This document shows, piece by piece, positions 1 to 64,000 of a stretch of DNA of 64,000 bases. The notes beneath the pieces were generated by a model. The model was not told where the DNA came from. It did no database searches and worked only from the letters and a program-made list of their open reading frames with translations. The translations under genes were made by a program, and so were the position numbers. The stretch is from Acidimicrobiia bacterium (GTDB lineage: Bacteria; Acidobacteriota; Vicinamibacteria; Vicinamibacterales; UBA2999). How positions within the stretch are numbered: the stretch's first letter is position 1; the number at the start of each line of letters is the position of its first letter. The stretch lies in assembly GCA_016871275.1 (NCBI GenBank), contig VFZG01000007.1:1-64000 (forward strand). Direction: 5' to 3'.

Positions 1-492
1 CTGCACAAGTTGAAGAAGCCGCGCGCGCTGGATTCATTCTGGGACCTGATGGCGAGATGCGAGACGGGGAGTAACTGGAAGGACCCTGGACAGTTCGCCG
101 GCGGCCTTGGTATTTACGTGGGGACGTGGCGGATGTTCGGCGGCCTCGAGTTCGCCGGCCATCCGACCGAAGCGTCTCGCGAGCAGCAGATTGAGATCGC
201 GAACAGGGTGTCGACGCAGGGCTGGCAGAAGTCCGAGGACAACTTCGTCGAGCCGGTCGGCTTCAGCGGATGGGGATGCCTCAAGGTGACGGGCGCGCCA
301 GCGCTGGTCGAGCACCTTCCGTCATCCATCGCGGCGCAGAAGTTCGAGTGGGGGCACTCCGGGCCGGTCGTAAGGGACTTGCAGCGGATCCTAGGATTGA
401 GGGCCGATGGCGTGTACGGCACTGACACGTGGACGGCGCACCTGCAGTATCTGAAGACGCATGGACTCTCGATTGACCTTGCGCCCAAGTAA
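1..492 (+). CDS. RPF-like transglycosylase domain with peptidoglycan-binding domain, 5' partial
   Basis: The reading frame is open back to base 1, so the true start probably lies outside the window; the first in-window start is TTG at 10. The N-terminal half resembles the resuscitation-promoting-factor (lysozyme-like) fold: a CETGSNW segment holding the likely catalytic Glu, a Gly-rich stretch, a TW pair and an EASREQQIEIANR helix. The C-terminal part (VRDLQRILGLRADGVYG) matches a PG_binding_1 repeat. The inferred role is cleavage of peptidoglycan glycan strands in the periplasm or outside the cell. No secretion signal can be judged because the start is missing. The next gene starts inside its last 32 bases. 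Confidence 0.7.
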   Translation: MHKLKKPRALDSFWDLMARCETGSNWKDPGQFAGGLGIYVGTWRMFGGLEFAGHPTEASREQQIEIANRVSTQGWQKSEDNFVEPVGFSGWGCLKVTGAPALVEHLPSSIAAQKFEWGHSGPVVRDLQRILGLRADGVYGTDTWTAHLQYLKTHGLSIDLAPK

Positions 493-1105
493 CCTCGTCC
501 TCGCGCTCGGACTGTCGTTGTCCGCCGTAGCTGCGTTCGCGCAGGACCTCAGGCAGGAACTCGCGTTTCAGGGGAACCCCTCCGCGCCGGACCTGGTGTG
601 TCCTGGCCGTTGTGCCGCCGCGGCGACTCGTCCCGCCACGCCACCAACCGACATGATTCCCCCGAGGATGTGCTGCGCGGCGATGCCATCAGCCCCGAGT
701 ACGCTTCCACCATGCCGCCGGCGCTTCCGGCAGAGCTGCTCTCGGGCTTTTCGCTTCCCGCCGACGGCCGCGCCTTACGAATCGGCGTGTGGGGCGACAG
801 CCACATCGCCGCCGGCATCGTGACGGAAGAAATGGCACGCGTGGCGCTTGGCAAGGGCGTGGCGGCGCAGACGACGTTGGTGCCGCCAACGCTGGGACGG
901 CCGGGCATTCGTCTGGGCCGACATGGGCGGCACCGGGTCGATCTATCGATGGGCGCTCCACAAGCCGCCGCTCGCCTCGTCCGATCTCATTCACCTGACG
1001 CTGTCGGGATACCGCCAGACGGCGATCGCCTTGCTCAACTCGCTCGGCTGGATGTCTGCGCCGACCACCGCGCCGCAGGCGTCCAATGCCGGCGCCACAC
1101 GCTAG
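461..1105 (+). pseudogene. Broken SGNH/GDSL-hydrolase-like secreted protein
   Basis: Three pieces of one protein are readable in different frames. ATG at 461 opens a signal peptide (LVLALGLSLSAVAAFAQ). From about 690 to 870 another frame carries LRIGVWGDSHIAAG, the block-I GDS(H) motif of SGNH hydrolases. From about 900 to 1105 the first frame returns with GSIYRWALHKPPLASSDLIHLTLSGYR, which looks like the C-terminal block with a D-x-x-H pair (shown here across two clauses: GSIYRWAL, then SDLIHLTLSGYR). The catalytic core between block I and the last block is too short, so an internal deletion as well as frameshifts is likely. Related proteins act on acetylated wall or exopolysaccharide; this copy should be inactive. 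Assembly error could explain the shifts but not the missing middle. Confidence 0.65.
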
Positions 1106-1114
1106 GAGCTCCCA

Positions 1115-1618
1115 ATGGCTACCGACCACTCCCGTGCCGCCCTGCGGCAGCTGGCAGCAACGCTCGCCTATCGCGCCGCCAAGGTGCTGCGCGATGCGCC
1201 GCCGGAGTTCGGCAGCCACTCGTTTGGAGATGCGACCCGGCAACCCGTGAAGATCGTCGGGCACATGGGCGACCTGATGTTCTGGGGCGTGTCCATCGCG
1301 AAGGGCGGCTACGAGTGGAAGCCCGCCGGCGGCGACTCCTGGCAGGCCGAGGTCGAGCGGTTCTTCGCCGGCCTTGCCGCGCTCGACGCGGAGTTGGCCG
1401 CCGACGAATTCAACGGCTCCATCGAGAAGCTGATCCAGGGACCGCTCGCCGATGCGCTGACCCATGTCGGCCAGCTGGCGATGCTGCGGGGCATGATGGG
1501 CGCGCCGGTGCGGCCCGAGAGCTATGCGAAGGCGGCGATCGTTCCAGGACGAGTGGGGCTGGACCAGGAGGCGCCGCGGGCCGAGTTCGATGGTGATGCC
1601 AGCAGCCTGCGCCGATAG
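1115..1618 (+). CDS. DinB-fold protein, putative metal-dependent
   Basis: This 167-residue protein looks like the DinB/YfiT four-helix family. It has an early His region (VGHMGDLMFWG) and a GPLADALTHVGQLAMLRGMMG helix whose His and Gln fall where family members bind metal. The ATG at 1115 has AGGAG seven bases upstream. Family members include thiol S-transferases and uncharacterised enzymes; the substrate cannot be read from sequence. It follows the broken hydrolase gene by nine bases. Confidence 0.65.
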   Translation: MATDHSRAALRQLAATLAYRAAKVLRDAPPEFGSHSFGDATRQPVKIVGHMGDLMFWGVSIAKGGYEWKPAGGDSWQAEVERFFAGLAALDAELAADEFNGSIEKLIQGPLADALTHVGQLAMLRGMMGAPVRPESYAKAAIVPGRVGLDQEAPRAEFDGDASSLRR

Positions 1619-1633
1619 AACCAGGGTGAACCC

Positions 1634-1849
1634 ATGAAGCCCTTGATGATGTTCGCGATGCGGCTTCAGGCGGGTCAGAACCTGCCGCCGACGCGAATGG
1701 TCGATCCGGCGACGCCCATCATGACGCCGACGGATCGCATCGTGTTCTACGCCAGGGAAGTCATGAGCGACGCGGCCGAGTTCCAGGCGGTGGACGCGAC
1801 GATCGCCGGGTTGATCAAGGAAGTTGCCCAGCGGCTGCCGCTGCCGTGA
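1634..1849 (+). CDS. Small hypothetical protein, 71 residues
   Basis: I do not recognise this protein. It begins MKPLMMFAMRLQAG and has no clear signal peptide or membrane helix; the C-terminal half is helical (AAEFQAVDATIAGLIKEVAQ). An AGGGTGA ribosome-binding site precedes the ATG. It lies 15 bases after the DinB-fold gene on the same strand, so the two are probably co-transcribed. Codon use matches its neighbours, which supports a real gene. Confidence 0.5.
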   Translation: MKPLMMFAMRLQAGQNLPPTRMVDPATPIMTPTDRIVFYAREVMSDAAEFQAVDATIAGLIKEVAQRLPLP

Positions 1850-1878
1850 CGTCGGCGCGCGTGCTACTGTAGGCGCCC

Positions 1879-3345
1879 GTGAGCGCCGTTCGCGTCTTCG
1901 CCGTCGTCATCGCATCCCTATACCTCCAGCCCCCAACCTGGCGCCCGTCGTTCGAACTGGTGCAGCCGGCACTGTTCGGCGCGCCCGGCGGCCAGGCGAA
2001 CGCGTGGGCCGACATCGATAACGACGATGACCTGGACTACTTCGTGGCGTTTCGCGGCCGGCCGAATCGCCTGTATCGCAATGACCAGGGCACGTTTCAC
2101 GACGTCGCGAAGGCGGTGGGTGTGTTCGACGATCAGGAGACTCGCGCCGCCGCCTGGGGTGACTTCGACAGCGACGGCGACGCCGATCTGTTCGTTGGTT
2201 TCGCCGACCCCTCGAGGCCGGTCAAGGTCTACCGCAGCGATGCACGGGGCGCGAAGTTCACCGACGTCGCGGGCGAGATCGGTGTCGTGCTGAAAGGTGT
2301 GGCACGGCAGCCGGCATGGATCGACTACGACGGTGACGGCGATCTCGACCTGTTCGCGGCGTTTCGCGATGTGCCCAACCGCCTGCTCAGAAACGATCGC
2401 GGCCGCTTCGTCGACGTGACCGACCAGGCCGGCATCGGCGATCCACGCAAGACCGTCAGCGCCGTCTGGTTCGATTTCGATCGCGACGGCGATCTCGATC
2501 TCTTCACCGCCAACCAGGAAGGCGAGGCGAACGGTCTCTACCGGCAGACCGCCGGTCGATTCGAGGATGTGGCCGCCGCGCTGGGCGTCAGCGGCCTGCC
2601 CCGCCCGAAGGCAGATGGTGGCGTCGGACCGAGCGTGGCTGACGTCGATCGCGACGGCGACCTGGATCTGTTCGTGGCCAACTACGGCCGCAGTGCGTTG
2701 TATCGCAACGACGGTGCGCGGTTCGTCGAAACGTCAACGGCGCTGGGCATCGACTTGAACGGCCACGGCGTCACGTCGGCCTTCGGCGACATTGACAACG
2801 ACGGCCTGCCGGATCTCTACGTCGGCAACTTCATTGCCGGGCAACCGTCCTATCGTGATGCGCTGTTCGTGAACGGAGCGACGTTCACCGAATCACTCCC
2901 CGACATCATGCTCACGCGCGACGCCACGCATGGCGTGCAGTTCGTGGACTTCGATCGCGACGGCCGCCTCGATCTGGCCTTGACCAACAACGACTTGCAA
3001 GGCGGCGGTCATCCGCTGCTGCGCAATACCTCGGTGATGCGTGGCCGCTCGATCGCCGTCGAGGTGACCGACGCCAACGCGCGCCGCACGCGCGCCGGCA
3101 GCGAAGTGCGCGCCTATCGAGCCGGCACCCGCGAGCTGCTGTCGTCGGCGCTGGTCGACGCCGGCAGCGGCTATTGCTCGCAGAGTGACGTGCCGGTGTA
3201 TCTCGGTATCGCGCAGGAGTGGACGGGACGAGTGGACATCGAGGTGATTACGCTGATGGGCGGCGTTCGGCATGCCAGCGTTGCGCGCAATGTCGATCCG
3301 TCCGCGTACCGGGGAAGATCACTTCGAGTGATTACCACACGTTGA
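1879..3345 (+). CDS. Secreted FG-GAP/VCBS repeat protein with ASPIC/UnbV-like C-terminus
   Basis: A 488-residue protein starting at GTG 1879 with a short hydrophobic leader. It holds about seven repeats built on D-x-D-x-DGD-x-D-L calcium-binding loops (for example DFDSDGDADLF, DYDGDGDLDLF, DFDRDGDLDLF), the FG-GAP/VCBS pattern of beta-propellers. The last 100 residues (RGRSIAVEVTDANARR, then AGSGYCSQSDVPVYLGI) resemble the ASPIC/UnbV domain that often follows such propellers in Acidobacteriota and Planctomycetes. Such proteins are exported; the ligand is unknown. It converges on the lipoprotein gene 3357-4157 with only 11 bases between. Confidence 0.8.
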   Translation: MSAVRVFAVVIASLYLQPPTWRPSFELVQPALFGAPGGQANAWADIDNDDDLDYFVAFRGRPNRLYRNDQGTFHDVAKAVGVFDDQETRAAAWGDFDSDGDADLFVGFADPSRPVKVYRSDARGAKFTDVAGEIGVVLKGVARQPAWIDYDGDGDLDLFAAFRDVPNRLLRNDRGRFVDVTDQAGIGDPRKTVSAVWFDFDRDGDLDLFTANQEGEANGLYRQTAGRFEDVAAALGVSGLPRPKADGGVGPSVADVDRDGDLDLFVANYGRSALYRNDGARFVETSTALGIDLNGHGVTSAFGDIDNDGLPDLYVGNFIAGQPSYRDALFVNGATFTESLPDIMLTRDATHGVQFVDFDRDGRLDLALTNNDLQGGGHPLLRNTSVMRGRSIAVEVTDANARRTRAGSEVRAYRAGTRELLSSALVDAGSGYCSQSDVPVYLGIAQEWTGRVDIEVITLMGGVRHASVARNVDPSAYRGRSLRVITTR

Positions 3346-3356
3346 TCACACCAAGA

Positions 3357-4157
3357 TCACGGTTGCTTGCGCAGGTGCCCGTAGAGCAGCTCTTCGGTGA
3401 AGGCCACGCACTTGTATTCCATCAGCTGCATGTTCGGATCGCGGCGCCGATAGAGCGGCATCTTGATCGTCCAGGGCTTCGAGAACACGTTCGGATCTTC
3501 CATCGTCGCTTCGTAGTCGAGCGTGTTGGCGTCGATGGCGGTGTAGCGTTCCGTCACCTTGAGCGCGTCGCTGTGCCAGTTGCCGGAGCGATCGAACCAC
3601 GTCTCGGCCATGTGATCGGTCACCTCGATCACCAGCGTCTCGCCCTCCCACTTGCCGATGGACCATCCCATCCACGCCGGCGCCGGGCTCTTCTCCTGGC
3701 TGTTCATGCGCACCACGCGGCTGGTGCTGGCGTATTCGTAGGTGAAGAGGATGTTGTCCTGCGACTGGACGACCTGGAACGGGTAGGGCATGTAGGTGGC
3801 GCGCGGAATGCCGGGCATATAGCACTTCACCTCGGGATCGAGCTTCATCCAGTCGGCGCGGTTCTGGTTGCGCTTTTCGAGCGCAGCCGGCAGATACGGA
3901 ATCTCGTCGCCCACGACGACGCCGGGACCCGGCGGCACCGAGAATGCCGCGCCGAGCGACACCACCGGGCCCATGCGCGCCTCGTGTGGCTCGATGTCCC
4001 AGTTGGCCGTGTTGTTGGCCTGCCAGATGCCGCTCAGATCCGGCGTCCCATCCATGGTGCGCGGCGCGCGATAGCCCTGCTGCGTCGCACCGCCGCCAAC
4101 ATCACACGCGACGAGCGTCGCGGCCGCAAGCGCCAGGCCCGCAAGACGGAGTCGCAT
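3357..4157 (-). CDS. Lipoprotein, paralogue of the 4686-5729 protein
   Basis: 266 residues. A longer frame exists upstream, but ATG at 4157 gives a proper lipoprotein signal (LALAAATLVAC|D) and overlaps the TGA of the preceding gene by one base (TGATG), so I choose it. The body shares a pattern with the divergent gene at 4686: a DGTPDLSGIWQ start, then KWEGETLVIEVTD, then KVTERYT, then an ATMEDP segment. This family is common beside DUF6152 genes; its biochemical role is unknown to me. Translational coupling with the DUF6152 gene suggests the two work together. Confidence 0.6.
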   Translation of the reverse strand: MRLRLAGLALAAATLVACDVGGGATQQGYRAPRTMDGTPDLSGIWQANNTANWDIEPHEARMGPVVSLGAAFSVPPGPGVVVGDEIPYLPAALEKRNQNRADWMKLDPEVKCYMPGIPRATYMPYPFQVVQSQDNILFTYEYASTSRVVRMNSQEKSPAPAWMGWSIGKWEGETLVIEVTDHMAETWFDRSGNWHSDALKVTERYTAIDANTLDYEATMEDPNVFSKPWTIKMPLYRRRDPNMQLMEYKCVAFTEELLYGHLRKQP

Positions 4158-4600
4158 CACCGATGCCCCTTTGGCTTGGGACGCTCGTTCGGATCCCGGC
4201 CGTCGCGCGGGGCGCCGGTGCCCGACGATCCCATGAACAGCGTCCGGCCGTCGGGAAACGTGATGTCGCGGCCGTTGGCACGGAGCCGGCCGTCTTTCGC
4301 TTGGTAGCCGGCGACGACGATCACGGTGCCGACCTTGACCGAGTCGCGCGTCACGCCGTTGCGCTGGAGCGTGTTGGGCGTACCGCCCTCCACCATCCAT
4401 TGCTCGACCTTGCCGTTGGCCGGCGTGTGGTCCATGTGGATCCACGCATGCGGGTTGATCCACTCCACCCGGGTCACCGGCCCGCGGAGGGTCACCGGCG
4501 CATTGGCGTCGAATTCGGCGGAAAACGCGTGGTGGGCCACCAGCGGGACGGCCGCCGCTGCGATTAACCCGCCACCGGCAATCCAGGTCTTGTATGACAT
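4157..4600 (-). CDS. DUF6152-family secreted protein
   Basis: 147 residues with a signal peptide ending near VPLVAHHAFSAEF. The HHAFSAEFDANAPVTLRG stretch and RVEWINPHAWIHM are the hallmarks of DUF6152. The fold is probably a small beta-barrel; no function is established. It is first in a two-gene minus-strand unit and coupled to the lipoprotein gene by a one-base stop/start overlap. The divergent gene at 4686 encodes a relative of that lipoprotein, so all three probably share one process. Confidence 0.75.
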   Translation of the reverse strand: MSYKTWIAGGGLIAAAAVPLVAHHAFSAEFDANAPVTLRGPVTRVEWINPHAWIHMDHTPANGKVEQWMVEGGTPNTLQRNGVTRDSVKVGTVIVVAGYQAKDGRLRANGRDITFPDGRTLFMGSSGTGAPRDGRDPNERPKPKGHR

Positions 4601-4640
4601 GGCGAAAGGTTACTCCAAAACCGTTGGCCCGATCGCCTGC

Positions 4641-4672
4641 TAGCCCGATAGCCCGATAGCCCGATAGCCTGC
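4641..4672. repeat. Octamer tandem array TAGCCCGA
   Basis: Three exact TAGCCCGA units (4641, 4649, 4657) and a fourth variant TAGCCTGC. It lies between the divergent genes starting at 4600 and 4686, just upstream of the 4686 start, so it sits in the promoter or leader zone. Confidence 0.85.
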
Positions 4673-4685
4673 TAGAATCCCCGCC

Positions 4686-5729
4686 ATGAGGATTCTGACT
4701 GCGCTCGGTGCCCTGTCGCTCGCCGGTTCAGTAGCCGTCATCTCGCTCGCCGCACAGGCGCCTCCGTCCCCGGCGCTCTATGGCGCCGATCTGAATTACA
4801 AGGTGCCACGCCTGCCCAACCGCCAGCCCGATCTGCAGGGTGTGTGGGGCAACAACAGCGTCACGCCAATGGCGCGGCCGCGGCAATGGAAAGACAAGAC
4901 GGTGCTTTCGGATGCCGAGCTCGCGGCGCTGCAGCAGTTTGCCTCGAAGTCGGTGGACGAGGGTGGCGACGCGATCTTCGGCAACTTCGTCCAGCAGTTG
5001 CTGGATGCGATGGAGAAAGACGGCTACAAGCAGCAGTCGTACGACCCGACCACCGGCAACTACAACCAGTTCTGGATGGCCGATCGCGAATGGGATCATC
5101 GCACGTCGCTGATCTTCGATCCGCCAGATGGACAGTTCCCGCCGCTCACCGCCGAAGCCCAGGCTCGCCGTGCCGCCGCGACGGCGCGTCCGCGCACGCG
5201 TGGGCCCGCCGATGGCCCGGAAGACCGTCCGCTGTCGGAGCGCTGCATTTCGTATGGGGCGCCCCGGACGGGCGCCAACTACAACAGCTACACGCAGATC
5301 ATCCAGTCGCCCGACACGGTCGTCCTGCTCCAGGAGATGATCCACGACGCGCGCGTCGTGCCGCTCACCAACAAGCCCCACCTGCCCAAGAAGATTCGGC
5401 AGCTGCATGGCGATCCGCGCGGCCGCTGGGACGGCGACACGCTGGTCGTTGAGACCACCAACTACCTCAACGGCTTCCAGGGGTCGACGCCGGACGTGAA
5501 GATCACGGAGCGCTACACGCGCGTCAGCGCCGACTTCATCAACTGGCAGGTGACCGTCGAAGACCCCGCGACGTGGACCAGGCCCTATACATTCATGATT
5601 CGCCTGAAGAAGGCCGCCGAAGGGCAGCACGTCTACGAGTACGCGTGCCACGAAGGCAACTACGGAATGGAAGGCATCCTCGCCGGCGCCCGGGCTGAAG
5701 AAGCGAAGGCGAAGGGCAGGAAGAAGTAG
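4686..5729 (+). CDS. Secreted protein related to the 3357-4157 lipoprotein
   Basis: 347 residues with a signal peptide (MRILTALGALSLAGSVAVISLAAQA). It shares with the divergent lipoprotein the pattern PDLQGVWG near the N-terminus, then GRWDGDTLVVETTNY, KITERYTRV and VTVEDPATW. It has an extra Lys/Arg-rich tail (EEAKAKGRKK). The family is abundant in Acidobacteriota, often in many copies. No catalytic motif is visible. Divergent placement from a DUF6152/lipoprotein pair suggests shared regulation through the 86-base spacer. Confidence 0.6.
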   Translation: MRILTALGALSLAGSVAVISLAAQAPPSPALYGADLNYKVPRLPNRQPDLQGVWGNNSVTPMARPRQWKDKTVLSDAELAALQQFASKSVDEGGDAIFGNFVQQLLDAMEKDGYKQQSYDPTTGNYNQFWMADREWDHRTSLIFDPPDGQFPPLTAEAQARRAAATARPRTRGPADGPEDRPLSERCISYGAPRTGANYNSYTQIIQSPDTVVLLQEMIHDARVVPLTNKPHLPKKIRQLHGDPRGRWDGDTLVVETTNYLNGFQGSTPDVKITERYTRVSADFINWQVTVEDPATWTRPYTFMIRLKKAAEGQHVYEYACHEGNYGMEGILAGARAEEAKAKGRKK

Positions 5730-5750
5730 CGGAGGCGCGGCCGGTGATTG

Positions 5751-6641
5751 CTACGCCGTCTGCCGGGCGGCGGCCTTTTCCTGTGCGGCAGAGGTCAGCA
5801 TTCTCACCGCCGTGTAGAGCACCACGGCCAGCACCAGGAAGCGCAAGTACAGCAGCGGGATGCGATCGACTAGCGGCGCGGCGATCAGCACCGCCAGCGG
5901 GCCGGCAATCAGGAAGGCGATCGCGGTTCTCAGGTCGTAGCTTTCCTTGCGAACGAACTGGATGCTGCCCGACGGCATCAGGAACGCGCACGCTCCCATC
6001 ATGATGGGATACGACACCCTCGGGTCCATGCCGAGCAGGCTGATCATGATCAGGCACGGCCCGTAGAAGCCGATGCCCAGCATCATCAACGCGCCCAGCA
6101 CCATCGAGATGCCGACGGCAATGCCAAGCTTGGTTCCCGAGAGGCCGAGGGCGACGCCTGGCGCCGGGCCCTGGCCCGACATCGACAGCACCATCAGGCC
6201 CGACGCGACCAGCAGGGCCGTACCCATGCCAATCTGGACTTGACGCCGATTCAATCCAGAGACGACGCCGGCCCCCAGAAAGGCGCCCAAGACGGCGGCG
6301 CCGATGATGCTGACCAGCGTCAGGAAATCCACTTCGATAATCGTCATGAAGATCACGGCCTGGACGACCGTGGCCATGACGTAGCCGACGTTCAGGGTGC
6401 CCGGGATCTTTTCGTCCGGCATGATGTTCCACAGCTTCGACATCGACGCGGTCGTCGCGTACGAGCCGATGCCCAGCGTGTCGAAGAAGTTGGCGATGAA
6501 CGCCGCGAGCAACGCGACGCCCTTGGGTTTGGTGTCGCCCGGCCGGCGGTGCCGCCGCTGTTTCGCGGTCACGAACCAGAAGGCGTGAAACGCGATCGCG
6601 ATCACGATCAGCAGGGCGACCAGGATGTTTTTGGGTTCCAT
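5751..6641 (-). CDS. TSUP (TauE/SafE) family membrane permease
   Basis: 296 residues, mostly hydrophobic with about eight membrane helices and two related halves. The N-terminal half has a FFDTLGIGSYAT motif, typical of TauE/SafE exporters of sulfite or organosulfonates. It sits in the inner membrane; the substrate is not readable. It ends the minus-strand run of genes and is separated from the response regulator by 63 bases that hold a nonamer repeat, so it may be its own unit. Confidence 0.8.
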   Translation of the reverse strand: MEPKNILVALLIVIAIAFHAFWFVTAKQRRHRRPGDTKPKGVALLAAFIANFFDTLGIGSYATTASMSKLWNIMPDEKIPGTLNVGYVMATVVQAVIFMTIIEVDFLTLVSIIGAAVLGAFLGAGVVSGLNRRQVQIGMGTALLVASGLMVLSMSGQGPAPGVALGLSGTKLGIAVGISMVLGALMMLGIGFYGPCLIMISLLGMDPRVSYPIMMGACAFLMPSGSIQFVRKESYDLRTAIAFLIAGPLAVLIAAPLVDRIPLLYLRFLVLAVVLYTAVRMLTSAAQEKAAARQTA

Positions 6642-6659
6642 GTGAGCGCGATTCTAGTC

Positions 6660-6686
6660 CACAGATTGCACAGATGCCACAGATAG
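6660..6686. repeat. Nonamer tandem array CACAGATNN
   Basis: Three nine-base units in a row: CACAGATTG, CACAGATGC, CACAGATAG. The array fills much of the 63-base space between the response regulator stop and the TSUP permease start. Confidence 0.85.
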
Positions 6687-6704
6687 CTGACGGGACCCGC
6701 CAAG

Positions 6705-7385
6705 CTATCCGACAAACTTGTAGCCCGAGCCGTGAATCGTCAGGATGTGCTCGGGGGCGTGCGGCGACTTCTCGATCTTCTGCCGCAGCTTGGCGACGAA
6801 GTTGTCGATGGTGCGGGTGGTGGGGAACTCCTCGTAGCCCCAGACCTCGTTGAGGATCTGTTCGCGTGTCACCACCTGGCCGGTGTGCTGCACGAAGTAG
6901 CGGAGCAGGTCGAACTCGCGCGCCGTGAACTCAAGGCGCTGCTTGCCGCGCCGCGCCTGGTGCAGCTTGAAATCGATCTCGATCTCCCCGATCGTGACGG
7001 CGTCGGCGGTCGGCTTCTGCTGGCCGGTGCGGCGCAGGACCGCGCGGACGCGCGCCAGCAACTCGGTGATCGAGAACGGCTTGGTGACGTAATCATCGGC
7101 GCCGAGCTCGAGGCCGAGCACCTTGTCGGTTTCCGCCGAGCGCGCCGTCAGCATCACGATCGGCGTCAAGATTGAGCGGCTGCGCAAGTCGCGGCAGACG
7201 TCGAAGCCGTTCTTCTTCGGCAGCATGACGTCCAGGATGACCAGGTCGGGGCTGAAGCCGTTGGCCTTCTGCAAGCCCTCGTCGCCATCCGCGGCGGTTT
7301 CGACTTCGTAACCTTCGAGCTCGAGATTGTCGCGCAGCCCAAGCCGCATTTGCGGCTCGTCTTCAATCACCAGAATTCTCTTCAT
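6705..7385 (-). CDS. OmpR/PhoB-type response regulator
   Basis: 226 residues. The receiver domain has the acidic pair in VIEDE, phospho-acceptor Asp52 (ILDVMLPKKNG), the switch Thr (MLTAR) and Lys104 (VTKPF). The C-terminal half is a winged helix (ARRGKQRLEFTAREFDLLRYF and TIDNFVAKLRQKIE). It acts as a DNA-binding regulator, partner of the kinase encoded 46 bases upstream in the same operon. Targets are unknown; the genes of its own operon are the obvious candidates. Confidence 0.92.
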   Translation of the reverse strand: MKRILVIEDEPQMRLGLRDNLELEGYEVETAADGDEGLQKANGFSPDLVILDVMLPKKNGFDVCRDLRSRSILTPIVMLTARSAETDKVLGLELGADDYVTKPFSITELLARVRAVLRRTGQQKPTADAVTIGEIEIDFKLHQARRGKQRLEFTAREFDLLRYFVQHTGQVVTREQILNEVWGYEEFPTTRTIDNFVAKLRQKIEKSPHAPEHILTIHGSGYKFVG

Positions 7386-7431
7386 CGGTCTCAGCTATCC
7401 GCGCTTTCTGTGCCTGCCGCGGCCCCGGCCT

Positions 7432-9159
7432 TCATCGGCCTTCGGTGGCCAACGCGCCCTGGAACGCATTTGCACTCGGAATCGGGAAATGCAGCGAGAA
7501 GGTGCTGCCTTTGGACGGCTCGCTGTCGACGCGCACGAAGCCGCCGTGGCCGCGCATGGTGTGGTCGACGATCGCCAGGCCCAGGCCGGTGCCCTGCGGC
7601 CCGCCGCCCAGCTCACGCTGCACGCGGTAGAACTTACGGAAGATGCGGCCCTGCTCGCGGCGCGAAATGCCGATGCCGTGGTCCGTCACGCTCACGACGA
7701 TATGGCCGTTGGCGCGGGCCGCCGTGACCTCAATCTCCCGGGCCTCGCCGGAATATTTCATCGCGTTGGCCAGCAGGTTTTCGACGGCCTGTTCGGCGGC
7801 GCCCTCGTCGGCAAGAATACGCGGCAAATCCGACTCGATGTCGCTGGTGACGCTGAAGTGCCCCTGCTCGAACTGCGTGCCCATGCGCGCCAGGACCTTC
7901 TTCACCAACGCGCTGAGGTCGGCCGGCTCCAGGTGATACGGGCGCAAGCCGGCTTCCATTCTCGAGAAGTCGAGAATGTTCTCGATCAGCCGAGTGAGCT
8001 TCTTCGATTCGCCGTTGATGATGCGGTAGTACTCGAGCGCGCGCTCGGGTGTCCGGACGCGCCCCAGCTCGAGCGTCTCGGCAAACAACTGAATGAGCGC
8101 CAGCGGCGTCTTCAGGTCGTGTGACACCGACGCCACGAAATTCGACTTCAGTTCTGCGACGCGCACTTCGCGCGCGGCCGCGCGGGCGACCAGAAACACG
8201 CCCACGCCCATCGCAATGGCCAGCACCACCATCAAGGCCAGCTGCGGTCTCGTGCTGGCGCTGACGATCTCGGCAATCGGTTGCGGTCCGTAGCTGGTGC
8301 GAAGCCCCCAGATTTCGCGGTGCTCCTCGTACGGCGCGGCAAACTCGAGCAGCTCCTTGTCGAAGAAGATGATGGCGAAGCTGCGTTCGTCGACCGGCAG
8401 CACGTCGCGGTCGACGTGCTCGTGGCGCGACGTGAAAATGTGCGCGCCCTGTTCGTCCAGCACTTCGGTCTCGAGCCGCGGGAACCCGGACGGATGCTGC
8501 AGGCTGAGGCGCCAGTCCTTCAGCACGCTCGGGATGAAGTGCGTCCGCAACCGCTCGGCGTCAACCGCAAACGCCACCACGCTGGTCATGCGCTCGCGGG
8601 CCGGACCTTCGAAACGCAGCTGCGCCTGTACGTAGTGCGGACGCCCGTTCACCTCTTCGGTGAAGGCCACGATGGCGCGCCGGGTCTCGACCAGCTCGCG
8701 CAGCCGCGGCAGCAGCCGCTGGCCAAGCGCCTGGTCCTCGCGGAACCGTCGCTCGATCGGACCATCGGGCATCTTCTTGCTGGGCTGGTCGAACACCAGC
8801 CACTTGTTCGAGTGCGGGCCGCGCTCCGCCCACACGAAGAACGATGCCACGAACGGGCTCTCGGTCAGTCCGTCGTTGAACACCGGCTCGATGAACGCGA
8901 GGTCGATCGGCTCGCTGCGGGCCTGGGTGATGCGCAGCAGCACGCTGATGTGCGGCCGCTTCAGGTAGTCCTCGATCGAGCGCGTCATCGAGTCGGCCGT
9001 CTCGCTGCTCATCTGGCGCAGCACCACCGCCGACGTGGTCTCGATGTCCTTGAGCGACGTGAACTGGAAATAGAACAACACCGCCATCGGGATGGCGACG
9101 ACAATGGCCAGGCCAGCCGCGAGGCGGATTCCACGGTCGTAGAAGAACTCTCTTCTCAT
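7432..9159 (-). CDS. Membrane sensor histidine kinase
   Basis: 575 residues from ATG at 9159, which overlaps the TPR stop as ATGA; a longer frame upstream runs through the TPR gene and is rejected. Helix 1 (about 12-32) and helix 2 (about 304-324) enclose a periplasmic sensor region of about 270 residues with no domain I recognise. The cytoplasmic part has a HisKA box with His near 347 (SHDLKTPLALI), an N box (VENLLANAMKYS), DHGIGIS and GTGLGLAIV ATP-binding motifs. It phosphorylates the adjacent OmpR-type regulator. Its signal may relate to the cytochrome, ThuA and VOC proteins encoded upstream. Confidence 0.9.
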   Translation of the reverse strand: MRREFFYDRGIRLAAGLAIVVAIPMAVLFYFQFTSLKDIETTSAVVLRQMSSETADSMTRSIEDYLKRPHISVLLRITQARSEPIDLAFIEPVFNDGLTESPFVASFFVWAERGPHSNKWLVFDQPSKKMPDGPIERRFREDQALGQRLLPRLRELVETRRAIVAFTEEVNGRPHYVQAQLRFEGPARERMTSVVAFAVDAERLRTHFIPSVLKDWRLSLQHPSGFPRLETEVLDEQGAHIFTSRHEHVDRDVLPVDERSFAIIFFDKELLEFAAPYEEHREIWGLRTSYGPQPIAEIVSASTRPQLALMVVLAIAMGVGVFLVARAAAREVRVAELKSNFVASVSHDLKTPLALIQLFAETLELGRVRTPERALEYYRIINGESKKLTRLIENILDFSRMEAGLRPYHLEPADLSALVKKVLARMGTQFEQGHFSVTSDIESDLPRILADEGAAEQAVENLLANAMKYSGEAREIEVTAARANGHIVVSVTDHGIGISRREQGRIFRKFYRVQRELGGGPQGTGLGLAIVDHTMRGHGGFVRVDSEPSKGSTFSLHFPIPSANAFQGALATEGR

Positions 9160-10223
9160 GCCTCGAGTTCCTTCGCCAGCCAATCGTGAACGGGCTGCCA
9201 CCCGGCCAACCCCGGATGTTGCGTCACGAGGGCCCACAGGATGGCGCTCGTGTCGCCCAGCAGCTGCTGTCTGTACTCCCGCGGCAGCCCCGCCGTTGCA
9301 CGGTGCAACTCGCGCAGCGCGCCGGCCGCATCGCCGGTCGCGACCTTGCAGAGCGCCAGACGTGACGCCTGGACCGGGTTCTTTTCCGCGTCCCGCGCCT
9401 GCCCTTCGGCATAGGCCGAAAGGGCCGCGTGAAATCGACCCTGCAAAAACAGTGTATGCCCCAGATTGTAATGGCCAAAGGCCATACCCGGGGTGAGCTG
9501 GATGACCTGCCGGAACGCCGCCTCTGACTCGCTCAAACGGCCGAGGTCGCGCCGGACCACGCCGACGTTGTTGAGGGCCTGCGGGCTGGACGGGTCGAGG
9601 GCCAGTGCCCGCTCGAAGGCGGCCAGCGCCTCCCGCGGTCTGGCGAGTTCGCCGAGCGTCCCGCCAAGATTGGCCCAGGCCGGTGCGAATCCGGGCAGCA
9701 GATCCGCGGCGCGTTGGAAGCACTCGGCTGCCCCGGCCATGTCATCGACGCGCAGCCGGAGCTTCCCCCGCTCGTAGTGGGCCGCCGCCCACTCCGGAGC
9801 AAGGCGGAGCGCCTCGTCCAAATCGCGCGCTGCCGCGTCGAGGTCATTGACCTCGACACACACGCTGGCGGTGGCCACCAGCGCCGCCGCCGTCCGGCCG
9901 GTCTCGAGGAACTCGACGCAACACTCCAGCCGCTCGGCAGGGTCACCGAGTCGAAAGGCGATCGCCAGCGGGTGGGTCACCGGCGGCCGCTCCCCCCCCT
10001 GTTCGGTGGCCACCCACGTCGCCTGGCCGTGCCGTGCGAGCGCCGCGGTCCACTCCGCGTCGAGATACGCCGGTTGCGTGGTCACGAGCTGCGTGCCCGC
10101 TTGCTGATTCACATACGCGTCGGCGGTGTTCCGCGCGCGCACTTCGACGGGTCCTGGCGGCAGGGCTGGACACAGCGGATGACGGAATGGCCACTCGGAG
10201 GCCGGCGGTGCCTCGATGACCAT
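9156..10223 (-). CDS. Tetratricopeptide repeat protein
   Basis: 355 residues. The ATG at 10223 overlaps the VOC stop as TGATG, so it is preferred to the GTG three bases earlier. From about residue 105 to 300 there are five or six TPR units (for example AWANLGGTLGELARPREAL, then QALNNVGVVRRDLGRL, then AFGHYNLGHTLFLQGRF). The first 100 residues are not repeats. No signal peptide is evident, so it is probably a cytoplasmic scaffold. Its end overlaps the kinase start by four bases, which suggests coupled synthesis and perhaps direct contact with the kinase. Confidence 0.8.
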   Translation of the reverse strand: MVIEAPPASEWPFRHPLCPALPPGPVEVRARNTADAYVNQQAGTQLVTTQPAYLDAEWTAALARHGQATWVATEQGGERPPVTHPLAIAFRLGDPAERLECCVEFLETGRTAAALVATASVCVEVNDLDAAARDLDEALRLAPEWAAAHYERGKLRLRVDDMAGAAECFQRAADLLPGFAPAWANLGGTLGELARPREALAAFERALALDPSSPQALNNVGVVRRDLGRLSESEAAFRQVIQLTPGMAFGHYNLGHTLFLQGRFHAALSAYAEGQARDAEKNPVQASRLALCKVATGDAAGALRELHRATAGLPREYRQQLLGDTSAILWALVTQHPGLAGWQPVHDWLAKELEA

Positions 10224-11257
10224 CACGGCTGTTTCACTTCGACGAGTTCGATGGCCTCGCGGCTGGGGCCTTCGATCATGACGGCACGGAGGCTTCCCGT
10301 CACGGCAGGCGCAGACAGATCAGACAAGAACGTCACGCCTTCGCGTGTCAGCTTTGCGATCCACGCATCGAGATCGCGGACGCCCAGCGCGATGTGATCC
10401 ATCAAATGCCCGCGCGACGGCGCCGCGGGAGTGCCGGTCTGATTCATGTACCAGAACAACGAGACGTCGCCGAAGGCGGTGGTCGTGATCGACGGCGTGC
10501 GATACATGCCGTCCCAGTCGAGGGCGGGCAGCGTCTTGTCGGGGCCTCGCTCGACCCGGCAGTTGGCGTCGGTGCGGCCGGATGGCTTGGACGAGACATG
10601 GAGATGCCGCTGATACCAAAGCTGGGCGCAGAAGGGCTGGTCCTGATACATGTGAACGTGATTGAACCGCTCGGCGGGCATGTTGCCCTGATACTCGACG
10701 AGGGCATCGTCTGGCCCGCGCAGGTAAGCGAAGCCGGCGCCGCGGTTCGGTTTGACGCCCTTGGCGCGCGCCTCATCGACCTGCGTGCGAGTCAGGCCGA
10801 GCACACCGCCAGCTCCGGGATAGGTATCGCTGCTGACGAACACCGTATTGGTGCCCACGCCTGTGTACAGCGGCAGCAGCGGCACGTTCTGCTGCAGATA
10901 ACGATCGAGCGTCGCGCGCACGTCGGCGACGTGCCATCCGAAATGCCAGAACGCCGTCTGCGGTTGTGTGGCCGGCGGTGCCGTGACCTTGTTGAACAGC
11001 AGGAGCACCCTGTTCGGCGAAGCAAGGGCTGGCTGACCGCCAAATGTCGTGCTTGCAGTGGAGGGGAACGCCTTCGTATAAAACTCGATCGCCGCATCCG
11101 GATTGACTGAGTTCAAGTGCAGATGGTGGAACGACGGCGTTGCGAAAGGGGCCTGCGCCTCTACCGCCGGCGACCCGTAGCCCGCAGCCCGCAGCCCGTA
11201 GCCCGCAGTCCCCATTCCGAGGACCGCGAGCGCTACTGCTCCAGCCCGAGTGCCCAT
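10223..11257 (-). CDS. Secreted VOC (glyoxalase/extradiol dioxygenase fold) protein
   Basis: 344 residues with an N-terminal export signal (GAVALAVLGMGTAGYG). Two VOC modules are visible: one starting SFHHLHLNSVNPDAAIEFY with a second part AFWHFGWHVADVRAT, and one with RGHLMDHIALGVRDLDAWI and a closing Glu segment (AIELVEVKQ). His and Glu residues are placed as in metal-binding VOC enzymes, but the substrate is not known. Five heptamer repeats (11174-11208) encode part of the leader, an odd place for a tandem array. The start overlaps the ThuA gene by 25 bases. Confidence 0.75.
   Translation of the reverse strand: MGTRAGAVALAVLGMGTAGYGLRAAGYGSPAVEAQAPFATPSFHHLHLNSVNPDAAIEFYTKAFPSTASTTFGGQPALASPNRVLLLFNKVTAPPATQPQTAFWHFGWHVADVRATLDRYLQQNVPLLPLYTGVGTNTVFVSSDTYPGAGGVLGLTRTQVDEARAKGVKPNRGAGFAYLRGPDDALVEYQGNMPAERFNHVHMYQDQPFCAQLWYQRHLHVSSKPSGRTDANCRVERGPDKTLPALDWDGMYRTPSITTTAFGDVSLFWYMNQTGTPAAPSRGHLMDHIALGVRDLDAWIAKLTREGVTFLSDLSAPAVTGSLRAVMIEGPSREAIELVEVKQP
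11174..11208. repeat. Heptamer tandem array CCCGYAG inside coding sequence
   Basis: Five exact heptamers in a row: CCCGTAG, CCCGCAG, CCCGCAG, CCCGTAG, CCCGCAG. The array lies within the 5' coding region of the VOC gene and encodes Gly/Ala/Tyr-rich residues at its signal-peptide cleavage zone. The same heptamers occur as their complement at 59384-59397. Confidence 0.9.
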
Positions 11258-12114
11258 CGAATTCCACCGGTGATGTGTGCGCGGAACACCGGATCGCTGC
11301 TCCAGATGTCGTCGCGGTGGCCGAGCGACGTGTAGAAGGACCGGCCTTTCCCGTAGTCACGCGTCCAGGCCTGCGGATAGTCGCCGCCCTTCACGAGATT
11401 CGGCTGCTGGCTCAGGTCCATGGCGTTGGTGTCGAGACTGAGCAGCACCTTGACGCGGTCGCGCGTGAAACCCATCGGGATCTTGTTCTTGAAGAGCACG
11501 TCGATATTGTCGGCCGGCCGCGACTCGTGCCATGGCGCCGAGCCAAACACGTAGAACTCGTCGACCAGCGGCCAGCTGCTGCCGAGCATGCGGGTCGCGG
11601 GATGCCTGGTGTCTTCGACCTTCAGTACTGCGATCGTGCCCTGCGGCAGGTTGCGCTGGAAGTAGCCGCCCAGCATCTCGCCGAACTCTGGATAGTCATA
11701 GAAGGTGAGCGACGCGCAATGCGCGCCGATGAACCCCTTGCCCGACCGCACGAAGTCCAGCAGGTTCTTCTTCTGCGCGTCGGTGAACGGCAGGTTGCCG
11801 TTGGTCATCATCATCACGCCATCGAACTGCGCGAGGTAGTCCGGCGTCAGGAATGAGAAGTCCAGCTGCGTGGCATCCTGCTTGTAGCCCTCGACGGTGG
11901 TGACCGCGAAGCCGTTGGCCTTGCCAAGCGCGATGACGGCCTGTTCGGCCGGCCCCAGGCTGGTGTGCTTGTACAGCGCCGCGTGGGTCAGGAACAGCAG
12001 TCGCTTTGGCGACTGACCGAGGGCCGGGAGTTGAGCGCCGAGAGCCAGCGCGATCGCCGCCAGACCGGCTATCGCCCGATGGAGGTTTTTGGAAGCTGCT
12101 CGCCTTTGTGGCAC
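11233..12114 (-). CDS. Secreted ThuA-domain protein
   Basis: About 293 residues if the GTG at 12114 is the start, which gives a signal peptide (AGLAAIALALGAQLPALGQ); an upstream GTG at 12123 is possible. The body matches ThuA/trehalose-utilisation-like domains: KRLLFLTHAALYKH, then a GVMMMTNG strand, then GKGFIGAHCAS, then AWTRDYGKGRSFYTSLGH near the end. Relatives have a glutamine-amidotransferase-like fold and are linked to sugar metabolism in soil bacteria. The gene overlaps cytochrome c by 46 bases upstream and VOC by 25 bases downstream. Confidence 0.75.
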   Translation of the reverse strand: MPQRRAASKNLHRAIAGLAAIALALGAQLPALGQSPKRLLFLTHAALYKHTSLGPAEQAVIALGKANGFAVTTVEGYKQDATQLDFSFLTPDYLAQFDGVMMMTNGNLPFTDAQKKNLLDFVRSGKGFIGAHCASLTFYDYPEFGEMLGGYFQRNLPQGTIAVLKVEDTRHPATRMLGSSWPLVDEFYVFGSAPWHESRPADNIDVLFKNKIPMGFTRDRVKVLLSLDTNAMDLSQQPNLVKGGDYPQAWTRDYGKGRSFYTSLGHRDDIWSSDPVFRAHITGGIRWALGLEQ

Positions 12115-12458
12115 GTGTAACACGTCACCCTCCCAAGAACGGATTCGCCTTCTTTGGGCTTGTAGTCGGGGAAGTATTGCTTGTTGAGCGCCCTGGTCAT
12201 TTCGAGCATCTGGCGCGCTTTCAGCTTGATCGGCTTGTCTTCGCTGGCGAAGTTGCGGGGCACGTGACACAAGTCGCATGTCACCCCCAGTCCCTGGACG
12301 ATCAGGTTCATTTCTTCCTGGAATTGCTGCGCGTACAAGTCCGTGAGGATCTTGACGTTGGGGCTCGACACCTTTTCAGGCGTCGGCGCCTGGGCCCACA
12401 CCGGGCCGGAAATCACCAGGATCGACAGTGCAAATGTGAGAAGACGCCCGGGTCTCAT
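12069..12458 (-). CDS. Diheme c-type cytochrome, reaction-centre-cytochrome-like
   Basis: 129 residues with a signal peptide (FALSILVISGPVWAQ). Two haem motifs are present: CDLCH (61-65) and CYTCH (113-117). The spacing and the intervening KARQMLEMTRALN helix resemble the small acidobacterial relatives of photosynthetic reaction-centre cytochrome subunits (CytoC_RC family). It would carry electrons in the periplasm. It is the first gene of the overlapped minus-strand operon. A TATACT box on the minus strand (12467-12472) lies so close to the ATG that the transcript may be nearly leaderless. Confidence 0.82.
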   Translation of the reverse strand: MRPGRLLTFALSILVISGPVWAQAPTPEKVSSPNVKILTDLYAQQFQEEMNLIVQGLGVTCDLCHVPRNFASEDKPIKLKARQMLEMTRALNKQYFPDYKPKEGESVLGRVTCYTCHKGEQLPKTSIGR

Positions 12459-12485
12459 GGGCTGGAAGTATATGGCAGGGGTCTG

Positions 12486-12546
12486 CGTAGGTGGGTTGGG
12501 GCGTAGGGGCTTAAGGGGCCTAGGGGCTTAGGGCCCTGGGGGCGAG
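12486..12546. repeat. G-rich degenerate repeat tract
   Basis: About 60 bases with strongly biased composition (G-rich on the plus strand). The ten-mer TAGGGGCTTA occurs twice, at 12504 and 12521, with related units around. It separates the divergent cytochrome c and rpsL transcription units. The 388-base gene-free stretch 12459-12846 holds this tract, the rpsL promoter and the leader structure; nothing else was seen. Confidence 0.7.
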
Positions 12547-12576
12547 TTGCGCGATTTTTGACGGGCGTGCTATATT
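12547..12576 (+). promoter_or_regulatory. Candidate sigma-70 promoter of the rpsL operon
   Basis: A -35-like TTGCGC (12547-12552), an 18-base spacer and a -10 TATATT (12571-12576) lie about 270 bases before rpsL. The -10 is good in this GC-rich background; the -35 is partial. Confidence 0.5.
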
Positions 12577-12751
12577 CGTCAGGTTCTCGTGGGCCTGGGA
12601 CACCCTATCTAGGCTCAGTTGCTTTGTGACGCTTCCGAGTTGCGCTCCGTCAAGGGGGCAACGATGTGTCCGCCAAGGCCGAAAACACAACAGCAGTAGG
12701 GTTTTTCCGTTTCAGACGCCAAGCGCGCATCACCAGATGCGGCGTTTCAAG

Positions 12752-12809
12752 GTCTGGGACACCACAAGCCCGTCGCCGGCGGCAAACCGTGAGGTTTGCT
12801 CGCCCAGAC
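12752..12809 (+). promoter_or_regulatory. Structured leader in front of rpsL
   Basis: GTCTGGG (12752-12758) pairs with CCCAGAC (12803-12809) and encloses a second stem, GCAAACC (12782-12788) with GGTTTGC (12793-12799), loop GTGA. The long side of the internal loop holds the palindrome CGCCGGCG. It ends 37 bases before the rpsL start, a fitting place for ribosomal-protein feedback control, which is inference. Confidence 0.45.
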
Positions 12810-12846
12810 GACAGCGCGTGTGGAAGTTTTCTTGTCTGGAGCTCTC

Positions 12847-13221
12847 GTGCCGACTATCAGTCAGCTGGTCCGTAAAGGACGCGAAGCGGTGAAGTGGAAG
12901 ACGAAGTCACCGGCGCTGCAGAACAGCCCGCAGAAGCGCGGCGTCTGTGTGCGCGTGTTCACGCAGACCCCGAAGAAGCCGAACTCGGCGCTTCGCAAGG
13001 TGGCGCGTGTCCGTCTGACCAACAAGATCGAAGTCACGACCTATATCCCCGGCGTCGGCCACAACCTGCAGGAGCACTCGCTGGTGCTGATCCGCGGCGG
13101 CCGCGTGAAGGACCTGCCGGGCGTTCGCTATCACGTGGTGCGCGGCACGCTCGACGCGGTTGGCGTCCAGGGCCGCAAGCAGGGTCGTTCGAAGTACGGC
13201 GCGAAGAGGCCGAAGGCGTAG
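12847..13221 (+). CDS. rpsL: 30S ribosomal protein S12
   Basis: 124 residues, normal length. GTG at 12847 is chosen because it gives the usual [12 protein letters not shown] start and has GGAG six bases upstream. The decoding-centre segments [11 protein letters not shown] (Lys43/44) and [10 protein letters not shown] (Lys88, Asp89) are intact and of the streptomycin-sensitive type. S12 monitors codon-anticodon pairing. It opens the merged str-S10-spc-alpha block; no rpoBC genes lie just upstream. Confidence 0.98.
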
Positions 13222-13264
13222 CGACGGCGGACGCCGTTGCCCTCCAGAAGTCACAGAGAGTCAT

Positions 13265-13738
13265 ATGCCGCGTAGACGAGAGATTGCGAAACGTCAGCTG
13301 GTTCCGGACGCGCTCTACCAGAGCCCGCTGGTCACCAAGTTCATCAACACCATCATGAGCGAGGGCAAGCGTTCCACCGCGGAGCGCATCCTGTATCAGA
13401 GCTTCGACCTGATCAAGGAACGCTCGGGCGACGACCCGCTCAAGGTCTTCAAGAAGGCGCTCGACAACGTCAAGCCGGCGCTTGAAGTGAAGTCGCGCCG
13501 CGTCGGCGGCTCGAACTACCAGGTGCCAATCGAGGTGAATCCGAACCGCCGGCTGTCACTGAGCATTCGCTGGCTGGTCGGCTTTGCCCGCGCCCGCGGC
13601 GACGGCAAGACCATGCAGGAGAAGCTGGCCAACGAGTTGCTGGATGCGGCCAACCTGCGCGGCGGCGCCGTCAAGAAGCGTGAAGACGTGCACCGCATGG
13701 CGGAAGCCAACAAGGCGTTTGCTCACTACCGCTGGTAG
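13265..13738 (+). CDS. rpsG: 30S ribosomal protein S7
   Basis: 157 residues, typical length. The ATG at 13265 gives the family start [11 protein letters not shown]; longer upstream readings are ignored. Conserved [15 protein letters not shown] and [14 protein letters not shown] are present. S7 nucleates assembly of the 16S rRNA 3' domain and contacts E-site tRNA. It lies 43 bases after rpsL in the str segment. Confidence 0.98.
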
Positions 13739-13757
13739 CGGGAAGTTGTCAGTTCAC

Positions 13758-13778
13758 CAGTTGGTAGTTGCCAGTTGA
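13758..13778. repeat. Heptamer array YAGTTGN between rpsG and fusA
   Basis: CAGTTGG, TAGTTGC and CAGTTGA stand in tandem, flanked by looser GTCAGTT and GAGTTGAC copies (13744-13797). It occupies the 84-base spacer before fusA. The 16307-16334 array uses the same unit. Confidence 0.8.
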
Positions 13779-13822
13779 GTTGACGGGTTCAGGTTTCAGT
13801 GAGCAGTTTTCGGCGAAGCACA

Positions 13823-15934
<2,112 letters not shown>

Positions 15935-15939
15935 CAGGC

Positions 15940-15967
15940 TGAAAGCCGATCGCGGAAAGCTGAGAGC
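15940..15967. repeat. Heptamer array between fusA and rpsJ
   Basis: Degenerate heptamers TGAAAGC, CGATCGC, GGAAAGC, TGAGAGC run directly up to the rpsJ start, whose ATG lies within the next heptamer (TGACTAT, 15968-15974). It fills the place where tuf normally stands. Confidence 0.65.
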
Positions 15968-15972
15968 TGACT

Positions 15973-16302
<330 letters not shown>

Positions 16303-16306
16303 TTAG

Positions 16307-16382
16307 CAGTTGCCAGTTACCAGTTGCCAGCTGCCAGAGGGCACGCATGGTTCTGGCAACCGGCCACTGACAACCGGCCACT
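16307..16382. repeat. Two heptamer arrays of opposite sense before rplC
   Basis: CAGTTGC, CAGTTAC, CAGTTGC, CAGCTGC run from 16307 to 16334. Then GGCAACC, GGCCACT, GACAACC, GGCCACT run from 16355 to 16382. GTTGCCAG in the first array complements CTGGCAAC (16353-16360), so a stem can form in the rplC leader, 14 bases from the rplC start. Confidence 0.85.
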
Positions 16383-16395
16383 CCGAGAATCACTT

Positions 16396-17082
16396 ATGGT
16401 CACTGGAATCATCGGCAAGAAAGTCGGGATGACCCAGCTGTTCCTCGAAGACGGAACGCTGGAGCCCGCAACCGTCCTGCAGGCCGGTCCGTGCATCGTC
16501 GTCCAGTCGAAGTCGGGACAGACCGACGGCTACGACGCGGTGCAGCTGGGCCTGGTCGAGAAGAATCCGCCGAAGCGCGCCAGCAAGGCGGTGGTTGGTC
16601 ATCACCAGAAGGCCAACGTGCCGGCAACGCGCGTGCAGCGCGAAGTCAAGGTGGCCAAGGGCGCCGAGGCGCCGAAGCCCGGCGACCAGGTGCTGGTCTC
16701 GATCTTCAACCAGGGCGAGCGCGTGGACGTGATCGGCACCAGCAAGGGCCACGGCTTCCAAGGCGTGGTCAAGCGCCATCACTTCGGCGGCGGCCACGAC
16801 ACCCACGGCTCGATGTTCCATCGCGCCCCGGGTTCGATTGGCGCCTCGTCGTTCCCGTCACGCGTCGTGCCGGGCATGCGCGCGCACGGCCACATGGGCG
16901 TGGATCGCGTGACGGTCCGCAACCTCAAGGTGCTGAAGATCGACACCGAGAACCACCTGCTCCTCGTCAAGGGCAGCGTGCCCGGCGCGCCGGGTGGCTA
17001 TGTGGTGATTCGCAAGGCGGTGGCCGCCAAGCCCGAGCCGCAGCCGCAGCTGCAAGAGAAGCCCAAGAAGGGCAAGAAGTAG
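16396..17082 (+). CDS. rplC: 50S ribosomal protein L3
   Basis: 228 residues. ATG at 16396 gives [16 protein letters not shown], the standard start. The tentacle region around [14 protein letters not shown], with the conserved Gln, and [10 protein letters not shown] are intact. L3 binds 23S rRNA near the peptidyl-transferase centre and starts 50S assembly. It ends with a Lys/Pro/Gln-rich tail ([15 protein letters not shown]) that most L3 proteins lack. It is preceded by a heptamer array and stem. Confidence 0.97.
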
Positions 17083-17109
17083 TAGCCCCGGGACTCGAGA
17101 GAGACAGCC

Positions 17110-17730
17110 ATGACTGTTGATGTTGTGAACGCGGAAAACAAGAAGGTCGGTTCGCTCGATCTGAACGAGGCCGTGTTCGGCGGCCGTGCCAAGACCGACC
17201 TGATCCACGAGTCGGTGGTGCGGGCCAACGCGGCCGCGCGCCGCGGCACGCACGCCACCAAGAACCGCGCCCTGGTCAGCGGCTCCGGCAAGAAGCCGTG
17301 GCGTCAGAAGGGCACCGGCCGCGCCCGCGTCGGCGAGACGCGCAACCCGCTGTGGCGCAAGGGCGGCACGGTGTTCGGCCCGCAGCCGCGCAGCTACGAA
17401 TACCAGCTGCCGAAGAAGGTCGAGAAGGGCGCGCTGCGCGCGGCGCTGATCGAGAAGGCGCAGCACGGCGCGCTGATCGTGATCGACGCGCTGACCGCGA
17501 GCGACGTGAAGACCAAGGCCGCGGCCGGCGTGCTGAAGACCATCGGCGTCACCGGCAAGGCGGTGCTGATCGACGTGCAGCTCGACGAGAAGTTTGCGCT
17601 GTCGGTTCGCAACCTCGCCGGCGTGTCGCTGGTGCAGAGCAACCGCGTCACCGCGCGCGACGTCGCCAACACGAAGCAGGTGGTGCTGACCAAGGCCGCG
17701 ATCGAAAAGCTGGAGGCGGCGCTCGGCTAG
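17110..17730 (+). CDS. rplD: 50S ribosomal protein L4
   Basis: 206 residues, normal length. The exit-tunnel loop is recognisable: SGSGKKPWRQKGTGRARVG with LWRKGGTVFGP. L4 lines the peptide tunnel, and in some bacteria it represses its own operon. A GAGAGACAG stretch precedes the ATG. Its stop codon is the first part of a palindromic element that fills the spacer to rplW. Confidence 0.97.
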   Translation: MTVDVVNAENKKVGSLDLNEAVFGGRAKTDLIHESVVRANAAARRGTHATKNRALVSGSGKKPWRQKGTGRARVGETRNPLWRKGGTVFGPQPRSYEYQLPKKVEKGALRAALIEKAQHGALIVIDALTASDVKTKAAAGVLKTIGVTGKAVLIDVQLDEKFALSVRNLAGVSLVQSNRVTARDVANTKQVVLTKAAIEKLEAALG

Positions 17731-17752
17731 TCCTGAGCGACAGTCGAAGGAC
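17730..17752. repeat. Palindromic element between rplD and rplW
   Basis: GTCCTGAGC, five bases, then TCGAAGGAC; the ends GTCCT and AGGAC are inverted repeats. The first base is the last base of the rplD stop. It belongs to the same family as the element inside infA (28543-28571, opposite strand). The pattern CCTGAGC-n-TCGAAGG is one I recall as a dispersed palindrome in many bacterial genomes. Confidence 0.7.
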
Positions 17753-17761
17753 GCATAACCC

Positions 17762-18052
17762 ATGAAACTCACCGAAGTCATTCGCCGTCCGCTGGTCACC
17801 GAAAAGACCACGACCCTTCGAGACGATGGCCGGACCGTCGTGTTCGAGGTGTCGACGGACGCCAACAAAGTGGACATCAAGCGCGCGGTCGAAAAGCTGC
17901 TGGGCGCCAAGGTGGCCGACGTGCGCACGTCGATCACCCGAGGCAAGTTGAAGCGCCAGGGCCGCTACGTCGGCCGCCGTTCGGACTGGAAGAAGGCCTA
18001 CGTCAGGCTCCGCGCGGGCGAGAAGCTGCCGGCCTTCCTGGAAGGGGCGTAA
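17762..18052 (+). CDS. rplW: 50S ribosomal protein L23
   Basis: 96 residues, typical. VIRRPLVTEKTT at the N-terminus and the FEVSTDANKVDIKRAVEKL region define the family. L23 surrounds the tunnel exit and docks trigger factor and SRP. It starts nine bases after the palindromic element and ends six bases before rplB. Confidence 0.97.
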   Translation: MKLTEVIRRPLVTEKTTTLRDDGRTVVFEVSTDANKVDIKRAVEKLLGAKVADVRTSITRGKLKRQGRYVGRRSDWKKAYVRLRAGEKLPAFLEGA

Positions 18053-18058
18053 CGCATC

Positions 18059-18883
18059 ATGCCTATCCGTAAGTACAAGCCAACGACGCCGGGCCGTCGC
18101 GGCATGACCGTACTGACGTTCGACGAGATCACCACCGACAAGCCGCACGCGCCGCTGACGGAGAAGCTGCAGCCGTCGGGTGGCCGCAGCAGCACCGGCG
18201 AGCAGACGATTTGGTGGCGGGGCGGCGGCCACAAGCGCCTCTACCGCATCATCGACTTCAAGCGCGACAAGGCCGGCATCCCGGGCAAGGTCTCGACCAT
18301 CGAGTACGACCCGAACCGCTCGGCGCGCATTGCGTTGATCACCTACGCCGACGGCGAGAAGCGCTACATCCTGCAGCCCAACGGCCTGAAGGTGGGCGAC
18401 ACCATCGTCGCCGGCGAGAACGTCGACATCCTGACCGGCAACTGCCTGCCGCTGAAGAACATTCCGCTCGGCACGATGGTGCACAACGTCGAGCTGAAGC
18501 CCGGCAAGGGCGGACAGATGGCGCGCAGCGCCGGCGCCGCGGTGCAGGTGGTCGCCAAGGAAGGCGACTACGTCTCGGTGAAGATGCCGTCGGGCGAGAT
18601 TCGCAAGATCTATCTCGACTGCCTGGCGACCATCGGCCAGGTCGGCAACCTCGATCACGAGAACGTGGCGATCGGCAAGGCCGGCCGCAGCCGCTGGATG
18701 GGCAAGCGCCCGCACGTGCGCGGCGTGGCCATGAACCCGGTGGACCACCCGCTGGGTGGTGGTGAAGGCAAGACCTCGGGCGGCCGTCATCCGGTGACGC
18801 CGTGGGGCGTGCCGACCAAGGGCTACAAGACGCGTCGCCCGCAGCCGAGCGACAAGTTCATCGTGCAGCGGCGGGGCAAGTAA
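18059..18883 (+). CDS. rplB: 50S ribosomal protein L2
   Basis: 274 residues, normal length. [15 protein letters not shown] at the start, the conserved [14 protein letters not shown] and the essential His region [15 protein letters not shown] are all intact. L2 supports subunit joining and the peptidyl-transferase centre. It is followed by a 33-base spacer that holds a nonamer array before rpsS. Confidence 0.98.
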
Positions 18884-18886
18884 GGC

Positions 18887-18913
18887 CACCGCAGGCGCAG
18901 AAGGCACAGAAGC
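18887..18913. repeat. Nonamer array between rplB and rpsS
   Basis: CACCGCAGG, CGCAGAAGG, CACAGAAGC: three nine-base units in the 33-base spacer, ending three bases before the rpsS ATG. The rpsS ribosome-binding site must lie within or beside the array. Confidence 0.75.
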
Positions 18914-18916
18914 GTT

Positions 18917-19237
18917 ATGAGCAGATCACTCAAGAAAGGGCCGTTCGTCGACACGCATCTCCTCGAGAAGGTCGAGTCGATGAACCGCGCCAACGAAAAG
19001 AAGGTCCTCAAGACCTGGTCGCGCCGTTCGACCGTGGTGCCGGAAATGGTCGGCCACACCCTGGCGGTGCACAACGGCAAGAAGTTCGTCCCCGTGTATC
19101 TCACCGAGAACATGGTGGGCCACAAGCTCGGCGAGTTCTCGCCGACGCGCCAGTTCAAGGGCCACTCGACCAAGTCGGACAAGGCCGCGGCGGCCGCGCC
19201 GGCGGCGGGTGCGCCGGCGCCCGGAGGAAAGGGCTAA
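18917..19237 (+). CDS. rpsS: 30S ribosomal protein S19
   Basis: 106 residues, about 13 longer than usual. [14 protein letters not shown] at the start and [16 protein letters not shown] are typical. The extra C-terminal tail is Ala/Pro/Gly-rich ([17 protein letters not shown]). S19 forms a head complex with S13 near the A site. The gene ends three bases before rplV. Confidence 0.97.
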
Positions 19238-19240
19238 GCC

Positions 19241-19666
19241 ATGGTTCGTGCAGAGGCTACGGCCAAGTACATCCGCACCTCCTCGCAGAAGGCGGGGCTG
19301 GTGCTGGACCTGATTCGCGGCAAGAACGTGAACATGGCGCTGTCGGCGCTGCAGTTCTCGCGCAAGGCCGTGGCGCGCGACGTGGCGAAGGTGCTGCGCT
19401 CGGCGGTCGCCAACGCGCAGCAGCAGGACGCGTTCGGCGGCGACGTCGCCCGGCTCTTCGTCTCGAAGTGCCACGCCAACAACGGCCCGTCGCAGAAGCG
19501 CGTGCGTCCCGCCCCGATGGGCCGAGCGTTCCGGATCGTCAAGCGCACCACGCACCTCACGGTGGAAGTGACCGAGCGGGCGCAGGTGATCAAGGCAGTG
19601 GGGGCGGACGAGTCCGCTCCGAAGAAGCGTAGCAGCGGCAAGCAGGCCGCCGAGGCGAAGGAGTAG
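19241..19666 (+). CDS. rplV: 50S ribosomal protein L22
   Basis: 141 residues against about 110 usually. The core ([20 protein letters not shown], the extended beta-hairpin around [13 protein letters not shown], and TTHLTVEV) is normal; the extra C-terminal part is Lys/Ala-rich. L22 lines the exit tunnel, and its hairpin is where macrolide resistance changes occur; no deletion is seen there. The ATG follows rpsS by three bases. Confidence 0.97.
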
Positions 19667-19668
19667 CT

Positions 19669-20406
19669 GTGGGTCAGAAAGTTCACCCGTACGGGTTCCG
19701 CATCGGGTTCAACAAGACCTGGAAGTCGCGCTGGTTCGCCAACAAGGACTACGCGAACCTGCTGCACGAGGACCTGGCGCTGAAGAAGGACCTCAAGAAG
19801 CGCTTCCAGCACGCCGGCGTGGCGCAGATCGAGATCGAGCGCGCGGCGCGCAACCTGAAGATCAACATCCACACCTCGCGCCCGGGCATCATCATCGGCC
19901 GCAAGGGACAGGAAGTCGACAAGCTGAAGCAGGAGATCCAGCAGCGGACCAACCGCGAGGTCTTCATCAACATCCAGGAAATCCAGAAGCCGGAGCTGGA
20001 TGCGCAGCTGGTCGGCGAGTCGGTGGCGATGCAGCTCGAAAAGCGCGTGGCGTTCCGCCGCGCGATGCGGAAGGCGGTCGAGTCGGCGCTGCGCTTCGGC
20101 GCGCGCGGCATCAAGGTGCGCGTCTCGGGCCGCCTGAACGGCGCCGAAATCGCCCGCTCGGAGTGGTACCTGCACGGCCAGCTGCCGCTGCAGACGCTGC
20201 GTGCCGACATCGACTACGGCTTCGCGGAAGCCAACACCACCTACGGCCAGATCGGCGTCAAGGTGTGGCTCTACAAGGGTGAGCGGCTGACGCCGCGCGT
20301 CGGACGCGAAGAGGAATTCGGCGGCAGCGGCGGCGGCCGCGATCATCGCGATCGGGATCGTGGCCCGCGCCGTCCGCAGGGTGATCGTCCAGGAGCACGG
20401 GGATGA
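19669..20406 (+). CDS. rpsC: 30S ribosomal protein S3
   Basis: 245 residues with a GTG start two bases after the rplV stop. [17 protein letters not shown] and the KH-domain motif [16 protein letters not shown] are typical. The C-terminus is an Arg/Gly/Asp-rich tail ([19 protein letters not shown]) longer than in most bacteria. S3 forms part of the mRNA entry channel and helicase. A 96-base spacer with octamer repeats follows. Confidence 0.97.
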
Positions 20407-20408
20407 AT

Positions 20409-20483
20409 CTGTTGCGCTGTTGAGCTGTCAGATCTCTCGACCTGAGAACCGGTTCGAGCGATCAACAGATCGACCAATCAACA
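20409..20483. repeat. Inverted pair of octamer arrays between rpsC and rplP
   Basis: CTGTTGCG, CTGTTGAG, CTGTCAGA (20409-20432) face GATCAACA, GATCGACC, AATCAACA (20460-20483). ATCTGTTG (20407-20414) is the exact complement of CAACAGAT (20463-20470), so the spacer can fold into a long hairpin inside the S10 operon. Confidence 0.8.
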
Positions 20484-20502
20484 GGTTTCAAGGAACACGT
20501 TT

Positions 20503-20928
20503 ATGTTGATGCCGAAGAAAGTGAAGTACCGCAAGCAGCAGCGCGGCCGCATGCGCGGCAAGGCGTGGCGCGGCTCGGACGTGTCGTTCGGCGACTACGG
20601 CCTGAAGGCGCTGGAGCCCTGCTGGCTGACCGACCGCCAGATCGAAGCGGCCCGCGTGGCGATGACCCGCTTCGTGAAGCGCGGCGGCAAGGTGTGGGTG
20701 CGGGTGTTTCCCGACAAGCCGATTACCGCCAAGCCGCTCGAGACCCGCATGGGTAAGGGCAAGGGCGCGCCGTCAGGCTGGGTGTGCGTCGTCAAGCCGG
20801 GCCGCATCCTGTTCGAGATGAACGGCGTGCCGATGGCGGAGGCGCGCCGCGCGTTCGAACTGGCCGGCGCCAAGCTGCCGATCCTGACCAAGTTCGCGAC
20901 CCGGTTTGCCGAGGAGAAGGTGTCATGA
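20503..20928 (+). CDS. rplP: 50S ribosomal protein L16
   Basis: 141 residues, typical. The start [19 protein letters not shown] matches family practice. [19 protein letters not shown] includes the Arg region hydroxylated in some bacteria. L16 organises the A-site finger of the 50S subunit. Its TGA overlaps the rpmC start as ATGA. Confidence 0.97.
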
Positions 20929-21113
20929 AGTCCGCGGAACTGAGAGACATGGACGTCGAGACGCTGCGCGCCAAGTCGCAGGAAATCGACAACCAGCTGT
21001 TCGAGTTGCGGATCCAGAAGTCGATGGGGCAGCTCGCGGCGCCGGGCAAGGTGCGCAACATCAGGCGCGATCGCGCGCGGATCCTCACGATCCTGAAAGA
21101 GAAGGCGAAGTAG
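20925..21113 (+). CDS. rpmC: 50S ribosomal protein L29
   Basis: 62 residues. ATG at 20925 overlaps the rplP stop (ATGA), which decides the start. The two-helix pattern with [17 protein letters not shown] and [17 protein letters not shown] is standard. L29 sits at the tunnel exit next to L23. Confidence 0.95.
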
Positions 21114-21115
21114 CG

Positions 21116-21367
21116 ATGGCGGGCAAAGCCGAAGTCCAGGGAACGGTCGTCAGCGACCGGATGCAGAAGAGCATCGTGGTCGCCACCGAGCGGCGCGTGC
21201 AGCACGGCGTCTACGGCAAGACGGAGAAGCGCACGTCGACGTTCGTGGCCCACGACGAGAACAACGAAGCCAAGATTGGCGACACCGTGGTGATTGCCGA
21301 GGCGCGGCCGCTCAGCAAGCGCAAGCGCTGGAGCCTGGTGCGCATCGTCGAGCGCGCCGGCGTGTAG
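21116..21367 (+). CDS. rpsQ: 30S ribosomal protein S17
   Basis: 83 residues; ATG at 21116, two bases after the rpmC stop, is chosen over longer in-frame readings. Conserved [18 protein letters not shown] and [18 protein letters not shown] are present. S17 is an OB-fold primary binder of 16S rRNA. Confidence 0.96.
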
Positions 21368-21391
21368 GCGGGGAAGGATTAGGAGACTGTC

Positions 21392-21760
21392 ATGATCCAG
21401 ATGCGATCCATCCTCGACGTCGCCGACAACTCGGGTGCGCGGAAGATTTCCGTGATCAACCCGATCGGCGGTTCGGCGGGGCGCTACGCCTACCTCGGCG
21501 ACATCATCACGGCCAACGTGAAGGAAGCCGCCCCGGAGGGCAACGTCAAGAAGGGCCAGGTCGTGAAGGCGGTCGTCGTGCGGGTCCGCAAGGAGCAGCG
21601 GCGCAAGGACGGCAGCTACATCCGCTTCGACCGCAACGCGGCGGTGCTGATCAACGACCAGGGCGAGCCGATCGGCACGCGCGTGTTCGGGCCGGTGGCG
21701 CGCGAGCTGCGCGAGCGGCGCTTCATGAAGATTATTTCGCTCGCTCCCGAGGTGCTGTAA
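21392..21760 (+). CDS. rplN: 50S ribosomal protein L14
   Basis: 122 residues, the standard length. [18 protein letters not shown] and [20 protein letters not shown] are signature stretches. L14 contributes to inter-subunit bridges and binds the silencing factor RsfS. AGGAG lies close upstream. Confidence 0.98.
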
Positions 21761-21764
21761 GGCC

Positions 21765-22088
21765 ATGGCGATGTCGATTCGCAAGAACGATCAGGTGATG
21801 GTCCGGGCCGGCAAGGATCGCGGCAAGAAGGGCCGCGTGCTGTCGGTAGTGCCGGCGAAGAACCGGGTCGTGGTGGAAGGCGTGAACCTGATCAAGCGGC
21901 ACACGCGCCCGAACCCGCAGAAGAACATCAAGGGCGGGATCGTCGAGCGCGAGGCCGCCATCCATGCCAGCAACGTGATGCTGCTGGATCCAGACACCAA
22001 CGAGCCGACCCGCGTCGGGAAGAAGACGCTGTCGGACGGCACGCGGGTGCGTATCGGCCGCAAGAGCGGTGCAGTGGTGGACAAATGA
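21765..22088 (+). CDS. rplX: 50S ribosomal protein L24
   Basis: 107 residues. The KOW motif is clear: [19 protein letters not shown]24 initiates 50S assembly and sits near the tunnel exit. The stop overlaps the rplE start as ATGA. Confidence 0.97.
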
Positions 22089-22735
22089 GCAAGACCAAGC
22101 CGACCAACGAACAGATCGCCGCCGCCAAGGCGGCCAAGGCCAAGAAGGACGACGCGCCGAAGAGCTCCGGCAAGCAGGAGAAGCCGTCGGTGATCCGCCT
22201 GCGCGATCGCTACCGCCAGCAGGTCGTTCCGGCGCTGCAGAAGGAGTTTGGCTACACGAACGTCATGGCCGTGCCACGCCTGACGAAGGTGGTGGTGAAC
22301 ATGGGCCTCGGCGAGGCGACCTCCAACGTCAAGGTGGTCGACACCGGCGCCGAGGAGCTGGGCAAGATCACCGGCCAGAAGGCGGCGGTGCGCAAGGCCA
22401 AGAAGTCGATCGCGCAGTTCAAGGTCCGTCAGGGCATGCCGATCGGCGCCATGGTGACGCTGCGCGGCGACCGCATGTATGAGTTCCTCGATCGTCTGAT
22501 GAACATCGCGCTGCCGCGCGTCCGCGACTTCCGCGGCGTGTCGCCGAAGGGGTTCGACGGCCGCGGCAACTACACGCTCGGCCTCAAGGATCAGCTGATC
22601 TTTCTCGAGATCGATTACCTCAAGGTGGACAAGGGCCGCGGCATGAACGTCAGCGTGGTCACCTCGGCGAAGACGGACGAAGAGGCCCGGAAGCTGCTGC
22701 AGTTTCTCGGCATGCCCTTCAGGACAGGGAACTAA
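22085..22735 (+). CDS. rplE: 50S ribosomal protein L5 with N-terminal extension
   Basis: 216 residues. The ATGA overlap with rplX fixes the start and leaves about 35 extra Lys/Ala-rich residues before the normal L5 start ([20 protein letters not shown]). The core is standard ([31 protein letters not shown]). L5 holds 5S rRNA and contacts P-site tRNA. The extension is disordered-looking, like other tails in this operon. Confidence 0.96.
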
Positions 22736-22738
22736 TCG

Positions 22739-22924
22739 ATGGCAACGACGGCGAAGAAGGCGCGCGAGCGCAAGACGTTGAAGTTCAAGGTTCGGCATCG
22801 TAACCGTTGCCGCCGGTGCGGACGGCCGCGCGCCTACATGCGCAAGTTCGCCCTGTGCCGTTTGTGTTTCCGCGAGCTGGCCCTGACGGGCGACGTCGCG
22901 GGCGTAACCAAGAGCAGCTGGTAG
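22739..22924 (+). CDS. rpsN: 30S ribosomal protein S14, zinc-binding type
   Basis: 61 residues with two CxxC pairs (CRRCGRPR and CRLCF), the zinc-containing C+ form of S14. S14 helps assemble the 30S head near the A site. The start follows rplE by three bases. rpmJ and rpsD here are also of the zinc-ribbon type. Confidence 0.97.
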
Positions 22925-22968
22925 CAGGAGGGCGAGGGCCTGAGCCGTCGCCAGAGGAAGAAGAACAG

Positions 22969-23382
22969 ATGACTGATCCGATTGCCGACATGCTGACCCG
23001 GATCCGCAACGCCGTCACGGCGCGCCACGCGCGCGTCGAGATGCCGGCCTCGAAGTTGAAGGCCGAGATTGCGCGGATCCTGCAGGACGAGGGCTATATC
23101 GCGGGCTTCAAGATGGTCGAGACCCCCGCCGAGCGCGAGGGCAAGGCGTCGCGCCAGCACATCCGGCTGTTCTTGAAGTACAGCCCGACCGGCGACAAGG
23201 CGATCTCCGGCATCGAGCGCGTCAGCCGTCCCGGCCGTCGCGTCTATGCCAACCGCGACCAGGTGCCGGCGGTGCTCGGCGGTCTCGGCGTGGCGATCCT
23301 GACGACGTCGCGCGGCGTGATGACCGGCCAGGCGGCGAAGAAGGCCGGCGTGGGCGGCGAGATCCTCTGCAACGTTTGGTAA
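22969..23382 (+). CDS. rpsH: 30S ribosomal protein S8
   Basis: 137 residues. ATG at 22969 gives [15 protein letters not shown]; the longer open frame before it is ignored. [21 protein letters not shown] and TTSRGVMT are typical. S8 binds the 16S central domain and in E. coli represses the spc operon; an analogous site was not searched here. Confidence 0.97.
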
Positions 23383-23403
23383 GGCGAGATAGGGACTGTA
23401 GCC

Positions 23404-23940
23404 ATGTCACGAATTGGTAAGAAACCCGTCGAGATTCCGAAGGGCGTCACCGTCAAGGCCGACGCCGGCGGCGTCGACGTCAAGGGGCCGAAGGGCCAGA
23501 TGAAGCAGGCCTTGCCGCCGGGCATTTCCGCCGCGGTGGAGGACGGCAACATCGTCACGAAGAAGAGCGCGGACGACGTGGAGCTGAACAAGTTCCACGG
23601 GCTGGCGCGCAGCCTCGTGAACAATGCCGTGCTCGGCGTCACCGAGGGCTGGAAGAAGGAACTGGACATCGTCGGCGTCGGTTACCGCGCCGAGATGAAG
23701 GGCCAGCAGATCCATCTCGCGCTCGGCTATTCGCACCCGGTGGTATTCGACATCCCGAAGGGCATCGACGTGGCGATCGACAAGCAGACGCACATCACCG
23801 TCACGGGGGTGGATCGGCAGCTGGTCGGCCAGGTGGCCGCCAACCTGCGCCGCCTGCGTGAACCGGATCCCTATCAGCAGAAGGGCGTCCGCTACACGGG
23901 TGAAGTGCTGAAGAAGAAGGCCGGAAAGACCGGAGCGTAA
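23404..23940 (+). CDS. rplF: 50S ribosomal protein L6
   Basis: 178 residues, standard. SRIGKKPVEIPKGV at the start, the HGLARSLVNNAV helix and a C-terminal EPDPYQQKGVRYTGE are typical. L6 supports the base of the L7/L12 stalk and the factor-binding site. It ends two bases before rplR. Confidence 0.97.
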   Translation: MSRIGKKPVEIPKGVTVKADAGGVDVKGPKGQMKQALPPGISAAVEDGNIVTKKSADDVELNKFHGLARSLVNNAVLGVTEGWKKELDIVGVGYRAEMKGQQIHLALGYSHPVVFDIPKGIDVAIDKQTHITVTGVDRQLVGQVAANLRRLREPDPYQQKGVRYTGEVLKKKAGKTGA

Positions 23941-23942
23941 TC

Positions 23943-24317
23943 ATGAGGATCAAGACGAAGGAAGATCGCCGCGATCGGATCAAGTTCCGCATTCGCAAGC
24001 GCATGACCGGCACGGCGCAGAAGCCGCGCCTGAGCGTGTTCCGCAGCGTCGCGCACATCTACGTGCAGGTGATCGACGACCTGAACGGCCAGACGATCGC
24101 GTCGGCATCGACGGTCGATCCCAACGTCAAGGGCAAGATGCCGAAGGGCGTCGGCGGCGGCAACATCAAGGGCGCCGAGCTGATCGGCACCACCATCGCC
24201 GAGCGCCTGAAGGAGAAGGGCATCACCAGGGTGGTGTTCGATCGCAACGGGTTCCTGTATCACGGCCGCGTCAAGGCGGTTGCAGATGCGGCTCGCACCG
24301 CGGGCCTGGAGTTCTAG
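23943..24317 (+). CDS. rplR: 50S ribosomal protein L18
   Basis: 124 residues. RRDRIKFRIRKRMTG, PRLSVFRSVAHIYVQVID and a C-terminal DRNGFLYHGRVKAVADAAR are signature stretches. L18 binds 5S rRNA with L5. A 48-base spacer with nonamer-like repeats separates it from rpsE. Confidence 0.97.
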   Translation: MRIKTKEDRRDRIKFRIRKRMTGTAQKPRLSVFRSVAHIYVQVIDDLNGQTIASASTVDPNVKGKMPKGVGGGNIKGAELIGTTIAERLKEKGITRVVFDRNGFLYHGRVKAVADAARTAGLEF

Positions 24318-24318
24318 C

Positions 24319-24363
24319 CACAGCCGGCACAGGCCACGGAAGGCATAGAAGGCGCAGACAGAT
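24319..24363. repeat. Nonamer-like array between rplR and rpsE
   Basis: Units CACAGCCGG, CACAGGCCA, CGGAAGGCA, TAGAAGGCG, CAGACAGAT run up to two bases before the rpsE ATG. The same family occurs at 6660 and 18887. Confidence 0.6.
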
Positions 24364-24365
24364 TT

Positions 24366-24875
24366 ATGAGAACACGCGAAAAGATTGACCCGGGGCAGCT
24401 CGACATCAAGGACACGGTGGTTTCGATCAACCGCGTCACCAAGGTCGTCAAGGGCGGCAAGAACCTGAGCTTCAGCGCGCTGGTGGTGGTCGGCGACGGC
24501 CACGGCGTGGTCGGCTACGGCGTCGGCAAGGCCAAGGAAGTGCCGTCGGCGATCAAGAAGGGCATCGAGGCGGCGAAGAAGAACCTGATCCGCGTCCCGG
24601 TGCAGGGCACGACCGTGCCGCACCCGGTGGTCGGGCGCTACGGTGCCGGCCGCGTGCTGCTGAAGCCCGCTCCGGACGGCACCGGCATCATTGCCGGCGG
24701 CGCGGTCCGCGCGGTGGTGGAGTCGGCGGGCGTGACCAACGTGCTGACCAAGTCGCTCGGCTCGGCGAACCCGCACAACGTGGTGCGCGCGGCGTTCACG
24801 GCGCTGGCGGAACTGAAGGATCCGGCGCGGCTGATGCGCCTGCGCGGCAAGGATCTCGAAGAGGCCAAGGCGTAA
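24366..24875 (+). CDS. rpsE: 30S ribosomal protein S5
   Basis: 169 residues. [19 protein letters not shown] and the SGYG-like loop ([15 protein letters not shown]) identify S5, which guards decoding fidelity and the mRNA entry helicase. The C-terminal S5 domain ([19 protein letters not shown]) is intact. It is followed two bases later by rpmD. Confidence 0.97.
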
Positions 24876-24877
24876 TC

Positions 24878-25084
24878 ATGGCAAAGGCGAACGCGGCGAA
24901 GGAGTCGGGCAAGTCCGTCACGGTGACGCTGGTGAAGAGCCCGATCGGTTTCAACAAGGTCCAGGGCAAGGTCGTCCAGGGCATGGGTCTGCGCAAGCTG
25001 AACCACACGGTGACGCTCAAGGATACGCCCGAGACGCGCGGCATGATCTTCAAGGTCCGTCACCTGGTGACGGTGAGTGAATAA
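24878..25084 (+). CDS. rpmD: 50S ribosomal protein L30
   Basis: 68 residues, about eight longer than usual at the N-terminus (MAKANAAKESGK). The core VTVTLVKSPIGFNKVQGKV and GLRKLNHTV matches L30. Its presence matters because some phyla lack rpmD. Confidence 0.95.
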   Translation: MAKANAAKESGKSVTVTLVKSPIGFNKVQGKVVQGMGLRKLNHTVTLKDTPETRGMIFKVRHLVTVSE

Positions 25085-25087
25085 GTC

Positions 25088-25537
25088 ATGGGTCTCAATA
25101 ATCTGAAGCCCGCCGAGGGCTCGAAGTTCGCACGCAAGCGGGTCGGCCGTGGTCCCGGATCGGGCAACGGCAAGACCGCGGGCCGCGGCTACAAGGGCGC
25201 GCAGTCGCGCTCGGGCTGGAAGTACAAGCGCGGCTTCGAAGGCGGCCAGATGCCGCTGCATCGGCGCGTGCCGAAGCGCGGCTTCACCAACATCTTCCGC
25301 ACCGAGTACGACGTGGTCAACCTGGATCAGCTCGACAAGCTGTTCGAGACGGGCGCCACCGTGACGGTGGACTCGCTGCGTGACGCCGGCCTTGTCGGCA
25401 GCCGCTCGGCAAAGGTCAAGGTGCTGGGCCGCGGTGAGGTGACCAAGGCGCTCACCGTCCAGGTGCACAAGTTCAGCGGCAAGGCGGCCGAGAAGATCGT
25501 CGCCGCGGGTGGCAAGGCAGAGGCGATCGCTAGCTAG
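25088..25537 (+). CDS. rplO: 50S ribosomal protein L15
   Basis: 149 residues. [19 protein letters not shown], the Gly-rich [12 protein letters not shown] segment and the [17 protein letters not shown] motif are standard. L15 is a late 50S assembly protein. secY follows after nine bases. Confidence 0.97.
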
Positions 25538-25546
25538 CGAGGTCTT

Positions 25547-26935
25547 GTGGTCGAAACGTTAAAGAATCTTTTTGCCGTCGCCGATCTCCGCAACCGGGTG
25601 TTGTTCACGCTCGGCATGCTGGCGGTGTATCGCGTCGGCAACTACATTCCGACGCCAGGCGTGAACTCGGACGCGCTGCGGATTCTCGCAGAGCAGCTGC
25701 AGAACACGATGTTCGGCATGTACGACATGTTCACCGGCGGCAGCCTGTCGCGCATCACGATCTTCGCGCTCGGGGTGATGCCGTACATCAGCTCGTCGAT
25801 CATCCTGCAGCTGCTGACGGTGGTGTGGCCGTACCTGGAGCGCCTGTCCAAGGAAGGCGAGCTGGGGCGGCGCAAGATCACCCAGTACACCCGCTATTTG
25901 ACGCTGGTGCTGGCGATCGTCCAGTCGCTGGGCATTGCCGTCTACCTCGAGCGCCAGACGCAGATTGCCGGCGGCCTGCCGCTGGTCTACGAGCCGGGCT
26001 GGGGCTTCCGCTTCATGGCGGTGCTGACGCTCACCACCGGCACGATGTTCATCATGTGGCTCGGCGAGCAGATCACCGAGCGCGGCATCGGCAACGGCAT
26101 GTCGCTGATCATCTTCGCCGGCATTGTCGTCAACTTCCCGCGATCGGTGATTGCCACGTTCGATCAGCTGACCACCGGCCAGATCGGTCTGCTGACCATG
26201 GCGATCCTGCTGCTGTTGATGGTCGGCGTGATCGCCGCGATCATCTTCGTGGAGCGAGGACAGCGGCGCATTACGGTCCAGTACGCCAAGCGCGTGGTCG
26301 GCCGCCGCCAGTACGGCGGGTCGAGCACGCATATTCCCCTGAAGGTGAACACCGGCGGCGTGATCCCGGTGATCTTCGCCAGCTCGATTCTGACGTTCCC
26401 GGCGACGCTGTCGGGCGTGTTCGCGCCGGACAGCTGGGCGGCGGCCGCGATCCGCCAGCTCGACTACGGCATGCCGCTCTACAACCTGCTTTACGTGCTC
26501 GGCATCATCTTCTTCGCCTACTTCTACACCGCGATCATCTTCAACCCCGATGACGTGTCGGAGAACATGCGCAAGTACGGCGGCTTCGTGCCCGGTATCC
26601 GTCCGGGCAAGCGCACGGCGGAGTACATCGACGGCATCCTGGCCCGCATCACGCTGGTCGGCGCGGTCTACCTGGCACTGGTCGCGATTCTGCCGGAGTT
26701 CATCATGGTGGGCTTCCGCGTGGCGCCGATCCCGTTCATCGGTGAACAGCTCGACGCGATCCTGCCGCGATTCATCACCCAGGGCCTGGGCGTGACGTTC
26801 TTCTTCGGCGGCACGTCGTTGCTGATTGTCGTGGGCGTGGCAATGGACACCGTGAACCAGGTCGAGTCGCAGCTGATCATGCGGCACTACGACGGGTTCA
26901 TGAAGAAGACCCGGATCCGGGGCCGGCGCGGCTGA
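25547..26935 (+). CDS. secY: Preprotein translocase subunit SecY
   Basis: 462 residues, about ten membrane helices, GTG start nine bases after rplO. Family motifs: YRVGNYIPTPGVN, GVMPYISSSIILQLL, ERGIGNGMSLIIFAGI, QGQRRI-like ERGQRRITVQYAKRVVGR and a GFVPGIRPGK loop. SecY is the protein-conducting channel of the inner membrane and receives SecA and ribosomes. It opens a run of four GTG-start genes (secY, adk, map, infA). Confidence 0.98.
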   Translation: MVETLKNLFAVADLRNRVLFTLGMLAVYRVGNYIPTPGVNSDALRILAEQLQNTMFGMYDMFTGGSLSRITIFALGVMPYISSSIILQLLTVVWPYLERLSKEGELGRRKITQYTRYLTLVLAIVQSLGIAVYLERQTQIAGGLPLVYEPGWGFRFMAVLTLTTGTMFIMWLGEQITERGIGNGMSLIIFAGIVVNFPRSVIATFDQLTTGQIGLLTMAILLLLMVGVIAAIIFVERGQRRITVQYAKRVVGRRQYGGSSTHIPLKVNTGGVIPVIFASSILTFPATLSGVFAPDSWAAAAIRQLDYGMPLYNLLYVLGIIFFAYFYTAIIFNPDDVSENMRKYGGFVPGIRPGKRTAEYIDGILARITLVGAVYLALVAILPEFIMVGFRVAPIPFIGEQLDAILPRFITQGLGVTFFFGGTSLLIVVGVAMDTVNQVESQLIMRHYDGFMKKTRIRGRRG

Positions 26936-26937
26936 TC

Positions 26938-27627
26938 GTGGCACTGACCCTGGTGATGCTTGGCCCGCCGGGAGCGGGCAAGGGCACGCAGGCGGAACGT
27001 TTCGCACGCGAGCACGGGATTCCCACGGTCTCGACCGGGGACATCCTGCGCGAGGCGGTGCACAGCGGCTCCGAGCTCGGGCGCGCCGTCAAGGCGGTGA
27101 TGGAGCGTGGTGAGCTGGTCGGCGATGACCTGATCATCGGCATCGTCCGAGAGCGGCTGTCGCAGCCGGATGCGATCGCGGGGTTCGTGCTGGACGGGTT
27201 TCCGCGCACGGCGACGCAGGCCGGCGCGCTCGACGAAATCACGGCGGCCCGCGGGCCGGTGATTTGCGTGGAAATCCAGGTGCCCGACGAGGAGCTGGTG
27301 CGGCGCCTGCGGGCCCGACGGGTGTGTGAGGATTGCGGCGCCAATGCCGATGCCTTCGAGCGTCAGGCCGATTCGCTGCCCGAGCTGTGCCAGAACACCG
27401 ACCGGTGCCGATCGATTGGCCCGAAGTGGGTGGCGCGCTCGGACGATTCGGAAGCCATCGTGCGTGAGCGGTTGAAGATCTACCGGCGCGATACCCGTCC
27501 GGTGATCGACTTCTACAGCGCGCGGCCGACGTTCCGGCGGATCGACGGCATGCAGACGCCGGAGCAGGTTCGCGAGGCGCTGGGGTCGGCCGTGGCATCG
27601 GCGCTGGGCGTGCGGCGGCAGGGGTAG
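26938..27627 (+). CDS. adk: Adenylate kinase
   Basis: 229 residues, GTG start two bases after secY. The P-loop GPPGAGKGTQAE, the AMP-site STGDILRE and the FVLDGFPRT motif are canonical, so it interconverts ATP, ADP and AMP. The LID is odd: it begins CEDC like zinc LIDs, but the second knuckle is C-x5-C (CQNTDRC) and the usual KFNPP region is replaced by an acidic stretch. It could still bind metal, but geometry would differ. Confidence 0.95.
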   Translation: MALTLVMLGPPGAGKGTQAERFAREHGIPTVSTGDILREAVHSGSELGRAVKAVMERGELVGDDLIIGIVRERLSQPDAIAGFVLDGFPRTATQAGALDEITAARGPVICVEIQVPDEELVRRLRARRVCEDCGANADAFERQADSLPELCQNTDRCRSIGPKWVARSDDSEAIVRERLKIYRRDTRPVIDFYSARPTFRRIDGMQTPEQVREALGSAVASALGVRRQG

Positions 27628-27631
27628 CGAC

Positions 27632-28447
27632 GTGAGCATTACGCTGCGCTCGGCTGCCGAGATCGAGAAGCTGGCGCGGGTGAACGCCCTGGTGGCGGGG
27701 GTGCTCAAAGAGCTCGCGGCCGCGGTCAGGCCGGGGGTCACGACCAAGCAGCTCGACGAGCTGGCCGAGCAGCGGTTGAGGGAGGCGGGCGCGGAGCCGG
27801 CGTTCAAGGGGTATCACGGCTACCCGGCGACGATTTGCGCGTCGGTGAACGAGGAGGTCGTGCACGGGATTCCGTCGAATCGCGCGCTGATCGAGGGCGA
27901 CATCATCTCGATCGACATGGGCGGGAAGCTCGATGGGTTCTATGGCGACTCGGCGGTGACGGTGCCAGTGGGCCGGGTCACGCCGGAGGCCGGGCGGCTG
28001 TTGCAGGTGACCAAGACCGCGCTCGACCGCGCGGTGGCGGCGGTGAGGGCCGGGGCGCGGGTGTCTGACATCGGCGCGGCGGTGCAGTCATACGTCGAGG
28101 CGCACGGGTTTTCGGTGGTCCGCGAGTTCGTGGGCCACGGCATCGGAACGTCGCTCCACGAGGAGCCGCAGATTCCGAACTACGGCACGGCGGGCCGCGG
28201 CCCGCGGCTCCAGGAGGGCATGGCCCTCGCGATTGAGCCGATGGTGAACGCGGGCAAGCCGGCGGTGAAGGTGCTGGGAGACGGCTGGACGGCGGTCACG
28301 AAGGACCGCGCGCTGTCGGCGCACTTCGAGCACACGGTGGTGGTGACCGCAGACGGCTGCCGGGTGTTGACGCTGCCGGACCAGGCGACGGCGGCGGACG
28401 AGCGTGATTCGGAGGCGGGCGGGCGTTTAAGGCGCGCCCACGTGTGA
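27632..28447 (+). CDS. map: Methionine aminopeptidase, type I
   Basis: 271 residues, GTG start. Metal ligands are all visible: His in NEEVVHGIPS, Asp pair in SIDMGG and GFYGDSAVT, His in EFVGHGIG, Glu in LAIEPMV and Glu in HFEHTVVVT. It removes the initiator Met from nascent proteins. A C-terminal tail of about 20 charged residues (AADERDSEAGGRLRR) is beyond the usual end. Position between adk and infA is classical. Confidence 0.97.
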   Translation: MSITLRSAAEIEKLARVNALVAGVLKELAAAVRPGVTTKQLDELAEQRLREAGAEPAFKGYHGYPATICASVNEEVVHGIPSNRALIEGDIISIDMGGKLDGFYGDSAVTVPVGRVTPEAGRLLQVTKTALDRAVAAVRAGARVSDIGAAVQSYVEAHGFSVVREFVGHGIGTSLHEEPQIPNYGTAGRGPRLQEGMALAIEPMVNAGKPAVKVLGDGWTAVTKDRALSAHFEHTVVVTADGCRVLTLPDQATAADERDSEAGGRLRRAHV

Positions 28448-28460
28448 GCGTCGCGAGCCG

Positions 28461-28700
28461 GTGAGCGAGCCGACGGACAGGACCGCGGACGGCGTCGTCC
28501 TGGAGCTGCTGCCGAGCCAGCTGGTGCGGGTCGAGCTCGACGGGCCCTTCGGCGGGGCTCAGGGCAAGCGGCATGTGGTGACGGCGCACCTGGCGAGTCC
28601 GGTGGGACGCAACTACGTGCGGGTGATCGTGGGTGACCGGGTGCGGGTGGCGTTGAGTCCCAACGACCCGGGACGCGGACGGGTGGTTGCGAAGTTGTAA
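28461..28700 (+). CDS. infA: Divergent translation initiation factor IF-1
   Basis: 79 residues, GTG start. The S1/OB fold is recognisable: [53 protein letters not shown]. Two oddities: eight or nine extra residues ([10 protein letters not shown]) between strands, encoded by a palindromic element at 28543-28571, and loss of the usual SGKMRKN (here ASPVGRN). IF-1 blocks the A site during initiation; the altered loop lies at its 16S contact face. Another infA may exist elsewhere in the genome. Confidence 0.85.
28543..28571. repeat. Palindromic element inside infA
   Basis: GGCCCTTCGGCGG then GGCTCAGGGC and AAGCGG; GCCCT and AGGGC are inverted ends. It is the complement of the pattern seen at 17730-17752 (CCTGAGC-n-CGAAGG). 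It is in frame and encodes the extra [10 protein letters not shown] residues of IF-1. Confidence 0.65.
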
Positions 28701-28703
28701 GGC

Positions 28704-28720
28704 GCGGCGCGAAGCGCCGC
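28704..28720. repeat. Intercistronic hairpin infA-rpmJ
   Basis: Perfect seven-base stem GCGGCGC, loop GAA, GCGCCGC, followed at once by the AGGAGAGA ribosome-binding site of rpmJ. There is no T tract, so it is not a typical terminator; it may protect the message or tune rpmJ translation. Confidence 0.6.
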
Positions 28721-28731
28721 AGGAGAGAGTG

Positions 28732-28845
28732 ATGAAAGTACGAGCGTCCGTCAAACGGATTTGTGACAAGTGCAAGGTCGTGCGCCGCCGCGGGGTGGTC
28801 CGTGTGATTTGCACCAACCAGAAGCACAAGCAACGGCAGGGATAA
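28732..28845 (+). CDS. rpmJ: 50S ribosomal protein L36
   Basis: 37 residues: [15 protein letters not shown], then [22 protein letters not shown]. The zinc ribbon C-x2-C-x12-C-x4-H is complete, the zinc-binding form. ATG at 28732 has AGGAGAGA upstream. L36 stabilises 23S rRNA. The usual place between infA and rpsM supports the call. Confidence 0.96.
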
Positions 28846-28850
28846 GCTAT

Positions 28851-29225
28851 ATGGCGCGTATTTCAGGCGTCGATCTTCCGCGCACCAAGCGCATCGAGAT
28901 CGGGCTCACCTACATCTTCGGCATCGGCCGTCATCGGTCGAACGTGATTCTGAGCGCCGCCGGGGTCAGCCCCGACGTGCGGGTCAAGGATCTCACGGAA
29001 GACGACGTCCGCAAGATCACCCGGGTGCTCGAGGAGCAGGGTGGCGTCGAGGGCGATCTCCGCAAGGAGATCTCGATGAACATCAAGCGGCTGATCGAGA
29101 TCGGCAGCTATCGCGGCGGGCGTCATCGCCGCAACCTGCCGCTGCGCGGGCAGCGCACCAAGACCAACGCCCGCACGCGGAAGGGCCCGCGCAAGGGCGC
29201 GGTCGCCAAGAAGAAGACGGTGTAA
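28851..29225 (+). CDS. rpsM: 30S ribosomal protein S13
   Basis: 124 residues; ATG at 28851 ([19 protein letters not shown]) five bases after rpm[15 protein letters not shown], the [18 protein letters not shown] region and the basic tail [17 protein letters not shown] are standard. S13 bridges the 30S head to the 50S subunit. Confidence 0.97.
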
Positions 29226-29228
29226 TTT

Positions 29229-29657
29229 ATGGCCAAAGAACAGGCAGCACAGGGCGCGGAAGCGCCTGCGAAAAAGAAGAAGTCGTTCAAGAAGCGCGGC
29301 GAGAAGCGCATCGTCCATCACGGCTTCGTGCACGTGCAGGCGTCGTTCAACAACACGCTGATCACGATCACCGACGCCGAGGGTGCGGTGGTGTCGTGGT
29401 CGAGCGCCGGCGCGATTGGCTTCAAGGGCTCGCGCAAGGGTACGCCGTTCGCCGCCACGCAGGCGGCGCTGAACGCGACCAACGCCGCCAAGGCGTTCGG
29501 CATGCGTTCCTGCGACGTGCTGGTCAAGGGCCCGGGCTCAGGCCGCGAGTCGGCGATCCGCGCGCTGCAGACCGCCGGCCTCGAAGTGCGTTCGATTCGT
29601 GACGTGACGCCGATTCCGCACAACGGCTGCCGTCCCCCGAAGCGTAGGAGAGTGTGA
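29229..29657 (+). CDS. rpsK: 30S ribosomal protein S11
   Basis: 142 residues, about 12 longer than usual at the Lys/Ala-rich N-terminus. [25 protein letters not shown] and the C-terminal [18 protein letters not shown] are signature stretches. S11 lies on the platform near the mRNA exit and Shine-Dalgarno helix. Confidence 0.97.
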
Positions 29658-29660
29658 TTC

Positions 29661-30290
29661 ATGGCACGTTATAACGGACCCGTTTGCCGCCTCTGCCGCC
29701 GCGAGGGCATGAAGCTGTTCCTCAAGGGCGAGCGCTGCTACACCGAGAAGTGCGCCATCGAGAAGCGCAACATGCCGCCGGGCCAGCACGGCCGGCTGCG
29801 CAAGGCGAAGATGGTCGGCTACGGCGTGCAGCTGCGCGAGAAGCAGAAGGTCAAGCGCATCTACGGCGTGCTGGAAGATCAGTTCCGCCGCTACTTCGAA
29901 CAGGCCGAGCGCACCCGCGGCGGCATCACCGGCGAGACGCTGCTCCAGCTGCTGGAGCGCCGGCTCGACAACGCGGTCTACCGCGCCGGTCTGGCCACCT
30001 CGCGCGCGCAGGCGCGCCAGCTGGTCCGCCACGGCCACTTCCTGGTCAACGGCAAGCGCGTCGACGTGCCGTCGTATTCGCTGAAGTCCGGCGACACCGT
30101 CATCGTCCGCGAAGGCAGCCGTCAGAACCCGACCATCCTGCACGCGCAGGAAGAGGTCAAGGGCCGCGGCATGCCGGAGTGGATTTCGCCGGAAGGCGAG
30201 CTCGGCGCCAAGGTCGTCTCGATGCCGACCCGTGAGCAGATCAACCTGCCGGTTCAGGAGCAGCTGATCGTCGAGCTGTATTCGAAGTAA
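29661..30290 (+). CDS. rpsD: 30S ribosomal protein S4, zinc-binding type
   Basis: 209 residues. The N-terminus carries four Cys (CRLC, then C and C in GERCYTEKC), the zinc form of S4. The S4 RNA-binding domain ([20 protein letters not shown] and [15 protein letters not shown]) is intact. S4 nucleates 30S assembly and, in many bacteria, represses the alpha operon. The spacer after it holds a long hairpin. Confidence 0.97.
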
Positions 30291-30293
30291 GCG

Positions 30294-30350
30294 GTCAGCA
30301 GCGAGAAGTGAGGGGCCATGCTGCTCACTTGCGAACTTCTCGCTGCTGAC
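30294..30350. repeat. Long inverted repeat between rpsD and rpoA
   Basis: GTCAGCAGCGAGAAGT (30294-30309) and its perfect complement (30335-30350) flank 25 bases that can form a second, alternative stem (AAGTGAG with CTCACTT). Units resemble the GAAGTGA heptamers at 62844. The rest of the 175-base spacer holds no gene. Confidence 0.85.
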
Positions 30351-30465
30351 TGCGGGTCGCACGCCACGTTCCAGCAGCTTGTCAGGCCTGCAGCGAGCGA
30401 ACGTGGTCAACAATCGCAGGCCTGGGGGCCACGCTGGTGGCCCGTGAGCGAAGGGATTGAGCAAC

Positions 30466-31443
30466 ATGTGGAAAGGTTTTCAGCGCCCCAAGCGCCTTGA
30501 GTTCGAAAAAGAGACCCTGACCGACCGGTTCGGCCGCTTCTACGCGCAGCCGTTCGAGCGCGGCTTCGGCACGACCATCGGCAACGCGCTCCGCCGCGTG
30601 CTGCTGTCGTCGATCGAAGGCGCCGCCATCACCGCCGTGCAGATCGACGGCGTGCTGCACGAGTTCTCGCCGATCAAGGGCGTGGTCGAGGACGCCACCG
30701 ACATCATCCTCAACCTCAAGCAGCTGCCGCTGACGTGCCACGTCGACTACACCAAGACGCTGACGCTGCGGAAGGAGAAGCCGGGCCCGGTCCGCGCCTC
30801 GGACATCGAAGCCGATGCCGACGTCGAGATCCTGGAACCGGATGCGCACATTGCGACCATCGCCGAGGGCGGCAAGCTGCACATGCAGCTGCGCGTCAAG
30901 CGCGGCCGCGGCTACATCGCCGCCGACCGCAACTTCGACGAGGATCTCGGCATCGGCTGGATCCCGATCGACTCGACGCACTCGCCGGTCAAGAAGGTCA
31001 ACTACACCGTCGACGGCGCGCGTATCGGCCAGGTCACGGACTACGACAAGCTGACCATCGAAGTGTGGACCAACGGCTCAGTGACGCCGCGCGACGCCGT
31101 GTCGCTGTCGGCCAAGCTGGTGCGCGACCACCTGAACATCTTCGTCAACCTCGAGGACGGCAATGACGAGGCGCTCGACTCGGGCTCCGAGCCGGCGCGC
31201 GCCGGGGTGTCGAACGAGCATCTCGACAAGAGCGTCGAGGAGCTGGAGTTGTCGGTGCGGTCGTACAACTGCCTGAAGAACGCGAACATCCGCACCATCC
31301 GCGAGCTGGTCGGCAAGACCGAGACCGAAATGCTCAAGACCAAGAATTTCGGGCGCAAGTCGCTCAACGAGATCAAGGAGATCCTGACGTCGATGGGGCT
31401 GAGCCTCGGCATGAAGCTCGACCAGCCTGCCGCCGCAGAATAA
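30466..31443 (+). CDS. rpoA: RNA polymerase alpha subunit
   Basis: 325 residues. ATG at 30466 ([18 protein letters not shown]) is preferred to TTG at 30457 because AAGGG lies ten bases before it. The N-terminal assembly domain has [16 protein letters not shown]; the C-terminal domain ([20 protein letters not shown] and [15 protein letters not shown]) contacts UP elements and activators. Coupled to ribosomal genes as usual in the alpha operon. Confidence 0.97.
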
Positions 31444-31449
31444 ACAGTC

Positions 31450-32061
31450 ATGCGTCATCGAAATGCACACCGCAAGCTCGGACGCGTCTCCGAGCACCGC
31501 ACGGCGCTCCTCCGCAACCAGGCGGAAGCGCTGCTCGCGCACGAGAAGATCGAGACCACCGTGCCCAAGGCGAAGGAGCTCCGGCCGTTCGTCGAGCGGC
31601 TGATCACGATCGCCAAGCGCGGGGTGAAGGCCAACGATCCCAAGGGCAAGTCGCTGTCGGCGCGACGCCTGGTGATGCGCGACCTCCTCAACGAGACCGT
31701 CGTCACCAAGCTGTTCGACGACCTGGCGCCGCGCTTCATGGATCGCCCGGGCGGCTACACCCGCATCCTCAAGCTGGGGGCGCGCCGCGGCGACGCGGCC
31801 GAAGTCGCGCAGATCGAACTGATCGGCAGCGAATTCGATCCCCAGCAGGCGGCGGAGGAGAAGAAGGCCGCCGAGGCCGCTGCCGAATCCGGCGCCGCGC
31901 CGAAGCAGAGCAAGAGCCTCGGCGAGCGACTGCGCGGCGCGGCCAAGAGCATTCGCGGCGGCCAGAAGAACGACAGCGGCGGCGCCAGGAACAAGGCCAG
32001 CAAGCCGGCCCGCGGCGGCGCCAAGAAGACCACCACTCCTCGCAAGGCCGGCGGTTCGTAA
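31450..32061 (+). CDS. rplQ: 50S ribosomal protein L17 with long basic tail
   Basis: 203 residues against about 120 in most bacteria. The core is standard (MRHRNAHRKLGRVSEHRTALL, then RPGGYTRILKLGARRGDAAE). The extra 75 or so residues are Lys/Ala/Gly/Ser-rich with GGARNKASKPARGGAKK, probably disordered and RNA-binding. It closes the ribosomal block; no clear terminator was seen after it. Confidence 0.96.
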   Translation: MRHRNAHRKLGRVSEHRTALLRNQAEALLAHEKIETTVPKAKELRPFVERLITIAKRGVKANDPKGKSLSARRLVMRDLLNETVVTKLFDDLAPRFMDRPGGYTRILKLGARRGDAAEVAQIELIGSEFDPQQAAEEKKAAEAAAESGAAPKQSKSLGERLRGAAKSIRGGQKNDSGGARNKASKPARGGAKKTTTPRKAGGS

Positions 32062-32072
32062 GCCGTCCACCG

Positions 32073-32180
32073 ATGGCTCATGGCCAGGGCATGTATCTGG
32101 CGATTGGCTCCGAGGACGTGTGCGACATCGGGCAGTACGTCTGGGCGCCGGAGCGGTGGCTGAAACCGAACGCGGCATGA
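32073..32180 (+). CDS. Possible 35-residue small protein
   Basis: An ATG at 32073 opens MAHGQGMYLAIGSEDV then CDIGQYVWAPERWLKPNAA, ending at TGA 32178. No good ribosome-binding site precedes it and I do not recognise it. It could be a small protein, the tail of a lost gene or chance. The rest of the 277-base stretch 32062-32338 holds a nonamer pair at 32203 and nothing else I can name. Confidence 0.2.
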   Translation: MAHGQGMYLAIGSEDVCDIGQYVWAPERWLKPNAA

Positions 32181-32202
32181 CGGGTCAATCACGGACGTTA
32201 GC

Positions 32203-32220
32203 CACAGAGGACACCGAGCG
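32203..32220. repeat. Nonamer pair before carbonic anhydrase
   Basis: CACAGAGGA followed by CACCGAGCG, the same nonamer family as 6660 and 18887. It lies about 120 bases upstream of the carbonic anhydrase start. Confidence 0.45.
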
Positions 32221-32338
32221 CATTGCGCAAGGCACTCAACGACTGACTCGCTTGATGCCGGACAGAATCCGATGACGAAACGGCGCGGTGTCCGCTGAGT
32301 CCCCGGTGGCCAACGTATGTGACATAGAATCGATCCAG

Positions 32339-32968
32339 ATGCCGCCTCTCGACACGCTGCTGCACAACAACAGAGCCTGGGCCGCCGATCGCGTGAGGCG
32401 CGATCCGGGGTTTTTTACGCGGCTCGCCAAGCAACAGGCGCCGGAGTTTCTGTGGATCGGCTGCTCGGACAGCCGCGTGCCGGCGAACGAAATCGTCGGC
32501 CTCGATCCCGGTGAGCTGTTCGTCCACCGCAACGTGGCCAACGTGGTGGTCCACAGCGACCTCAATTGCCTGTCGGTGCTGCAGTTTGCGGTCGACGTCC
32601 TTGAGGTCAAGCACGTGATCGTCTGCGGCCACTACGGCTGCGGCGGCGTGCGGGCGGCCATGGACCGCCAGTCACATGGGCTGATCGACAACTGGCTGCG
32701 CCACGTGCAGGACGTCCAGCGCGCCCACGGCCCCGAGCTGCGGGCGTGTGCGACCGACGATGCCCGGGTCGACCGGTTGTGTGAGTTGAACGTGGTGGAG
32801 CAGGTGCGCAACATCGCCCGCACCACCATCGTTCAGGACGCGTGGCGGCGCGGCCATCCGCTGCAACTGCACGGCTGGATCTACGGCCTCAGCGACGGCA
32901 TCATCACCGACCTGGGTGTCACGGTCAGGGCGATCGCCGACATCGAGTCAGACGACGAGATGGCCTGA
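32339..32968 (+). CDS. can: Beta-class carbonic anhydrase
   Basis: 209 residues from ATG at 32339, which aligns with the start of E. coli Can; a GTG at 32288 would add 17 residues. Zinc ligands and the catalytic dyad are present: Cys42, Asp44 and Arg46 in GCSDSRVPA, His98 and Cys101 in CGHYGCGG. HRNVANVV and LCELNVVEQVRNI match closely. It interconverts CO2 and bicarbonate in the cytoplasm, feeding carboxylases. It converges on the EF-G-like gene two bases later. Confidence 0.95.
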   Translation: MPPLDTLLHNNRAWAADRVRRDPGFFTRLAKQQAPEFLWIGCSDSRVPANEIVGLDPGELFVHRNVANVVVHSDLNCLSVLQFAVDVLEVKHVIVCGHYGCGGVRAAMDRQSHGLIDNWLRHVQDVQRAHGPELRACATDDARVDRLCELNVVEQVRNIARTTIVQDAWRRGHPLQLHGWIYGLSDGIITDLGVTVRAIADIESDDEMA

Positions 32969-32970
32969 CG

Positions 32971-35064
32971 CTAGGCAATCTCCTCCGCGACCTGCCCGGC
33001 CCCGGCCTTGTGGGCGGCGATGATCTTGGTCTGCAGGTGACTCGGCACTTCGTCGTAGTGCGAGTACTCCATGTAATACGAGCCCCGGCCGCCGGTTACC
33101 GACGTGAGGTGCTGCTCGTAGGTCAGCATCTCCGACATCGGCACCTGCGCCTTGATCACGGTCGTTGAGCCGCGTGCTTCCATGCCGGAGATCCGGCCGC
33201 GCCGGCCGTTGAGATCGCCCATCAGGTCGCCGGCGTTGTCGCCCGGCGCGTAGATCTCGACGTTCATGATCGGCTCGAGCAGCGTCGGCTTGGCGCGGCT
33301 CATGCCGTCCTTGAACGCCAGCCAGCCGGCGGTCTTGAACGACAACTCGTTCGAGTCGACGTCGTGATACGAGCCGTCGTACACGGTGACCCGGAAGTCG
33401 ACCACCGGGTAGCCGGCCAGGTAGCCGCGCAGCCGCGATTCCTGGATGCCCTTCTCGACGGCCGGGACGAACTGGCGCGGGATCGCGCCGCCGAAGATAT
33501 CGTCCACGAATTCGAAGTCGCTGCCGCGCGGCAGCGGCTCCATTTTGATCTTGCAGTCGCCGAACTGGCCGTGGCCGCCGGTCTGTTTCTTGTGACGGCC
33601 ATGCGCTTCGACGCGCGCGGTGATCGTCTCGCGGTACGGAATGCGGGGCGGTTTCAGCAGCACCTCCACGCCGAACCGCCGCTTCAGCTTGGCGACGGTG
33701 ACTTCGATGTGCATCTGGCCCTGGCCGGCGAGCAGCAGCTCGTGGGTCTGTGGATCGCGGTGATACTTGATCGTCGGATCCTCCTCCTCGAGGCGATGCA
33801 TCGCGGTGCTGATCTTGTCTTCGTCGCCGCGGCTCTTCGGCTCGATCGCATACGACAGCACCGGCGCCGGGAAGGCGAGCTTCGCGAAGGCGATGCCGGC
33901 GCCCTTGTCGGCAATGGTGTCGTTGGTCCTGGTGTCCTTGAGCTTGGCGACCGCGCCGATGTCGCCGGCCTTGAGCTCGGGCACGTTGGTCGGCGTCTTG
34001 CCCTGCAACGCGATCAGGTGGCCGAGGCGTTCCTGCGTGCCCTGCGTGGCGTTGGTCACGGCGGAGTCCGCCTTCAGGCAGCCCTGGTAGACGCGGAACA
34101 TCGTGATGCGGCCGGCGAACTGATCCGCCACGGTCTTCCACACGAATGCCGCGTACGGCGCCTTCTCGTCGGCGGAGCGGGACACCGTTTCACCGTTGGC
34201 CACGGCGTTGAACGGACGATCCGCGGGACAGGGCAGGTAGGCGAGAATCGCGTCCATCAGCGGCTGCCCGCCGATGTTCGCCAACCCGGACGTGCAGACC
34301 AGCGGGTAGATCTTCGCCGCGCGGGCGGCCGTCGCCAGGCCCTTGATCAGCTCGTCCTGCGTCAGCGTGCCGGCCTCGAAGAACTTCTCCATCAGCGCTT
34401 CGTCGGCTTCGGCGACCATTTCGATCAGCGCTTCGCGGGCGGCAGTGGCCGCGTCAACCATGTCGGCCGGCACCGCGCCTTCCGTAAACTTGGCGGAGCC
34501 ATCGCCCGGAGACGTAAACGCCTTCATCGTCACGAGATCGACGACGCCGGTGAAGTGTTTCTCCTCGCCAATCGGCAGTTGAATGGGAATGATGGTGCGG
34601 TTCAGCGTCAGCCGCAGCGATTCGAGCGTGCGCTCGAGCGAAGCGCGTTCGCGATCGACGCGATTGACGACAATCAGCCGGGGCAGTTGCTGCTCTTCGC
34701 ATCCGGCCCAGGCCTTTTCGGTCTGCACTTCGACGCCGGCCACGGCATCGACGACGATCAGCGCGCCGTCGGCGACCTGGATCGCGGCGCGCGCGTCCGA
34801 GAAGAAGTTGCCGAACCCCGGCGTGTCGATCAGGTTGATCTTGGTCTTGTCCCATTCCGCGTAGGCGAGGCTCGCGGACAGGGTGTGCTTGCGGGAGATT
34901 TCTTCTTCGTCGTAATCGGTGACGGTGTTGCCCTCGTCGACCTTGCCGAGCCGGTTCACCATCCCGGCGTCGAACAGCAAGGCCGACACCAATTGTGTCT
35001 TGCCAGATCCGCCGTGACCCACTACGGCCACGTTACGGATGCTGGCAGCGTCATAGACCTTCAT
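32971..35064 (-). CDS. EF-G-like GTPase (second EF-G)
   Basis: 697 residues with the full five-domain EF-G layout, but the GTPase motifs differ from the first copy: G1 is GHGGSGKT rather than AHIDAGKT, G3 is DTPGFGNF, G4 is NRVD rather than NKMD. The domain III-V region (GQGQMHIEVTVAKLKRRFG, GYLAGYPVVDFRVTVYDGSYHDVDS) is well kept. Such EF-G2 proteins occur in several phyla; roles in ribosome recycling or stress are proposed for relatives. It is transcribed against the ribosomal block, from a spacer that holds a large inverted repeat. Confidence 0.9.
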   Translation of the reverse strand: MKVYDAASIRNVAVVGHGGSGKTQLVSALLFDAGMVNRLGKVDEGNTVTDYDEEEISRKHTLSASLAYAEWDKTKINLIDTPGFGNFFSDARAAIQVADGALIVVDAVAGVEVQTEKAWAGCEEQQLPRLIVVNRVDRERASLERTLESLRLTLNRTIIPIQLPIGEEKHFTGVVDLVTMKAFTSPGDGSAKFTEGAVPADMVDAATAAREALIEMVAEADEALMEKFFEAGTLTQDELIKGLATAARAAKIYPLVCTSGLANIGGQPLMDAILAYLPCPADRPFNAVANGETVSRSADEKAPYAAFVWKTVADQFAGRITMFRVYQGCLKADSAVTNATQGTQERLGHLIALQGKTPTNVPELKAGDIGAVAKLKDTRTNDTIADKGAGIAFAKLAFPAPVLSYAIEPKSRGDEDKISTAMHRLEEEDPTIKYHRDPQTHELLLAGQGQMHIEVTVAKLKRRFGVEVLLKPPRIPYRETITARVEAHGRHKKQTGGHGQFGDCKIKMEPLPRGSDFEFVDDIFGGAIPRQFVPAVEKGIQESRLRGYLAGYPVVDFRVTVYDGSYHDVDSNELSFKTAGWLAFKDGMSRAKPTLLEPIMNVEIYAPGDNAGDLMGDLNGRRGRISGMEARGSTTVIKAQVPMSEMLTYEQHLTSVTGGRGSYYMEYSHYDEVPSHLQTKIIAAHKAGAGQVAEEIA

Positions 35065-35133
35065 AGGCGGGACCCCTCCCGGGCGCCGAGTCAGCGGCCC
35101 ATAGGGCGAAGAATACTCCTGGTGGGAACGGTG

Positions 35134-35274
35134 TCAATTGAAGATTGGGCGAATCCTTGATTCCTAGACTGTTGGGCGATTGAAAAACTCGCGATCGCCA
35201 AATAATTCGGCGATTTGAAATCGCCCAATCGCCCAACAGTCAGGGAATCAAGGAATTACCCACTCTTCAATTCA
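35134..35274. repeat. Large inverted repeat, MITE/REP-like
   Basis: Arms 35155-35182 and 35226-35253 match at 26 of 28 bases (CCTTGATTCC..., GGGCGATTG ends); weaker pairing extends them to about 49 bases each (35134 and 35274). The centre holds GGCGATTT-G-AAATCGCC (35209-35225) and GCGATCGC. It is AT-richer than its surroundings. The right end reaches the stop codon of the permease gene. It may end both converging messages or be a mobile remnant. Confidence 0.8.
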
Positions 35275-36576
35275 CTCGTATCGCAGGGCTTCGATTGGAT
35301 CGAGCCGGGACGCGCGCCAGGCCGGCAGCATGCCGAAGAAGATTCCGATTCCGGCCGAGAAGCCGAGGCCGAGGGCAAAGGACCACCACGGCAGCGATAC
35401 CGGGAAGCCGGAGATCAGGTTCACTCCCAGCCCAATCGCGCTGCCCATCAGGACGCCCAGGATTCCCCCGACGCTGGTCAGCACGGCGGCTTCAATCAGG
35501 AACTGCACGAGGATCTCGAGACGGCGCGCGCCGATCGCCTTGCGCACACCGATCTCGCGCGTCCGCTCGGTCACCGAAATCGTCATGATCGCCATCACAC
35601 CGATGCCGCCGACCATCAGCGCGATCGATGAGATCACCACGAGAGCGAGCAGGATGGCCGCCGAGATCTGATCCCACACGGCCAGCACCGCGTCGGACGT
35701 CACCAGGTCGAAGTCGTTCGGCTGATCGAGTGTCAGGCCATGGCGGATGCGCATGATGGCTTCGACTTCGCGCATCATGTCGTCCCGCGAGACGCCTTCC
35801 TTGGGCAGCACCGGGATCATGGCGAAGATGCCGCCGAACTGACGCCGTACTTTCTCGCTGCCGAACTGCTTGCGGAATGCCGGATACGGGATAATCGCGA
35901 AGTCGTCAGCGGCGCGGAATCCTCCCGGCGACGGGCGCTTGCCGATCACGCCCAGCACCGTGTACTCCTTCGCGCCGACGCGGATCGACTTGCCGATTGG
36001 ATCGATGCCGCGCGATTGAAACAACGCTTGGTATGGGCCATAGCCGATCACCACGACCGCCCGGCCGCGCAGCGCCTCTTGTTCAGTGAACGAGCGCCCC
36101 GCCACCATTTCGGCGAAGTTGATGTCTACGTAACGCTCCGTGGTGCCCATGATCGGCACCGGTCTGGTCCGCTGTCCGCGGTAGAACATCCGCTCGTTGG
36201 CCTGCCCCGGTCCGCCGACGCCGCCGCTGAGCCACAGGTCGACCATGCCCACCGTGGTGGCATTGCGCTCGATAGCGTGCATGTCGTCGCTGGTGACCAG
36301 CGGCCGCCGCATCAACTGCATGAACGACGCGCCGGATGCGAAACTCAGCCCCCCGAACCGCTGCACGTACACGGTGTTGGGGCCGAGCGTGTTGATCGAG
36401 TCGCGCAGCGAGCTGTCGAAGCCGCGGATCAGCGACGTCATCCCGACGATCGACGTGACGCCGATCACCACGCCGAGCACGGTCAGCGCCGAGCGCATCT
36501 TGTGGCTGCGCAGCGTGTCGAACGCCAGGGCGGCGGTTTCCCGGAACAGCGCCAGCTGCTTGGTCAGCGCCGACAT
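35272..36576 (-). CDS. MacB-type ABC transporter permease (second of pair)
   Basis: 434 residues. One N-terminal membrane helix (MRSALTVLGVVIGVTSIVGM), a large periplasmic MacB_PCD-type domain, then three helices with the FtsX signature (SVTERTREIGVRKAIGARR) and a final RASRLDPIEALRYE. MacB-type permeases use ATP to move periplasmic cargo mechanically rather than across the inner membrane. It is coupled closely to the first permease (two bases apart). No ATP-binding subunit is encoded beside it. Confidence 0.85.
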   Translation of the reverse strand: MSALTKQLALFRETAALAFDTLRSHKMRSALTVLGVVIGVTSIVGMTSLIRGFDSSLRDSINTLGPNTVYVQRFGGLSFASGASFMQLMRRPLVTSDDMHAIERNATTVGMVDLWLSGGVGGPGQANERMFYRGQRTRPVPIMGTTERYVDINFAEMVAGRSFTEQEALRGRAVVVIGYGPYQALFQSRGIDPIGKSIRVGAKEYTVLGVIGKRPSPGGFRAADDFAIIPYPAFRKQFGSEKVRRQFGGIFAMIPVLPKEGVSRDDMMREVEAIMRIRHGLTLDQPNDFDLVTSDAVLAVWDQISAAILLALVVISSIALMVGGIGVMAIMTISVTERTREIGVRKAIGARRLEILVQFLIEAAVLTSVGGILGVLMGSAIGLGVNLISGFPVSLPWWSFALGLGFSAGIGIFFGMLPAWRASRLDPIEALRYE

Positions 36577-36578
36577 GA

Positions 36579-37802
36579 TTACTCTCGCCTCAGCGCTTCA
36601 ATCGGATCGAGCATGGCCGCGCGGCGCGCCGGCATCCAGCCGAAGAACAGCCCGACCACGGCCGTGATGAAGACGCCCAGCGCCACCGACCAGGCTTCGA
36701 CCGCCGACGGCACGGGCGTGAGCGACGAAATGATGGTTGAGAACAGCGCGCCGAGCGCGATGCCGACGATGCCGCCGACCACCGACAGCGTCACCGATTC
36801 GGTCAGCACCTGCGACATGATGTCGCGCCGCTTGGCGCCGAGCGCCTTGCGCAGGCCGATCTCGCGCGTCCGCTCGCTGACCACCATCAGCATGATGTTC
36901 ATGATCACGATGCCGCCGACCAGCAGCGACAGGCCGACGATGCCGACCAGCAGGACCGCGATGCCGGCCGTGGCCTGCTGAAAGATGCCGAGCACTGAGT
37001 CCGACGCCACGATGCCGAAGTTGTCCGGCTCCTTCGCCTTGAGGCCGCGCTCGACGCGCAGCGCCACCCGCGCTTCGTCTTTCGCGTACGACGCCAGCGT
37101 CGCGTCGCGCGGCTTGACCATCAGCGCCAGCGACTGCCGGGCACCGAACAGACGCTGGTAGGACCCGAGCGGAATGACCACAAACTCGTCCATCGACTGG
37201 CCGAACGCCGAGCCTTTCTTCTTGCTGACCCCGACCACGGTGAACGGCACGCCGGCAATCCTGATGGCCTTGTCGAGCGGATCGGCGCCGCCGAACAACC
37301 GGTCGGCCGTCCCCCAGCCGATCAATGTGACCAGGCGCTTGCGCTTGATCTCGGTCGGGGTGATCATTCGCCCGCGTTCGGCATCGAAGGTCGAGAACTC
37401 GAAGTACTGATCGCTGACGCCCTGCACCTGCACGGTTTCGAGCTCTTCGTCCCGATACGCGACCCGCGTCCGCGTCTGCGCCTGTGCCATGATCGCCACC
37501 ACGCTGGTGCTGAATCGCTTCACCGCTGCCACATCGTCGATCGTGACCCGCGGATTGTTGCGCATCCGCTCGAACTCGTCCTCGTTTTGCGTGATGCCCA
37601 TCCGCTCTATGGTGAACGCGTCGGCGCCGAGGTCCGAGACGATCGCATCACTGACCGCCGCATTGACGCCGGTGAGCAGCGCGACCACGGTGATGATCGA
37701 CGACACGGCAACGATGTTGCCGAGCAACGTCAGCAGCGACCGGAGCTTGTTGGCCCAGATCGACTGCAGCGCCAGCACGACGGATTCAAAGAGCTGTGCC
37801 AT
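36579..37802 (-). CDS. MacB-type ABC transporter permease (first of pair)
   Basis: 407 residues with the same plan as its neighbour: one helix near the N-terminus (LLTLLGNIVAVSSIITVVALL), a periplasmic domain of about 230 residues, three C-terminal helices, VVSERTREIGLRKALGAKR and ARRAAMLDPIEALRRE. The two permeases may form a heterodimer. It lies 45 bases after the adaptor gene in the same operon. Confidence 0.85.
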   Translation of the reverse strand: MAQLFESVVLALQSIWANKLRSLLTLLGNIVAVSSIITVVALLTGVNAAVSDAIVSDLGADAFTIERMGITQNEDEFERMRNNPRVTIDDVAAVKRFSTSVVAIMAQAQTRTRVAYRDEELETVQVQGVSDQYFEFSTFDAERGRMITPTEIKRKRLVTLIGWGTADRLFGGADPLDKAIRIAGVPFTVVGVSKKKGSAFGQSMDEFVVIPLGSYQRLFGARQSLALMVKPRDATLASYAKDEARVALRVERGLKAKEPDNFGIVASDSVLGIFQQATAGIAVLLVGIVGLSLLVGGIVIMNIMLMVVSERTREIGLRKALGAKRRDIMSQVLTESVTLSVVGGIVGIALGALFSTIISSLTPVPSAVEAWSVALGVFITAVVGLFFGWMPARRAAMLDPIEALRRE

Positions 37803-37847
37803 ATCAACGAACGTTCAGCGGTGGTGCGGCCATCGTTCGACGGTTCG

Positions 37848-39203
37848 TCAGCGGTCGGTGGTGCCGGGTTTCGGCGCAGTCCTCACCGGGTCGCCAACGA
37901 ACATGCCGCGCACCGAATCAAATGGTCCGGTGATGACCTGATCGCCTTGCTTCAATCCCGACAGCGCCTCGAGATACCGCTCGCCGGCAATGCCGGTTCT
38001 GACGACCAGGAAATCGGCCTTGCCGTCCCGCATGACGAACACGCCTTCGACTTCTTCACGCTTCTCGCCCGGCTGCAATTCAGCGGGGCCGGCGGCCGCC
38101 GGTGCCGGTTGCAGAGGACCAAATTGGAAGCGCCCTCGTGGCGGGCGCTGGTCGTGCACGACGTTGCCTTGCGCGTCGTAGAGCAACTCGCGCACCGCCA
38201 TCGCCTGAATCGGCACCGCAATCACCTGCTGCTTCACCGCCGTCGTGATCTCCGCCGTGCAGCTGAAGCCGGGACGCACTTCTGGAATCTGTCCGTCGAT
38301 GGTCACCGTCACCTTGAAGTTGGTGGCGGTGCGCGTCGTGCCGACGCCGGCGGCCTGGATCGGGCTGTTGCCGATCTCGGTCACCTTGCCGATGAATTCG
38401 CGATCGGGAATGGCGTCGATACGGATTTTCGCCGTCTGGCCAAGCTGCACGAACGGCACGTCTGTTTCGTCGACTTCCACCTGCGCTTCGATGACCGACA
38501 TGTCGGCCACCGTCAGCAGCACCGTGCCGGCGTTGTTCATCGTGCCGATGACCACGTTTTCGCCCTCCTCCACATTGCGGCGGGTCACGATGCCGTCGAA
38601 CGGCGAGTCGAACCGGACCTGCGACAGGGTATGGCGGCTGCTGGCCAAACCGGCCTGCTGCTGGTTGAGCTGCGTCTCGCGCGTCTTGATCTCCTGTTCG
38701 CGGGCTTTGAGGTCGCTCTCGCGCATTTCCACTTCGGACTGGGCGCGCTCGAACGACTCTCGCGTCGTCAGGCCGCTGCTCCACAGCTCCTGCTGGCGTT
38801 TGAGATTCTGGCGCGCCAGGTCGAGGTTGGCGCGCGAACTCTGCAGGGAGACCTTGGACTGCTCGAGCGAGGTCTGCGCACCGGCGACGGCCGCGATGTC
38901 GCGGCGGACCGCCGCTTCGGCGTTGACCGGGTCGATTTGCAGCAGGAACTGGTCGATCTTGACGCGGTCGCCTTCTTCAACGCCAAGCTTCGTGACGCGG
39001 CCCGGGGTCTGGGCGCTGATGTTGACCGTCTTCTTCGGCTCGATCTTGCCCGACGCCGATACGATGGCTTCGAGATCCCGCTTCTGGATGTTCTCCACGG
39101 TCACGAGCGTGCCTTGTTCACCACGGCGCGCGAACTGCGCGGCGGCGCCACCGCCGGCCACGATCAGCACGAGCACAATCCAGAACCATTTCTTACGAAA
39201 CAC
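37848..39203 (-). CDS. Periplasmic membrane-fusion adaptor (HlyD/MacA-like)
   Basis: 451 residues. One N-terminal membrane anchor (FWIVLVLIVAGGGAAAQFA), a lipoyl-like strand pair (SASGKIEPKKTVNI and GRVTKLGVEEGDRVKIDQFLL), a long coiled-coil hairpin (about 100-210, rich in Gln, Glu and Arg), then the returning lipoyl half (FDSPFDGIVTRRNVEEGENV) and beta-barrel domain. It would link the permeases to an outer-membrane channel; no TolC gene lies in the window. Confidence 0.88.
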   Translation of the reverse strand: MFRKKWFWIVLVLIVAGGGAAAQFARRGEQGTLVTVENIQKRDLEAIVSASGKIEPKKTVNISAQTPGRVTKLGVEEGDRVKIDQFLLQIDPVNAEAAVRRDIAAVAGAQTSLEQSKVSLQSSRANLDLARQNLKRQQELWSSGLTTRESFERAQSEVEMRESDLKAREQEIKTRETQLNQQQAGLASSRHTLSQVRFDSPFDGIVTRRNVEEGENVVIGTMNNAGTVLLTVADMSVIEAQVEVDETDVPFVQLGQTAKIRIDAIPDREFIGKVTEIGNSPIQAAGVGTTRTATNFKVTVTIDGQIPEVRPGFSCTAEITTAVKQQVIAVPIQAMAVRELLYDAQGNVVHDQRPPRGRFQFGPLQPAPAAAGPAELQPGEKREEVEGVFVMRDGKADFLVVRTGIAGERYLEALSGLKQGDQVITGPFDSVRGMFVGDPVRTAPKPGTTDR

Positions 39204-39242
39204 GGGTAACCTCCATCTGCGCCGTCCGGGCCTGCGGCGGCC

Positions 39243-39929
39243 CTAAATCGAGCCGCGTCCCAACACCGCGATCGTGCCCGCCACCACGGCGGCCACGCCC
39301 ACATAGAGGGCCATCAGCCGCCCAAAATAACGGCCCGTCGGGCGGCCCGATGCCACCGCCAGCCCAACGGCCATCAGCCACACCCACCACACGCCGAACA
39401 TGTCAATCGCGCCCAACAACCGCGCCGCCACCGTGCCCTCGTCGAACAGGCGCAGCATCGACGCGATGTTGAACGGACTGGTCAGCGATTCGAACAGGTA
39501 GTGCACCGGCGTCGCCAGGATCTGCTGGAGGGCCAGGACCACCGTGGCATGCACCGCGATCGCCAGCGCGGTGACATACGACATCTGGACACCATCGAGC
39601 CGCGCCAGGAGCAGCAGTCCAACCGCCACCAGGAGGGTGAGCTCAGGTGTCACCAGCAAACGTCCGCCGCTTGTCCAATACGTCAGAAAGGGCGGATGCG
39701 CTTGCAGCCGGGCATACTCGGCGTCATCGACGCGATTGCCCAAGGTCTCGGTCAGCCGCACTCGTTCGTCGATGAGTGCCTGTTGACCTACCGGTGTCGA
39801 CAGAAGCAACCCGCCACAGGCCAGCACGGCGAGCAGGACGACGACCCAAGTTGTGATGAAGGCCGGGTGTCGCACGACCTCGACCATCGTGGCCCGAGGG
39901 TGCAACAGGACACCCGTCACACGGCGCAT
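39243..39929 (-). CDS. YIP1-family membrane protein
   Basis: 228 residues, about five or six membrane helices. ATG at 39929 is chosen, with AGGGAAG at good distance, over TTG at 39932. The GVLLHPRATMVEVVRHPAF start is typical of Yip1-domain proteins often placed beside ABC export genes in Acidobacteriota. Function is unknown. It is first in the four-gene minus-strand operon, 39 bases before the adaptor. Confidence 0.7.
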   Translation of the reverse strand: MRRVTGVLLHPRATMVEVVRHPAFITTWVVVLLAVLACGGLLLSTPVGQQALIDERVRLTETLGNRVDDAEYARLQAHPPFLTYWTSGGRLLVTPELTLLVAVGLLLLARLDGVQMSYVTALAIAVHATVVLALQQILATPVHYLFESLTSPFNIASMLRLFDEGTVAARLLGAIDMFGVWWVWLMAVGLAVASGRPTGRYFGRLMALYVGVAAVVAGTIAVLGRGSI

Positions 39930-40071
39930 CAAAACTTCCCTTGTCGATAGATACGATTATGGACGACCAATGGTTTCCTTGGTAGCCTTCCAACTAGCTG
40001 AAGACGATAGACTTTCTGTTTCGAGCACTTCCAGTCTTTCCGTATTTTAGCTAAGTCAAAAATATTATTTC
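39930..40071. promoter_or_regulatory. AT-rich divergent promoter region
   Basis: 142 bases between divergent genes, much richer in A and T than the rest, above all 40041-40100 (TATTTTAG, AAAAATATTATTT). It must hold promoters for both units, but no convincing -35/-10 pair stands out. A small stem CCAA..TTGG region lies near 39970. I tested it by eye against c-di-GMP riboswitch cores and found no match. Confidence 0.35.
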
Positions 40072-41010
40072 ATGTTAACGAATATTTTAAAGCCGTCCCT
40101 GTCGGTCGCGATCGTGGCCGTCGCCGTAACCGACCTGGCGATTGCTCAAACGATGCCGGGCACCCGCGCCGCCGGCATGGCCGGCGCCTTTGTCGCGGTC
40201 GCAGACGACGCTTCGGCCGTCTACTGGAATCCGGCGGGCGTGGCCACCGGGTCCTTTGTGAGCGCGGTCGTGCAACTTGGGCAGGACACCAAACAGCAGT
40301 CGTCGAGACAACTATCATTGAATCAACGAGATACAGCTGGAATGGTGGCGTTCTCGGCGACCGCGCTCGGCCTGGCCTACTATCGACGGGCGGCCTACGG
40401 GACCACCGCCGCCGAGTCTGCAGGAACGGGGGCGGCCAGCCGAGAAGATCTGGGGCGGAGTGTGCAGGCCTTCAGGACGTCGACGCTGGGCGCGACGGTT
40501 GTGCAGTCCCTCACCGAACACATTGTCGTCGGCGCGACGCCGAAGTTCGTGCACGGCGCCGATGGCAGCGCCTTTGACGTGGATGCCGGCGCGATGGTGT
40601 GGGTGAATCGTTTTCGCGTCGGCGTGGCGGCGCGCAACCTCGCGACGCCGTCGTTTGAGAGCGAGGCGGGCGAGATCGAACTCGGTCGGGAAGTGACGGT
40701 GGGGGCGGCGTGGGGGTCGGGCTGGACCGGCATCTCGCGCGTCATCGCTTCGGTGGATCGTGACCTCACCTCGCGGGTGACGCCGACGGGTGATCGCCGC
40801 GACTTGGCGGCGGGCGTCGAGACGTGGTGGCTGGCGCAGCGGCTGGGACTGCGGGGCGGGTGGCGGGCCAGCACGATTGGCGATGCGCGGGTGGCGCTGG
40901 CCGCAGGCATTTCCGCCGGATTGAAACCCGGGATGCTGGTCGAAGCGCACGTGGTGCGCGGGCACGCCGATGCGCGGTCGTGGAGCGTTGGCGCGAGGGT
41001 GAGCTTCTAG
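40072..41010 (+). CDS. Outer-membrane beta-barrel protein, PorV/FadL/TraF_2-like
   Basis: 312 residues with a signal peptide (SVAIVAVAVTDLAIAQ). After it comes GTRAAGMAGAFVAVADDASAVYWNPAG, the N-terminal hatch typical of PorV/FadL-type barrels (quoted here in parts: AGMAGAFVAVADDASAVYWN). The rest alternates as beta strands and ends with Phe. It sits in the outer membrane. It precedes pilB by 38 bases, so it may be co-expressed with the pilus genes and serve assembly or transport; that link is inference. Confidence 0.7.
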   Translation: MLTNILKPSLSVAIVAVAVTDLAIAQTMPGTRAAGMAGAFVAVADDASAVYWNPAGVATGSFVSAVVQLGQDTKQQSSRQLSLNQRDTAGMVAFSATALGLAYYRRAAYGTTAAESAGTGAASREDLGRSVQAFRTSTLGATVVQSLTEHIVVGATPKFVHGADGSAFDVDAGAMVWVNRFRVGVAARNLATPSFESEAGEIELGREVTVGAAWGSGWTGISRVIASVDRDLTSRVTPTGDRRDLAAGVETWWLAQRLGLRGGWRASTIGDARVALAAGISAGLKPGMLVEAHVVRGHADARSWSVGARVSF

Positions 41011-41037
41011 GGATCAGGGATCAGGAAACGGGGATCG
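41010..41037. repeat. Heptamer array before pilB
   Basis: GGGATCA, GGGATCA, GGAAACG, GGGATCG: four heptamers from the last base of the barrel-protein stop to 12 bases before pilB. The unit recurs in the pilR coding sequence at 46984. Confidence 0.85.
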
Positions 41038-41048
41038 GCGAAGAGACC

Positions 41049-42836
41049 ATGGCGGTCAGGGTCGGCGAACTGCTTCTCAAAGAGAAGCGCATCACGGCGG
41101 CACAACTTCAGGAGGCCCTGGCGTACCAGAAGGACCATGGGGGCAAGCTCGGCGCCAACCTCGTGAAGATGGGCTACGTGAAGGATCAGGAGATCACCGC
41201 GCTGCTGTCCAAGCAGTACGGCGTGCCCTCGATCGCCCTGGCGCAGTTCGACATCGACGCGGTCGTGATCAAGCTGGTGCCCGCCGAGACGGCGCGCAAG
41301 TACCAGATCGTGCCGCTGAGCCGCGCCGGCGCGACGCTGACGATCGCCATGACGGATCCCACCAACGTCTTCGCGATGGACGACGTGAAGTTCCTGACCG
41401 GCTACAACGTGGAGCCGGTCGTCGCCTCCGAGACCGCCGTCCTCGATGCCATCGAGAAGTACTACGCGGGCGCTGCGCCGGGCGAAAAACCGAAGGCGGG
41501 CGGCCCGATTGTCGCGCCCGAGCAGACCGGCGAGAGCGCCATCGAAGCCCCGGCCCGTTCGCTCCAGGACATCCCCATCCGGCTCCAGGGCACCGGTGGT
41601 GGCGTCGGGGCCATGGAGGAGCTCGAGGAGATCAGCGCCGAGATGCTCGACCGGCAGGGCGAAGAGTCGCCGGTCATCAAGCTCGTCAACGTCATCCTGA
41701 TGTCGGCGATCTCCAGGGGCGCCAGCGACATCCACATCGAGCCGTACGAAAAGGAATACCGCGTCCGCTACCGCATCGACGGCATTCTCTACAACATCAT
41801 GGCGCCGCCGCTGAAGATGCGCGACGCGATCACCTCGCGCGTCAAGATCATGGCGAAGCTGGATATTGCGGAGAAGCGGTTGCCGCAGGACGGCCGCATC
41901 AAGATCCGCTTCAGCGACGCCGGCCAGACCAAGGACATCGACTTCCGCGTCTCGTGCCTGCCGACGCTGTTCGGCGAGAAGCTCGTCATGCGCCTGCTCG
42001 ACAAGGGCAAGCTGATGCTCGACATGACGAAGCTCGGTTTCGAGCCGGAGTCGCTGAAGAAGCTCGAGACGCAGATCATGAAGCCGTGGGGCATGGTGCT
42101 CGTCACCGGCCCGACTGGCAGCGGCAAGACCAACACGCTCTACTCCTCGATCGCCAAGCTCAACACGCCCGAAACCAACATCATGACGGCGGAAGACCCG
42201 GTGGAATTCAACCTGCTCGGCGTCAACCAGGTGCAGGTGCGCGAGGGCATCGGCCTGAACTTCGCGGCCGCCCTGCGAAGCTTCCTGCGCCAGGATCCGA
42301 ACATCATCCTGGTCGGCGAAGTCCGCGACTTTGAAACCGCCGAAATCGCGGTCAAGGCTGCGCTGACCGGTCACCTCGTGCTCTCCACGCTGCACACCAA
42401 CGACGCGCCCAGCACCATCAACCGGCTGATGAACATGGGCATCGAGCCGTTTCTGCTCGCCAGCTCGCTGAACCTGGTGTGCGCCCAGCGCCTGGTGCGC
42501 CGCATTTGCGTCAACTGCAAGGTCGAAGACGAGGTGCCGGCGAATGCCCTCGAGCAGATCGGCTACACCTCGGACCTCGCCGCCACGGTGAAGCCAAAGA
42601 AGGGCACCGGCTGCGAAAAATGTAATAAGACCGGCTATAAAGGGCGCGTCGGCCTCTACGAAGTGATGGAAATCACGGAGGAATTACGCGAACTCATCCT
42701 GGTGGGGGCATCGGCACTCGAATTGCGCCGCAAAGCCATCGACGAGGGCATGATCACCCTGCGTGGGAGCGGACTGCGCAAGATTACCGACGGCGTCACC
42801 ACCATCGAAGAGGTCTTGAGAGAGACGGTGAAGTAA
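41049..42836 (+). CDS. pilB: Type IV pilus extension ATPase PilB
   Basis: 595 residues; ATG at 41049 (MAVRVGELLLKEKRITAAQ). Domains: MshEN/T2SSE N-terminal domain (1-150), linker, then the GspE ATPase core with Walker A GPTGSGKT near 355, Asp and His boxes (DIHIEPYEKEYRVRYRIDG, LSTLHTNDA) and Walker B IILVGEVRD. The zinc tetracysteine is present (CVNC and CEKC). It polymerises pilin at the inner membrane. First of the pilBTCSRA run. Confidence 0.97.
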   Translation: MAVRVGELLLKEKRITAAQLQEALAYQKDHGGKLGANLVKMGYVKDQEITALLSKQYGVPSIALAQFDIDAVVIKLVPAETARKYQIVPLSRAGATLTIAMTDPTNVFAMDDVKFLTGYNVEPVVASETAVLDAIEKYYAGAAPGEKPKAGGPIVAPEQTGESAIEAPARSLQDIPIRLQGTGGGVGAMEELEEISAEMLDRQGEESPVIKLVNVILMSAISRGASDIHIEPYEKEYRVRYRIDGILYNIMAPPLKMRDAITSRVKIMAKLDIAEKRLPQDGRIKIRFSDAGQTKDIDFRVSCLPTLFGEKLVMRLLDKGKLMLDMTKLGFEPESLKKLETQIMKPWGMVLVTGPTGSGKTNTLYSSIAKLNTPETNIMTAEDPVEFNLLGVNQVQVREGIGLNFAAALRSFLRQDPNIILVGEVRDFETAEIAVKAALTGHLVLSTLHTNDAPSTINRLMNMGIEPFLLASSLNLVCAQRLVRRICVNCKVEDEVPANALEQIGYTSDLAATVKPKKGTGCEKCNKTGYKGRVGLYEVMEITEELRELILVGASALELRRKAIDEGMITLRGSGLRKITDGVTTIEEVLRETVK

Positions 42837-42871
42837 TCCACGGATTGCTCGGACGAATGAGATAGCACACT

Positions 42872-44008
42872 ATGGCGACACTCCCCGACTTATTGAAGGA
42901 CATGGTGGCGATGCAGGGCTCGGACCTGCATTTGTCCATTGGCTCGCCTCCGCAGACGCGCGTGCACGGTGAACTGACGCGCATGCCGCACGCCGATCTC
43001 ACGGCGACCGACACCAAGGCCCTGGCTTACGCGGTGCTCACCGATGCGCAGAAGAAGCGCTTCGAAGAGACCAAGGAGCTGGATTTCTCGTTCGGCATCC
43101 GCGGCCTGGCACGGTTCCGCTGCAACATGTTCAACCAGAAGGGCGCGGTCGGCGCCGTGTATCGCCAGATCCCGGAGACGATCCGCACCTTCGACGAGCT
43201 CGACCTGCCGGCCGTGCTGGCCAAGCTCGCTGACCGGCCGCGCGGCCTGGTGCTGGTCACCGGGCCGACCGGTTCGGGCAAATCAACGACCCTGGCGGCG
43301 ATGATCGACAAGATCAACGTCGAGCGTCACGGCCACATCCTCACCGTCGAGGACCCGATCGAGTACCTGCACCAGCACAAGAACTGCCTGGTGAACCAGC
43401 GCGAGCTGCACAGCGACACCGACAGCTTCTCGAGCGCGCTTCGCGCGGCGCTGCGCGAAGATCCCGATGTCGTGCTGATCGGCGAAATGCGCGACCTCGA
43501 GACGGTGGAGGCGGCGCTGCGGATCGCGGAAACCGGCCACTTGACGTTCGGCACGCTGCACACCAACTCGGCGTCCTCGACCATCAACCGCATCATCGAC
43601 GTGTTTCCGTCGCACCAGCAGGCGCAGATTCGCACCCAGCTGTCGCTGGTGATCGAAGGCATTGTCTGCCAGTCGCTGCTGCCGAGGGCCGACGGCAAGG
43701 GCCGCGTCGTGTCGCTCGAGATCCTGGTGCCGACGCCCGGCATCCGCAACCTGATTCGCGAAGACAAGGTCCACCAGATCTATTCCGCGATGCAGACCGG
43801 CCAGGAGAAGCTCGGCATGCAGACGATGAACCAGTCGCTGGCGACGCTCTACTTCCGACGATTGATCACCCTGGACACGGCGATGAACGCGTCCTCGAAC
43901 CGCGAGGAACTCCAGGAGATGATCAATCGCGGCGCAGGGGTGGTGGCCGGCGCCGGCATGGGGCGCCCCGGCGGGCCTTTGGGCGGACCGCGTCCGCCGA
44001 CAAGGTAA
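42872..44008 (+). CDS. pilT: Type IV pilus retraction ATPase PilT
   Basis: 378 residues. GSDLHLSIGSPPQTRVHG at the start, Walker A GPTGSGKST near 131, Walker B VVLIGEMRD, and the PilT-specific TGHLTFGTLHTNSA and AIRNLIRE-like GIRNLIREDKVHQI. The Gly/Pro/Arg-rich tail is longer than usual. It depolymerises pili and powers twitching motility. Follows pilB by 35 bases containing a loose nonamer repeat. Confidence 0.97.
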   Translation: MATLPDLLKDMVAMQGSDLHLSIGSPPQTRVHGELTRMPHADLTATDTKALAYAVLTDAQKKRFEETKELDFSFGIRGLARFRCNMFNQKGAVGAVYRQIPETIRTFDELDLPAVLAKLADRPRGLVLVTGPTGSGKSTTLAAMIDKINVERHGHILTVEDPIEYLHQHKNCLVNQRELHSDTDSFSSALRAALREDPDVVLIGEMRDLETVEAALRIAETGHLTFGTLHTNSASSTINRIIDVFPSHQQAQIRTQLSLVIEGIVCQSLLPRADGKGRVVSLEILVPTPGIRNLIREDKVHQIYSAMQTGQEKLGMQTMNQSLATLYFRRLITLDTAMNASSNREELQEMINRGAGVVAGAGMGRPGGPLGGPRPPTR

Positions 44009-44081
44009 GAGTGATGGGGAAGTGTGAACTAGAATCTTGAAACTTCAGACGCCCTGATCCGGCTCGACCGGAGGTGAACTG

Positions 44082-45302
44082 ATGGCCACGTTTACGTTTT
44101 CAGGACGGACCCGCAACGGCGAGATCGTGTCGGGCGAGCGCATCGGCGACACCATAAATGCGGTCGTCGCGGCGCTGCGTCGCGAGCAGATTCAGGTCAC
44201 GCGGATCCAGCCGGCCCAGGCCCGGGCAGGAGCGGTCGCCCAGGCGCGCAAACTCAAGGCCCGCGGCGTCCCGGCCAAGAACCTGGCGGTGTTCACGCGC
44301 CAGTTCTCGGTGATGATCGACGCCGGCCTGCCGCTGGTGCAGTGTCTCGACATCCTTGGCAACCAGGAAGAGCACAAGTACTTTGCCCAGGTGATCCTGC
44401 AGACGCGCGCCGATGTCGAAGGCGGCATGTCGCTCGCCGATGCGATGAAGCGGCACCCGAAGGTGTTCGACTCGCTGTTCTGCAACATGATTGCGGCCGG
44501 CGAAGCGGGCGGCATTCTCGACACCATTCTGAAGCGCCTGGCGGTCTACATTGAAAAGGCCGTCAAGCTGACGGCGCAGGTCAAGTCGGCGATGGTCTAT
44601 CCGGTAGCGGTGATCATCATTGCCGCCCTGGTCATCGGCGTGATCCTGTGGAAGGTCATCCCCACCTTCGCCGCGCTGTTTGCCGGCCTGGGCGCCGAGC
44701 TGCCGCTGCCGACCCGCATCGTGATCATGCTGTCGGAAAACCTGATTCGCTTCATGCCATTGATCTTCATCGCCGTGGGGGGAGGAGGCTGGGCATTCCG
44801 CGCCTATTACTCCACCGAGCAGGGCCGCCGCGTGGTGGACGCGATCGTGCTGAAGGTGCCGATTCTCGGACCGATCGTGCGGAAGATCGCCGTGGCGCGC
44901 TTCTGCCGCACGCTGTCGACACTGATGGCGTCTGGGGTGCCGATCCTCGACGGTCTCGACATCACCGCCCGCACCTCGGGCAACGCCATCATCGAGGACG
45001 CCATTCTGACGACGCGCAAGAGCATCGAGCGCGGTGACACCATCGCGGCGCCGCTGAAGGAGACCCGCGTGTTCCCCGGCATGGTGGTGCAGATGATCGG
45101 CGTCGGCGAGGCCACCGGCGAGCTGGACACGATGCTCGGCAAGATCGCCGACTTCTACGAGGAAGAAGTCGACGTGGCCGTTGAGGGCCTGCTGACGCTC
45201 CTCGAGCCGGTCATGATCGCGTTCCTCGGCGGCGCCGTGGGTGGCATCGTCATCGCGATGTACATGCCGATCTTCGACTTGATCAGCAAGCTGACGGGAT
45301 GA
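44082..45302 (+). CDS. pilC: Type IV pilus platform protein PilC
   Basis: 406 residues with two GspF domains (FTRQFSVMIDAGLPLVQCL and FCRTLSTLMASGVPILDGL) and three membrane helices. A strong GGAGGTGA ribosome-binding site precedes the ATG. PilC is the inner-membrane platform turned by PilB and PilT. Its TGA overlaps the pilS start as ATGA. The 73-base spacer before it may hold a separate promoter; none is clear. Confidence 0.97.
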   Translation: MATFTFSGRTRNGEIVSGERIGDTINAVVAALRREQIQVTRIQPAQARAGAVAQARKLKARGVPAKNLAVFTRQFSVMIDAGLPLVQCLDILGNQEEHKYFAQVILQTRADVEGGMSLADAMKRHPKVFDSLFCNMIAAGEAGGILDTILKRLAVYIEKAVKLTAQVKSAMVYPVAVIIIAALVIGVILWKVIPTFAALFAGLGAELPLPTRIVIMLSENLIRFMPLIFIAVGGGGWAFRAYYSTEQGRRVVDAIVLKVPILGPIVRKIAVARFCRTLSTLMASGVPILDGLDITARTSGNAIIEDAILTTRKSIERGDTIAAPLKETRVFPGMVVQMIGVGEATGELDTMLGKIADFYEEEVDVAVEGLLTLLEPVMIAFLGGAVGGIVIAMYMPIFDLISKLTG

Positions 45303-46978
45303 TGCAGCGGACGCTTCGGCGGCGCCTGGCCATTCACATTGCCATCCGTCTGCTGGTGGCGACGGTCCTGCTGGGCGCGGCCGTGATCGTCGAGCTGCGT
45401 GTCCCAGGCGCGCTGCCCGTCGATCCGTTGTTCTTCCTCGTCGGCCTGACGTATGCGGTCAGTCTTGGCTTCATTGGTTCACTCCGGTTCGTGGATCGAA
45501 TGGGGTGGCTGACGGACGTGCACTTTGCGATCGACTCCATCCTGGTCTCTGCCGCCGTGTTCGTCACGGGCGGCGTGGAGAGCCTGTTTGTCATCCTCTA
45601 CATGTTGCCAATCGTCGCCGCCAGCTCGGTCCAGTTCCGCCGGGGCGGACTCCAGCTCGCCATCCTGAACATCAGCCTGTTCGTCGGCGTGGTGGTGGTG
45701 CAGTACCTGGCCACGAACGGTCACCTCGAGCTGCCGCTCTCGAGCCTGCTGAGAACCGACCTGCCGTCCGTGAATGTGGCGCAGTTCACCGTGGCGCTCA
45801 ACGCGTTCGGCTTCTTTGCCGTGGCCCTGCTCAGCGGAACGCTCGCCGAGCGGGCGCGCGTCGGCGAAGCCCAACTCGAGCAGGCCGCGGAAGAGATCGC
45901 CGATCTGCAGGCGTTCAACCAGTTTGTCCTCGACAACCTGTTGAGCGGCCTTGCCACGGCCGACGCCGACCACCGGCTGCTCACGCTCAACCGGTCGGCG
46001 ATGGTGATCACGGGGCGTGAGGGTGCGCTGCCAATCGGTCAGAGCGTGATCGACGTGCTGCAGCTGCCGCCGGCGTTTTCCGCCGATCTCGCGCAGGATC
46101 TGGCCCGGGCGCGCAGCAAGCGCATGGACTACAATTACCGTCTGCCGCGGGGCGGAACCATCGACATCGGATTGAGTGTGGCCGCGCTGCCGTTGCCCGA
46201 CGGCTCGCGCGGGTATCTGTACACGTTCCAGGACGTCACCGACATCAAGCGGTTCGAACAGAGCGCCCGGCGGCAACAGCACCTGGTGGCGGTCGGCGAA
46301 ATGGCGGCCGGCATTGCGCACGAGATTCGCAATCCGCTGGCGTCGATGTCCGGGTCGATGCAGATGTTGAGGCAGGAGCTGCCGCTCACGGCCGACCAGG
46401 CGCAGCTGATGGACATCGTGCTCAAGGAATCCGAACGCCTCAACCAGACGATCAAGTCGTTGCTCGCCTACGCCAGACCGCAGCGCTTCTCGCTGCAGAC
46501 GCTGGACCTTCGCTCGATCGTGCAGGAAACGTCGCTGTTGCTGCGCAACAGCCCTGACGTGCACGACCGCCACGATGTGGACGTGGCGTCGGCGGACCGC
46601 GCCGTGATGGTCGACGCCGACGAGAGCCAGATCCGCCAGATCATCTGGAACCTGGCGACCAACGGCCTGCGCGCCATGCCGCATGGCGGATGCCTGCGCC
46701 TGAGCGCGCTGAGCGAGCAGGGCGCCGATGGCCGCACGGCCATCCTGCTGGTCGAAGACGAAGGCGTCGGCATCCCGACCGACGAAGTCGACTCGATCTT
46801 CCAGCCGTTCCGCGGATCGTTCGGCACGGGCACCGGACTCGGCCTGGCGATCGTCCATCGCATTGTCACCGACCGCGGCGGCCACATCGACGTGCGCCCG
46901 CGTGCCGGCGGCGGCACGGTGTTCCGCGTCTCGTTCCCCGAATCGGCCGATTCGCCGGCTGCTCGGCACGCGTCATGA
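45299..46978 (+). CDS. pilS: Sensor kinase PilS
   Basis: 559 residues. Six predicted membrane helices in the first 190 residues, a PAS domain (QAFNQFVLDNLLSGLATAD), HisKA with His near 341 (AHEIRNPLASM), and an HATPase domain (GTGLGLAIVHRIV). PilS senses membrane pilin in Pseudomonas and phosphorylates PilR. Overlaps pilC and pilR by four bases on each side, so the three are translated together. Confidence 0.93.
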   Translation: MMQRTLRRRLAIHIAIRLLVATVLLGAAVIVELRVPGALPVDPLFFLVGLTYAVSLGFIGSLRFVDRMGWLTDVHFAIDSILVSAAVFVTGGVESLFVILYMLPIVAASSVQFRRGGLQLAILNISLFVGVVVVQYLATNGHLELPLSSLLRTDLPSVNVAQFTVALNAFGFFAVALLSGTLAERARVGEAQLEQAAEEIADLQAFNQFVLDNLLSGLATADADHRLLTLNRSAMVITGREGALPIGQSVIDVLQLPPAFSADLAQDLARARSKRMDYNYRLPRGGTIDIGLSVAALPLPDGSRGYLYTFQDVTDIKRFEQSARRQQHLVAVGEMAAGIAHEIRNPLASMSGSMQMLRQELPLTADQAQLMDIVLKESERLNQTIKSLLAYARPQRFSLQTLDLRSIVQETSLLLRNSPDVHDRHDVDVASADRAVMVDADESQIRQIIWNLATNGLRAMPHGGCLRLSALSEQGADGRTAILLVEDEGVGIPTDEVDSIFQPFRGSFGTGTGLGLAIVHRIVTDRGGHIDVRPRAGGGTVFRVSFPESADSPAARHAS

Positions 46979-48399
46979 AGCAGGCAGCAGGGGGCAGGGA
47001 CCAGGGATCAGGGGCCAGGCCGCGCATCCTGATCGCCGACGATGAGCCGTCGCTGCGGGAGATCACGCGTCAGCTGTTCACGAAGAACGGCTTTGACGTG
47101 GTGGTCGCCGAGGACGGCCTGGTGGCTCGCGAGATTATCGGCCGCGAGTTTCTCGACCTGGTGCTGACGGACATCCGGATGCCGCGGCTCGACGGTGTTG
47201 GGCTGCTGCGCGCCGTTCGCGAGATGGCGCCGGATGTGACGGTCGTGATGATGACGGCCCATGGGACGCAGGACTCGGCCGAATGGCAGCAGGCGCGGGA
47301 ACTTGGCGCGCGCGCGCTCATCGAGAAGCCGTTTCGCAATGAAGACGTGCTGTTGCAGGTGCGCCAGCTGCTCGAATCGCGGCGCCTGCGCCACGAGAAC
47401 GTCGTCCTGCGACACACCACCGCGGAGCAGCAGTTTGCGGGCATCATCGGCCGCAGTCCGATCATGCTGGAGGTGTTCAAGCTCGTCGAGACGGTGTGTC
47501 GCACGAACAGCACCGTGTTGATCTTTGGAGAATCGGGTACGGGTAAGGAGCTGGTGGCGCGGGCCATTCACGATCAGTCGCTGCGGTCCACCCGCCCGTT
47601 CGTGGCCGTCAACTGTGGCGCCATGCCGGAGACGCTGCTGGAGTCCGAGCTGTTCGGGCATGTTCGGGGTGCCTTCACTGGCGCGGACAAGGACAAGAAG
47701 GGCCTGATCGAAACCGCGGAGGGCGGAACGGTATTCCTCGACGAGATCGGCGAAATGCCGGCGGCCATGCAGGTCAAGCTGCTGCGCGTATTGCAGGAAC
47801 GAAAATACCGCCGGGTCGGAGGCACCGACGAGGCGTCGTGCAACATCCGCGTGACGGCGGCGACGAATCGCGACCTGCCCAAGCAGGTCGGCGAAGGGAA
47901 GTTCCGCGAGGACCTGTTCTACCGGCTCAACGTCATTCCAGTGAAGATGCCGCCGCTGCGCGAACGCGTTGAAGACATCCCGCTGACCGCCGAGCATTTC
48001 GTGGCGAAGTACAACCGCGAGATGAACAAGGCCATCAGTGGATTCACGGCCGAGGCCATGGCGGCGCTTCGCGCGTATCCGTGGCCGGGCAACGTCCGTG
48101 AGCTTGAAAACACGGTCGAGCGGTCGGTCGCGCTCGAGTCGGGGCCGTCGATTGGGGTATCGACGCTGCCGCAACACCTGCGTGACCGCCGGCCGGCGAC
48201 TACGCGCCCGGGTGACAGCATTGCAGACACCGGCCAGGGCTTCAATCTCGAGCGCCATCTCCAGGACATTGAGCGCGCGCATCTCGAACGCGCGCTCGAA
48301 CGGGCCTCGGGTGTGCAGACGCGCGCGGCCGACCTGCTGGGCCTGAGCTTCAGGCAATTCCGCTATCTCGTGAGGAAGCACGGCCTCAAGCGCGAGTGA
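46975..48399 (+). CDS. pilR: Sigma-54 response regulator PilR
   Basis: 474 residues, ATG overlapping the pilS stop. Receiver with Asp66 (LTDIRMPR), AAA+ domain with Walker A GESGTGKE near 184 and the sigma-54 loop GAFTGA near 232, and a C-terminal Fis-type helix-turn-helix ([22 protein letters not shown]). It should activate pilA from a sigma-54 promoter. The first 15 residues ([14 protein letters not shown]) are encoded by a heptamer array and look like an added tail. Confidence 0.95.
46984..47018. repeat. Heptamer array inside the pilR 5' coding region
   Basis: GCAGCAG, GGGGCAG, GGACCAG, GGATCAG, GGGCCAG: five heptamers start nine bases into pilR. Because 7 is not a multiple of 3, the encoded residues do not repeat. 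Confidence 0.85.
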
Positions 48400-48434
48400 T
48401 TGGTCCTGAGGGTCGTGAATGCAAGAACAGCACG

Positions 48435-48472
48435 TGACAATCTGTGGCAGGCACGCCTGACACGAATTGTCA
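48435..48472 (+). promoter_or_regulatory. Dyad upstream of pilA, candidate PilR site
   Basis: TGACAAT (48435) and ATTGTCA (48466) are exact complements; CAGGC (48448) and GCCTG (48455) share the same centre (48453.5). The centre is about 100 bases before the predicted start of transcription, a usual distance for an activator of sigma-54. Two TTGTCAG heptamers overlap its right end, so it may be repeat-derived. A pilR terminator is less likely because no T tract follows. Confidence 0.5.
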
Positions 48473-48528
48473 GTTGTCAGGCTCCAACAGTCCTATCGCC
48501 GAACCGACCGCTGCCGATAACCCTCCTG

Positions 48529-48545
48529 TTGGCAGTCCTTTAGCC
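48529..48545 (+). promoter_or_regulatory. Sigma-54 promoter of pilA
   Basis: TTGGCAGTCCTTTAGCC: the -24 GG (48531) and -12 GC (48543) are separated by exactly ten bases, and TGGCA matches the consensus. Transcription would start near 48556, leaving a 120-base leader with a stable stem (48602-48627, loop GAAG). It fits activation by PilR, encoded just upstream. Confidence 0.65.
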
Positions 48546-48675
48546 AGAAATCGCGCCCGCCGCCTCAGCTCGGTACGTCTGTTGCTTTAAAGCGGGCAGG
48601 CCTGCGTCGCCGGAAGCGGCGGCGTGGCCTTCAAGAACAACCGGTAACCCTGGCACCGTCGTTAGGAGAGTCACC

Positions 48676-49233
48676 ATGCGTATTCGTTCGAACAAGGGCT
48701 TCACCCTCATCGAGCTGCTCATCGTTGTCGCAATCATCGGCATCATCGCCGCCATCGCGGTGCCCGGGCTCCTGCGCGCCCGCATGTCGGGCAACGAGGC
48801 GTCGGCAATTGGTTCGCTGCGCGCCATCAACAGCTCGCAGCAGGCCTACGCGTCCAGCTGCGCGAATGGCTGGTATGCCATCGATCTGCCCACGCTCGGT
48901 ACCCCGCCCAGCTCGGGCGGCGCGCCGTTCATCAGCCCGGACCTGAGCGCGGATCAATTTGTCGAGAAGAGTGGCTACACGATTGAGTTGCAAGGTGCCA
49001 TCGACGCAACCACGACCGAAACCGCGCCGTGCAACGACGGCGAAGGAAGCGTTAGTTCGGGCAGCCTGGTGAGCGCCTATTACGCTTACGCGGATCCGAC
49101 GTCGCCCGGTTCGACCGGTGCGCGCTACTTCTGGACCAACACGCTCGGCACGATCTACTTTAGCAACAGCGAAACGCTCTCTAACGAATTCGTCGGCAGC
49201 ACCGCCCCGGGCGCGGGCTCGGTTCTGCAGTAA
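48676..49233 (+). CDS. pilA: Major type IV pilin PilA
   Basis: 185 residues. The prepilin site is textbook: SNKG|FTLIELLIVVAIIGI, with Glu5 of the mature protein. After the helix comes a variable globular domain with exactly two cysteines, Cys62 and Cys119, probably a disulfide. AGGAGAG precedes the ATG. A sigma-54 promoter and candidate PilR site lie upstream and a strong terminator follows, so it is expressed on its own at high level. The next gene is a disulfide-forming VKOR-DsbA fusion. Confidence 0.96.
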   Translation: MRIRSNKGFTLIELLIVVAIIGIIAAIAVPGLLRARMSGNEASAIGSLRAINSSQQAYASSCANGWYAIDLPTLGTPPSSGGAPFISPDLSADQFVEKSGYTIELQGAIDATTTETAPCNDGEGSVSSGSLVSAYYAYADPTSPGSTGARYFWTNTLGTIYFSNSETLSNEFVGSTAPGAGSVLQ

Positions 49234-49255
49234 AGCCTTTCCTCAGTCGCTCGAC

Positions 49256-49287
49256 CGAAGGGGTGCGGGCCAATCCGCACCCCTTCG
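49256..49287 (+). terminator. Terminator after pilA
   Basis: A perfect 13-base stem CGAAGGGGTGCGG / CCGCACCCCTTCG with a six-base loop lies 22 bases after the pilA stop, followed by the short T-rich TCTGT. The T tract is weak, but the stem is very strong. Confidence 0.75.
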
Positions 49288-49311
49288 TCTGTACAGGTAG
49301 AATCCTCAGCT

Positions 49312-50553
49312 ATGGCCACAACCGCAGGGTCCACGCACGGGGCGCCACGCGCCGGATGGCTGGCAGGGTTCGCCGCTTTGGGACTGGCAGCCTCGGCAGC
49401 CTCGACCCGGGTCCATCACCAGATCCTCAACGACCCGACCTACGCGAGCTTCTGCGACGTCAATGAGACCTTCAGCTGCACGGTGGCCTATACGAGCCGC
49501 TTCGGCTCGGTGGCCGGCGTGCCGGTCGCGCTACTCGGCCTGCTGTTCTTTGCCTTCGTGTTGCTGGTGATTGCGATCAGCGCGCGCTCGCGGGCCGGCG
49601 AGAACCTGCCCGGGTACGTGTTCGCGGCGTCGACGATTGGGCTTGCCGTCGTGCTGTACCTCGGCTACGCGTCCTTCTTCGTCCTCCAGACCCTTTGTGT
49701 GCTCTGCCTCGCGACGTATGTGGCCGTCGTCGGGCTGTTCGTCACGTCAGGAACCGCCACCGGTAACCTCATATCGAGTCTCCCCGGCCGAGCGATGCGT
49801 GATCTTCAACTCCTGTTCCGGACTCCATCGGCGCTTGGCGCACTGGTGTTGTTCCTGGCCGCGTCGGCGGCCGCGGTCGTGATGCTGCGCGAGCCGGTGG
49901 CGGCCGCGGCCGAATCGGCGTCGCCGTCGGCAGCCGCCGTGCAGCAAGCCATCCCAACGGCGTCGGCGGCGCAATTGAAGCAGCTGGAAGATTACCTGGC
50001 GGCGCAGCCGCGCAAGGTCGTGGCGGCGCCCAGCGACGGCGCGGTGATTGTGATCCTCAAGTTCAACGACTATCAGTGCCCGGGTTGCGGCCAGACGCAT
50101 CGCGACTACAAGCCGGTGATCGCGAAGTGGGCGCAGCAGGCGCCGGGTAAGGTGAAGTTCATCTCCAAGGACTATCCGCTCGAGCGTGAGTGCAACGCAT
50201 TCGTGGCAACCGATCTGCATCTGGGCGCGTGCGAAGCGGCTGTCGCGGTCCGGCTCGCGAAGGAGAAGGGCAAGGGCGAGGCGATGGAGGAGTGGCTGTT
50301 TAAGAACCAGCCGGCCATGAATCCGGACACGGTCAGGAAGGCCGCCGCGTCGGTCGGCGGTGTCACCGATTTCGACAAGCGGTATGCGGCGACGCTGGAG
50401 CTGGTCAAGGCGGACATCACGCAGGGCGCGCAACTGAAGATCGGCGGCACGCCGACGTTCTTCCTCAACGGTATGCAGTTGCCGGGCCTGCGCGCGGAAT
50501 TCTTCGACGCCGCGATTGCCTGGGAACTGAAGAGGGTGACAGGCGGCAAGTAG
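49312..50553 (+). CDS. VKOR-DsbA fusion (disulfide-forming)
   Basis: 413 residues. N-terminal VKOR-type membrane domain with loop cysteines Cys48 and Cys56 (FCDVNETFSC) and quinone-site CVLC (129-132), in four or so helices; another helix near 177-192; then a DsbA-like thioredoxin domain with CPGC (256-259), a GGTPTFFLNG cis-Pro loop. Such fusions make and re-oxidise disulfides in the periplasm in one chain. It sits between pilA and the ABC genes; the pilins here have paired cysteines. Confidence 0.9.
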   Translation: MATTAGSTHGAPRAGWLAGFAALGLAASAASTRVHHQILNDPTYASFCDVNETFSCTVAYTSRFGSVAGVPVALLGLLFFAFVLLVIAISARSRAGENLPGYVFAASTIGLAVVLYLGYASFFVLQTLCVLCLATYVAVVGLFVTSGTATGNLISSLPGRAMRDLQLLFRTPSALGALVLFLAASAAAVVMLREPVAAAAESASPSAAAVQQAIPTASAAQLKQLEDYLAAQPRKVVAAPSDGAVIVILKFNDYQCPGCGQTHRDYKPVIAKWAQQAPGKVKFISKDYPLERECNAFVATDLHLGACEAAVAVRLAKEKGKGEAMEEWLFKNQPAMNPDTVRKAAASVGGVTDFDKRYAATLELVKADITQGAQLKIGGTPTFFLNGMQLPGLRAEFFDAAIAWELKRVTGGK

Positions 50554-50555
50554 AC

Positions 50556-51512
50556 ATGCCGGCTGCGATTGAGACGCAGGAACTCACCAAGGATTTTCTT
50601 GTTGGCTTCTGGCGGCCGAGGCCGTATCGCGCCCTCGATGGATTGACGCTGTCAATAGAGGCCGGGGAAGTGTTTGGCTTCCTCGGCCCCAACGGCGCCG
50701 GCAAGAGCACCACGCTCAAGCTGCTGCTGCAGCTGATCTATCCCACCAACGGGACGGCGCGGATTCTCGGGAAACCTGCGGGTGAGGTCGAGGTGCGGCG
50801 CCGCATCGGCTACCTGCCGGAGAATCCCTATTTCTACGATGACCTGACCGCAGAAGAAGTGCTGTCGTATTTCGCGAGCCTGTTCGGGCTGCGCGGTGCC
50901 GATGTCGCGCGACGCGTGTCGACCGTGCTGGACGACGTCGGCATCGCGGCCGAGCGGCGAATGCGCCTGCGTGGATTCTCGAAGGGGATGTTGCAGCGCG
51001 TCGGCCTGGCGCAGGCGATTCTCAACGAGCCCGACGTGCTCTTCCTCGACGAGCCGATGTCCGGCCTCGATCCGATCGGCCGCCGGCAGGTACGTGACCT
51101 GATCCTGTCGCTGAGGCAGCGTGGCTGCACGGTGTTCTTCAGCTCGCACATCCTGCCCGACGCCGAAGCCTTGTGCAGCCGCGTGGCGATTGTGGTGCAG
51201 GGGCGCCTGGTCGCCAATGGCGCAGTGAGCGAAATTGCGGAGTTTCAGCTCACCGGATGGGAGCTGGTCGCGGCGGATGTCAATGAGTCGCTGCGCTCGT
51301 CGATCGCCGGCCGCGCGCGCAAGGTGACCTCGATTGGAGCCGGGCGATTCGTAATTGACCTGCCGCCTGAGGTTGGGCCGGATCGAGTCTTGGCCGAGCT
51401 GGCCGCCGGCGGCGCGCATATCGTCTCGCTGAACCCCCACCGCGAGACGCTCGAGGACTACTTCATCCGCCAGGTCAGCGCGGCGGCACCACGGCAGACG
51501 GGGATCGACTGA
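50556..51512 (+). CDS. ABC transporter ATP-binding protein, PilH-like by position
   Basis: 318 residues. Walker A GPNGAGKST, a Q-loop region (GYLPENPYFYDDL), signature FSKGMLQRVGLAQAI, Walker B VLFLDEPMSGLD and the H-loop (FFSSHIL) are complete. The partner permease overlaps its stop (TGATG). In Myxococcus xanthus the pil locus has an ABC ATPase (PilH) and permease (PilI) in this same place, needed for pilus assembly; assignment as their equivalent rests on order. Confidence 0.9.
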   Translation: MPAAIETQELTKDFLVGFWRPRPYRALDGLTLSIEAGEVFGFLGPNGAGKSTTLKLLLQLIYPTNGTARILGKPAGEVEVRRRIGYLPENPYFYDDLTAEEVLSYFASLFGLRGADVARRVSTVLDDVGIAAERRMRLRGFSKGMLQRVGLAQAILNEPDVLFLDEPMSGLDPIGRRQVRDLILSLRQRGCTVFFSSHILPDAEALCSRVAIVVQGRLVANGAVSEIAEFQLTGWELVAADVNESLRSSIAGRARKVTSIGAGRFVIDLPPEVGPDRVLAELAAGGAHIVSLNPHRETLEDYFIRQVSAAAPRQTGID

Positions 51513-52315
51513 TGCGCGCCATGGTCCTGGTCGCCGGCGCGGTGTTCCGGGAATCGGTGCGCGATCGCGTGCCGTACTCGATGGTGATGTTCGCCATTCT
51601 CCTGATGGCCGCGTCGTACGCGATCAGCCAGCTCACGGCGGGCCAGGACATGAAGATCATCAAGGATCTCGGCCTGGCCTCGATGTCGGTGTTCGGGATG
51701 CTGATCGCCGTCTTCCTTGGCATTGGGCTGGTGTCGAAGGAGGTCGAGCGCAAGAGCATTTTCGCGCTGCTGGCCAAGCCGGTGACCCGAACGCAATTCG
51801 TGCTTGGCAAGTATCTGGGCCTGGTCGCGACCCTGGTGATCAACCTCGCGGTGATGACGCTGGCGTTCTACGCTGTACTGGCATTCATGGACCTCACCGC
51901 CGGTCCGGAAAAACTGGTGTGGCCCGCGCCCGCGCTCGATCCGCGGCTGCTGATCGCGATCCTGCTGATCATCGCCGAAGTCGCGGTGGTCACCGCGGTT
52001 GCGCTGTTCTTCTCAACGTTCTCCAGTCCGTTGTTGTCGGCGCTGTTGACGCTGGGGTTGTGGACCGCGGGGCACTTCGGATCCGACCTCAGGAATTTTG
52101 GCACCGTGGTGGATTCCGCGCCGATGATCGCGATCGCCCGGGTGCTGTACTACGTTCTGCCGAATCTCGCGCCGTTCGACGTGAAGGCCGAGGTTGTGCA
52201 CGGCTTTCCCGTGGCGGCCAGGCACGTCGCCTACACGCTCGCCTACGGAGGGTTGTACGCCGGGGTGCTGCTCACGGCGGCCGTGGCGATTTTCCGGCGG
52301 CGGGACTTCAAGTGA
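51512..52315 (+). CDS. ABC-2 type permease, PilI-like by position
   Basis: 267 residues with six membrane helices. SKEVERKSIFALLAKPVTRTQFVLGKY is typical of ABC-2 permeases (in parts: KSIFALLAKPVTR, FVLGKYLGL). It pairs with the upstream ATPase. The substrate is unknown; the equivalent in Myxococcus is required for pili but not well understood. Its stop overlaps the next start (GTGA). Confidence 0.85.
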   Translation: MRAMVLVAGAVFRESVRDRVPYSMVMFAILLMAASYAISQLTAGQDMKIIKDLGLASMSVFGMLIAVFLGIGLVSKEVERKSIFALLAKPVTRTQFVLGKYLGLVATLVINLAVMTLAFYAVLAFMDLTAGPEKLVWPAPALDPRLLIAILLIIAEVAVVTAVALFFSTFSSPLLSALLTLGLWTAGHFGSDLRNFGTVVDSAPMIAIARVLYYVLPNLAPFDVKAEVVHGFPVAARHVAYTLAYGGLYAGVLLTAAVAIFRRRDFK

Positions 52316-53253
52316 CCGGTGTGCGCCAGGGCGATTGTCGGCGGGCGCGCCCTGGTGTGGCCGCCCCGGTGGTGCTCGTGGCCGTCCTGCTGGCGGGGGC
52401 GGTTGGCGTGCAGGTCGTGCGGGACCGCGGCTGGTCGCCGTATCAGCCGCCCAATCCGCTGTTGTGGGTGCAGTCCGGGCCGCTGTTGCAGCGGCTGGTG
52501 CTTGGCTTCGACAGCCTCGCAGCCGACATCTATTGGATGCGCGCGGTCGTCTACTACGGCGGCAAGCGGCGCGCGACCGGGCCACAGCTCAGCTACGACG
52601 CGCTCTATCCGCTTCTTGACCTGGTGACGAGCCTCGATCCGCATTTCAGGGTCGCCTACCGGTTCGGCTCGGTCTTCCTCACCGAAGCGTACCCGGCAGG
52701 AGCCGGCCGCCCCGATCTCGCGATTCAGTTGCTGCAGCGTGGCATTGCGCGCGATCACGGGCGCTGGGAGTATTTCTACGACATTGGCTTCGTCTACTAC
52801 TGGTGGTTGCGCGACTACCAGAAGGCCGCCGAATGGTTCCTGAAAGGGGCAGAGCAGCCCGGTGCCGCCGAGTGGCTGAAGCCGCTGGCCGCGACCACGC
52901 TGGCGACCGGCGGGCACCGGGAGACCTCGCGCCAGATGTGGACGCAGTTACTGAACTCCGACATGACCTTCATCCGGAGCCAGGCGGAACTGCGGCTGGC
53001 ACAGTTGGACGCCATGGACACGATCGCCGCCGTGACGCCGGTGCTGCAGCGGTTCATCGACCGCGAGCAGCGCATTCCCAGGTCGTGGCAGGAACTGGCG
53101 GCGGCCGAGCGGCTCGCCCGTGTGCCGGCCGACCCGACCGGCGTGCCGTTCGTGTTCGATCCGAAACTCGGTTTCATCGACGTGTCTCCGAAGTCGCGTC
53201 TGTGGCCGCTGCCGATCGAGTCGCGCGCCCACGTGACACCGCAGCTGCCATGA
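52312..53253 (+). CDS. Membrane-anchored helical (TPR-like) protein
   Basis: 313 residues if the GTG at 52312, which overlaps the permease stop, is used; GTG at 52321 is possible. One N-terminal helix (VVLVAVLLAGAVGVQVV) anchors a periplasmic domain made of helix pairs that look like TPRs (GVQSGPLLQ-type start, then DLAIQLLQRGIARD, then YYWWLRDYQKAAEWFLKGAEQ). I do not know its function. Coupled to the ABC genes and pilD, it could be the PilG counterpart, though PilG lies upstream of PilH in Myxococcus. Confidence 0.65.
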   Translation: MTGVRQGDCRRARPGVAAPVVLVAVLLAGAVGVQVVRDRGWSPYQPPNPLLWVQSGPLLQRLVLGFDSLAADIYWMRAVVYYGGKRRATGPQLSYDALYPLLDLVTSLDPHFRVAYRFGSVFLTEAYPAGAGRPDLAIQLLQRGIARDHGRWEYFYDIGFVYYWWLRDYQKAAEWFLKGAEQPGAAEWLKPLAATTLATGGHRETSRQMWTQLLNSDMTFIRSQAELRLAQLDAMDTIAAVTPVLQRFIDREQRIPRSWQELAAAERLARVPADPTGVPFVFDPKLGFIDVSPKSRLWPLPIESRAHVTPQLP

Positions 53254-54017
53254 TGCCCGTGCTCCTCCTCGCGATCGCCGCTGGGTTGGGCGCGATCATC
53301 GGCAGCTTCCTCAACGTGGTGATCGACCGGCTGCCACGCGGCCAGTCGCTGATCACACCACCGTCGCGATGCCGCCAGTGCGGACACACACTGAAGTGGT
53401 TCGACAACATTCCAGTAGTGAGCTGGCTGATGCTGCGCGGGCGATGCCGCACCTGCGGCGCAGCGGTGTCCTGGCAATACCCTGTGGTGGAGCTCGCCAC
53501 CGCGGCGATGTTCGTGCTGGTGGTGTGGCTGACGCCGATCGGGCCGCTGCTCGTGCCGCGACTGGTGCTGGCCTCGATCCTGATCGCGCTGTTCATGATC
53601 GACCTCGAACACCAGATCCTGCCGAACTCAATCACGCTGCCCGGCATCCTGGCCGGACTGATGTTCAGCACGTTTGCGCCGCCGGGAGAGCGTGATGCGC
53701 TGATCGGCGCGCTGGCCGGCGCGGGCGTTCTCTACCTCATCGCGGCGGCCTACTATCTGTGGCGGCGTGAAGAGGGCATGGGAATGGGCGACGTGAAGAT
53801 GCTGGCGATGATCGGCGCCTTCCTCGGCTGGAAGGCCGTGCTGGTCACGCTGGTCGTCGCGTCGTTCTCGGGCGCCGGTGTCGGCATGGCGATGATGACG
53901 GTGCAGAAAGGCGGCATGAAGTACGCGCTGCCGTTCGGCACATTCCTGGCGCTCGGCGCGCTGGTGTCCATGTTCGCGGCTGAATCGATGGTGGCCTGGT
54001 ACGCCGGGTTTCTCTGA
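53250..54017 (+). CDS. pilD: Prepilin peptidase/methyltransferase PilD
   Basis: 255 residues; ATG overlaps the previous stop. Two CxxC pairs (CRQC, CRTC) bind zinc in the methyltransferase loop, and the catalytic aspartates lie in DLEHQILPN and GMGDVKM. About eight membrane helices. It cleaves prepilins before Phe and methylates the new N-terminus; substrates are PilA and the minor pilins in this locus. It ends directly before the second kinase. Confidence 0.96.
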   Translation: MMPVLLLAIAAGLGAIIGSFLNVVIDRLPRGQSLITPPSRCRQCGHTLKWFDNIPVVSWLMLRGRCRTCGAAVSWQYPVVELATAAMFVLVVWLTPIGPLLVPRLVLASILIALFMIDLEHQILPNSITLPGILAGLMFSTFAPPGERDALIGALAGAGVLYLIAAAYYLWRREEGMGMGDVKMLAMIGAFLGWKAVLVTLVVASFSGAGVGMAMMTVQKGGMKYALPFGTFLALGALVSMFAAESMVAWYAGFL

Positions 54018-55295
54018 ATGGAGTCGACACTCGGTTTCGCGAGCATGGCCACACTCGGCATCCTGCTGGCCATCGTCATCCTCTTCATCGTGGTGACGGT
54101 GAAGGCGATCAAGGTGGCGAGCGGCCGCGGCAACGCCCGGCGTGAATCCGGCGGCGAGAGCGCCATGCTGTCGATGGCGCTTCAGGAAGCGCTGACCAAG
54201 CTCAAACAGCAGGCGCGCGCCATGGCGGCACGCGCCGAGGCGTCCGAGGCGCTGGCGGATCAGATCCTGGAGGGCCTGACCTCGGGACTGGTGGTCGTCA
54301 ATCGCGCCGGCAGCGTACAGGCGCTCAACCCGGCGGCGCAGCGCATTCTGGCGATCGCCGACAAGGGGAAGGGCCGTCCATACCGCCAGGCGCTGCAAAC
54401 GGCTCCAGCGCTCGCCGATTTGATCACCGAGGCGCTCGAAGGCTCGTCACCGATCGTGCGGCGGACGATTAGGCTGTCGGATCATCCCGACGGCGTGGGC
54501 ACCCAGCGGGGCGACCGTCCGCGCCACCTCGGCGTGACGATCTCGCCGATCATCGGCGCCGACGGGACGCTGCAAGCCTCGGTCTGCCTGTTCACGGATC
54601 TCACCGCCGTCGTCGAACTCGAAGAGCAATTGCGGCTGAAAGAGGCGCTGGCACGGCTCGGTGAACTCACCGCGGGCCTCGCGCATGAATTCAGGAACGG
54701 CCTGGCCACCATCCACGGCTACGGTCGTTTGCTGGATCCGCAGAGTTTGCCGGACCAGGCGCGTAGCTGTGTCGAGGGCATTCGAGCAGAGACCACAGCC
54801 CTCGGCGAAGTGGTGACGAACTTCCTGAAATTCGCGCGCCCGGATCAGCTGGCGATGGCGCCCGTGGATCTGCGGGCGGTGATTGCCCGCGCGATGGATG
54901 AGGTGCCGGGCGCGACCCGCGCCGTGTCCATGGAGGGCGAATTCGGCACGGTCAACGGCGACGACGTGCTGCTGCGGCAGGCGTTTGCGAATCTCATTCG
55001 CAACAGCCTCGAAGCCTGCGAGCACTCGGGTATTGCGCCGCAGGTCACCATCCGGAGTCAGATCGCCGACGGAGGCGTGCAGTTGACGATCGAGGACAAC
55101 GGCCCTGGATTCACCGAAGAGGCGATCAGGAAAGTGTTCCAGCCGTTCGCGACGACGAAGGCCAGCGGCACAGGGCTCGGCCTGGCCATCGTGCAGAAAG
55201 TCATCGTGTCGCACAACGGCAACATCACAGCTGCCAATCGCAGCGATCGTGGAGCGCAGTTCAGATTGCGGCTGCCCGTCACACTGCGATCGTAG
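54018..55295 (+). CDS. NtrB-like sensor kinase in the pilus locus
   Basis: 425 residues. One N-terminal helix (MATLGILLAIVILFIVVTVKA), a coiled stretch, a PAS domain (QILEGLTSGLVVVNRAGSV), HisKA with His near 222 (AHEFRNGLATIHG), and HATPase (SGTGLGLAIVQKV). It probably signals to the sigma-54 activator at 57995, since the two flank the minor pilins. It starts at the base after the pilD stop. Confidence 0.88.
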   Translation: MESTLGFASMATLGILLAIVILFIVVTVKAIKVASGRGNARRESGGESAMLSMALQEALTKLKQQARAMAARAEASEALADQILEGLTSGLVVVNRAGSVQALNPAAQRILAIADKGKGRPYRQALQTAPALADLITEALEGSSPIVRRTIRLSDHPDGVGTQRGDRPRHLGVTISPIIGADGTLQASVCLFTDLTAVVELEEQLRLKEALARLGELTAGLAHEFRNGLATIHGYGRLLDPQSLPDQARSCVEGIRAETTALGEVVTNFLKFARPDQLAMAPVDLRAVIARAMDEVPGATRAVSMEGEFGTVNGDDVLLRQAFANLIRNSLEACEHSGIAPQVTIRSQIADGGVQLTIEDNGPGFTEEAIRKVFQPFATTKASGTGLGLAIVQKVIVSHNGNITAANRSDRGAQFRLRLPVTLRS

Positions 55296-55355
55296 TATCT
55301 GCGCTGCTGCCCTCGCCGGCGGATCGCAGGAACTGAAACGGGCCGATCGCGTGCC

Positions 55356-55385
55356 ATTCCCGAATGATTGAAAACGTTCGGGAAT
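55356..55385. promoter_or_regulatory. Dyad between kinase and minor pilins
   Basis: ATTCCCGAA (55356-55364) and TTCGGGAAT (55377-55385) are exact complements around a 12-base AT-rich loop. It lies in the 145-base spacer before pilV and could be an operator or a weak terminator. Confidence 0.45.
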
Positions 55386-55440
55386 ACTGGAAATCGACAG
55401 CCAGGCGACCACGGCAGGCGCGTTGCACCAAAGCGCGCCT

Positions 55441-55926
55441 ATGGAGTCACTTCATTCCCGGCATGGATTCACGCTGATCGAAACGCTGGTTGCGATCGGC
55501 ATCCTGATCACCGCGCTTGCGGGCGTTGCCCAGCTGCTTGTGCTCGGGGCGCAATTGGCTCGCCGTTCCACCGTCTCGGGAGTGGCGCTCAGGGCTGCCC
55601 AAAACAAACTCGAACAGCTCCGCGGCCTGACCTTCGCCTTCGATGCGTCGGGCGCGCCGAAGACCACTCCCGGCCTCGAACCGTCATCCTCGGCCAGCCT
55701 GAGTGACGACGAACCGTCGTACTACGACTGGCTCGATGCCAGCGGAGAGGCGCAACAGGACGAGGGTGACCCTGCCTTCGTCAGGCGATGGCGCGTGACG
55801 GCGATTGAGGACTCCTCCCCGGAAGCTCTTGCGATCGAAGTCTGCGTGTTCGTGGCGCCGGCGGAGGGCCGGGGGCCGCAATCCGCAGAAGCCTGCCTGT
55901 CGACAATCAGGACGAGGCAGCCATGA
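55441..55926 (+). CDS. pilV: Minor pilin, PilV-like
   Basis: 161 residues; ATG at 55441 preferred over TTG at 55423. Prepilin site RHG|FTLIETLVAIGILITAL. The small C-terminal domain has exactly two cysteines (135 and 152). PilV-type minor pilins join the tip complex that primes pilus growth. Overlaps the next gene as ATGA. Confidence 0.82.
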   Translation: MESLHSRHGFTLIETLVAIGILITALAGVAQLLVLGAQLARRSTVSGVALRAAQNKLEQLRGLTFAFDASGAPKTTPGLEPSSSASLSDDEPSYYDWLDASGEAQQDEGDPAFVRRWRVTAIEDSSPEALAIEVCVFVAPAEGRGPQSAEACLSTIRTRQP

Positions 55927-56651
55927 GTCGGCGGGGCTTCACCATCATCGAGCTGCTGGTCGCCATGGCGTTGTTGCTGGCGATTTCGGCTGCGCTCGCC
56001 GGGGCGGCTGGCCCGGCACGCCACGCATTCGATCGTGTGCCCGCATACCTCGAGCAGGAGCAGCGGGGGCGGGCGGCCCTCGAGCCGATCGTGCGCGGAC
56101 TTCGATCGGCGGCGATCGTGTCGGCCGTGGATCCCGACGAGAATGGCGTCTCCGGAGCTCTCACGGCGGTCGTTCCCGTCGCCAACGGCGCCCAAGGGAT
56201 CCTGGGGAGCGATCAAGCCGCACCGACCGGCTCCATCAGCCTTGCCGTGGCGCCGTGTCCCCACGTCAGGGACGTCTGCGGGTTTTCGCCGGGAACGGTT
56301 GTGCTCATCACGCGCGACATGGCATTCGATGTGTTCATCGTGGCCACCACCAGTCCCGGCACCCGACGCCTGACGCCGGGTCGCGCGCTGAGCCAGGCCT
56401 ATCCGGCCGGTTCGCGCCTGCTGGAGGTCGAGCAGCACTCGTTCAGCCTCGAATCGCAGTCCGACGGCACCCAAACGTTGATTCGGGAGACTGCCTCAGG
56501 TGCGATCCAGCCGATGGTGGACTTGCTGTCGGGCCTCACGTTCTTCGTACAGCCCGAGCAGGTCGAGATTGGCGTCACGGTACTTCCAACGATCGACTCG
56601 GTGCCGCACCGGGCCTTCAAGGCGTCGGTCCGCCGCCGGAGGTCGTCATGA
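55923..56651 (+). CDS. pilW: Minor pilin, PilW-like
   Basis: 242 residues. Prepilin site SRRG|FTIIELLVAMALLLA. Exactly two cysteines, 112 and 119, close together (CPHVRDVC). PilW-type proteins work with PilV and PilX in the tip complex. The stop overlaps the next start as ATGA, so the three minor pilins are translated together. Confidence 0.8.
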   Translation: MSRRGFTIIELLVAMALLLAISAALAGAAGPARHAFDRVPAYLEQEQRGRAALEPIVRGLRSAAIVSAVDPDENGVSGALTAVVPVANGAQGILGSDQAAPTGSISLAVAPCPHVRDVCGFSPGTVVLITRDMAFDVFIVATTSPGTRRLTPGRALSQAYPAGSRLLEVEQHSFSLESQSDGTQTLIRETASGAIQPMVDLLSGLTFFVQPEQVEIGVTVLPTIDSVPHRAFKASVRRRRSS

Positions 56652-57355
56652 CGGGCGAGCGAGGCATCGCGCTGATCATGGTGGTGCTCGTGACGACGTT
56701 CCTGTCGGCGCTCGGCATGGGTGTGGTGCTGTCCGTCTTCATGGATCGGCTCGCTGCGGGGAACCTCACCGGCACGGTCGCGATGCTTCATGCGGCGGAA
56801 GCAGGCATTGAACTGGCCGCGGCCGACCTGGCGCGCGCCGAGGATTGGGACGCGATTCTCCAGGGCGCGCAGCGGGGCACCTTCACCGACGGCGTCCCCG
56901 GCGGCGTGCGGGTGATCCCAGGCGGCGGAGCGGTGGACTTGACCTCGGCGACCAACCTGTTGAACTGCGGGAAGGCCACGACGTGCACGACGGCGCAGAT
57001 GAACGCCAACTCGAAGGAACGGCCATGGGGCGCGAACAACGCACGGTGGCAGCTCTTCGCGTTTGGACCGATGAACCAGCTGACCGCGCTCAGCCGGCCC
57101 GCGCCTTGCTATCTGGCTGTCTGGATCGCAGACGACGGCCGTGAGAGTGACGGAAATCCGCTCGCCGATGAAGCGGACGCCGAGCTGCCGGGCCACGGAA
57201 TTGTAAGAGTTCATGCCCAGGCGTTCGGTATCGCGGGCTCGAGAAGGGCGATCGAAGCCGAGCTGGCCAGGGTCTGCCCCGGCGGTCCTGGGGAAGCCTG
57301 CCTTCCCGGTATTCGTGTGCAATCGTGGCAGGAACTGCGTCAGGCGGTTCCTTGA
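56648..57355 (+). CDS. pilX: Minor pilin, PilX-like
   Basis: 235 residues. The N-terminus GERGIALIMVVLVTTFLSAL followed by AGIELAAADL is typical of PilX/GspK-type proteins, which often lack the standard Phe at the cleavage site. It has five cysteines. It would sit near the pilus tip. ATG at 56648 overlaps the pilW stop; longer upstream frames are ignored. Confidence 0.75.
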   Translation: MTGERGIALIMVVLVTTFLSALGMGVVLSVFMDRLAAGNLTGTVAMLHAAEAGIELAAADLARAEDWDAILQGAQRGTFTDGVPGGVRVIPGGGAVDLTSATNLLNCGKATTCTTAQMNANSKERPWGANNARWQLFAFGPMNQLTALSRPAPCYLAVWIADDGRESDGNPLADEADAELPGHGIVRVHAQAFGIAGSRRAIEAELARVCPGGPGEACLPGIRVQSWQELRQAVP

Positions 57356-57392
57356 TTTGCAGAGCAGCGAGTCGTACGATCGTGTGGAGAAC

Positions 57393-57998
57393 ATGAAACG
57401 CGGCATTGGTTTCACCGTCCTCGCACTGCTGTTGGCCTCGAATGCGCATGCGCAGACCGCCACGCCGCCGAGCGCCAAGCCGATTGCCGAAGTCGCGAAG
57501 GAGGAAGAGGCGCGCCGCAAGAGCGTGCGCAAGCCTTCGAAGGTGTACACCAACGGCGATCTGCGGCCCGACATTTCGAAGGGCATTGCGCCGCCCTCAT
57601 TGTCGACGACCACAGTTGCGTCCACAGCCGCGTCCGGGAACACGTCTGCTGCCAACGCATCGCCTGCGGCACCCGCCGCTGGGGCTGCGCCAGGGGCCGC
57701 CCCGGCGCTGGGTCAGGACTATTGGGCCGGCCGCATCAAGACCGCGCGCGACGCGCTACAGCGCTCGCAGATCTTTGCCGATTCGCTCCAGAGCCGCATC
57801 AACGGCTTGCTGACCGAGTACGTGAATCGTGATGACCCCGCGCAGCGCTCGAGAATCGAGGCGGATCGCAATACCGCCCTCGCCGAGCTCGAGAAAGTGA
57901 AGAAGGAGATCGCCGATCAGACGAAGGCGATCGCCGCCATCGAAGACGAGGCCCGTCGCGCCGGCGTACCCGCCGGGTGGCTGCGCCCGGGAGTGTGA
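57393..57998 (+). CDS. Periplasmic protein with coiled coil, unknown
   Basis: 201 residues. Signal peptide (GFTVLALLLASNAHAQ), a Lys/Glu-rich segment, a low-complexity Ala/Ser/Thr/Pro middle (about 70-110), then a coiled coil (DYWAGRIKTARDALQ to LAELEKVKKEIADQTKAI). I do not recognise it. It lies between the minor pilins and the sigma-54 activator and overlaps the latter, so it is probably part of the pilus unit. Confidence 0.6.
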   Translation: MKRGIGFTVLALLLASNAHAQTATPPSAKPIAEVAKEEEARRKSVRKPSKVYTNGDLRPDISKGIAPPSLSTTTVASTAASGNTSAANASPAAPAAGAAPGAAPALGQDYWAGRIKTARDALQRSQIFADSLQSRINGLLTEYVNRDDPAQRSRIEADRNTALAELEKVKKEIADQTKAIAAIEDEARRAGVPAGWLRPGV

Positions 57999-59380
57999 TC
58001 GCCCAGCCCGCCTCGACCAGCATCCTGCTGGTCGAAGACAAGGACTCCCTTCGGGCCGTGCTCAAGCTGGCGCTGGAGTCACGAGGCCATCATGTGATCG
58101 AAGCACGCGACCAGCCGGAAGCCGTCGCCGCGTTACGCGACGGCCAGCCGGCACTCGTGCTCTCCGACCTGCGTCTCCCCAACGGTGACGGCATCGGGGT
58201 GCTGCGCGCCGTCAAGGAGCTCGACGTCGAACTGCCGGTCATCGTCATGACCGCGCACGGCAGCATCCAGGATGCCGTCGAGGCGATGAGGCAGGGCGCG
58301 CTCGACTTTCTCGCCAAGCCCGTGGATCCGGACCACCTCCTGCTGCTGGTGTCGCGCGCGCTGGAGCAGCGTCGATTGCTGACGGATTACCGGCTGCTCA
58401 AGGAGGAAGCGGCGGCCCGCCGCGGCGGCCCCAATATCATCGGCGACTCGCTGTCGTTGCGGCAGGTGATGACGGCGATCGATCGCGCCGCCGGCACGGA
58501 CACCACCGTGCTGCTGGAGGGCGAGAGCGGCACCGGCAAGGAGCTGTGCGCGCGCGCGTTGCACGACCACAGCGGCCGGGCGAACGGTCCGTTCGTGGCG
58601 ATCAATTGCGCCGCCATCCCCGAGAACCTGCTCGAAGCCGAGTTGTTTGGTTACGAGCGCGGCGCTTTCACCGGGGCCACGCAACGCAAGATTGGCAAGT
58701 TCGAAGTGGCGCAGCGCGGCACCATCTTCCTCGACGAGATTGGTGAAATGCCGCTGGCGCTGCAAGCCAAGATGTTGAGGGCGATCGAGACCAGGCGCAT
58801 CGAGCGCCTGGGCGGCAATCAGCCCATCACCGTCGACGTCCGCATTGTCGCCGCCACCAATCGCATGCTGCGCCAGGCGGTGGCATCGCGGCAGTTTCGC
58901 GAAGATCTCTACTTCCGCCTGTCGGTGTTCCCGGTGACGATTCCGCCGCTAAGGGAGCGGAGAGACGACATTCCGAAGCTGGCGCATCACTTCGTTGAGC
59001 GGGTGGCGCGGGATGTTGGCAAGAAGCTGTCGTTGTCGGCCGAGGCGCTCGCCATGCTCATGGAGCACTCGTGGCCGGGCAACGTCCGCGAACTGCAGAA
59101 CGCCATCGAGCGCGCCGTGATCCTGGCCGAGAGCGATCGCGTCCTGCCGAAGCACCTGAACCTCACCACCCAGCCCAATGCGATCCGCGACCCGTGGGAA
59201 ATGCTCGACTTGTCAGGCTCGCTGGCCGAGGTGTTGGCGAGATTTCAGAGCGGAGTTGAGAAGCGAAAGCTCGCGCAGGGATTGAAGCAGGCCAACGGCG
59301 ACAAGGGCCGCGCCGCCGATTTGCTGCAGATCGACTTCAAGACGCTGACGGCCAAGCTTCGACAGCACGGGCTCGAATAG
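57995..59380 (+). CDS. NtrC-type sigma-54 response regulator
   Basis: 461 residues from GTG at 57995, which overlaps the previous stop (GTGA); GTG at 57977 would add six residues. Receiver Asp58 ([12 protein letters not shown]), Walker A GESGTGKE near 176, GAFTGA loop, and a Fis-type DNA-binding end ([23 protein letters not shown]). It pairs by context with the kinase at 54018 and is a second sigma-54 activator in the pilus locus beside PilR. Confidence 0.92.
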
Positions 59381-59383
59381 GGA

Positions 59384-59432
59384 CTACGGGCTGCGGGCTA
59401 CGGCCGACTACCGGCTACGGGCGACGGGCTCG
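59384..59432. repeat. Heptamer array between converging genes
   Basis: CTACGGG, CTGCGGG, CTACGGC, CGACTAC, CGGCTAC, GGGCGAC, GGGCTCG fill nearly the whole 53-base space between the activator and aroB stops. The first two units are exact complements of the CCCGYAG units at 11174. Confidence 0.85.
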
Positions 59433-59433
59433 G

Positions 59434-60528
59434 TCAGGCTCGCAGGCCGACCTTCCGAACGGCGGTCTTGAGTTCTTTCTCGGTCACATCCGTCAATTCC
59501 ACGGTCTTGCCGCGATCGCTTGCGGCGATGAAGTGGAGCGTGCCGGACACGATCTTCTTGTCGCGGCCGATGGCCGCATAGACCTCCTTCGCGGAGATGT
59601 CGGCGACGGGCGGCAGCGGTCCGAGGTGAGTGATGAGCGACTCGACCTCTTCGAGGAGCGGCTTCGGCGTCACCCCTCGCGCGACGCCGAGGTGCAGGGC
59701 GGCCAGCATGCCGTAACCAATCGCCTCGCCGTGCCTGAACTGCTTGTACGTGGTCACCGCCTCGAGGGCATGGCCGACCGTATGGCCAAAGTTCAGGATT
59801 CGCCGAAGGCCGGACTCGCGCTCATCGGCCGACACCACCTCCGCCTTGATGCGGCACGACGCCGTCACCAGCGGCGATACCGCGTTGCCGTCGCGGTCGA
59901 AGATCGCGTTGACGGTGTCGCGGATGCGATCGAGCAGATCGGGTTCGCGGATGACGCCGTATTTGATCACTTCATACAGGCCGGCGCGGAACTCACGCCG
60001 CGGCAGGGTCTGCAGTACCGAGGAATCGGCGACCACCAGGCTGGGCGCGTGAAATGCCCCGATCAGATTCTTGCCGAGCGGATGGTTGACCCCGGTCTTG
60101 CCACCGATCGCGCTGTCGACCTGCGCCAGCAGCGTGGTCGGGACGTGCACCACTGGAAGGCCGCGGAGATACGTGGCGGCGGAGAATCCCACCAGGTCTC
60201 CGATCACACCGCCGCCAACCGCGACGATCACCGTTGAGCGATCGGCTTTGGCCTTGACCAACGCGTCGAACAGGCGCACGACGGTGTTCAGGTTCTTGTA
60301 GCGTTCGCCGTCCTCGACGAGGATCGGCGTCCGATCGGCGCCGATCTTCCGGAATCGCGGACCGTGAAAATCCCAGACCCGATGGCTCGACACCAGGAGG
60401 CGGCGCGCGCCGAGCTTCAGGGCGTCGAGCTCGCCGCCGAGCGCCTCGATGACATCCGCTCCGATGATGACGGGATACGGGCCGGCGGCGGCGCTTACCG
60501 TGACCCGTGCCAGAGGGGGCACAGACAT
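59434..60528 (-). CDS. aroB: 3-dehydroquinate synthase
   Basis: 364 residues from ATG at 60528 (MSVPPLARVTV); GTG at 60549 would add seven. Family motifs: VGGGVIGDLVGFSAATYLRG, PTTLLAQVDSAIGGKTGVN, GLYEVIKYG, and metal ligands in RRILNFGHTVGHALE and FRHGEAIGYGM. It makes 3-dehydroquinate from DAHP, the second step of the shikimate pathway. It converges on the pilus activator and is divergent from the nadB remnant. Confidence 0.97.
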   Translation of the reverse strand: MSVPPLARVTVSAAAGPYPVIIGADVIEALGGELDALKLGARRLLVSSHRVWDFHGPRFRKIGADRTPILVEDGERYKNLNTVVRLFDALVKAKADRSTVIVAVGGGVIGDLVGFSAATYLRGLPVVHVPTTLLAQVDSAIGGKTGVNHPLGKNLIGAFHAPSLVVADSSVLQTLPRREFRAGLYEVIKYGVIREPDLLDRIRDTVNAIFDRDGNAVSPLVTASCRIKAEVVSADERESGLRRILNFGHTVGHALEAVTTYKQFRHGEAIGYGMLAALHLGVARGVTPKPLLEEVESLITHLGPLPPVADISAKEVYAAIGRDKKIVSGTLHFIAASDRGKTVELTDVTEKELKTAVRKVGLRA

Positions 60529-60552
60529 TTCCGGAGGGTAGGATAGCACTCG

Positions 60553-60871
60553 GTGCGGCGAACCGATTTCCTGACCATCGGTAGCGGCATCGCGGGCCTT
60601 CGAGCCGCCGCGTGATACCGCGCCGCTCCGGGGATGCGACTGACTGTCGAAAACTTCTCCCCCTTCTCAGTTCTTGCCACTCAGATGCGACGTTTGGGGC
60701 CAGCCCCCAACTGACTATTGGGGGGGCTGGCCCCAAACGTCGCAGGCCGGACGAGGCGCACGCGTGGCCGCGCTCGTGGCGGTTGGCCGTCTCGTCGCGC
60801 GGGCCGACCTACGCCGCGAAGAAAGCCGCGGCAGCCATGCCCGGGCCGATTTCCGATGCGAGATGACGTAA
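60553..60871 (+). pseudogene. nadB: Remnant of an L-aspartate oxidase-like (nadB) gene
   Basis: Two ends of one flavoprotein survive. GTG at 60553 opens RTDFLTIGSGIAGLRAAA, the FAD-binding N-terminus of NadB, then a stop at 60613. From 60746 to 60871 another frame reads VGRLVARADLRREESRGSHARADFR, closely like the C-terminal RxESRGxH end of NadB/SdhA proteins (parts: ARADLRREESRG, SHARADF). The 1.3 kb or so between is gone and a large hairpin stands there instead. NadB starts NAD synthesis, so the cell must do it otherwise or carry another copy. The 377-base stretch 60529-60905 holds only this and the hairpin. Confidence 0.7.
60686..60744. repeat. Perfect long hairpin, REP-like
   Basis: Left arm 60686-60710 (TGCGACGTTTGGGG, CCAGCCCCCAA) and right arm 60718-60744 are complementary over 25 bases apart from two extra G in the right arm; loop about eight bases. 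It lies at the gap in the nadB remnant. GGGG-n-CCCC palindromes like this accompany REP-associated transposases in many bacteria, as I recall. Confidence 0.85.
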
Positions 60872-60905
60872 AATTTAAGATCCACATAGGGGACCACATC
60901 CACTG

Positions 60906-62363
60906 ATGGCCGGCAAACAGGACGACGCGTTCGTAACTGAGATCACCAAGCAATCGGTCGACTTCTCGAAGTGGTACATCGACGTCGTCCGCAAGGCGGA
61001 GCTTGCCGACTACTCGCCGGTCAAAGGGTTTATGGTCGTCCGGCCGTACGGCTACGCCATGTGGGAGCACCTGCAGCGCGAGCTCGACGCCCGCATCAAG
61101 GCCACCGGCCACGTGAACGCCTACTTCCCGCTGCTGATCCCCGAGAGTCTGCTGCTGAAGGAGAAGGAACACGTCGAGGGCTTTGCGCCGCAGGTGGCGT
61201 GGGTCACCAAGGGCGGCGATGAAGATCTGGCCGAGAAGCTGATCATCCGCCCCACCTCGGAAACGATCATCGGCGTGATGTACCAGAAGTGGATCCAGTC
61301 GTGGCGCGATCTGCCCCTGCTGATCAACCAGTGGGCGAACGTCGTCCGCTGGGAAAAAGTGACGCGCCCATTCCTGCGCACCACCGAGTTCCTCTGGCAG
61401 GAAGGTCACACCGCCCACGAGACCGAAGAAGAAGCGCAGGACGAGACGATGAAGATCCTGGCGCTCTACAAGGACGTCTGTGAAAACGTGCTCGCCGTGC
61501 CGGTGGTCGACGGCCGGAAGAGTGAGAGCGAAAAGTTTGCCGGGGCCTCGAAGACCTATTCGATCGAGGCGCTGATGGGCGACGGCCGCGCGCTGCAGGC
61601 CGGCACCTCGCACAACCTCGGACAGAACTTCGCCAAGGCGTTCGAGATCCAGTTCCAGGGCCGTGACAAGACATTGCAGTATGCGTGGACGACGTCCTGG
61701 GGCGTGACCACTCGCCTCATTGGCGCGGTGATCATGACGCACGGCGACGACAGCGGCCTGATCCTGCCGCCCAAGATCGCACCCTATCAGGTCGTGATCG
61801 TCCCGATTCCCCGAGGCAACTGGCAGGAAACGGTGCTGCCGAAATGCAAGGAGATTCAGGCGCAGCTGGAAGCCGCCGGCATTCGCGTCAAGCTGGATGC
61901 CGACGAAAGCCAGACGCCCGGCTGGAAGTTCGCCGAGTACGAAATGCGCGGTGTGCCGCTGCGTCTCGAGATCGGTCCGAAGGACATCGAAAAGAACGCC
62001 GTGTTTGCCGCCCGCCGCGATACGCGCGCCAAGGCGTCGATGCCGATGGACGGCTTGGCGGATTCGATCAAGAAGCTGCTCGACGAAATTCAGCAGGGCC
62101 TGTTCGATCGCGCCGTGAAGTTCCGCGATGAACACACGTCACGCACCGACTCGTACGACGAATTCAAGTCAACAATGGAGGGACGGCCGGGTTTCGTGAT
62201 TTCGCCCTGGTGCGGCGAGGCGCGGTGCGAAGCCGACATCAAGACCGAGACCCAGGCGACGATTCGAAACATTCCCAAGGGCTATGAAACCGCGCCCGGC
62301 ACACCGTGCGTGAAGTGCGGCAAGCCGGCCACGGTCTCGGCCTGGTTCGCGAAGGCCTACTAG
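60906..62363 (+). CDS. proS: Prolyl-tRNA synthetase, archaeal/eukaryotic-like type
   Basis: 485 residues. Class II motifs: motif 1 region (MWEHLQRELDARIK), motif 2 (FLRTTEFLWQEGHTAH) and motif 3 (GVTTRLIGAVIMTHGDD). There is no bacterial editing insertion, and a C-terminal zinc domain (CGEARC and CVKC) is present, so it is the ProRS type found in archaea, eukaryotes and some bacteria. It charges tRNA-Pro. The Nudix gene follows after seven bases. Confidence 0.95.
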   Translation: MAGKQDDAFVTEITKQSVDFSKWYIDVVRKAELADYSPVKGFMVVRPYGYAMWEHLQRELDARIKATGHVNAYFPLLIPESLLLKEKEHVEGFAPQVAWVTKGGDEDLAEKLIIRPTSETIIGVMYQKWIQSWRDLPLLINQWANVVRWEKVTRPFLRTTEFLWQEGHTAHETEEEAQDETMKILALYKDVCENVLAVPVVDGRKSESEKFAGASKTYSIEALMGDGRALQAGTSHNLGQNFAKAFEIQFQGRDKTLQYAWTTSWGVTTRLIGAVIMTHGDDSGLILPPKIAPYQVVIVPIPRGNWQETVLPKCKEIQAQLEAAGIRVKLDADESQTPGWKFAEYEMRGVPLRLEIGPKDIEKNAVFAARRDTRAKASMPMDGLADSIKKLLDEIQQGLFDRAVKFRDEHTSRTDSYDEFKSTMEGRPGFVISPWCGEARCEADIKTETQATIRNIPKGYETAPGTPCVKCGKPATVSAWFAKAY

Positions 62364-62370
62364 CGCCGCG

Positions 62371-62850
62371 ATGCCGAAGCAGGCTGCAGGCATCCTGCTG
62401 TTCCGGCGCCGCTCGACTTCGCCCAGGGCAGGCGCTACGCGCCTGGATGTCCTGCTGGCACACCCTGGCGGCCCACTGTGGGCGCGCAAGGATGACGGCG
62501 CGTGGACGCTGCCAAAGGGCCAGTTCACCGACGACGAAGCCCCGCTCGACGCCGCCAAGCGCGAGTTCGAGGAGGAAATGGGCTCGAAACCAGTTGGCGA
62601 CTTCCTGGCGCTGGGCCCCCTAACGCAAGCGAGCGGCAAGGTGATTTACGCCTGGGCCTGCGAGTCTGATTTCGACTGCGCGACCGTCAAGAGCAACCTG
62701 TTCTCGCTGGAGTGGCCGCCAAGATCCGGCCGGATGGGAGAGTTTCCCGAAGTCGATCGTGCCGGCTGGTTTTCGATCGATGCAGCACGGGTGAAAATAC
62801 TAAAGGGCCAGGCGCCGTTTCTGGATCGGCTCCTGGCCCTTCTGAAGTGA
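62371..62850 (+). CDS. Nudix hydrolase
   Basis: 159 residues. The Nudix box is exact: G-x5-E-x7-REFEEEMG (KGQFTDDEAPLDAAKREF, then EEEMGS). Start AGILLFRRR and the C-terminal FPEVDRAGWF are typical of small cytoplasmic pyrophosphohydrolases. The substrate is unknown. It probably shares a message with proS. Its stop lies inside a heptamer array that can act as a terminator. Confidence 0.9.
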   Translation: MPKQAAGILLFRRRSTSPRAGATRLDVLLAHPGGPLWARKDDGAWTLPKGQFTDDEAPLDAAKREFEEEMGSKPVGDFLALGPLTQASGKVIYAWACESDFDCATVKSNLFSLEWPPRSGRMGEFPEVDRAGWFSIDAARVKILKGQAPFLDRLLALLK

Positions 62851-62892
62851 GAAGTGGGAAGGACTTCTCACTTCCGACTTCTCACTTCTACT
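62844..62892. repeat. Strand-switching heptamer array, possible bidirectional terminator
   Basis: GAAGTGA, GAAGTGG, GAAGGAC then TTCTCAC, TTCCGAC, TTCTCAC, TTCTACT. The sense changes in the middle, so GAAGTGAGAAGT (62844-62855) pairs perfectly with ACTTCTCACTTC (62863-62874). It overlaps the Nudix stop and reaches the end of the converging OmpA gene. Confidence 0.88.
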
Positions 62893-64000
62893 GCAGTCTA
62901 ATCGTCAGCGCGGCGCGACGGTTCAACCGGCGCGTCTCTTCGCGGCTGTTGTCGTGCTTGGGCCGCTCTTCACCGTAGCTCACCGTCTGCACGCGGCCCG
63001 CGTTGATGCCGCGGCTCGTCAGGTAATCCCGCACCGCCGCCGAGCGGCGCTCGCCGAGCGCCAGGTTGTATTCCGTCGTGCCGATGTTGCAGGTGTGGCC
63101 TTCAATCGTGAATCGCAGGTTCGTGTCGTTCTGCATCGCCTTGATGGCGTCGTCGAGGATGCGCGTCGCTTCCGGCCGCAGCGAGAAGCGGTCGAAGTCG
63201 AAGTGCACGTCTTCGAACGTGAGCTGCTTCTTCGGCGCCGGCGCGATCACCTGCACCGTCACGGTGTCGGTGGCGGTCATGCCCTTCCCGTCATCGACGG
63301 TGATGGTGAGCGGCACGGCGCCGACCTGCCCGGGAGCCGTCCACGGCGTCTGACGATCGTTGGCGTTGCCAAACGAACCCGTCGGGCTGGTCCATCGGTA
63401 GCGCAGCGTGTCGCCGTCCGGATCCTGCGCGTCGGCCGACGCGGTGAGCTGACGGTTGATTTCCACGGTGCAGGGCTCGCAACGGGCCTTCACCGTCGGG
63501 GCCCGGTTGGGCGGCATCGCCGGCGTGGTCGGAGCGGTCGGCTGGACGGTCGAAGGCGGCGGCACGAAGTTCTTCACGCCGGACGGGTGATAGCCAATGC
63601 GCACCTGGAGGCCAAGGCGATCGAAATCGCTGTCTTCCGAGGTGGTGAAATCGCGGCGATGCAGGAAGTACGACGCGGTGTAGCTGATGCCGGCGCCGAA
63701 GTAGACGCCGTTGCCGGCGTTGTACTGGAAGCCGCCGAACAGGTCCCGGGTCGCATCCGGATCCCACTCTCTGGGCTGGCCCGGCGCGGGGCTGCTGCCG
63801 GTGAACGTCTGTGACTGGTCGAACAGCGCCTCGCCGACCATCTCGGCGACGACGCGGAAGCGCGCGCGGCTTGGGAACGCGCCGCCGATGCCCCACTTGA
63901 ATCCCGGCGTCAGGTTATAGCCGTCCGGCTGGCCACGCAGCTTGATGCCGGCGTTGGCGGTGAGCTCAAGCTTCTGCGCGACTTCGCGTGAGCCGATCAG
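62888..64000 (-). CDS. OmpA-family outer-membrane protein with PKD-like domain, 5' partial
   Basis: The frame stays open to base 64000, so the N-terminus lies outside the window; an internal ATG at 63841 is not the true start. The visible part has beta-barrel strands, then a Pro/Thr linker, a Cys-containing PKD-like domain (ASADAQDPDGDTLRYRWTSP), and a C-terminal OmpA domain (FDFDRFSLRPEA, TIEGHTCNIGTTEYNLALGERR, NRRAALTI). The OmpA domain binds peptidoglycan and ties outer membrane to wall. Confidence 0.88.
   Translation of the reverse strand: MIGSREVAQKLELTANAGIKLRGQPDGYNLTPGFKWGIGGAFPSRARFRVVAEMVGEALFDQSQTFTGSSPAPGQPREWDPDATRDLFGGFQYNAGNGVYFGAGISYTASYFLHRRDFTTSEDSDFDRLGLQVRIGYHPSGVKNFVPPPSTVQPTAPTTPAMPPNRAPTVKARCEPCTVEINRQLTASADAQDPDGDTLRYRWTSPTGSFGNANDRQTPWTAPGQVGAVPLTITVDDGKGMTATDTVTVQVIAPAPKKQLTFEDVHFDFDRFSLRPEATRILDDAIKAMQNDTNLRFTIEGHTCNIGTTEYNLALGERRSAAVRDYLTSRGINAGRVQTVSYGEERPKHDNSREETRRLNRRAALTIRLQ

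Follow-up and report, generated by a model that had tools for sequence, protein, structure and literature searches.

In the pil cluster analysed here, a single gene for a predicted membrane disulfide oxidase, joining a VKOR domain and a DsbA-like domain in one chain, lies directly behind the pilin gene pilA, and it is found directly behind a pilin gene in 90 of 106 genomes of the order Vicinamibacterales (Acidobacteriota), a mostly uncultured group. The window, i.e., the whole stretch of 64,000 nucleotides that was analysed, corresponds to positions 1–64,000 of contig C7 of a 3.96-Mb genome in 124 contigs. It is rather likely that the product is a one-chain disulfide generator fixed behind pilA, with PilA as its probable main client and with other exported proteins served as well. 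Disulfides in pilins, fusions that involve VKOR and pili that depend on an oxidase are already known; what appears to be new is a VKOR-DsbA gene within a pil cluster that is fixed there across an order.

The fusion gene occupies positions 49312..50553 of the + strand and encodes 413 amino acids, as delimited by its open reading frame, Pfam matches, cysteine conservation and a structure model. The earlier note had placed a VKOR-DsbA fusion with active cysteines 48, 56, CVLC and CPGC directly after pilA, and this is exactly what the reading frame contains. The Pfam domains are VKOR at residues 16–145 (E 2.8e-26), Thioredoxin_4 at 244–391 and DSBA at 248–398; the score for VKOR (PF07884) is 92.7 bits against a curated cut-off of 27.5, and PF01323 and PF13462 both exceed their cut-offs in the DsbA part, which Foldseek also matches to DsbA. 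The cysteines are at 48, 56, 129–132 (CVLC) and 256–259 (CPGC), with two more at 294 and 307. Among 105 full-length copies (the window counted in and genome G203 present twice, after removal of six partial ORFs and of one locus that lacks a fusion), seven of the eight are invariant, C294 and C307 included; the VKOR loop pair C48 and C56 and the membrane CXXC of C129 and C132 are present in all 105, and the six catalytic cysteines are all intact in 104. The sole copy without C256 is a second fusion copy in G239 (L254, contig C3, ORF 901-2490), with SPAC replacing CPxC; no pil gene was found within the 6 kb read around it. T380-P381-T382, which we take to be the cis-Pro loop of the thioredoxin fold, is invariant across a 13-sequence alignment. 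The structure model (mean pLDDT 81.6, pTM 0.51) combines a helical membrane part with a thioredoxin-fold part; its neighbours in the PDB are VKOR or VKOR-like proteins and DsbA/ScsC-type oxidoreductases, and for the DsbA part Foldseek ranks Caulobacter ScsC and Corynebacterium DsbA/TsdA first. By sequence and model, the protein has complete VKOR-family and DsbA-like domains, and a quinone-dependent oxidase activity is predicted. The VKOR domain, with four to five putative membrane helices, would draw electrons from the tethered periplasmic DsbA domain, presumably through CVLC and the loop cysteines and onward to quinone, and the DsbA domain would oxidise exported proteins through its CPGC motif.

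The genes of the cluster follow one another on the + strand in the order pilB, pilT, pilC, pilS, pilR, pilA, fusion, ABC ATPase, ABC-2 permease, a protein of unknown function, pilD, a histidine kinase and genes for PilV-, PilW- and PilX-like proteins; the first five were named by eye from the window sequences, and BLAST finds them in most regions of the order. The major type IV pilin PilA (48676..49233, +; 185 aa, Pfam N_methyl, model pLDDT 90.5) contains Cys62 and Cys119. By the window ORFs, 79 bases separate the end of pilA from the start of the fusion gene, and the frame of the ABC ATPase (50556..51512, +; Pfam), in a PilH-like position and found 3' of the fusion in most order genomes, begins 2 bases past it. 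The ABC-2 permease in a PilI-like position (51512..52315, +) was recognised by Pfam and region comparison, and the prepilin peptidase gene pilD (53250..54017, +) by Pfam A24_N_bact and Peptidase_A24. The PilV-like (55423..55926, +) and PilW-like (55923..56651, +) minor pilins, identified by Pfam and region comparison, have two cysteines each, and the PilX-like protein (56636..57355, +; approximate start), identified by region comparison and without a match in the Pfam search, has five; the cysteine counts given in the earlier note for these proteins and for PilA are thus correct for the window. With a class III prepilin signal, a prepilin peptidase, PilB, PilT, PilC and PilSR, the cluster is of the type IVa pilus kind. 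The best PDB fold match of the PilA model is the pilin FimA of Dichelobacter nodosus, at E 6.4e-3 with none below 0.001, and the fold search was used for no more than to describe PilA as type IVa pilin-like; against the myxococcal PilA model the window PilA matches at its N-terminus with 48.2 bits, far under the 400-bit cut-off. In the Myxococcus-type gene order the fusion presumably occupies the pilG position, a placement by gene order.

The link to the pilin gene is not limited to the genome of the window, and the suggestion of a fixed link within the pil locus is borne out by the order at large. In the main set of 106 order genomes at least 90% complete, 90 have a pilin directly upstream of the fusion, defined as no more than 650 bp between BLAST match ends, with the window added by hand. 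These 90 include a genome whose VKOR half is lost (G254), two with degenerate pilins (G270, G272), two with incomplete copies (G262, G266) and three in which the pilin forms the last part of a larger ORF (G225, G229, G230). Eleven more show related contexts: a pilin upstream with intervening genes in three (G034, G021, G273), an ABC ATPase downstream without a pilin in two (G150, G236), and a contig edge upstream together with an ABC ATPase downstream in six. One genome has an uninformative contig edge (G280), one has a VKOR other than the fusion (G245), and nothing was found in three (G030, G252, G255); a VKOR match is present in 101 of the 106. Downstream of the fusion, the 89 genomes with the direct arrangement other than the window have the ABC ATPase in 74 cases, only pilD in 10 and neither in five. 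Because a pilin stands directly upstream in 90 of 106 genomes, the neighbourhood is not due to chance, and the order-wide synteny probably reflects one origin that was inherited and not many independent events; the fusion gene would have become fixed in the cluster when the order arose or close to that time.

Sampling at other taxonomic depths outlines the distribution of the fusion. Of 40 relatives that share the genus, family or order of the window, 39 carry it. Among 197 genomes sampled across the phylum, 20 order members (own genome included) appear in the matches listed, with long matches of 44–100% identity; outside the order, the best among the matches listed fall on lone DsbA or VKOR domains or on fusions with 24–29% identity. 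By hand count, 162 of 193 class genomes of any completeness belong to the order: 147 of them match with E of at most 1.9e-30, one with 2e-14 and 14 not at all, and the matches of the fusion query in the 31 other class members are no better than 1.1e-21. A VKOR-DsbA gene was not found in 40 pilin regions from outside the order, using the window protein as query at E 1e-4, a search in which a very distant one may be missed. The distant VKOR-DsbA-like ORFs elsewhere in the phylum (24–29% identity) were considered as parallel cases and rejected, since no pilin match accompanied them; 10 of the 13 noted were checked (loci L083-L092), some on short contigs. In L139, one of the 40 outside regions, a DsbA-like ORF stands alone on the opposite strand, roughly 5 kb away from pilA; with 284 aa and a match over 146 residues only, it was not counted either. 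One class relative outside the order, G094, has a VKOR-DsbA-like ORF (G094:C97:1862-3136) on a contig other than that of its pil cluster, which encodes four pilins with four cysteines each. A pattern scan of genome contigs kept 80 of 125 loci, with acidobacterial labels (Acidobacteria, Vicinamibacterales/Vicinamibacteria, Luteitalea and others), and says little on other phyla because its patterns were built from order sequences; six of the 80, labelled Cyanobacteria (one), Acidimicrobiia (four) and Bifidobacterium (one), were taken as mislabelled MAGs of the order (G007, G242, G014, G150, G021, G233).

The pilins of the order show an equally regular feature. From 101 order loci, 137 of 139 candidate PilA-like pilins were aligned, with one duplicate locus left out; the set was chosen by similarity (prepilin motif, length 130–215, at least 60 bits to the window PilA), and seven of its members come from genomes without a complete fusion. 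Two cysteines are present in 132 of them, three in four and none in one. Exactly two of positions 62, 78 and 119 (window numbering) are used in 136 of the 137, in the combinations 62+119 (109 pilins), 78+119 (25) and 62+78 (2), the remaining pilin having none, and no pilin of the set has just one. On a quick pilin tree built without those columns the cysteine positions underwent at least five state changes. In the structure model position 62 is at the end of helix 1 and position 119 in a loop. Read from the alignment, this pattern is the behaviour expected of a disulfide when one partner moves, and it offers good indirect evidence for a putative Cys62–Cys119 bond in PilA. Outside the order, 52 PilA-like pilins in 37 of 40 regions around the best PilA match have no cysteine in 27 cases, one in eight, two in six, three in two and four in nine. 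The cysteine pattern of the minor pilins, proposed earlier as part of the same dependence, does not extend beyond the window as a general feature: by hand count, the PilV-like pilins scored in 15 of 30 order regions have two cysteines in six, four in one, one in two and none in six, and the PilW-like pilins scored in eight of 30 have three in five (all from the own genus) and four in three.

Several loci depart from the common arrangement. In G030 (94% complete), pilT-pilC-pilS-pilR precede three pilA genes that each encode the 62+119 pair, and the ABC genes come next; about 20 bases separate the last pilin frame from the ATPase frame, no fusion lies there, and a search of the genome found no VKOR, DsbB or DsbA-part match. 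The reverse is seen in G188, where the fusion is kept beside a pilin with zero cysteines. The pilins of G252, G255, G235 and G245, which may lie in a pil cluster or elsewhere, retain the pair; the fusion of G235 is truncated at the edge of its contig. G254 has lost the VKOR half, and a membrane-anchored DsbA half still lies behind pilA (L253:7336-8052), with a DsbB elsewhere in the genome; DsbB matches are also present in G252 and G245. In G225, G229 and G230 the pilin, with its cysteine pair, is the in-frame C-terminal part of an ORF of more than 1000 aa (L200:2-3520, L204:359-3880, L205:728-3739). The portion ahead of the pilin is a membrane protein with multiple TM segments that looks YfhO-like by eye; a comparison of two of these three ORFs with NCBIfam yielded weak matches to the glycosyltransferases PgfM1/PgfM2. 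Such an ORF could, from its sequence, encode a polyprotein that PilD would cleave. In G034 (L063:5923-8547) and G021 (L078:10572-13226), a large membrane protein of similar appearance has a gene of its own, located between pilA and the fusion. The pilins beside the fusion in G270 (L231, 4557-5087) and G272 (L233, 2946-3494) have degenerate prepilin signals and both cysteines, and no ABC genes or pilD were found in about 3.5 kb downstream.

Fusions of VKOR with Trx or DsbA domains are known, e.g., the cyanobacterial VKOR. The protein described here shares with them the VKOR membrane domain, the loop cysteine pair with CXXC and the fused periplasmic thioredoxin-fold domain, and differs from them in being a fixed member of a pil cluster. 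Among the titles of the open-licence PMC literature searched, no VKOR-DsbA fusion in a pil locus was found. Oxidative folding of pilus proteins in Actinomyces oris is reported to require MdbA, whose oxidation depends on menaquinone synthesis (PMC5478893); work on VKOR and MdbA in this species is also cited in PMC6744442. A. oris is a Gram-positive bacterium with sortase pili and with MdbA and VKOR as separate proteins, whereas the present case concerns type IV pili and one fused gene in the pil cluster. A thiol-disulfide oxidoreductase has been proposed to fold type IV pilins in CPR bacteria, where 88 of the 750 genomes that possess both have VKOR adjacent to the oxidoreductase (PMC6744442). 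The idea of a VKOR-linked oxidase folding type IV pilins is thus common to that proposal and to the order fusion; in the passages of PMC6744442 considered here, VKOR lies beside the oxidoreductase gene, with no mention of a fusion or of pilA as a fixed neighbour. With the Myxococcus-type pil cluster, whose PilGHI are treated in PMC6060248, the present one shares ABC genes in the positions of PilH and PilI.

How far the enzyme belongs to the pilus can be judged from the rest of each genome. The view that it is dedicated, acting only or almost only on pilins while other exported proteins are oxidised otherwise or not at all, accords with the fixed position behind pilA and with a cysteine pair that is near-universal in the order and gives way to different patterns outside it. 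A division of labour is also possible in the 33 of 106 genomes with more than one VKOR match (some being pieces of one gene) and in the 23 with DsbB; the genome of the window is itself one with a second VKOR (L002, G000:C34:37434-37799), a 304-aa protein with a thioredoxin-like CSHC end and no pilin motif within the 3.4 kb read. However, exactly one VKOR match is present in 68 of the 106 genomes, 53 of them without a DsbB found, and all 53 sole VKORs are in a pil context: 49 have a pilin directly upstream and four have the ABC ATPase downstream; in these 53 no other VKOR or DsbB was found that could oxidise the remaining exported proteins, an unknown oxidase being possible. Because it is so often the only such enzyme, the fusion probably is a general oxidase housed in the pil cluster, of use to the entire cell and not to the pilus alone. 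A weak tendency in the same direction comes from G026, a single-contig genome in which the fusion is the sole VKOR and a DsbB was not found: cysteine counts are even in 15 and odd in 6 of the exported proteins and even in 69 and odd in 78 of the cytosolic ones, differences that are not significant (p = 0.08 and 0.06) and were obtained from 400 kb, 245 genes by home-made calling and 35 exported proteins by heuristic signal calls, one protein with a CxxCH motif having been dropped before the count. With the fusion also retained beside the cysteine-free pilin of G188 and with the minor-pilin cysteines not conserved, the label of a dedicated pilus machine, as used in the earlier note, is not supported, and exclusive action on pilins appears unlikely.

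A looser tie than the preferred one would have a general oxidase enter the pil cluster once and stay there by operon inheritance, with no special relation to the pilin. One origin explains the synteny, the packing with the ABC genes is tight (2 bases), and the tie is broken both ways: three paired pilins occur without a fusion, VKOR or DsbB found in G030, and a fusion occurs beside a cysteine-free pilin in G188, so that the pair is not present if and only if the fusion is. The expectation that paired pilin cysteines accompany the fusion agrees with the pair in 136 of 137 pilins and meets one contrary case in G188; a strict dependence of the pilin on a co-inherited oxidase is not supported, given these two genomes. 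Against mere inheritance of a neighbourhood stand the loci L059, L069 and L076, in whose clusters pilS, pilR and the ABC genes were not found and the fusion is still between pilA and pilD; the DsbA half of G254, alone and still behind pilA; and the pilin pair itself, held through at least five state changes. This reading is judged improbable, more so than a dedicated enzyme. The one-chain generator with PilA as likely main client and a wider service gains from G254, which loses the VKOR half, keeps the DsbA half behind pilA and has a DsbB; G030, G188 and the non-significant parity test count against it. The most likely main client would be PilA, which is probably abundant and held in the same membrane through its N-terminal helix; its bond would be closed between Cys62, where helix 1 ends, and Cys119, and other exported proteins would be oxidised too.

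Two candidate elements may bear on the expression of the pair. A sigma-54-like -24/-12 element, TGGCA-N6-TAGC, was noted by eye upstream of pilA (48530..48544, +); it presumably matches the sigma-54 consensus, in agreement with the PilR (NtrC type) encoded just upstream. The chance figures (0.18 occurrences expected, at least one occurrence in 17 of 100 shuffles) do not amount to a test, because the pattern was written to fit the element. The gap between pilA and the fusion contains a predicted hairpin with a 13-bp G+C-rich stem (49256..49287, +; folding), terminator- or attenuator-like and without a T run, and the 85-base stretch folds with -32.7 kcal/mol (z -3.06). Of 88 intergenic regions examined in the order, 40 have strong stems (score of at least 24) and the others weak ones; in 42 of the 88 none of 20 simple shuffles equals the observed stem. 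Both elements fit a predicted strong expression of pilA and weak expression of the fusion, and the hairpin may allow much pilA and little enzyme. It is conceivable, if somewhat speculative, that pilus regulation (PilSR, a sigma-54-type promoter and hairpin read-through) also sets the envelope-wide oxidising capacity through the main and often only disulfide source.

Genes for disulfide oxidases are usually regarded as housekeeping genes that have no constant neighbour in the genome. Their order-wide pairing with pilA, in the form of VKOR-DsbA, suggests that the folding of pilins can influence in which place, and perhaps for what reason, an oxidative folding pathway is kept. The natural variants, in which the fusion is absent and the pair kept, the pair is lost and the fusion kept, the VKOR half is lost in the presence of DsbB, or the first cysteine is moved, are ready-made tests of the purpose of the pilin disulfide.
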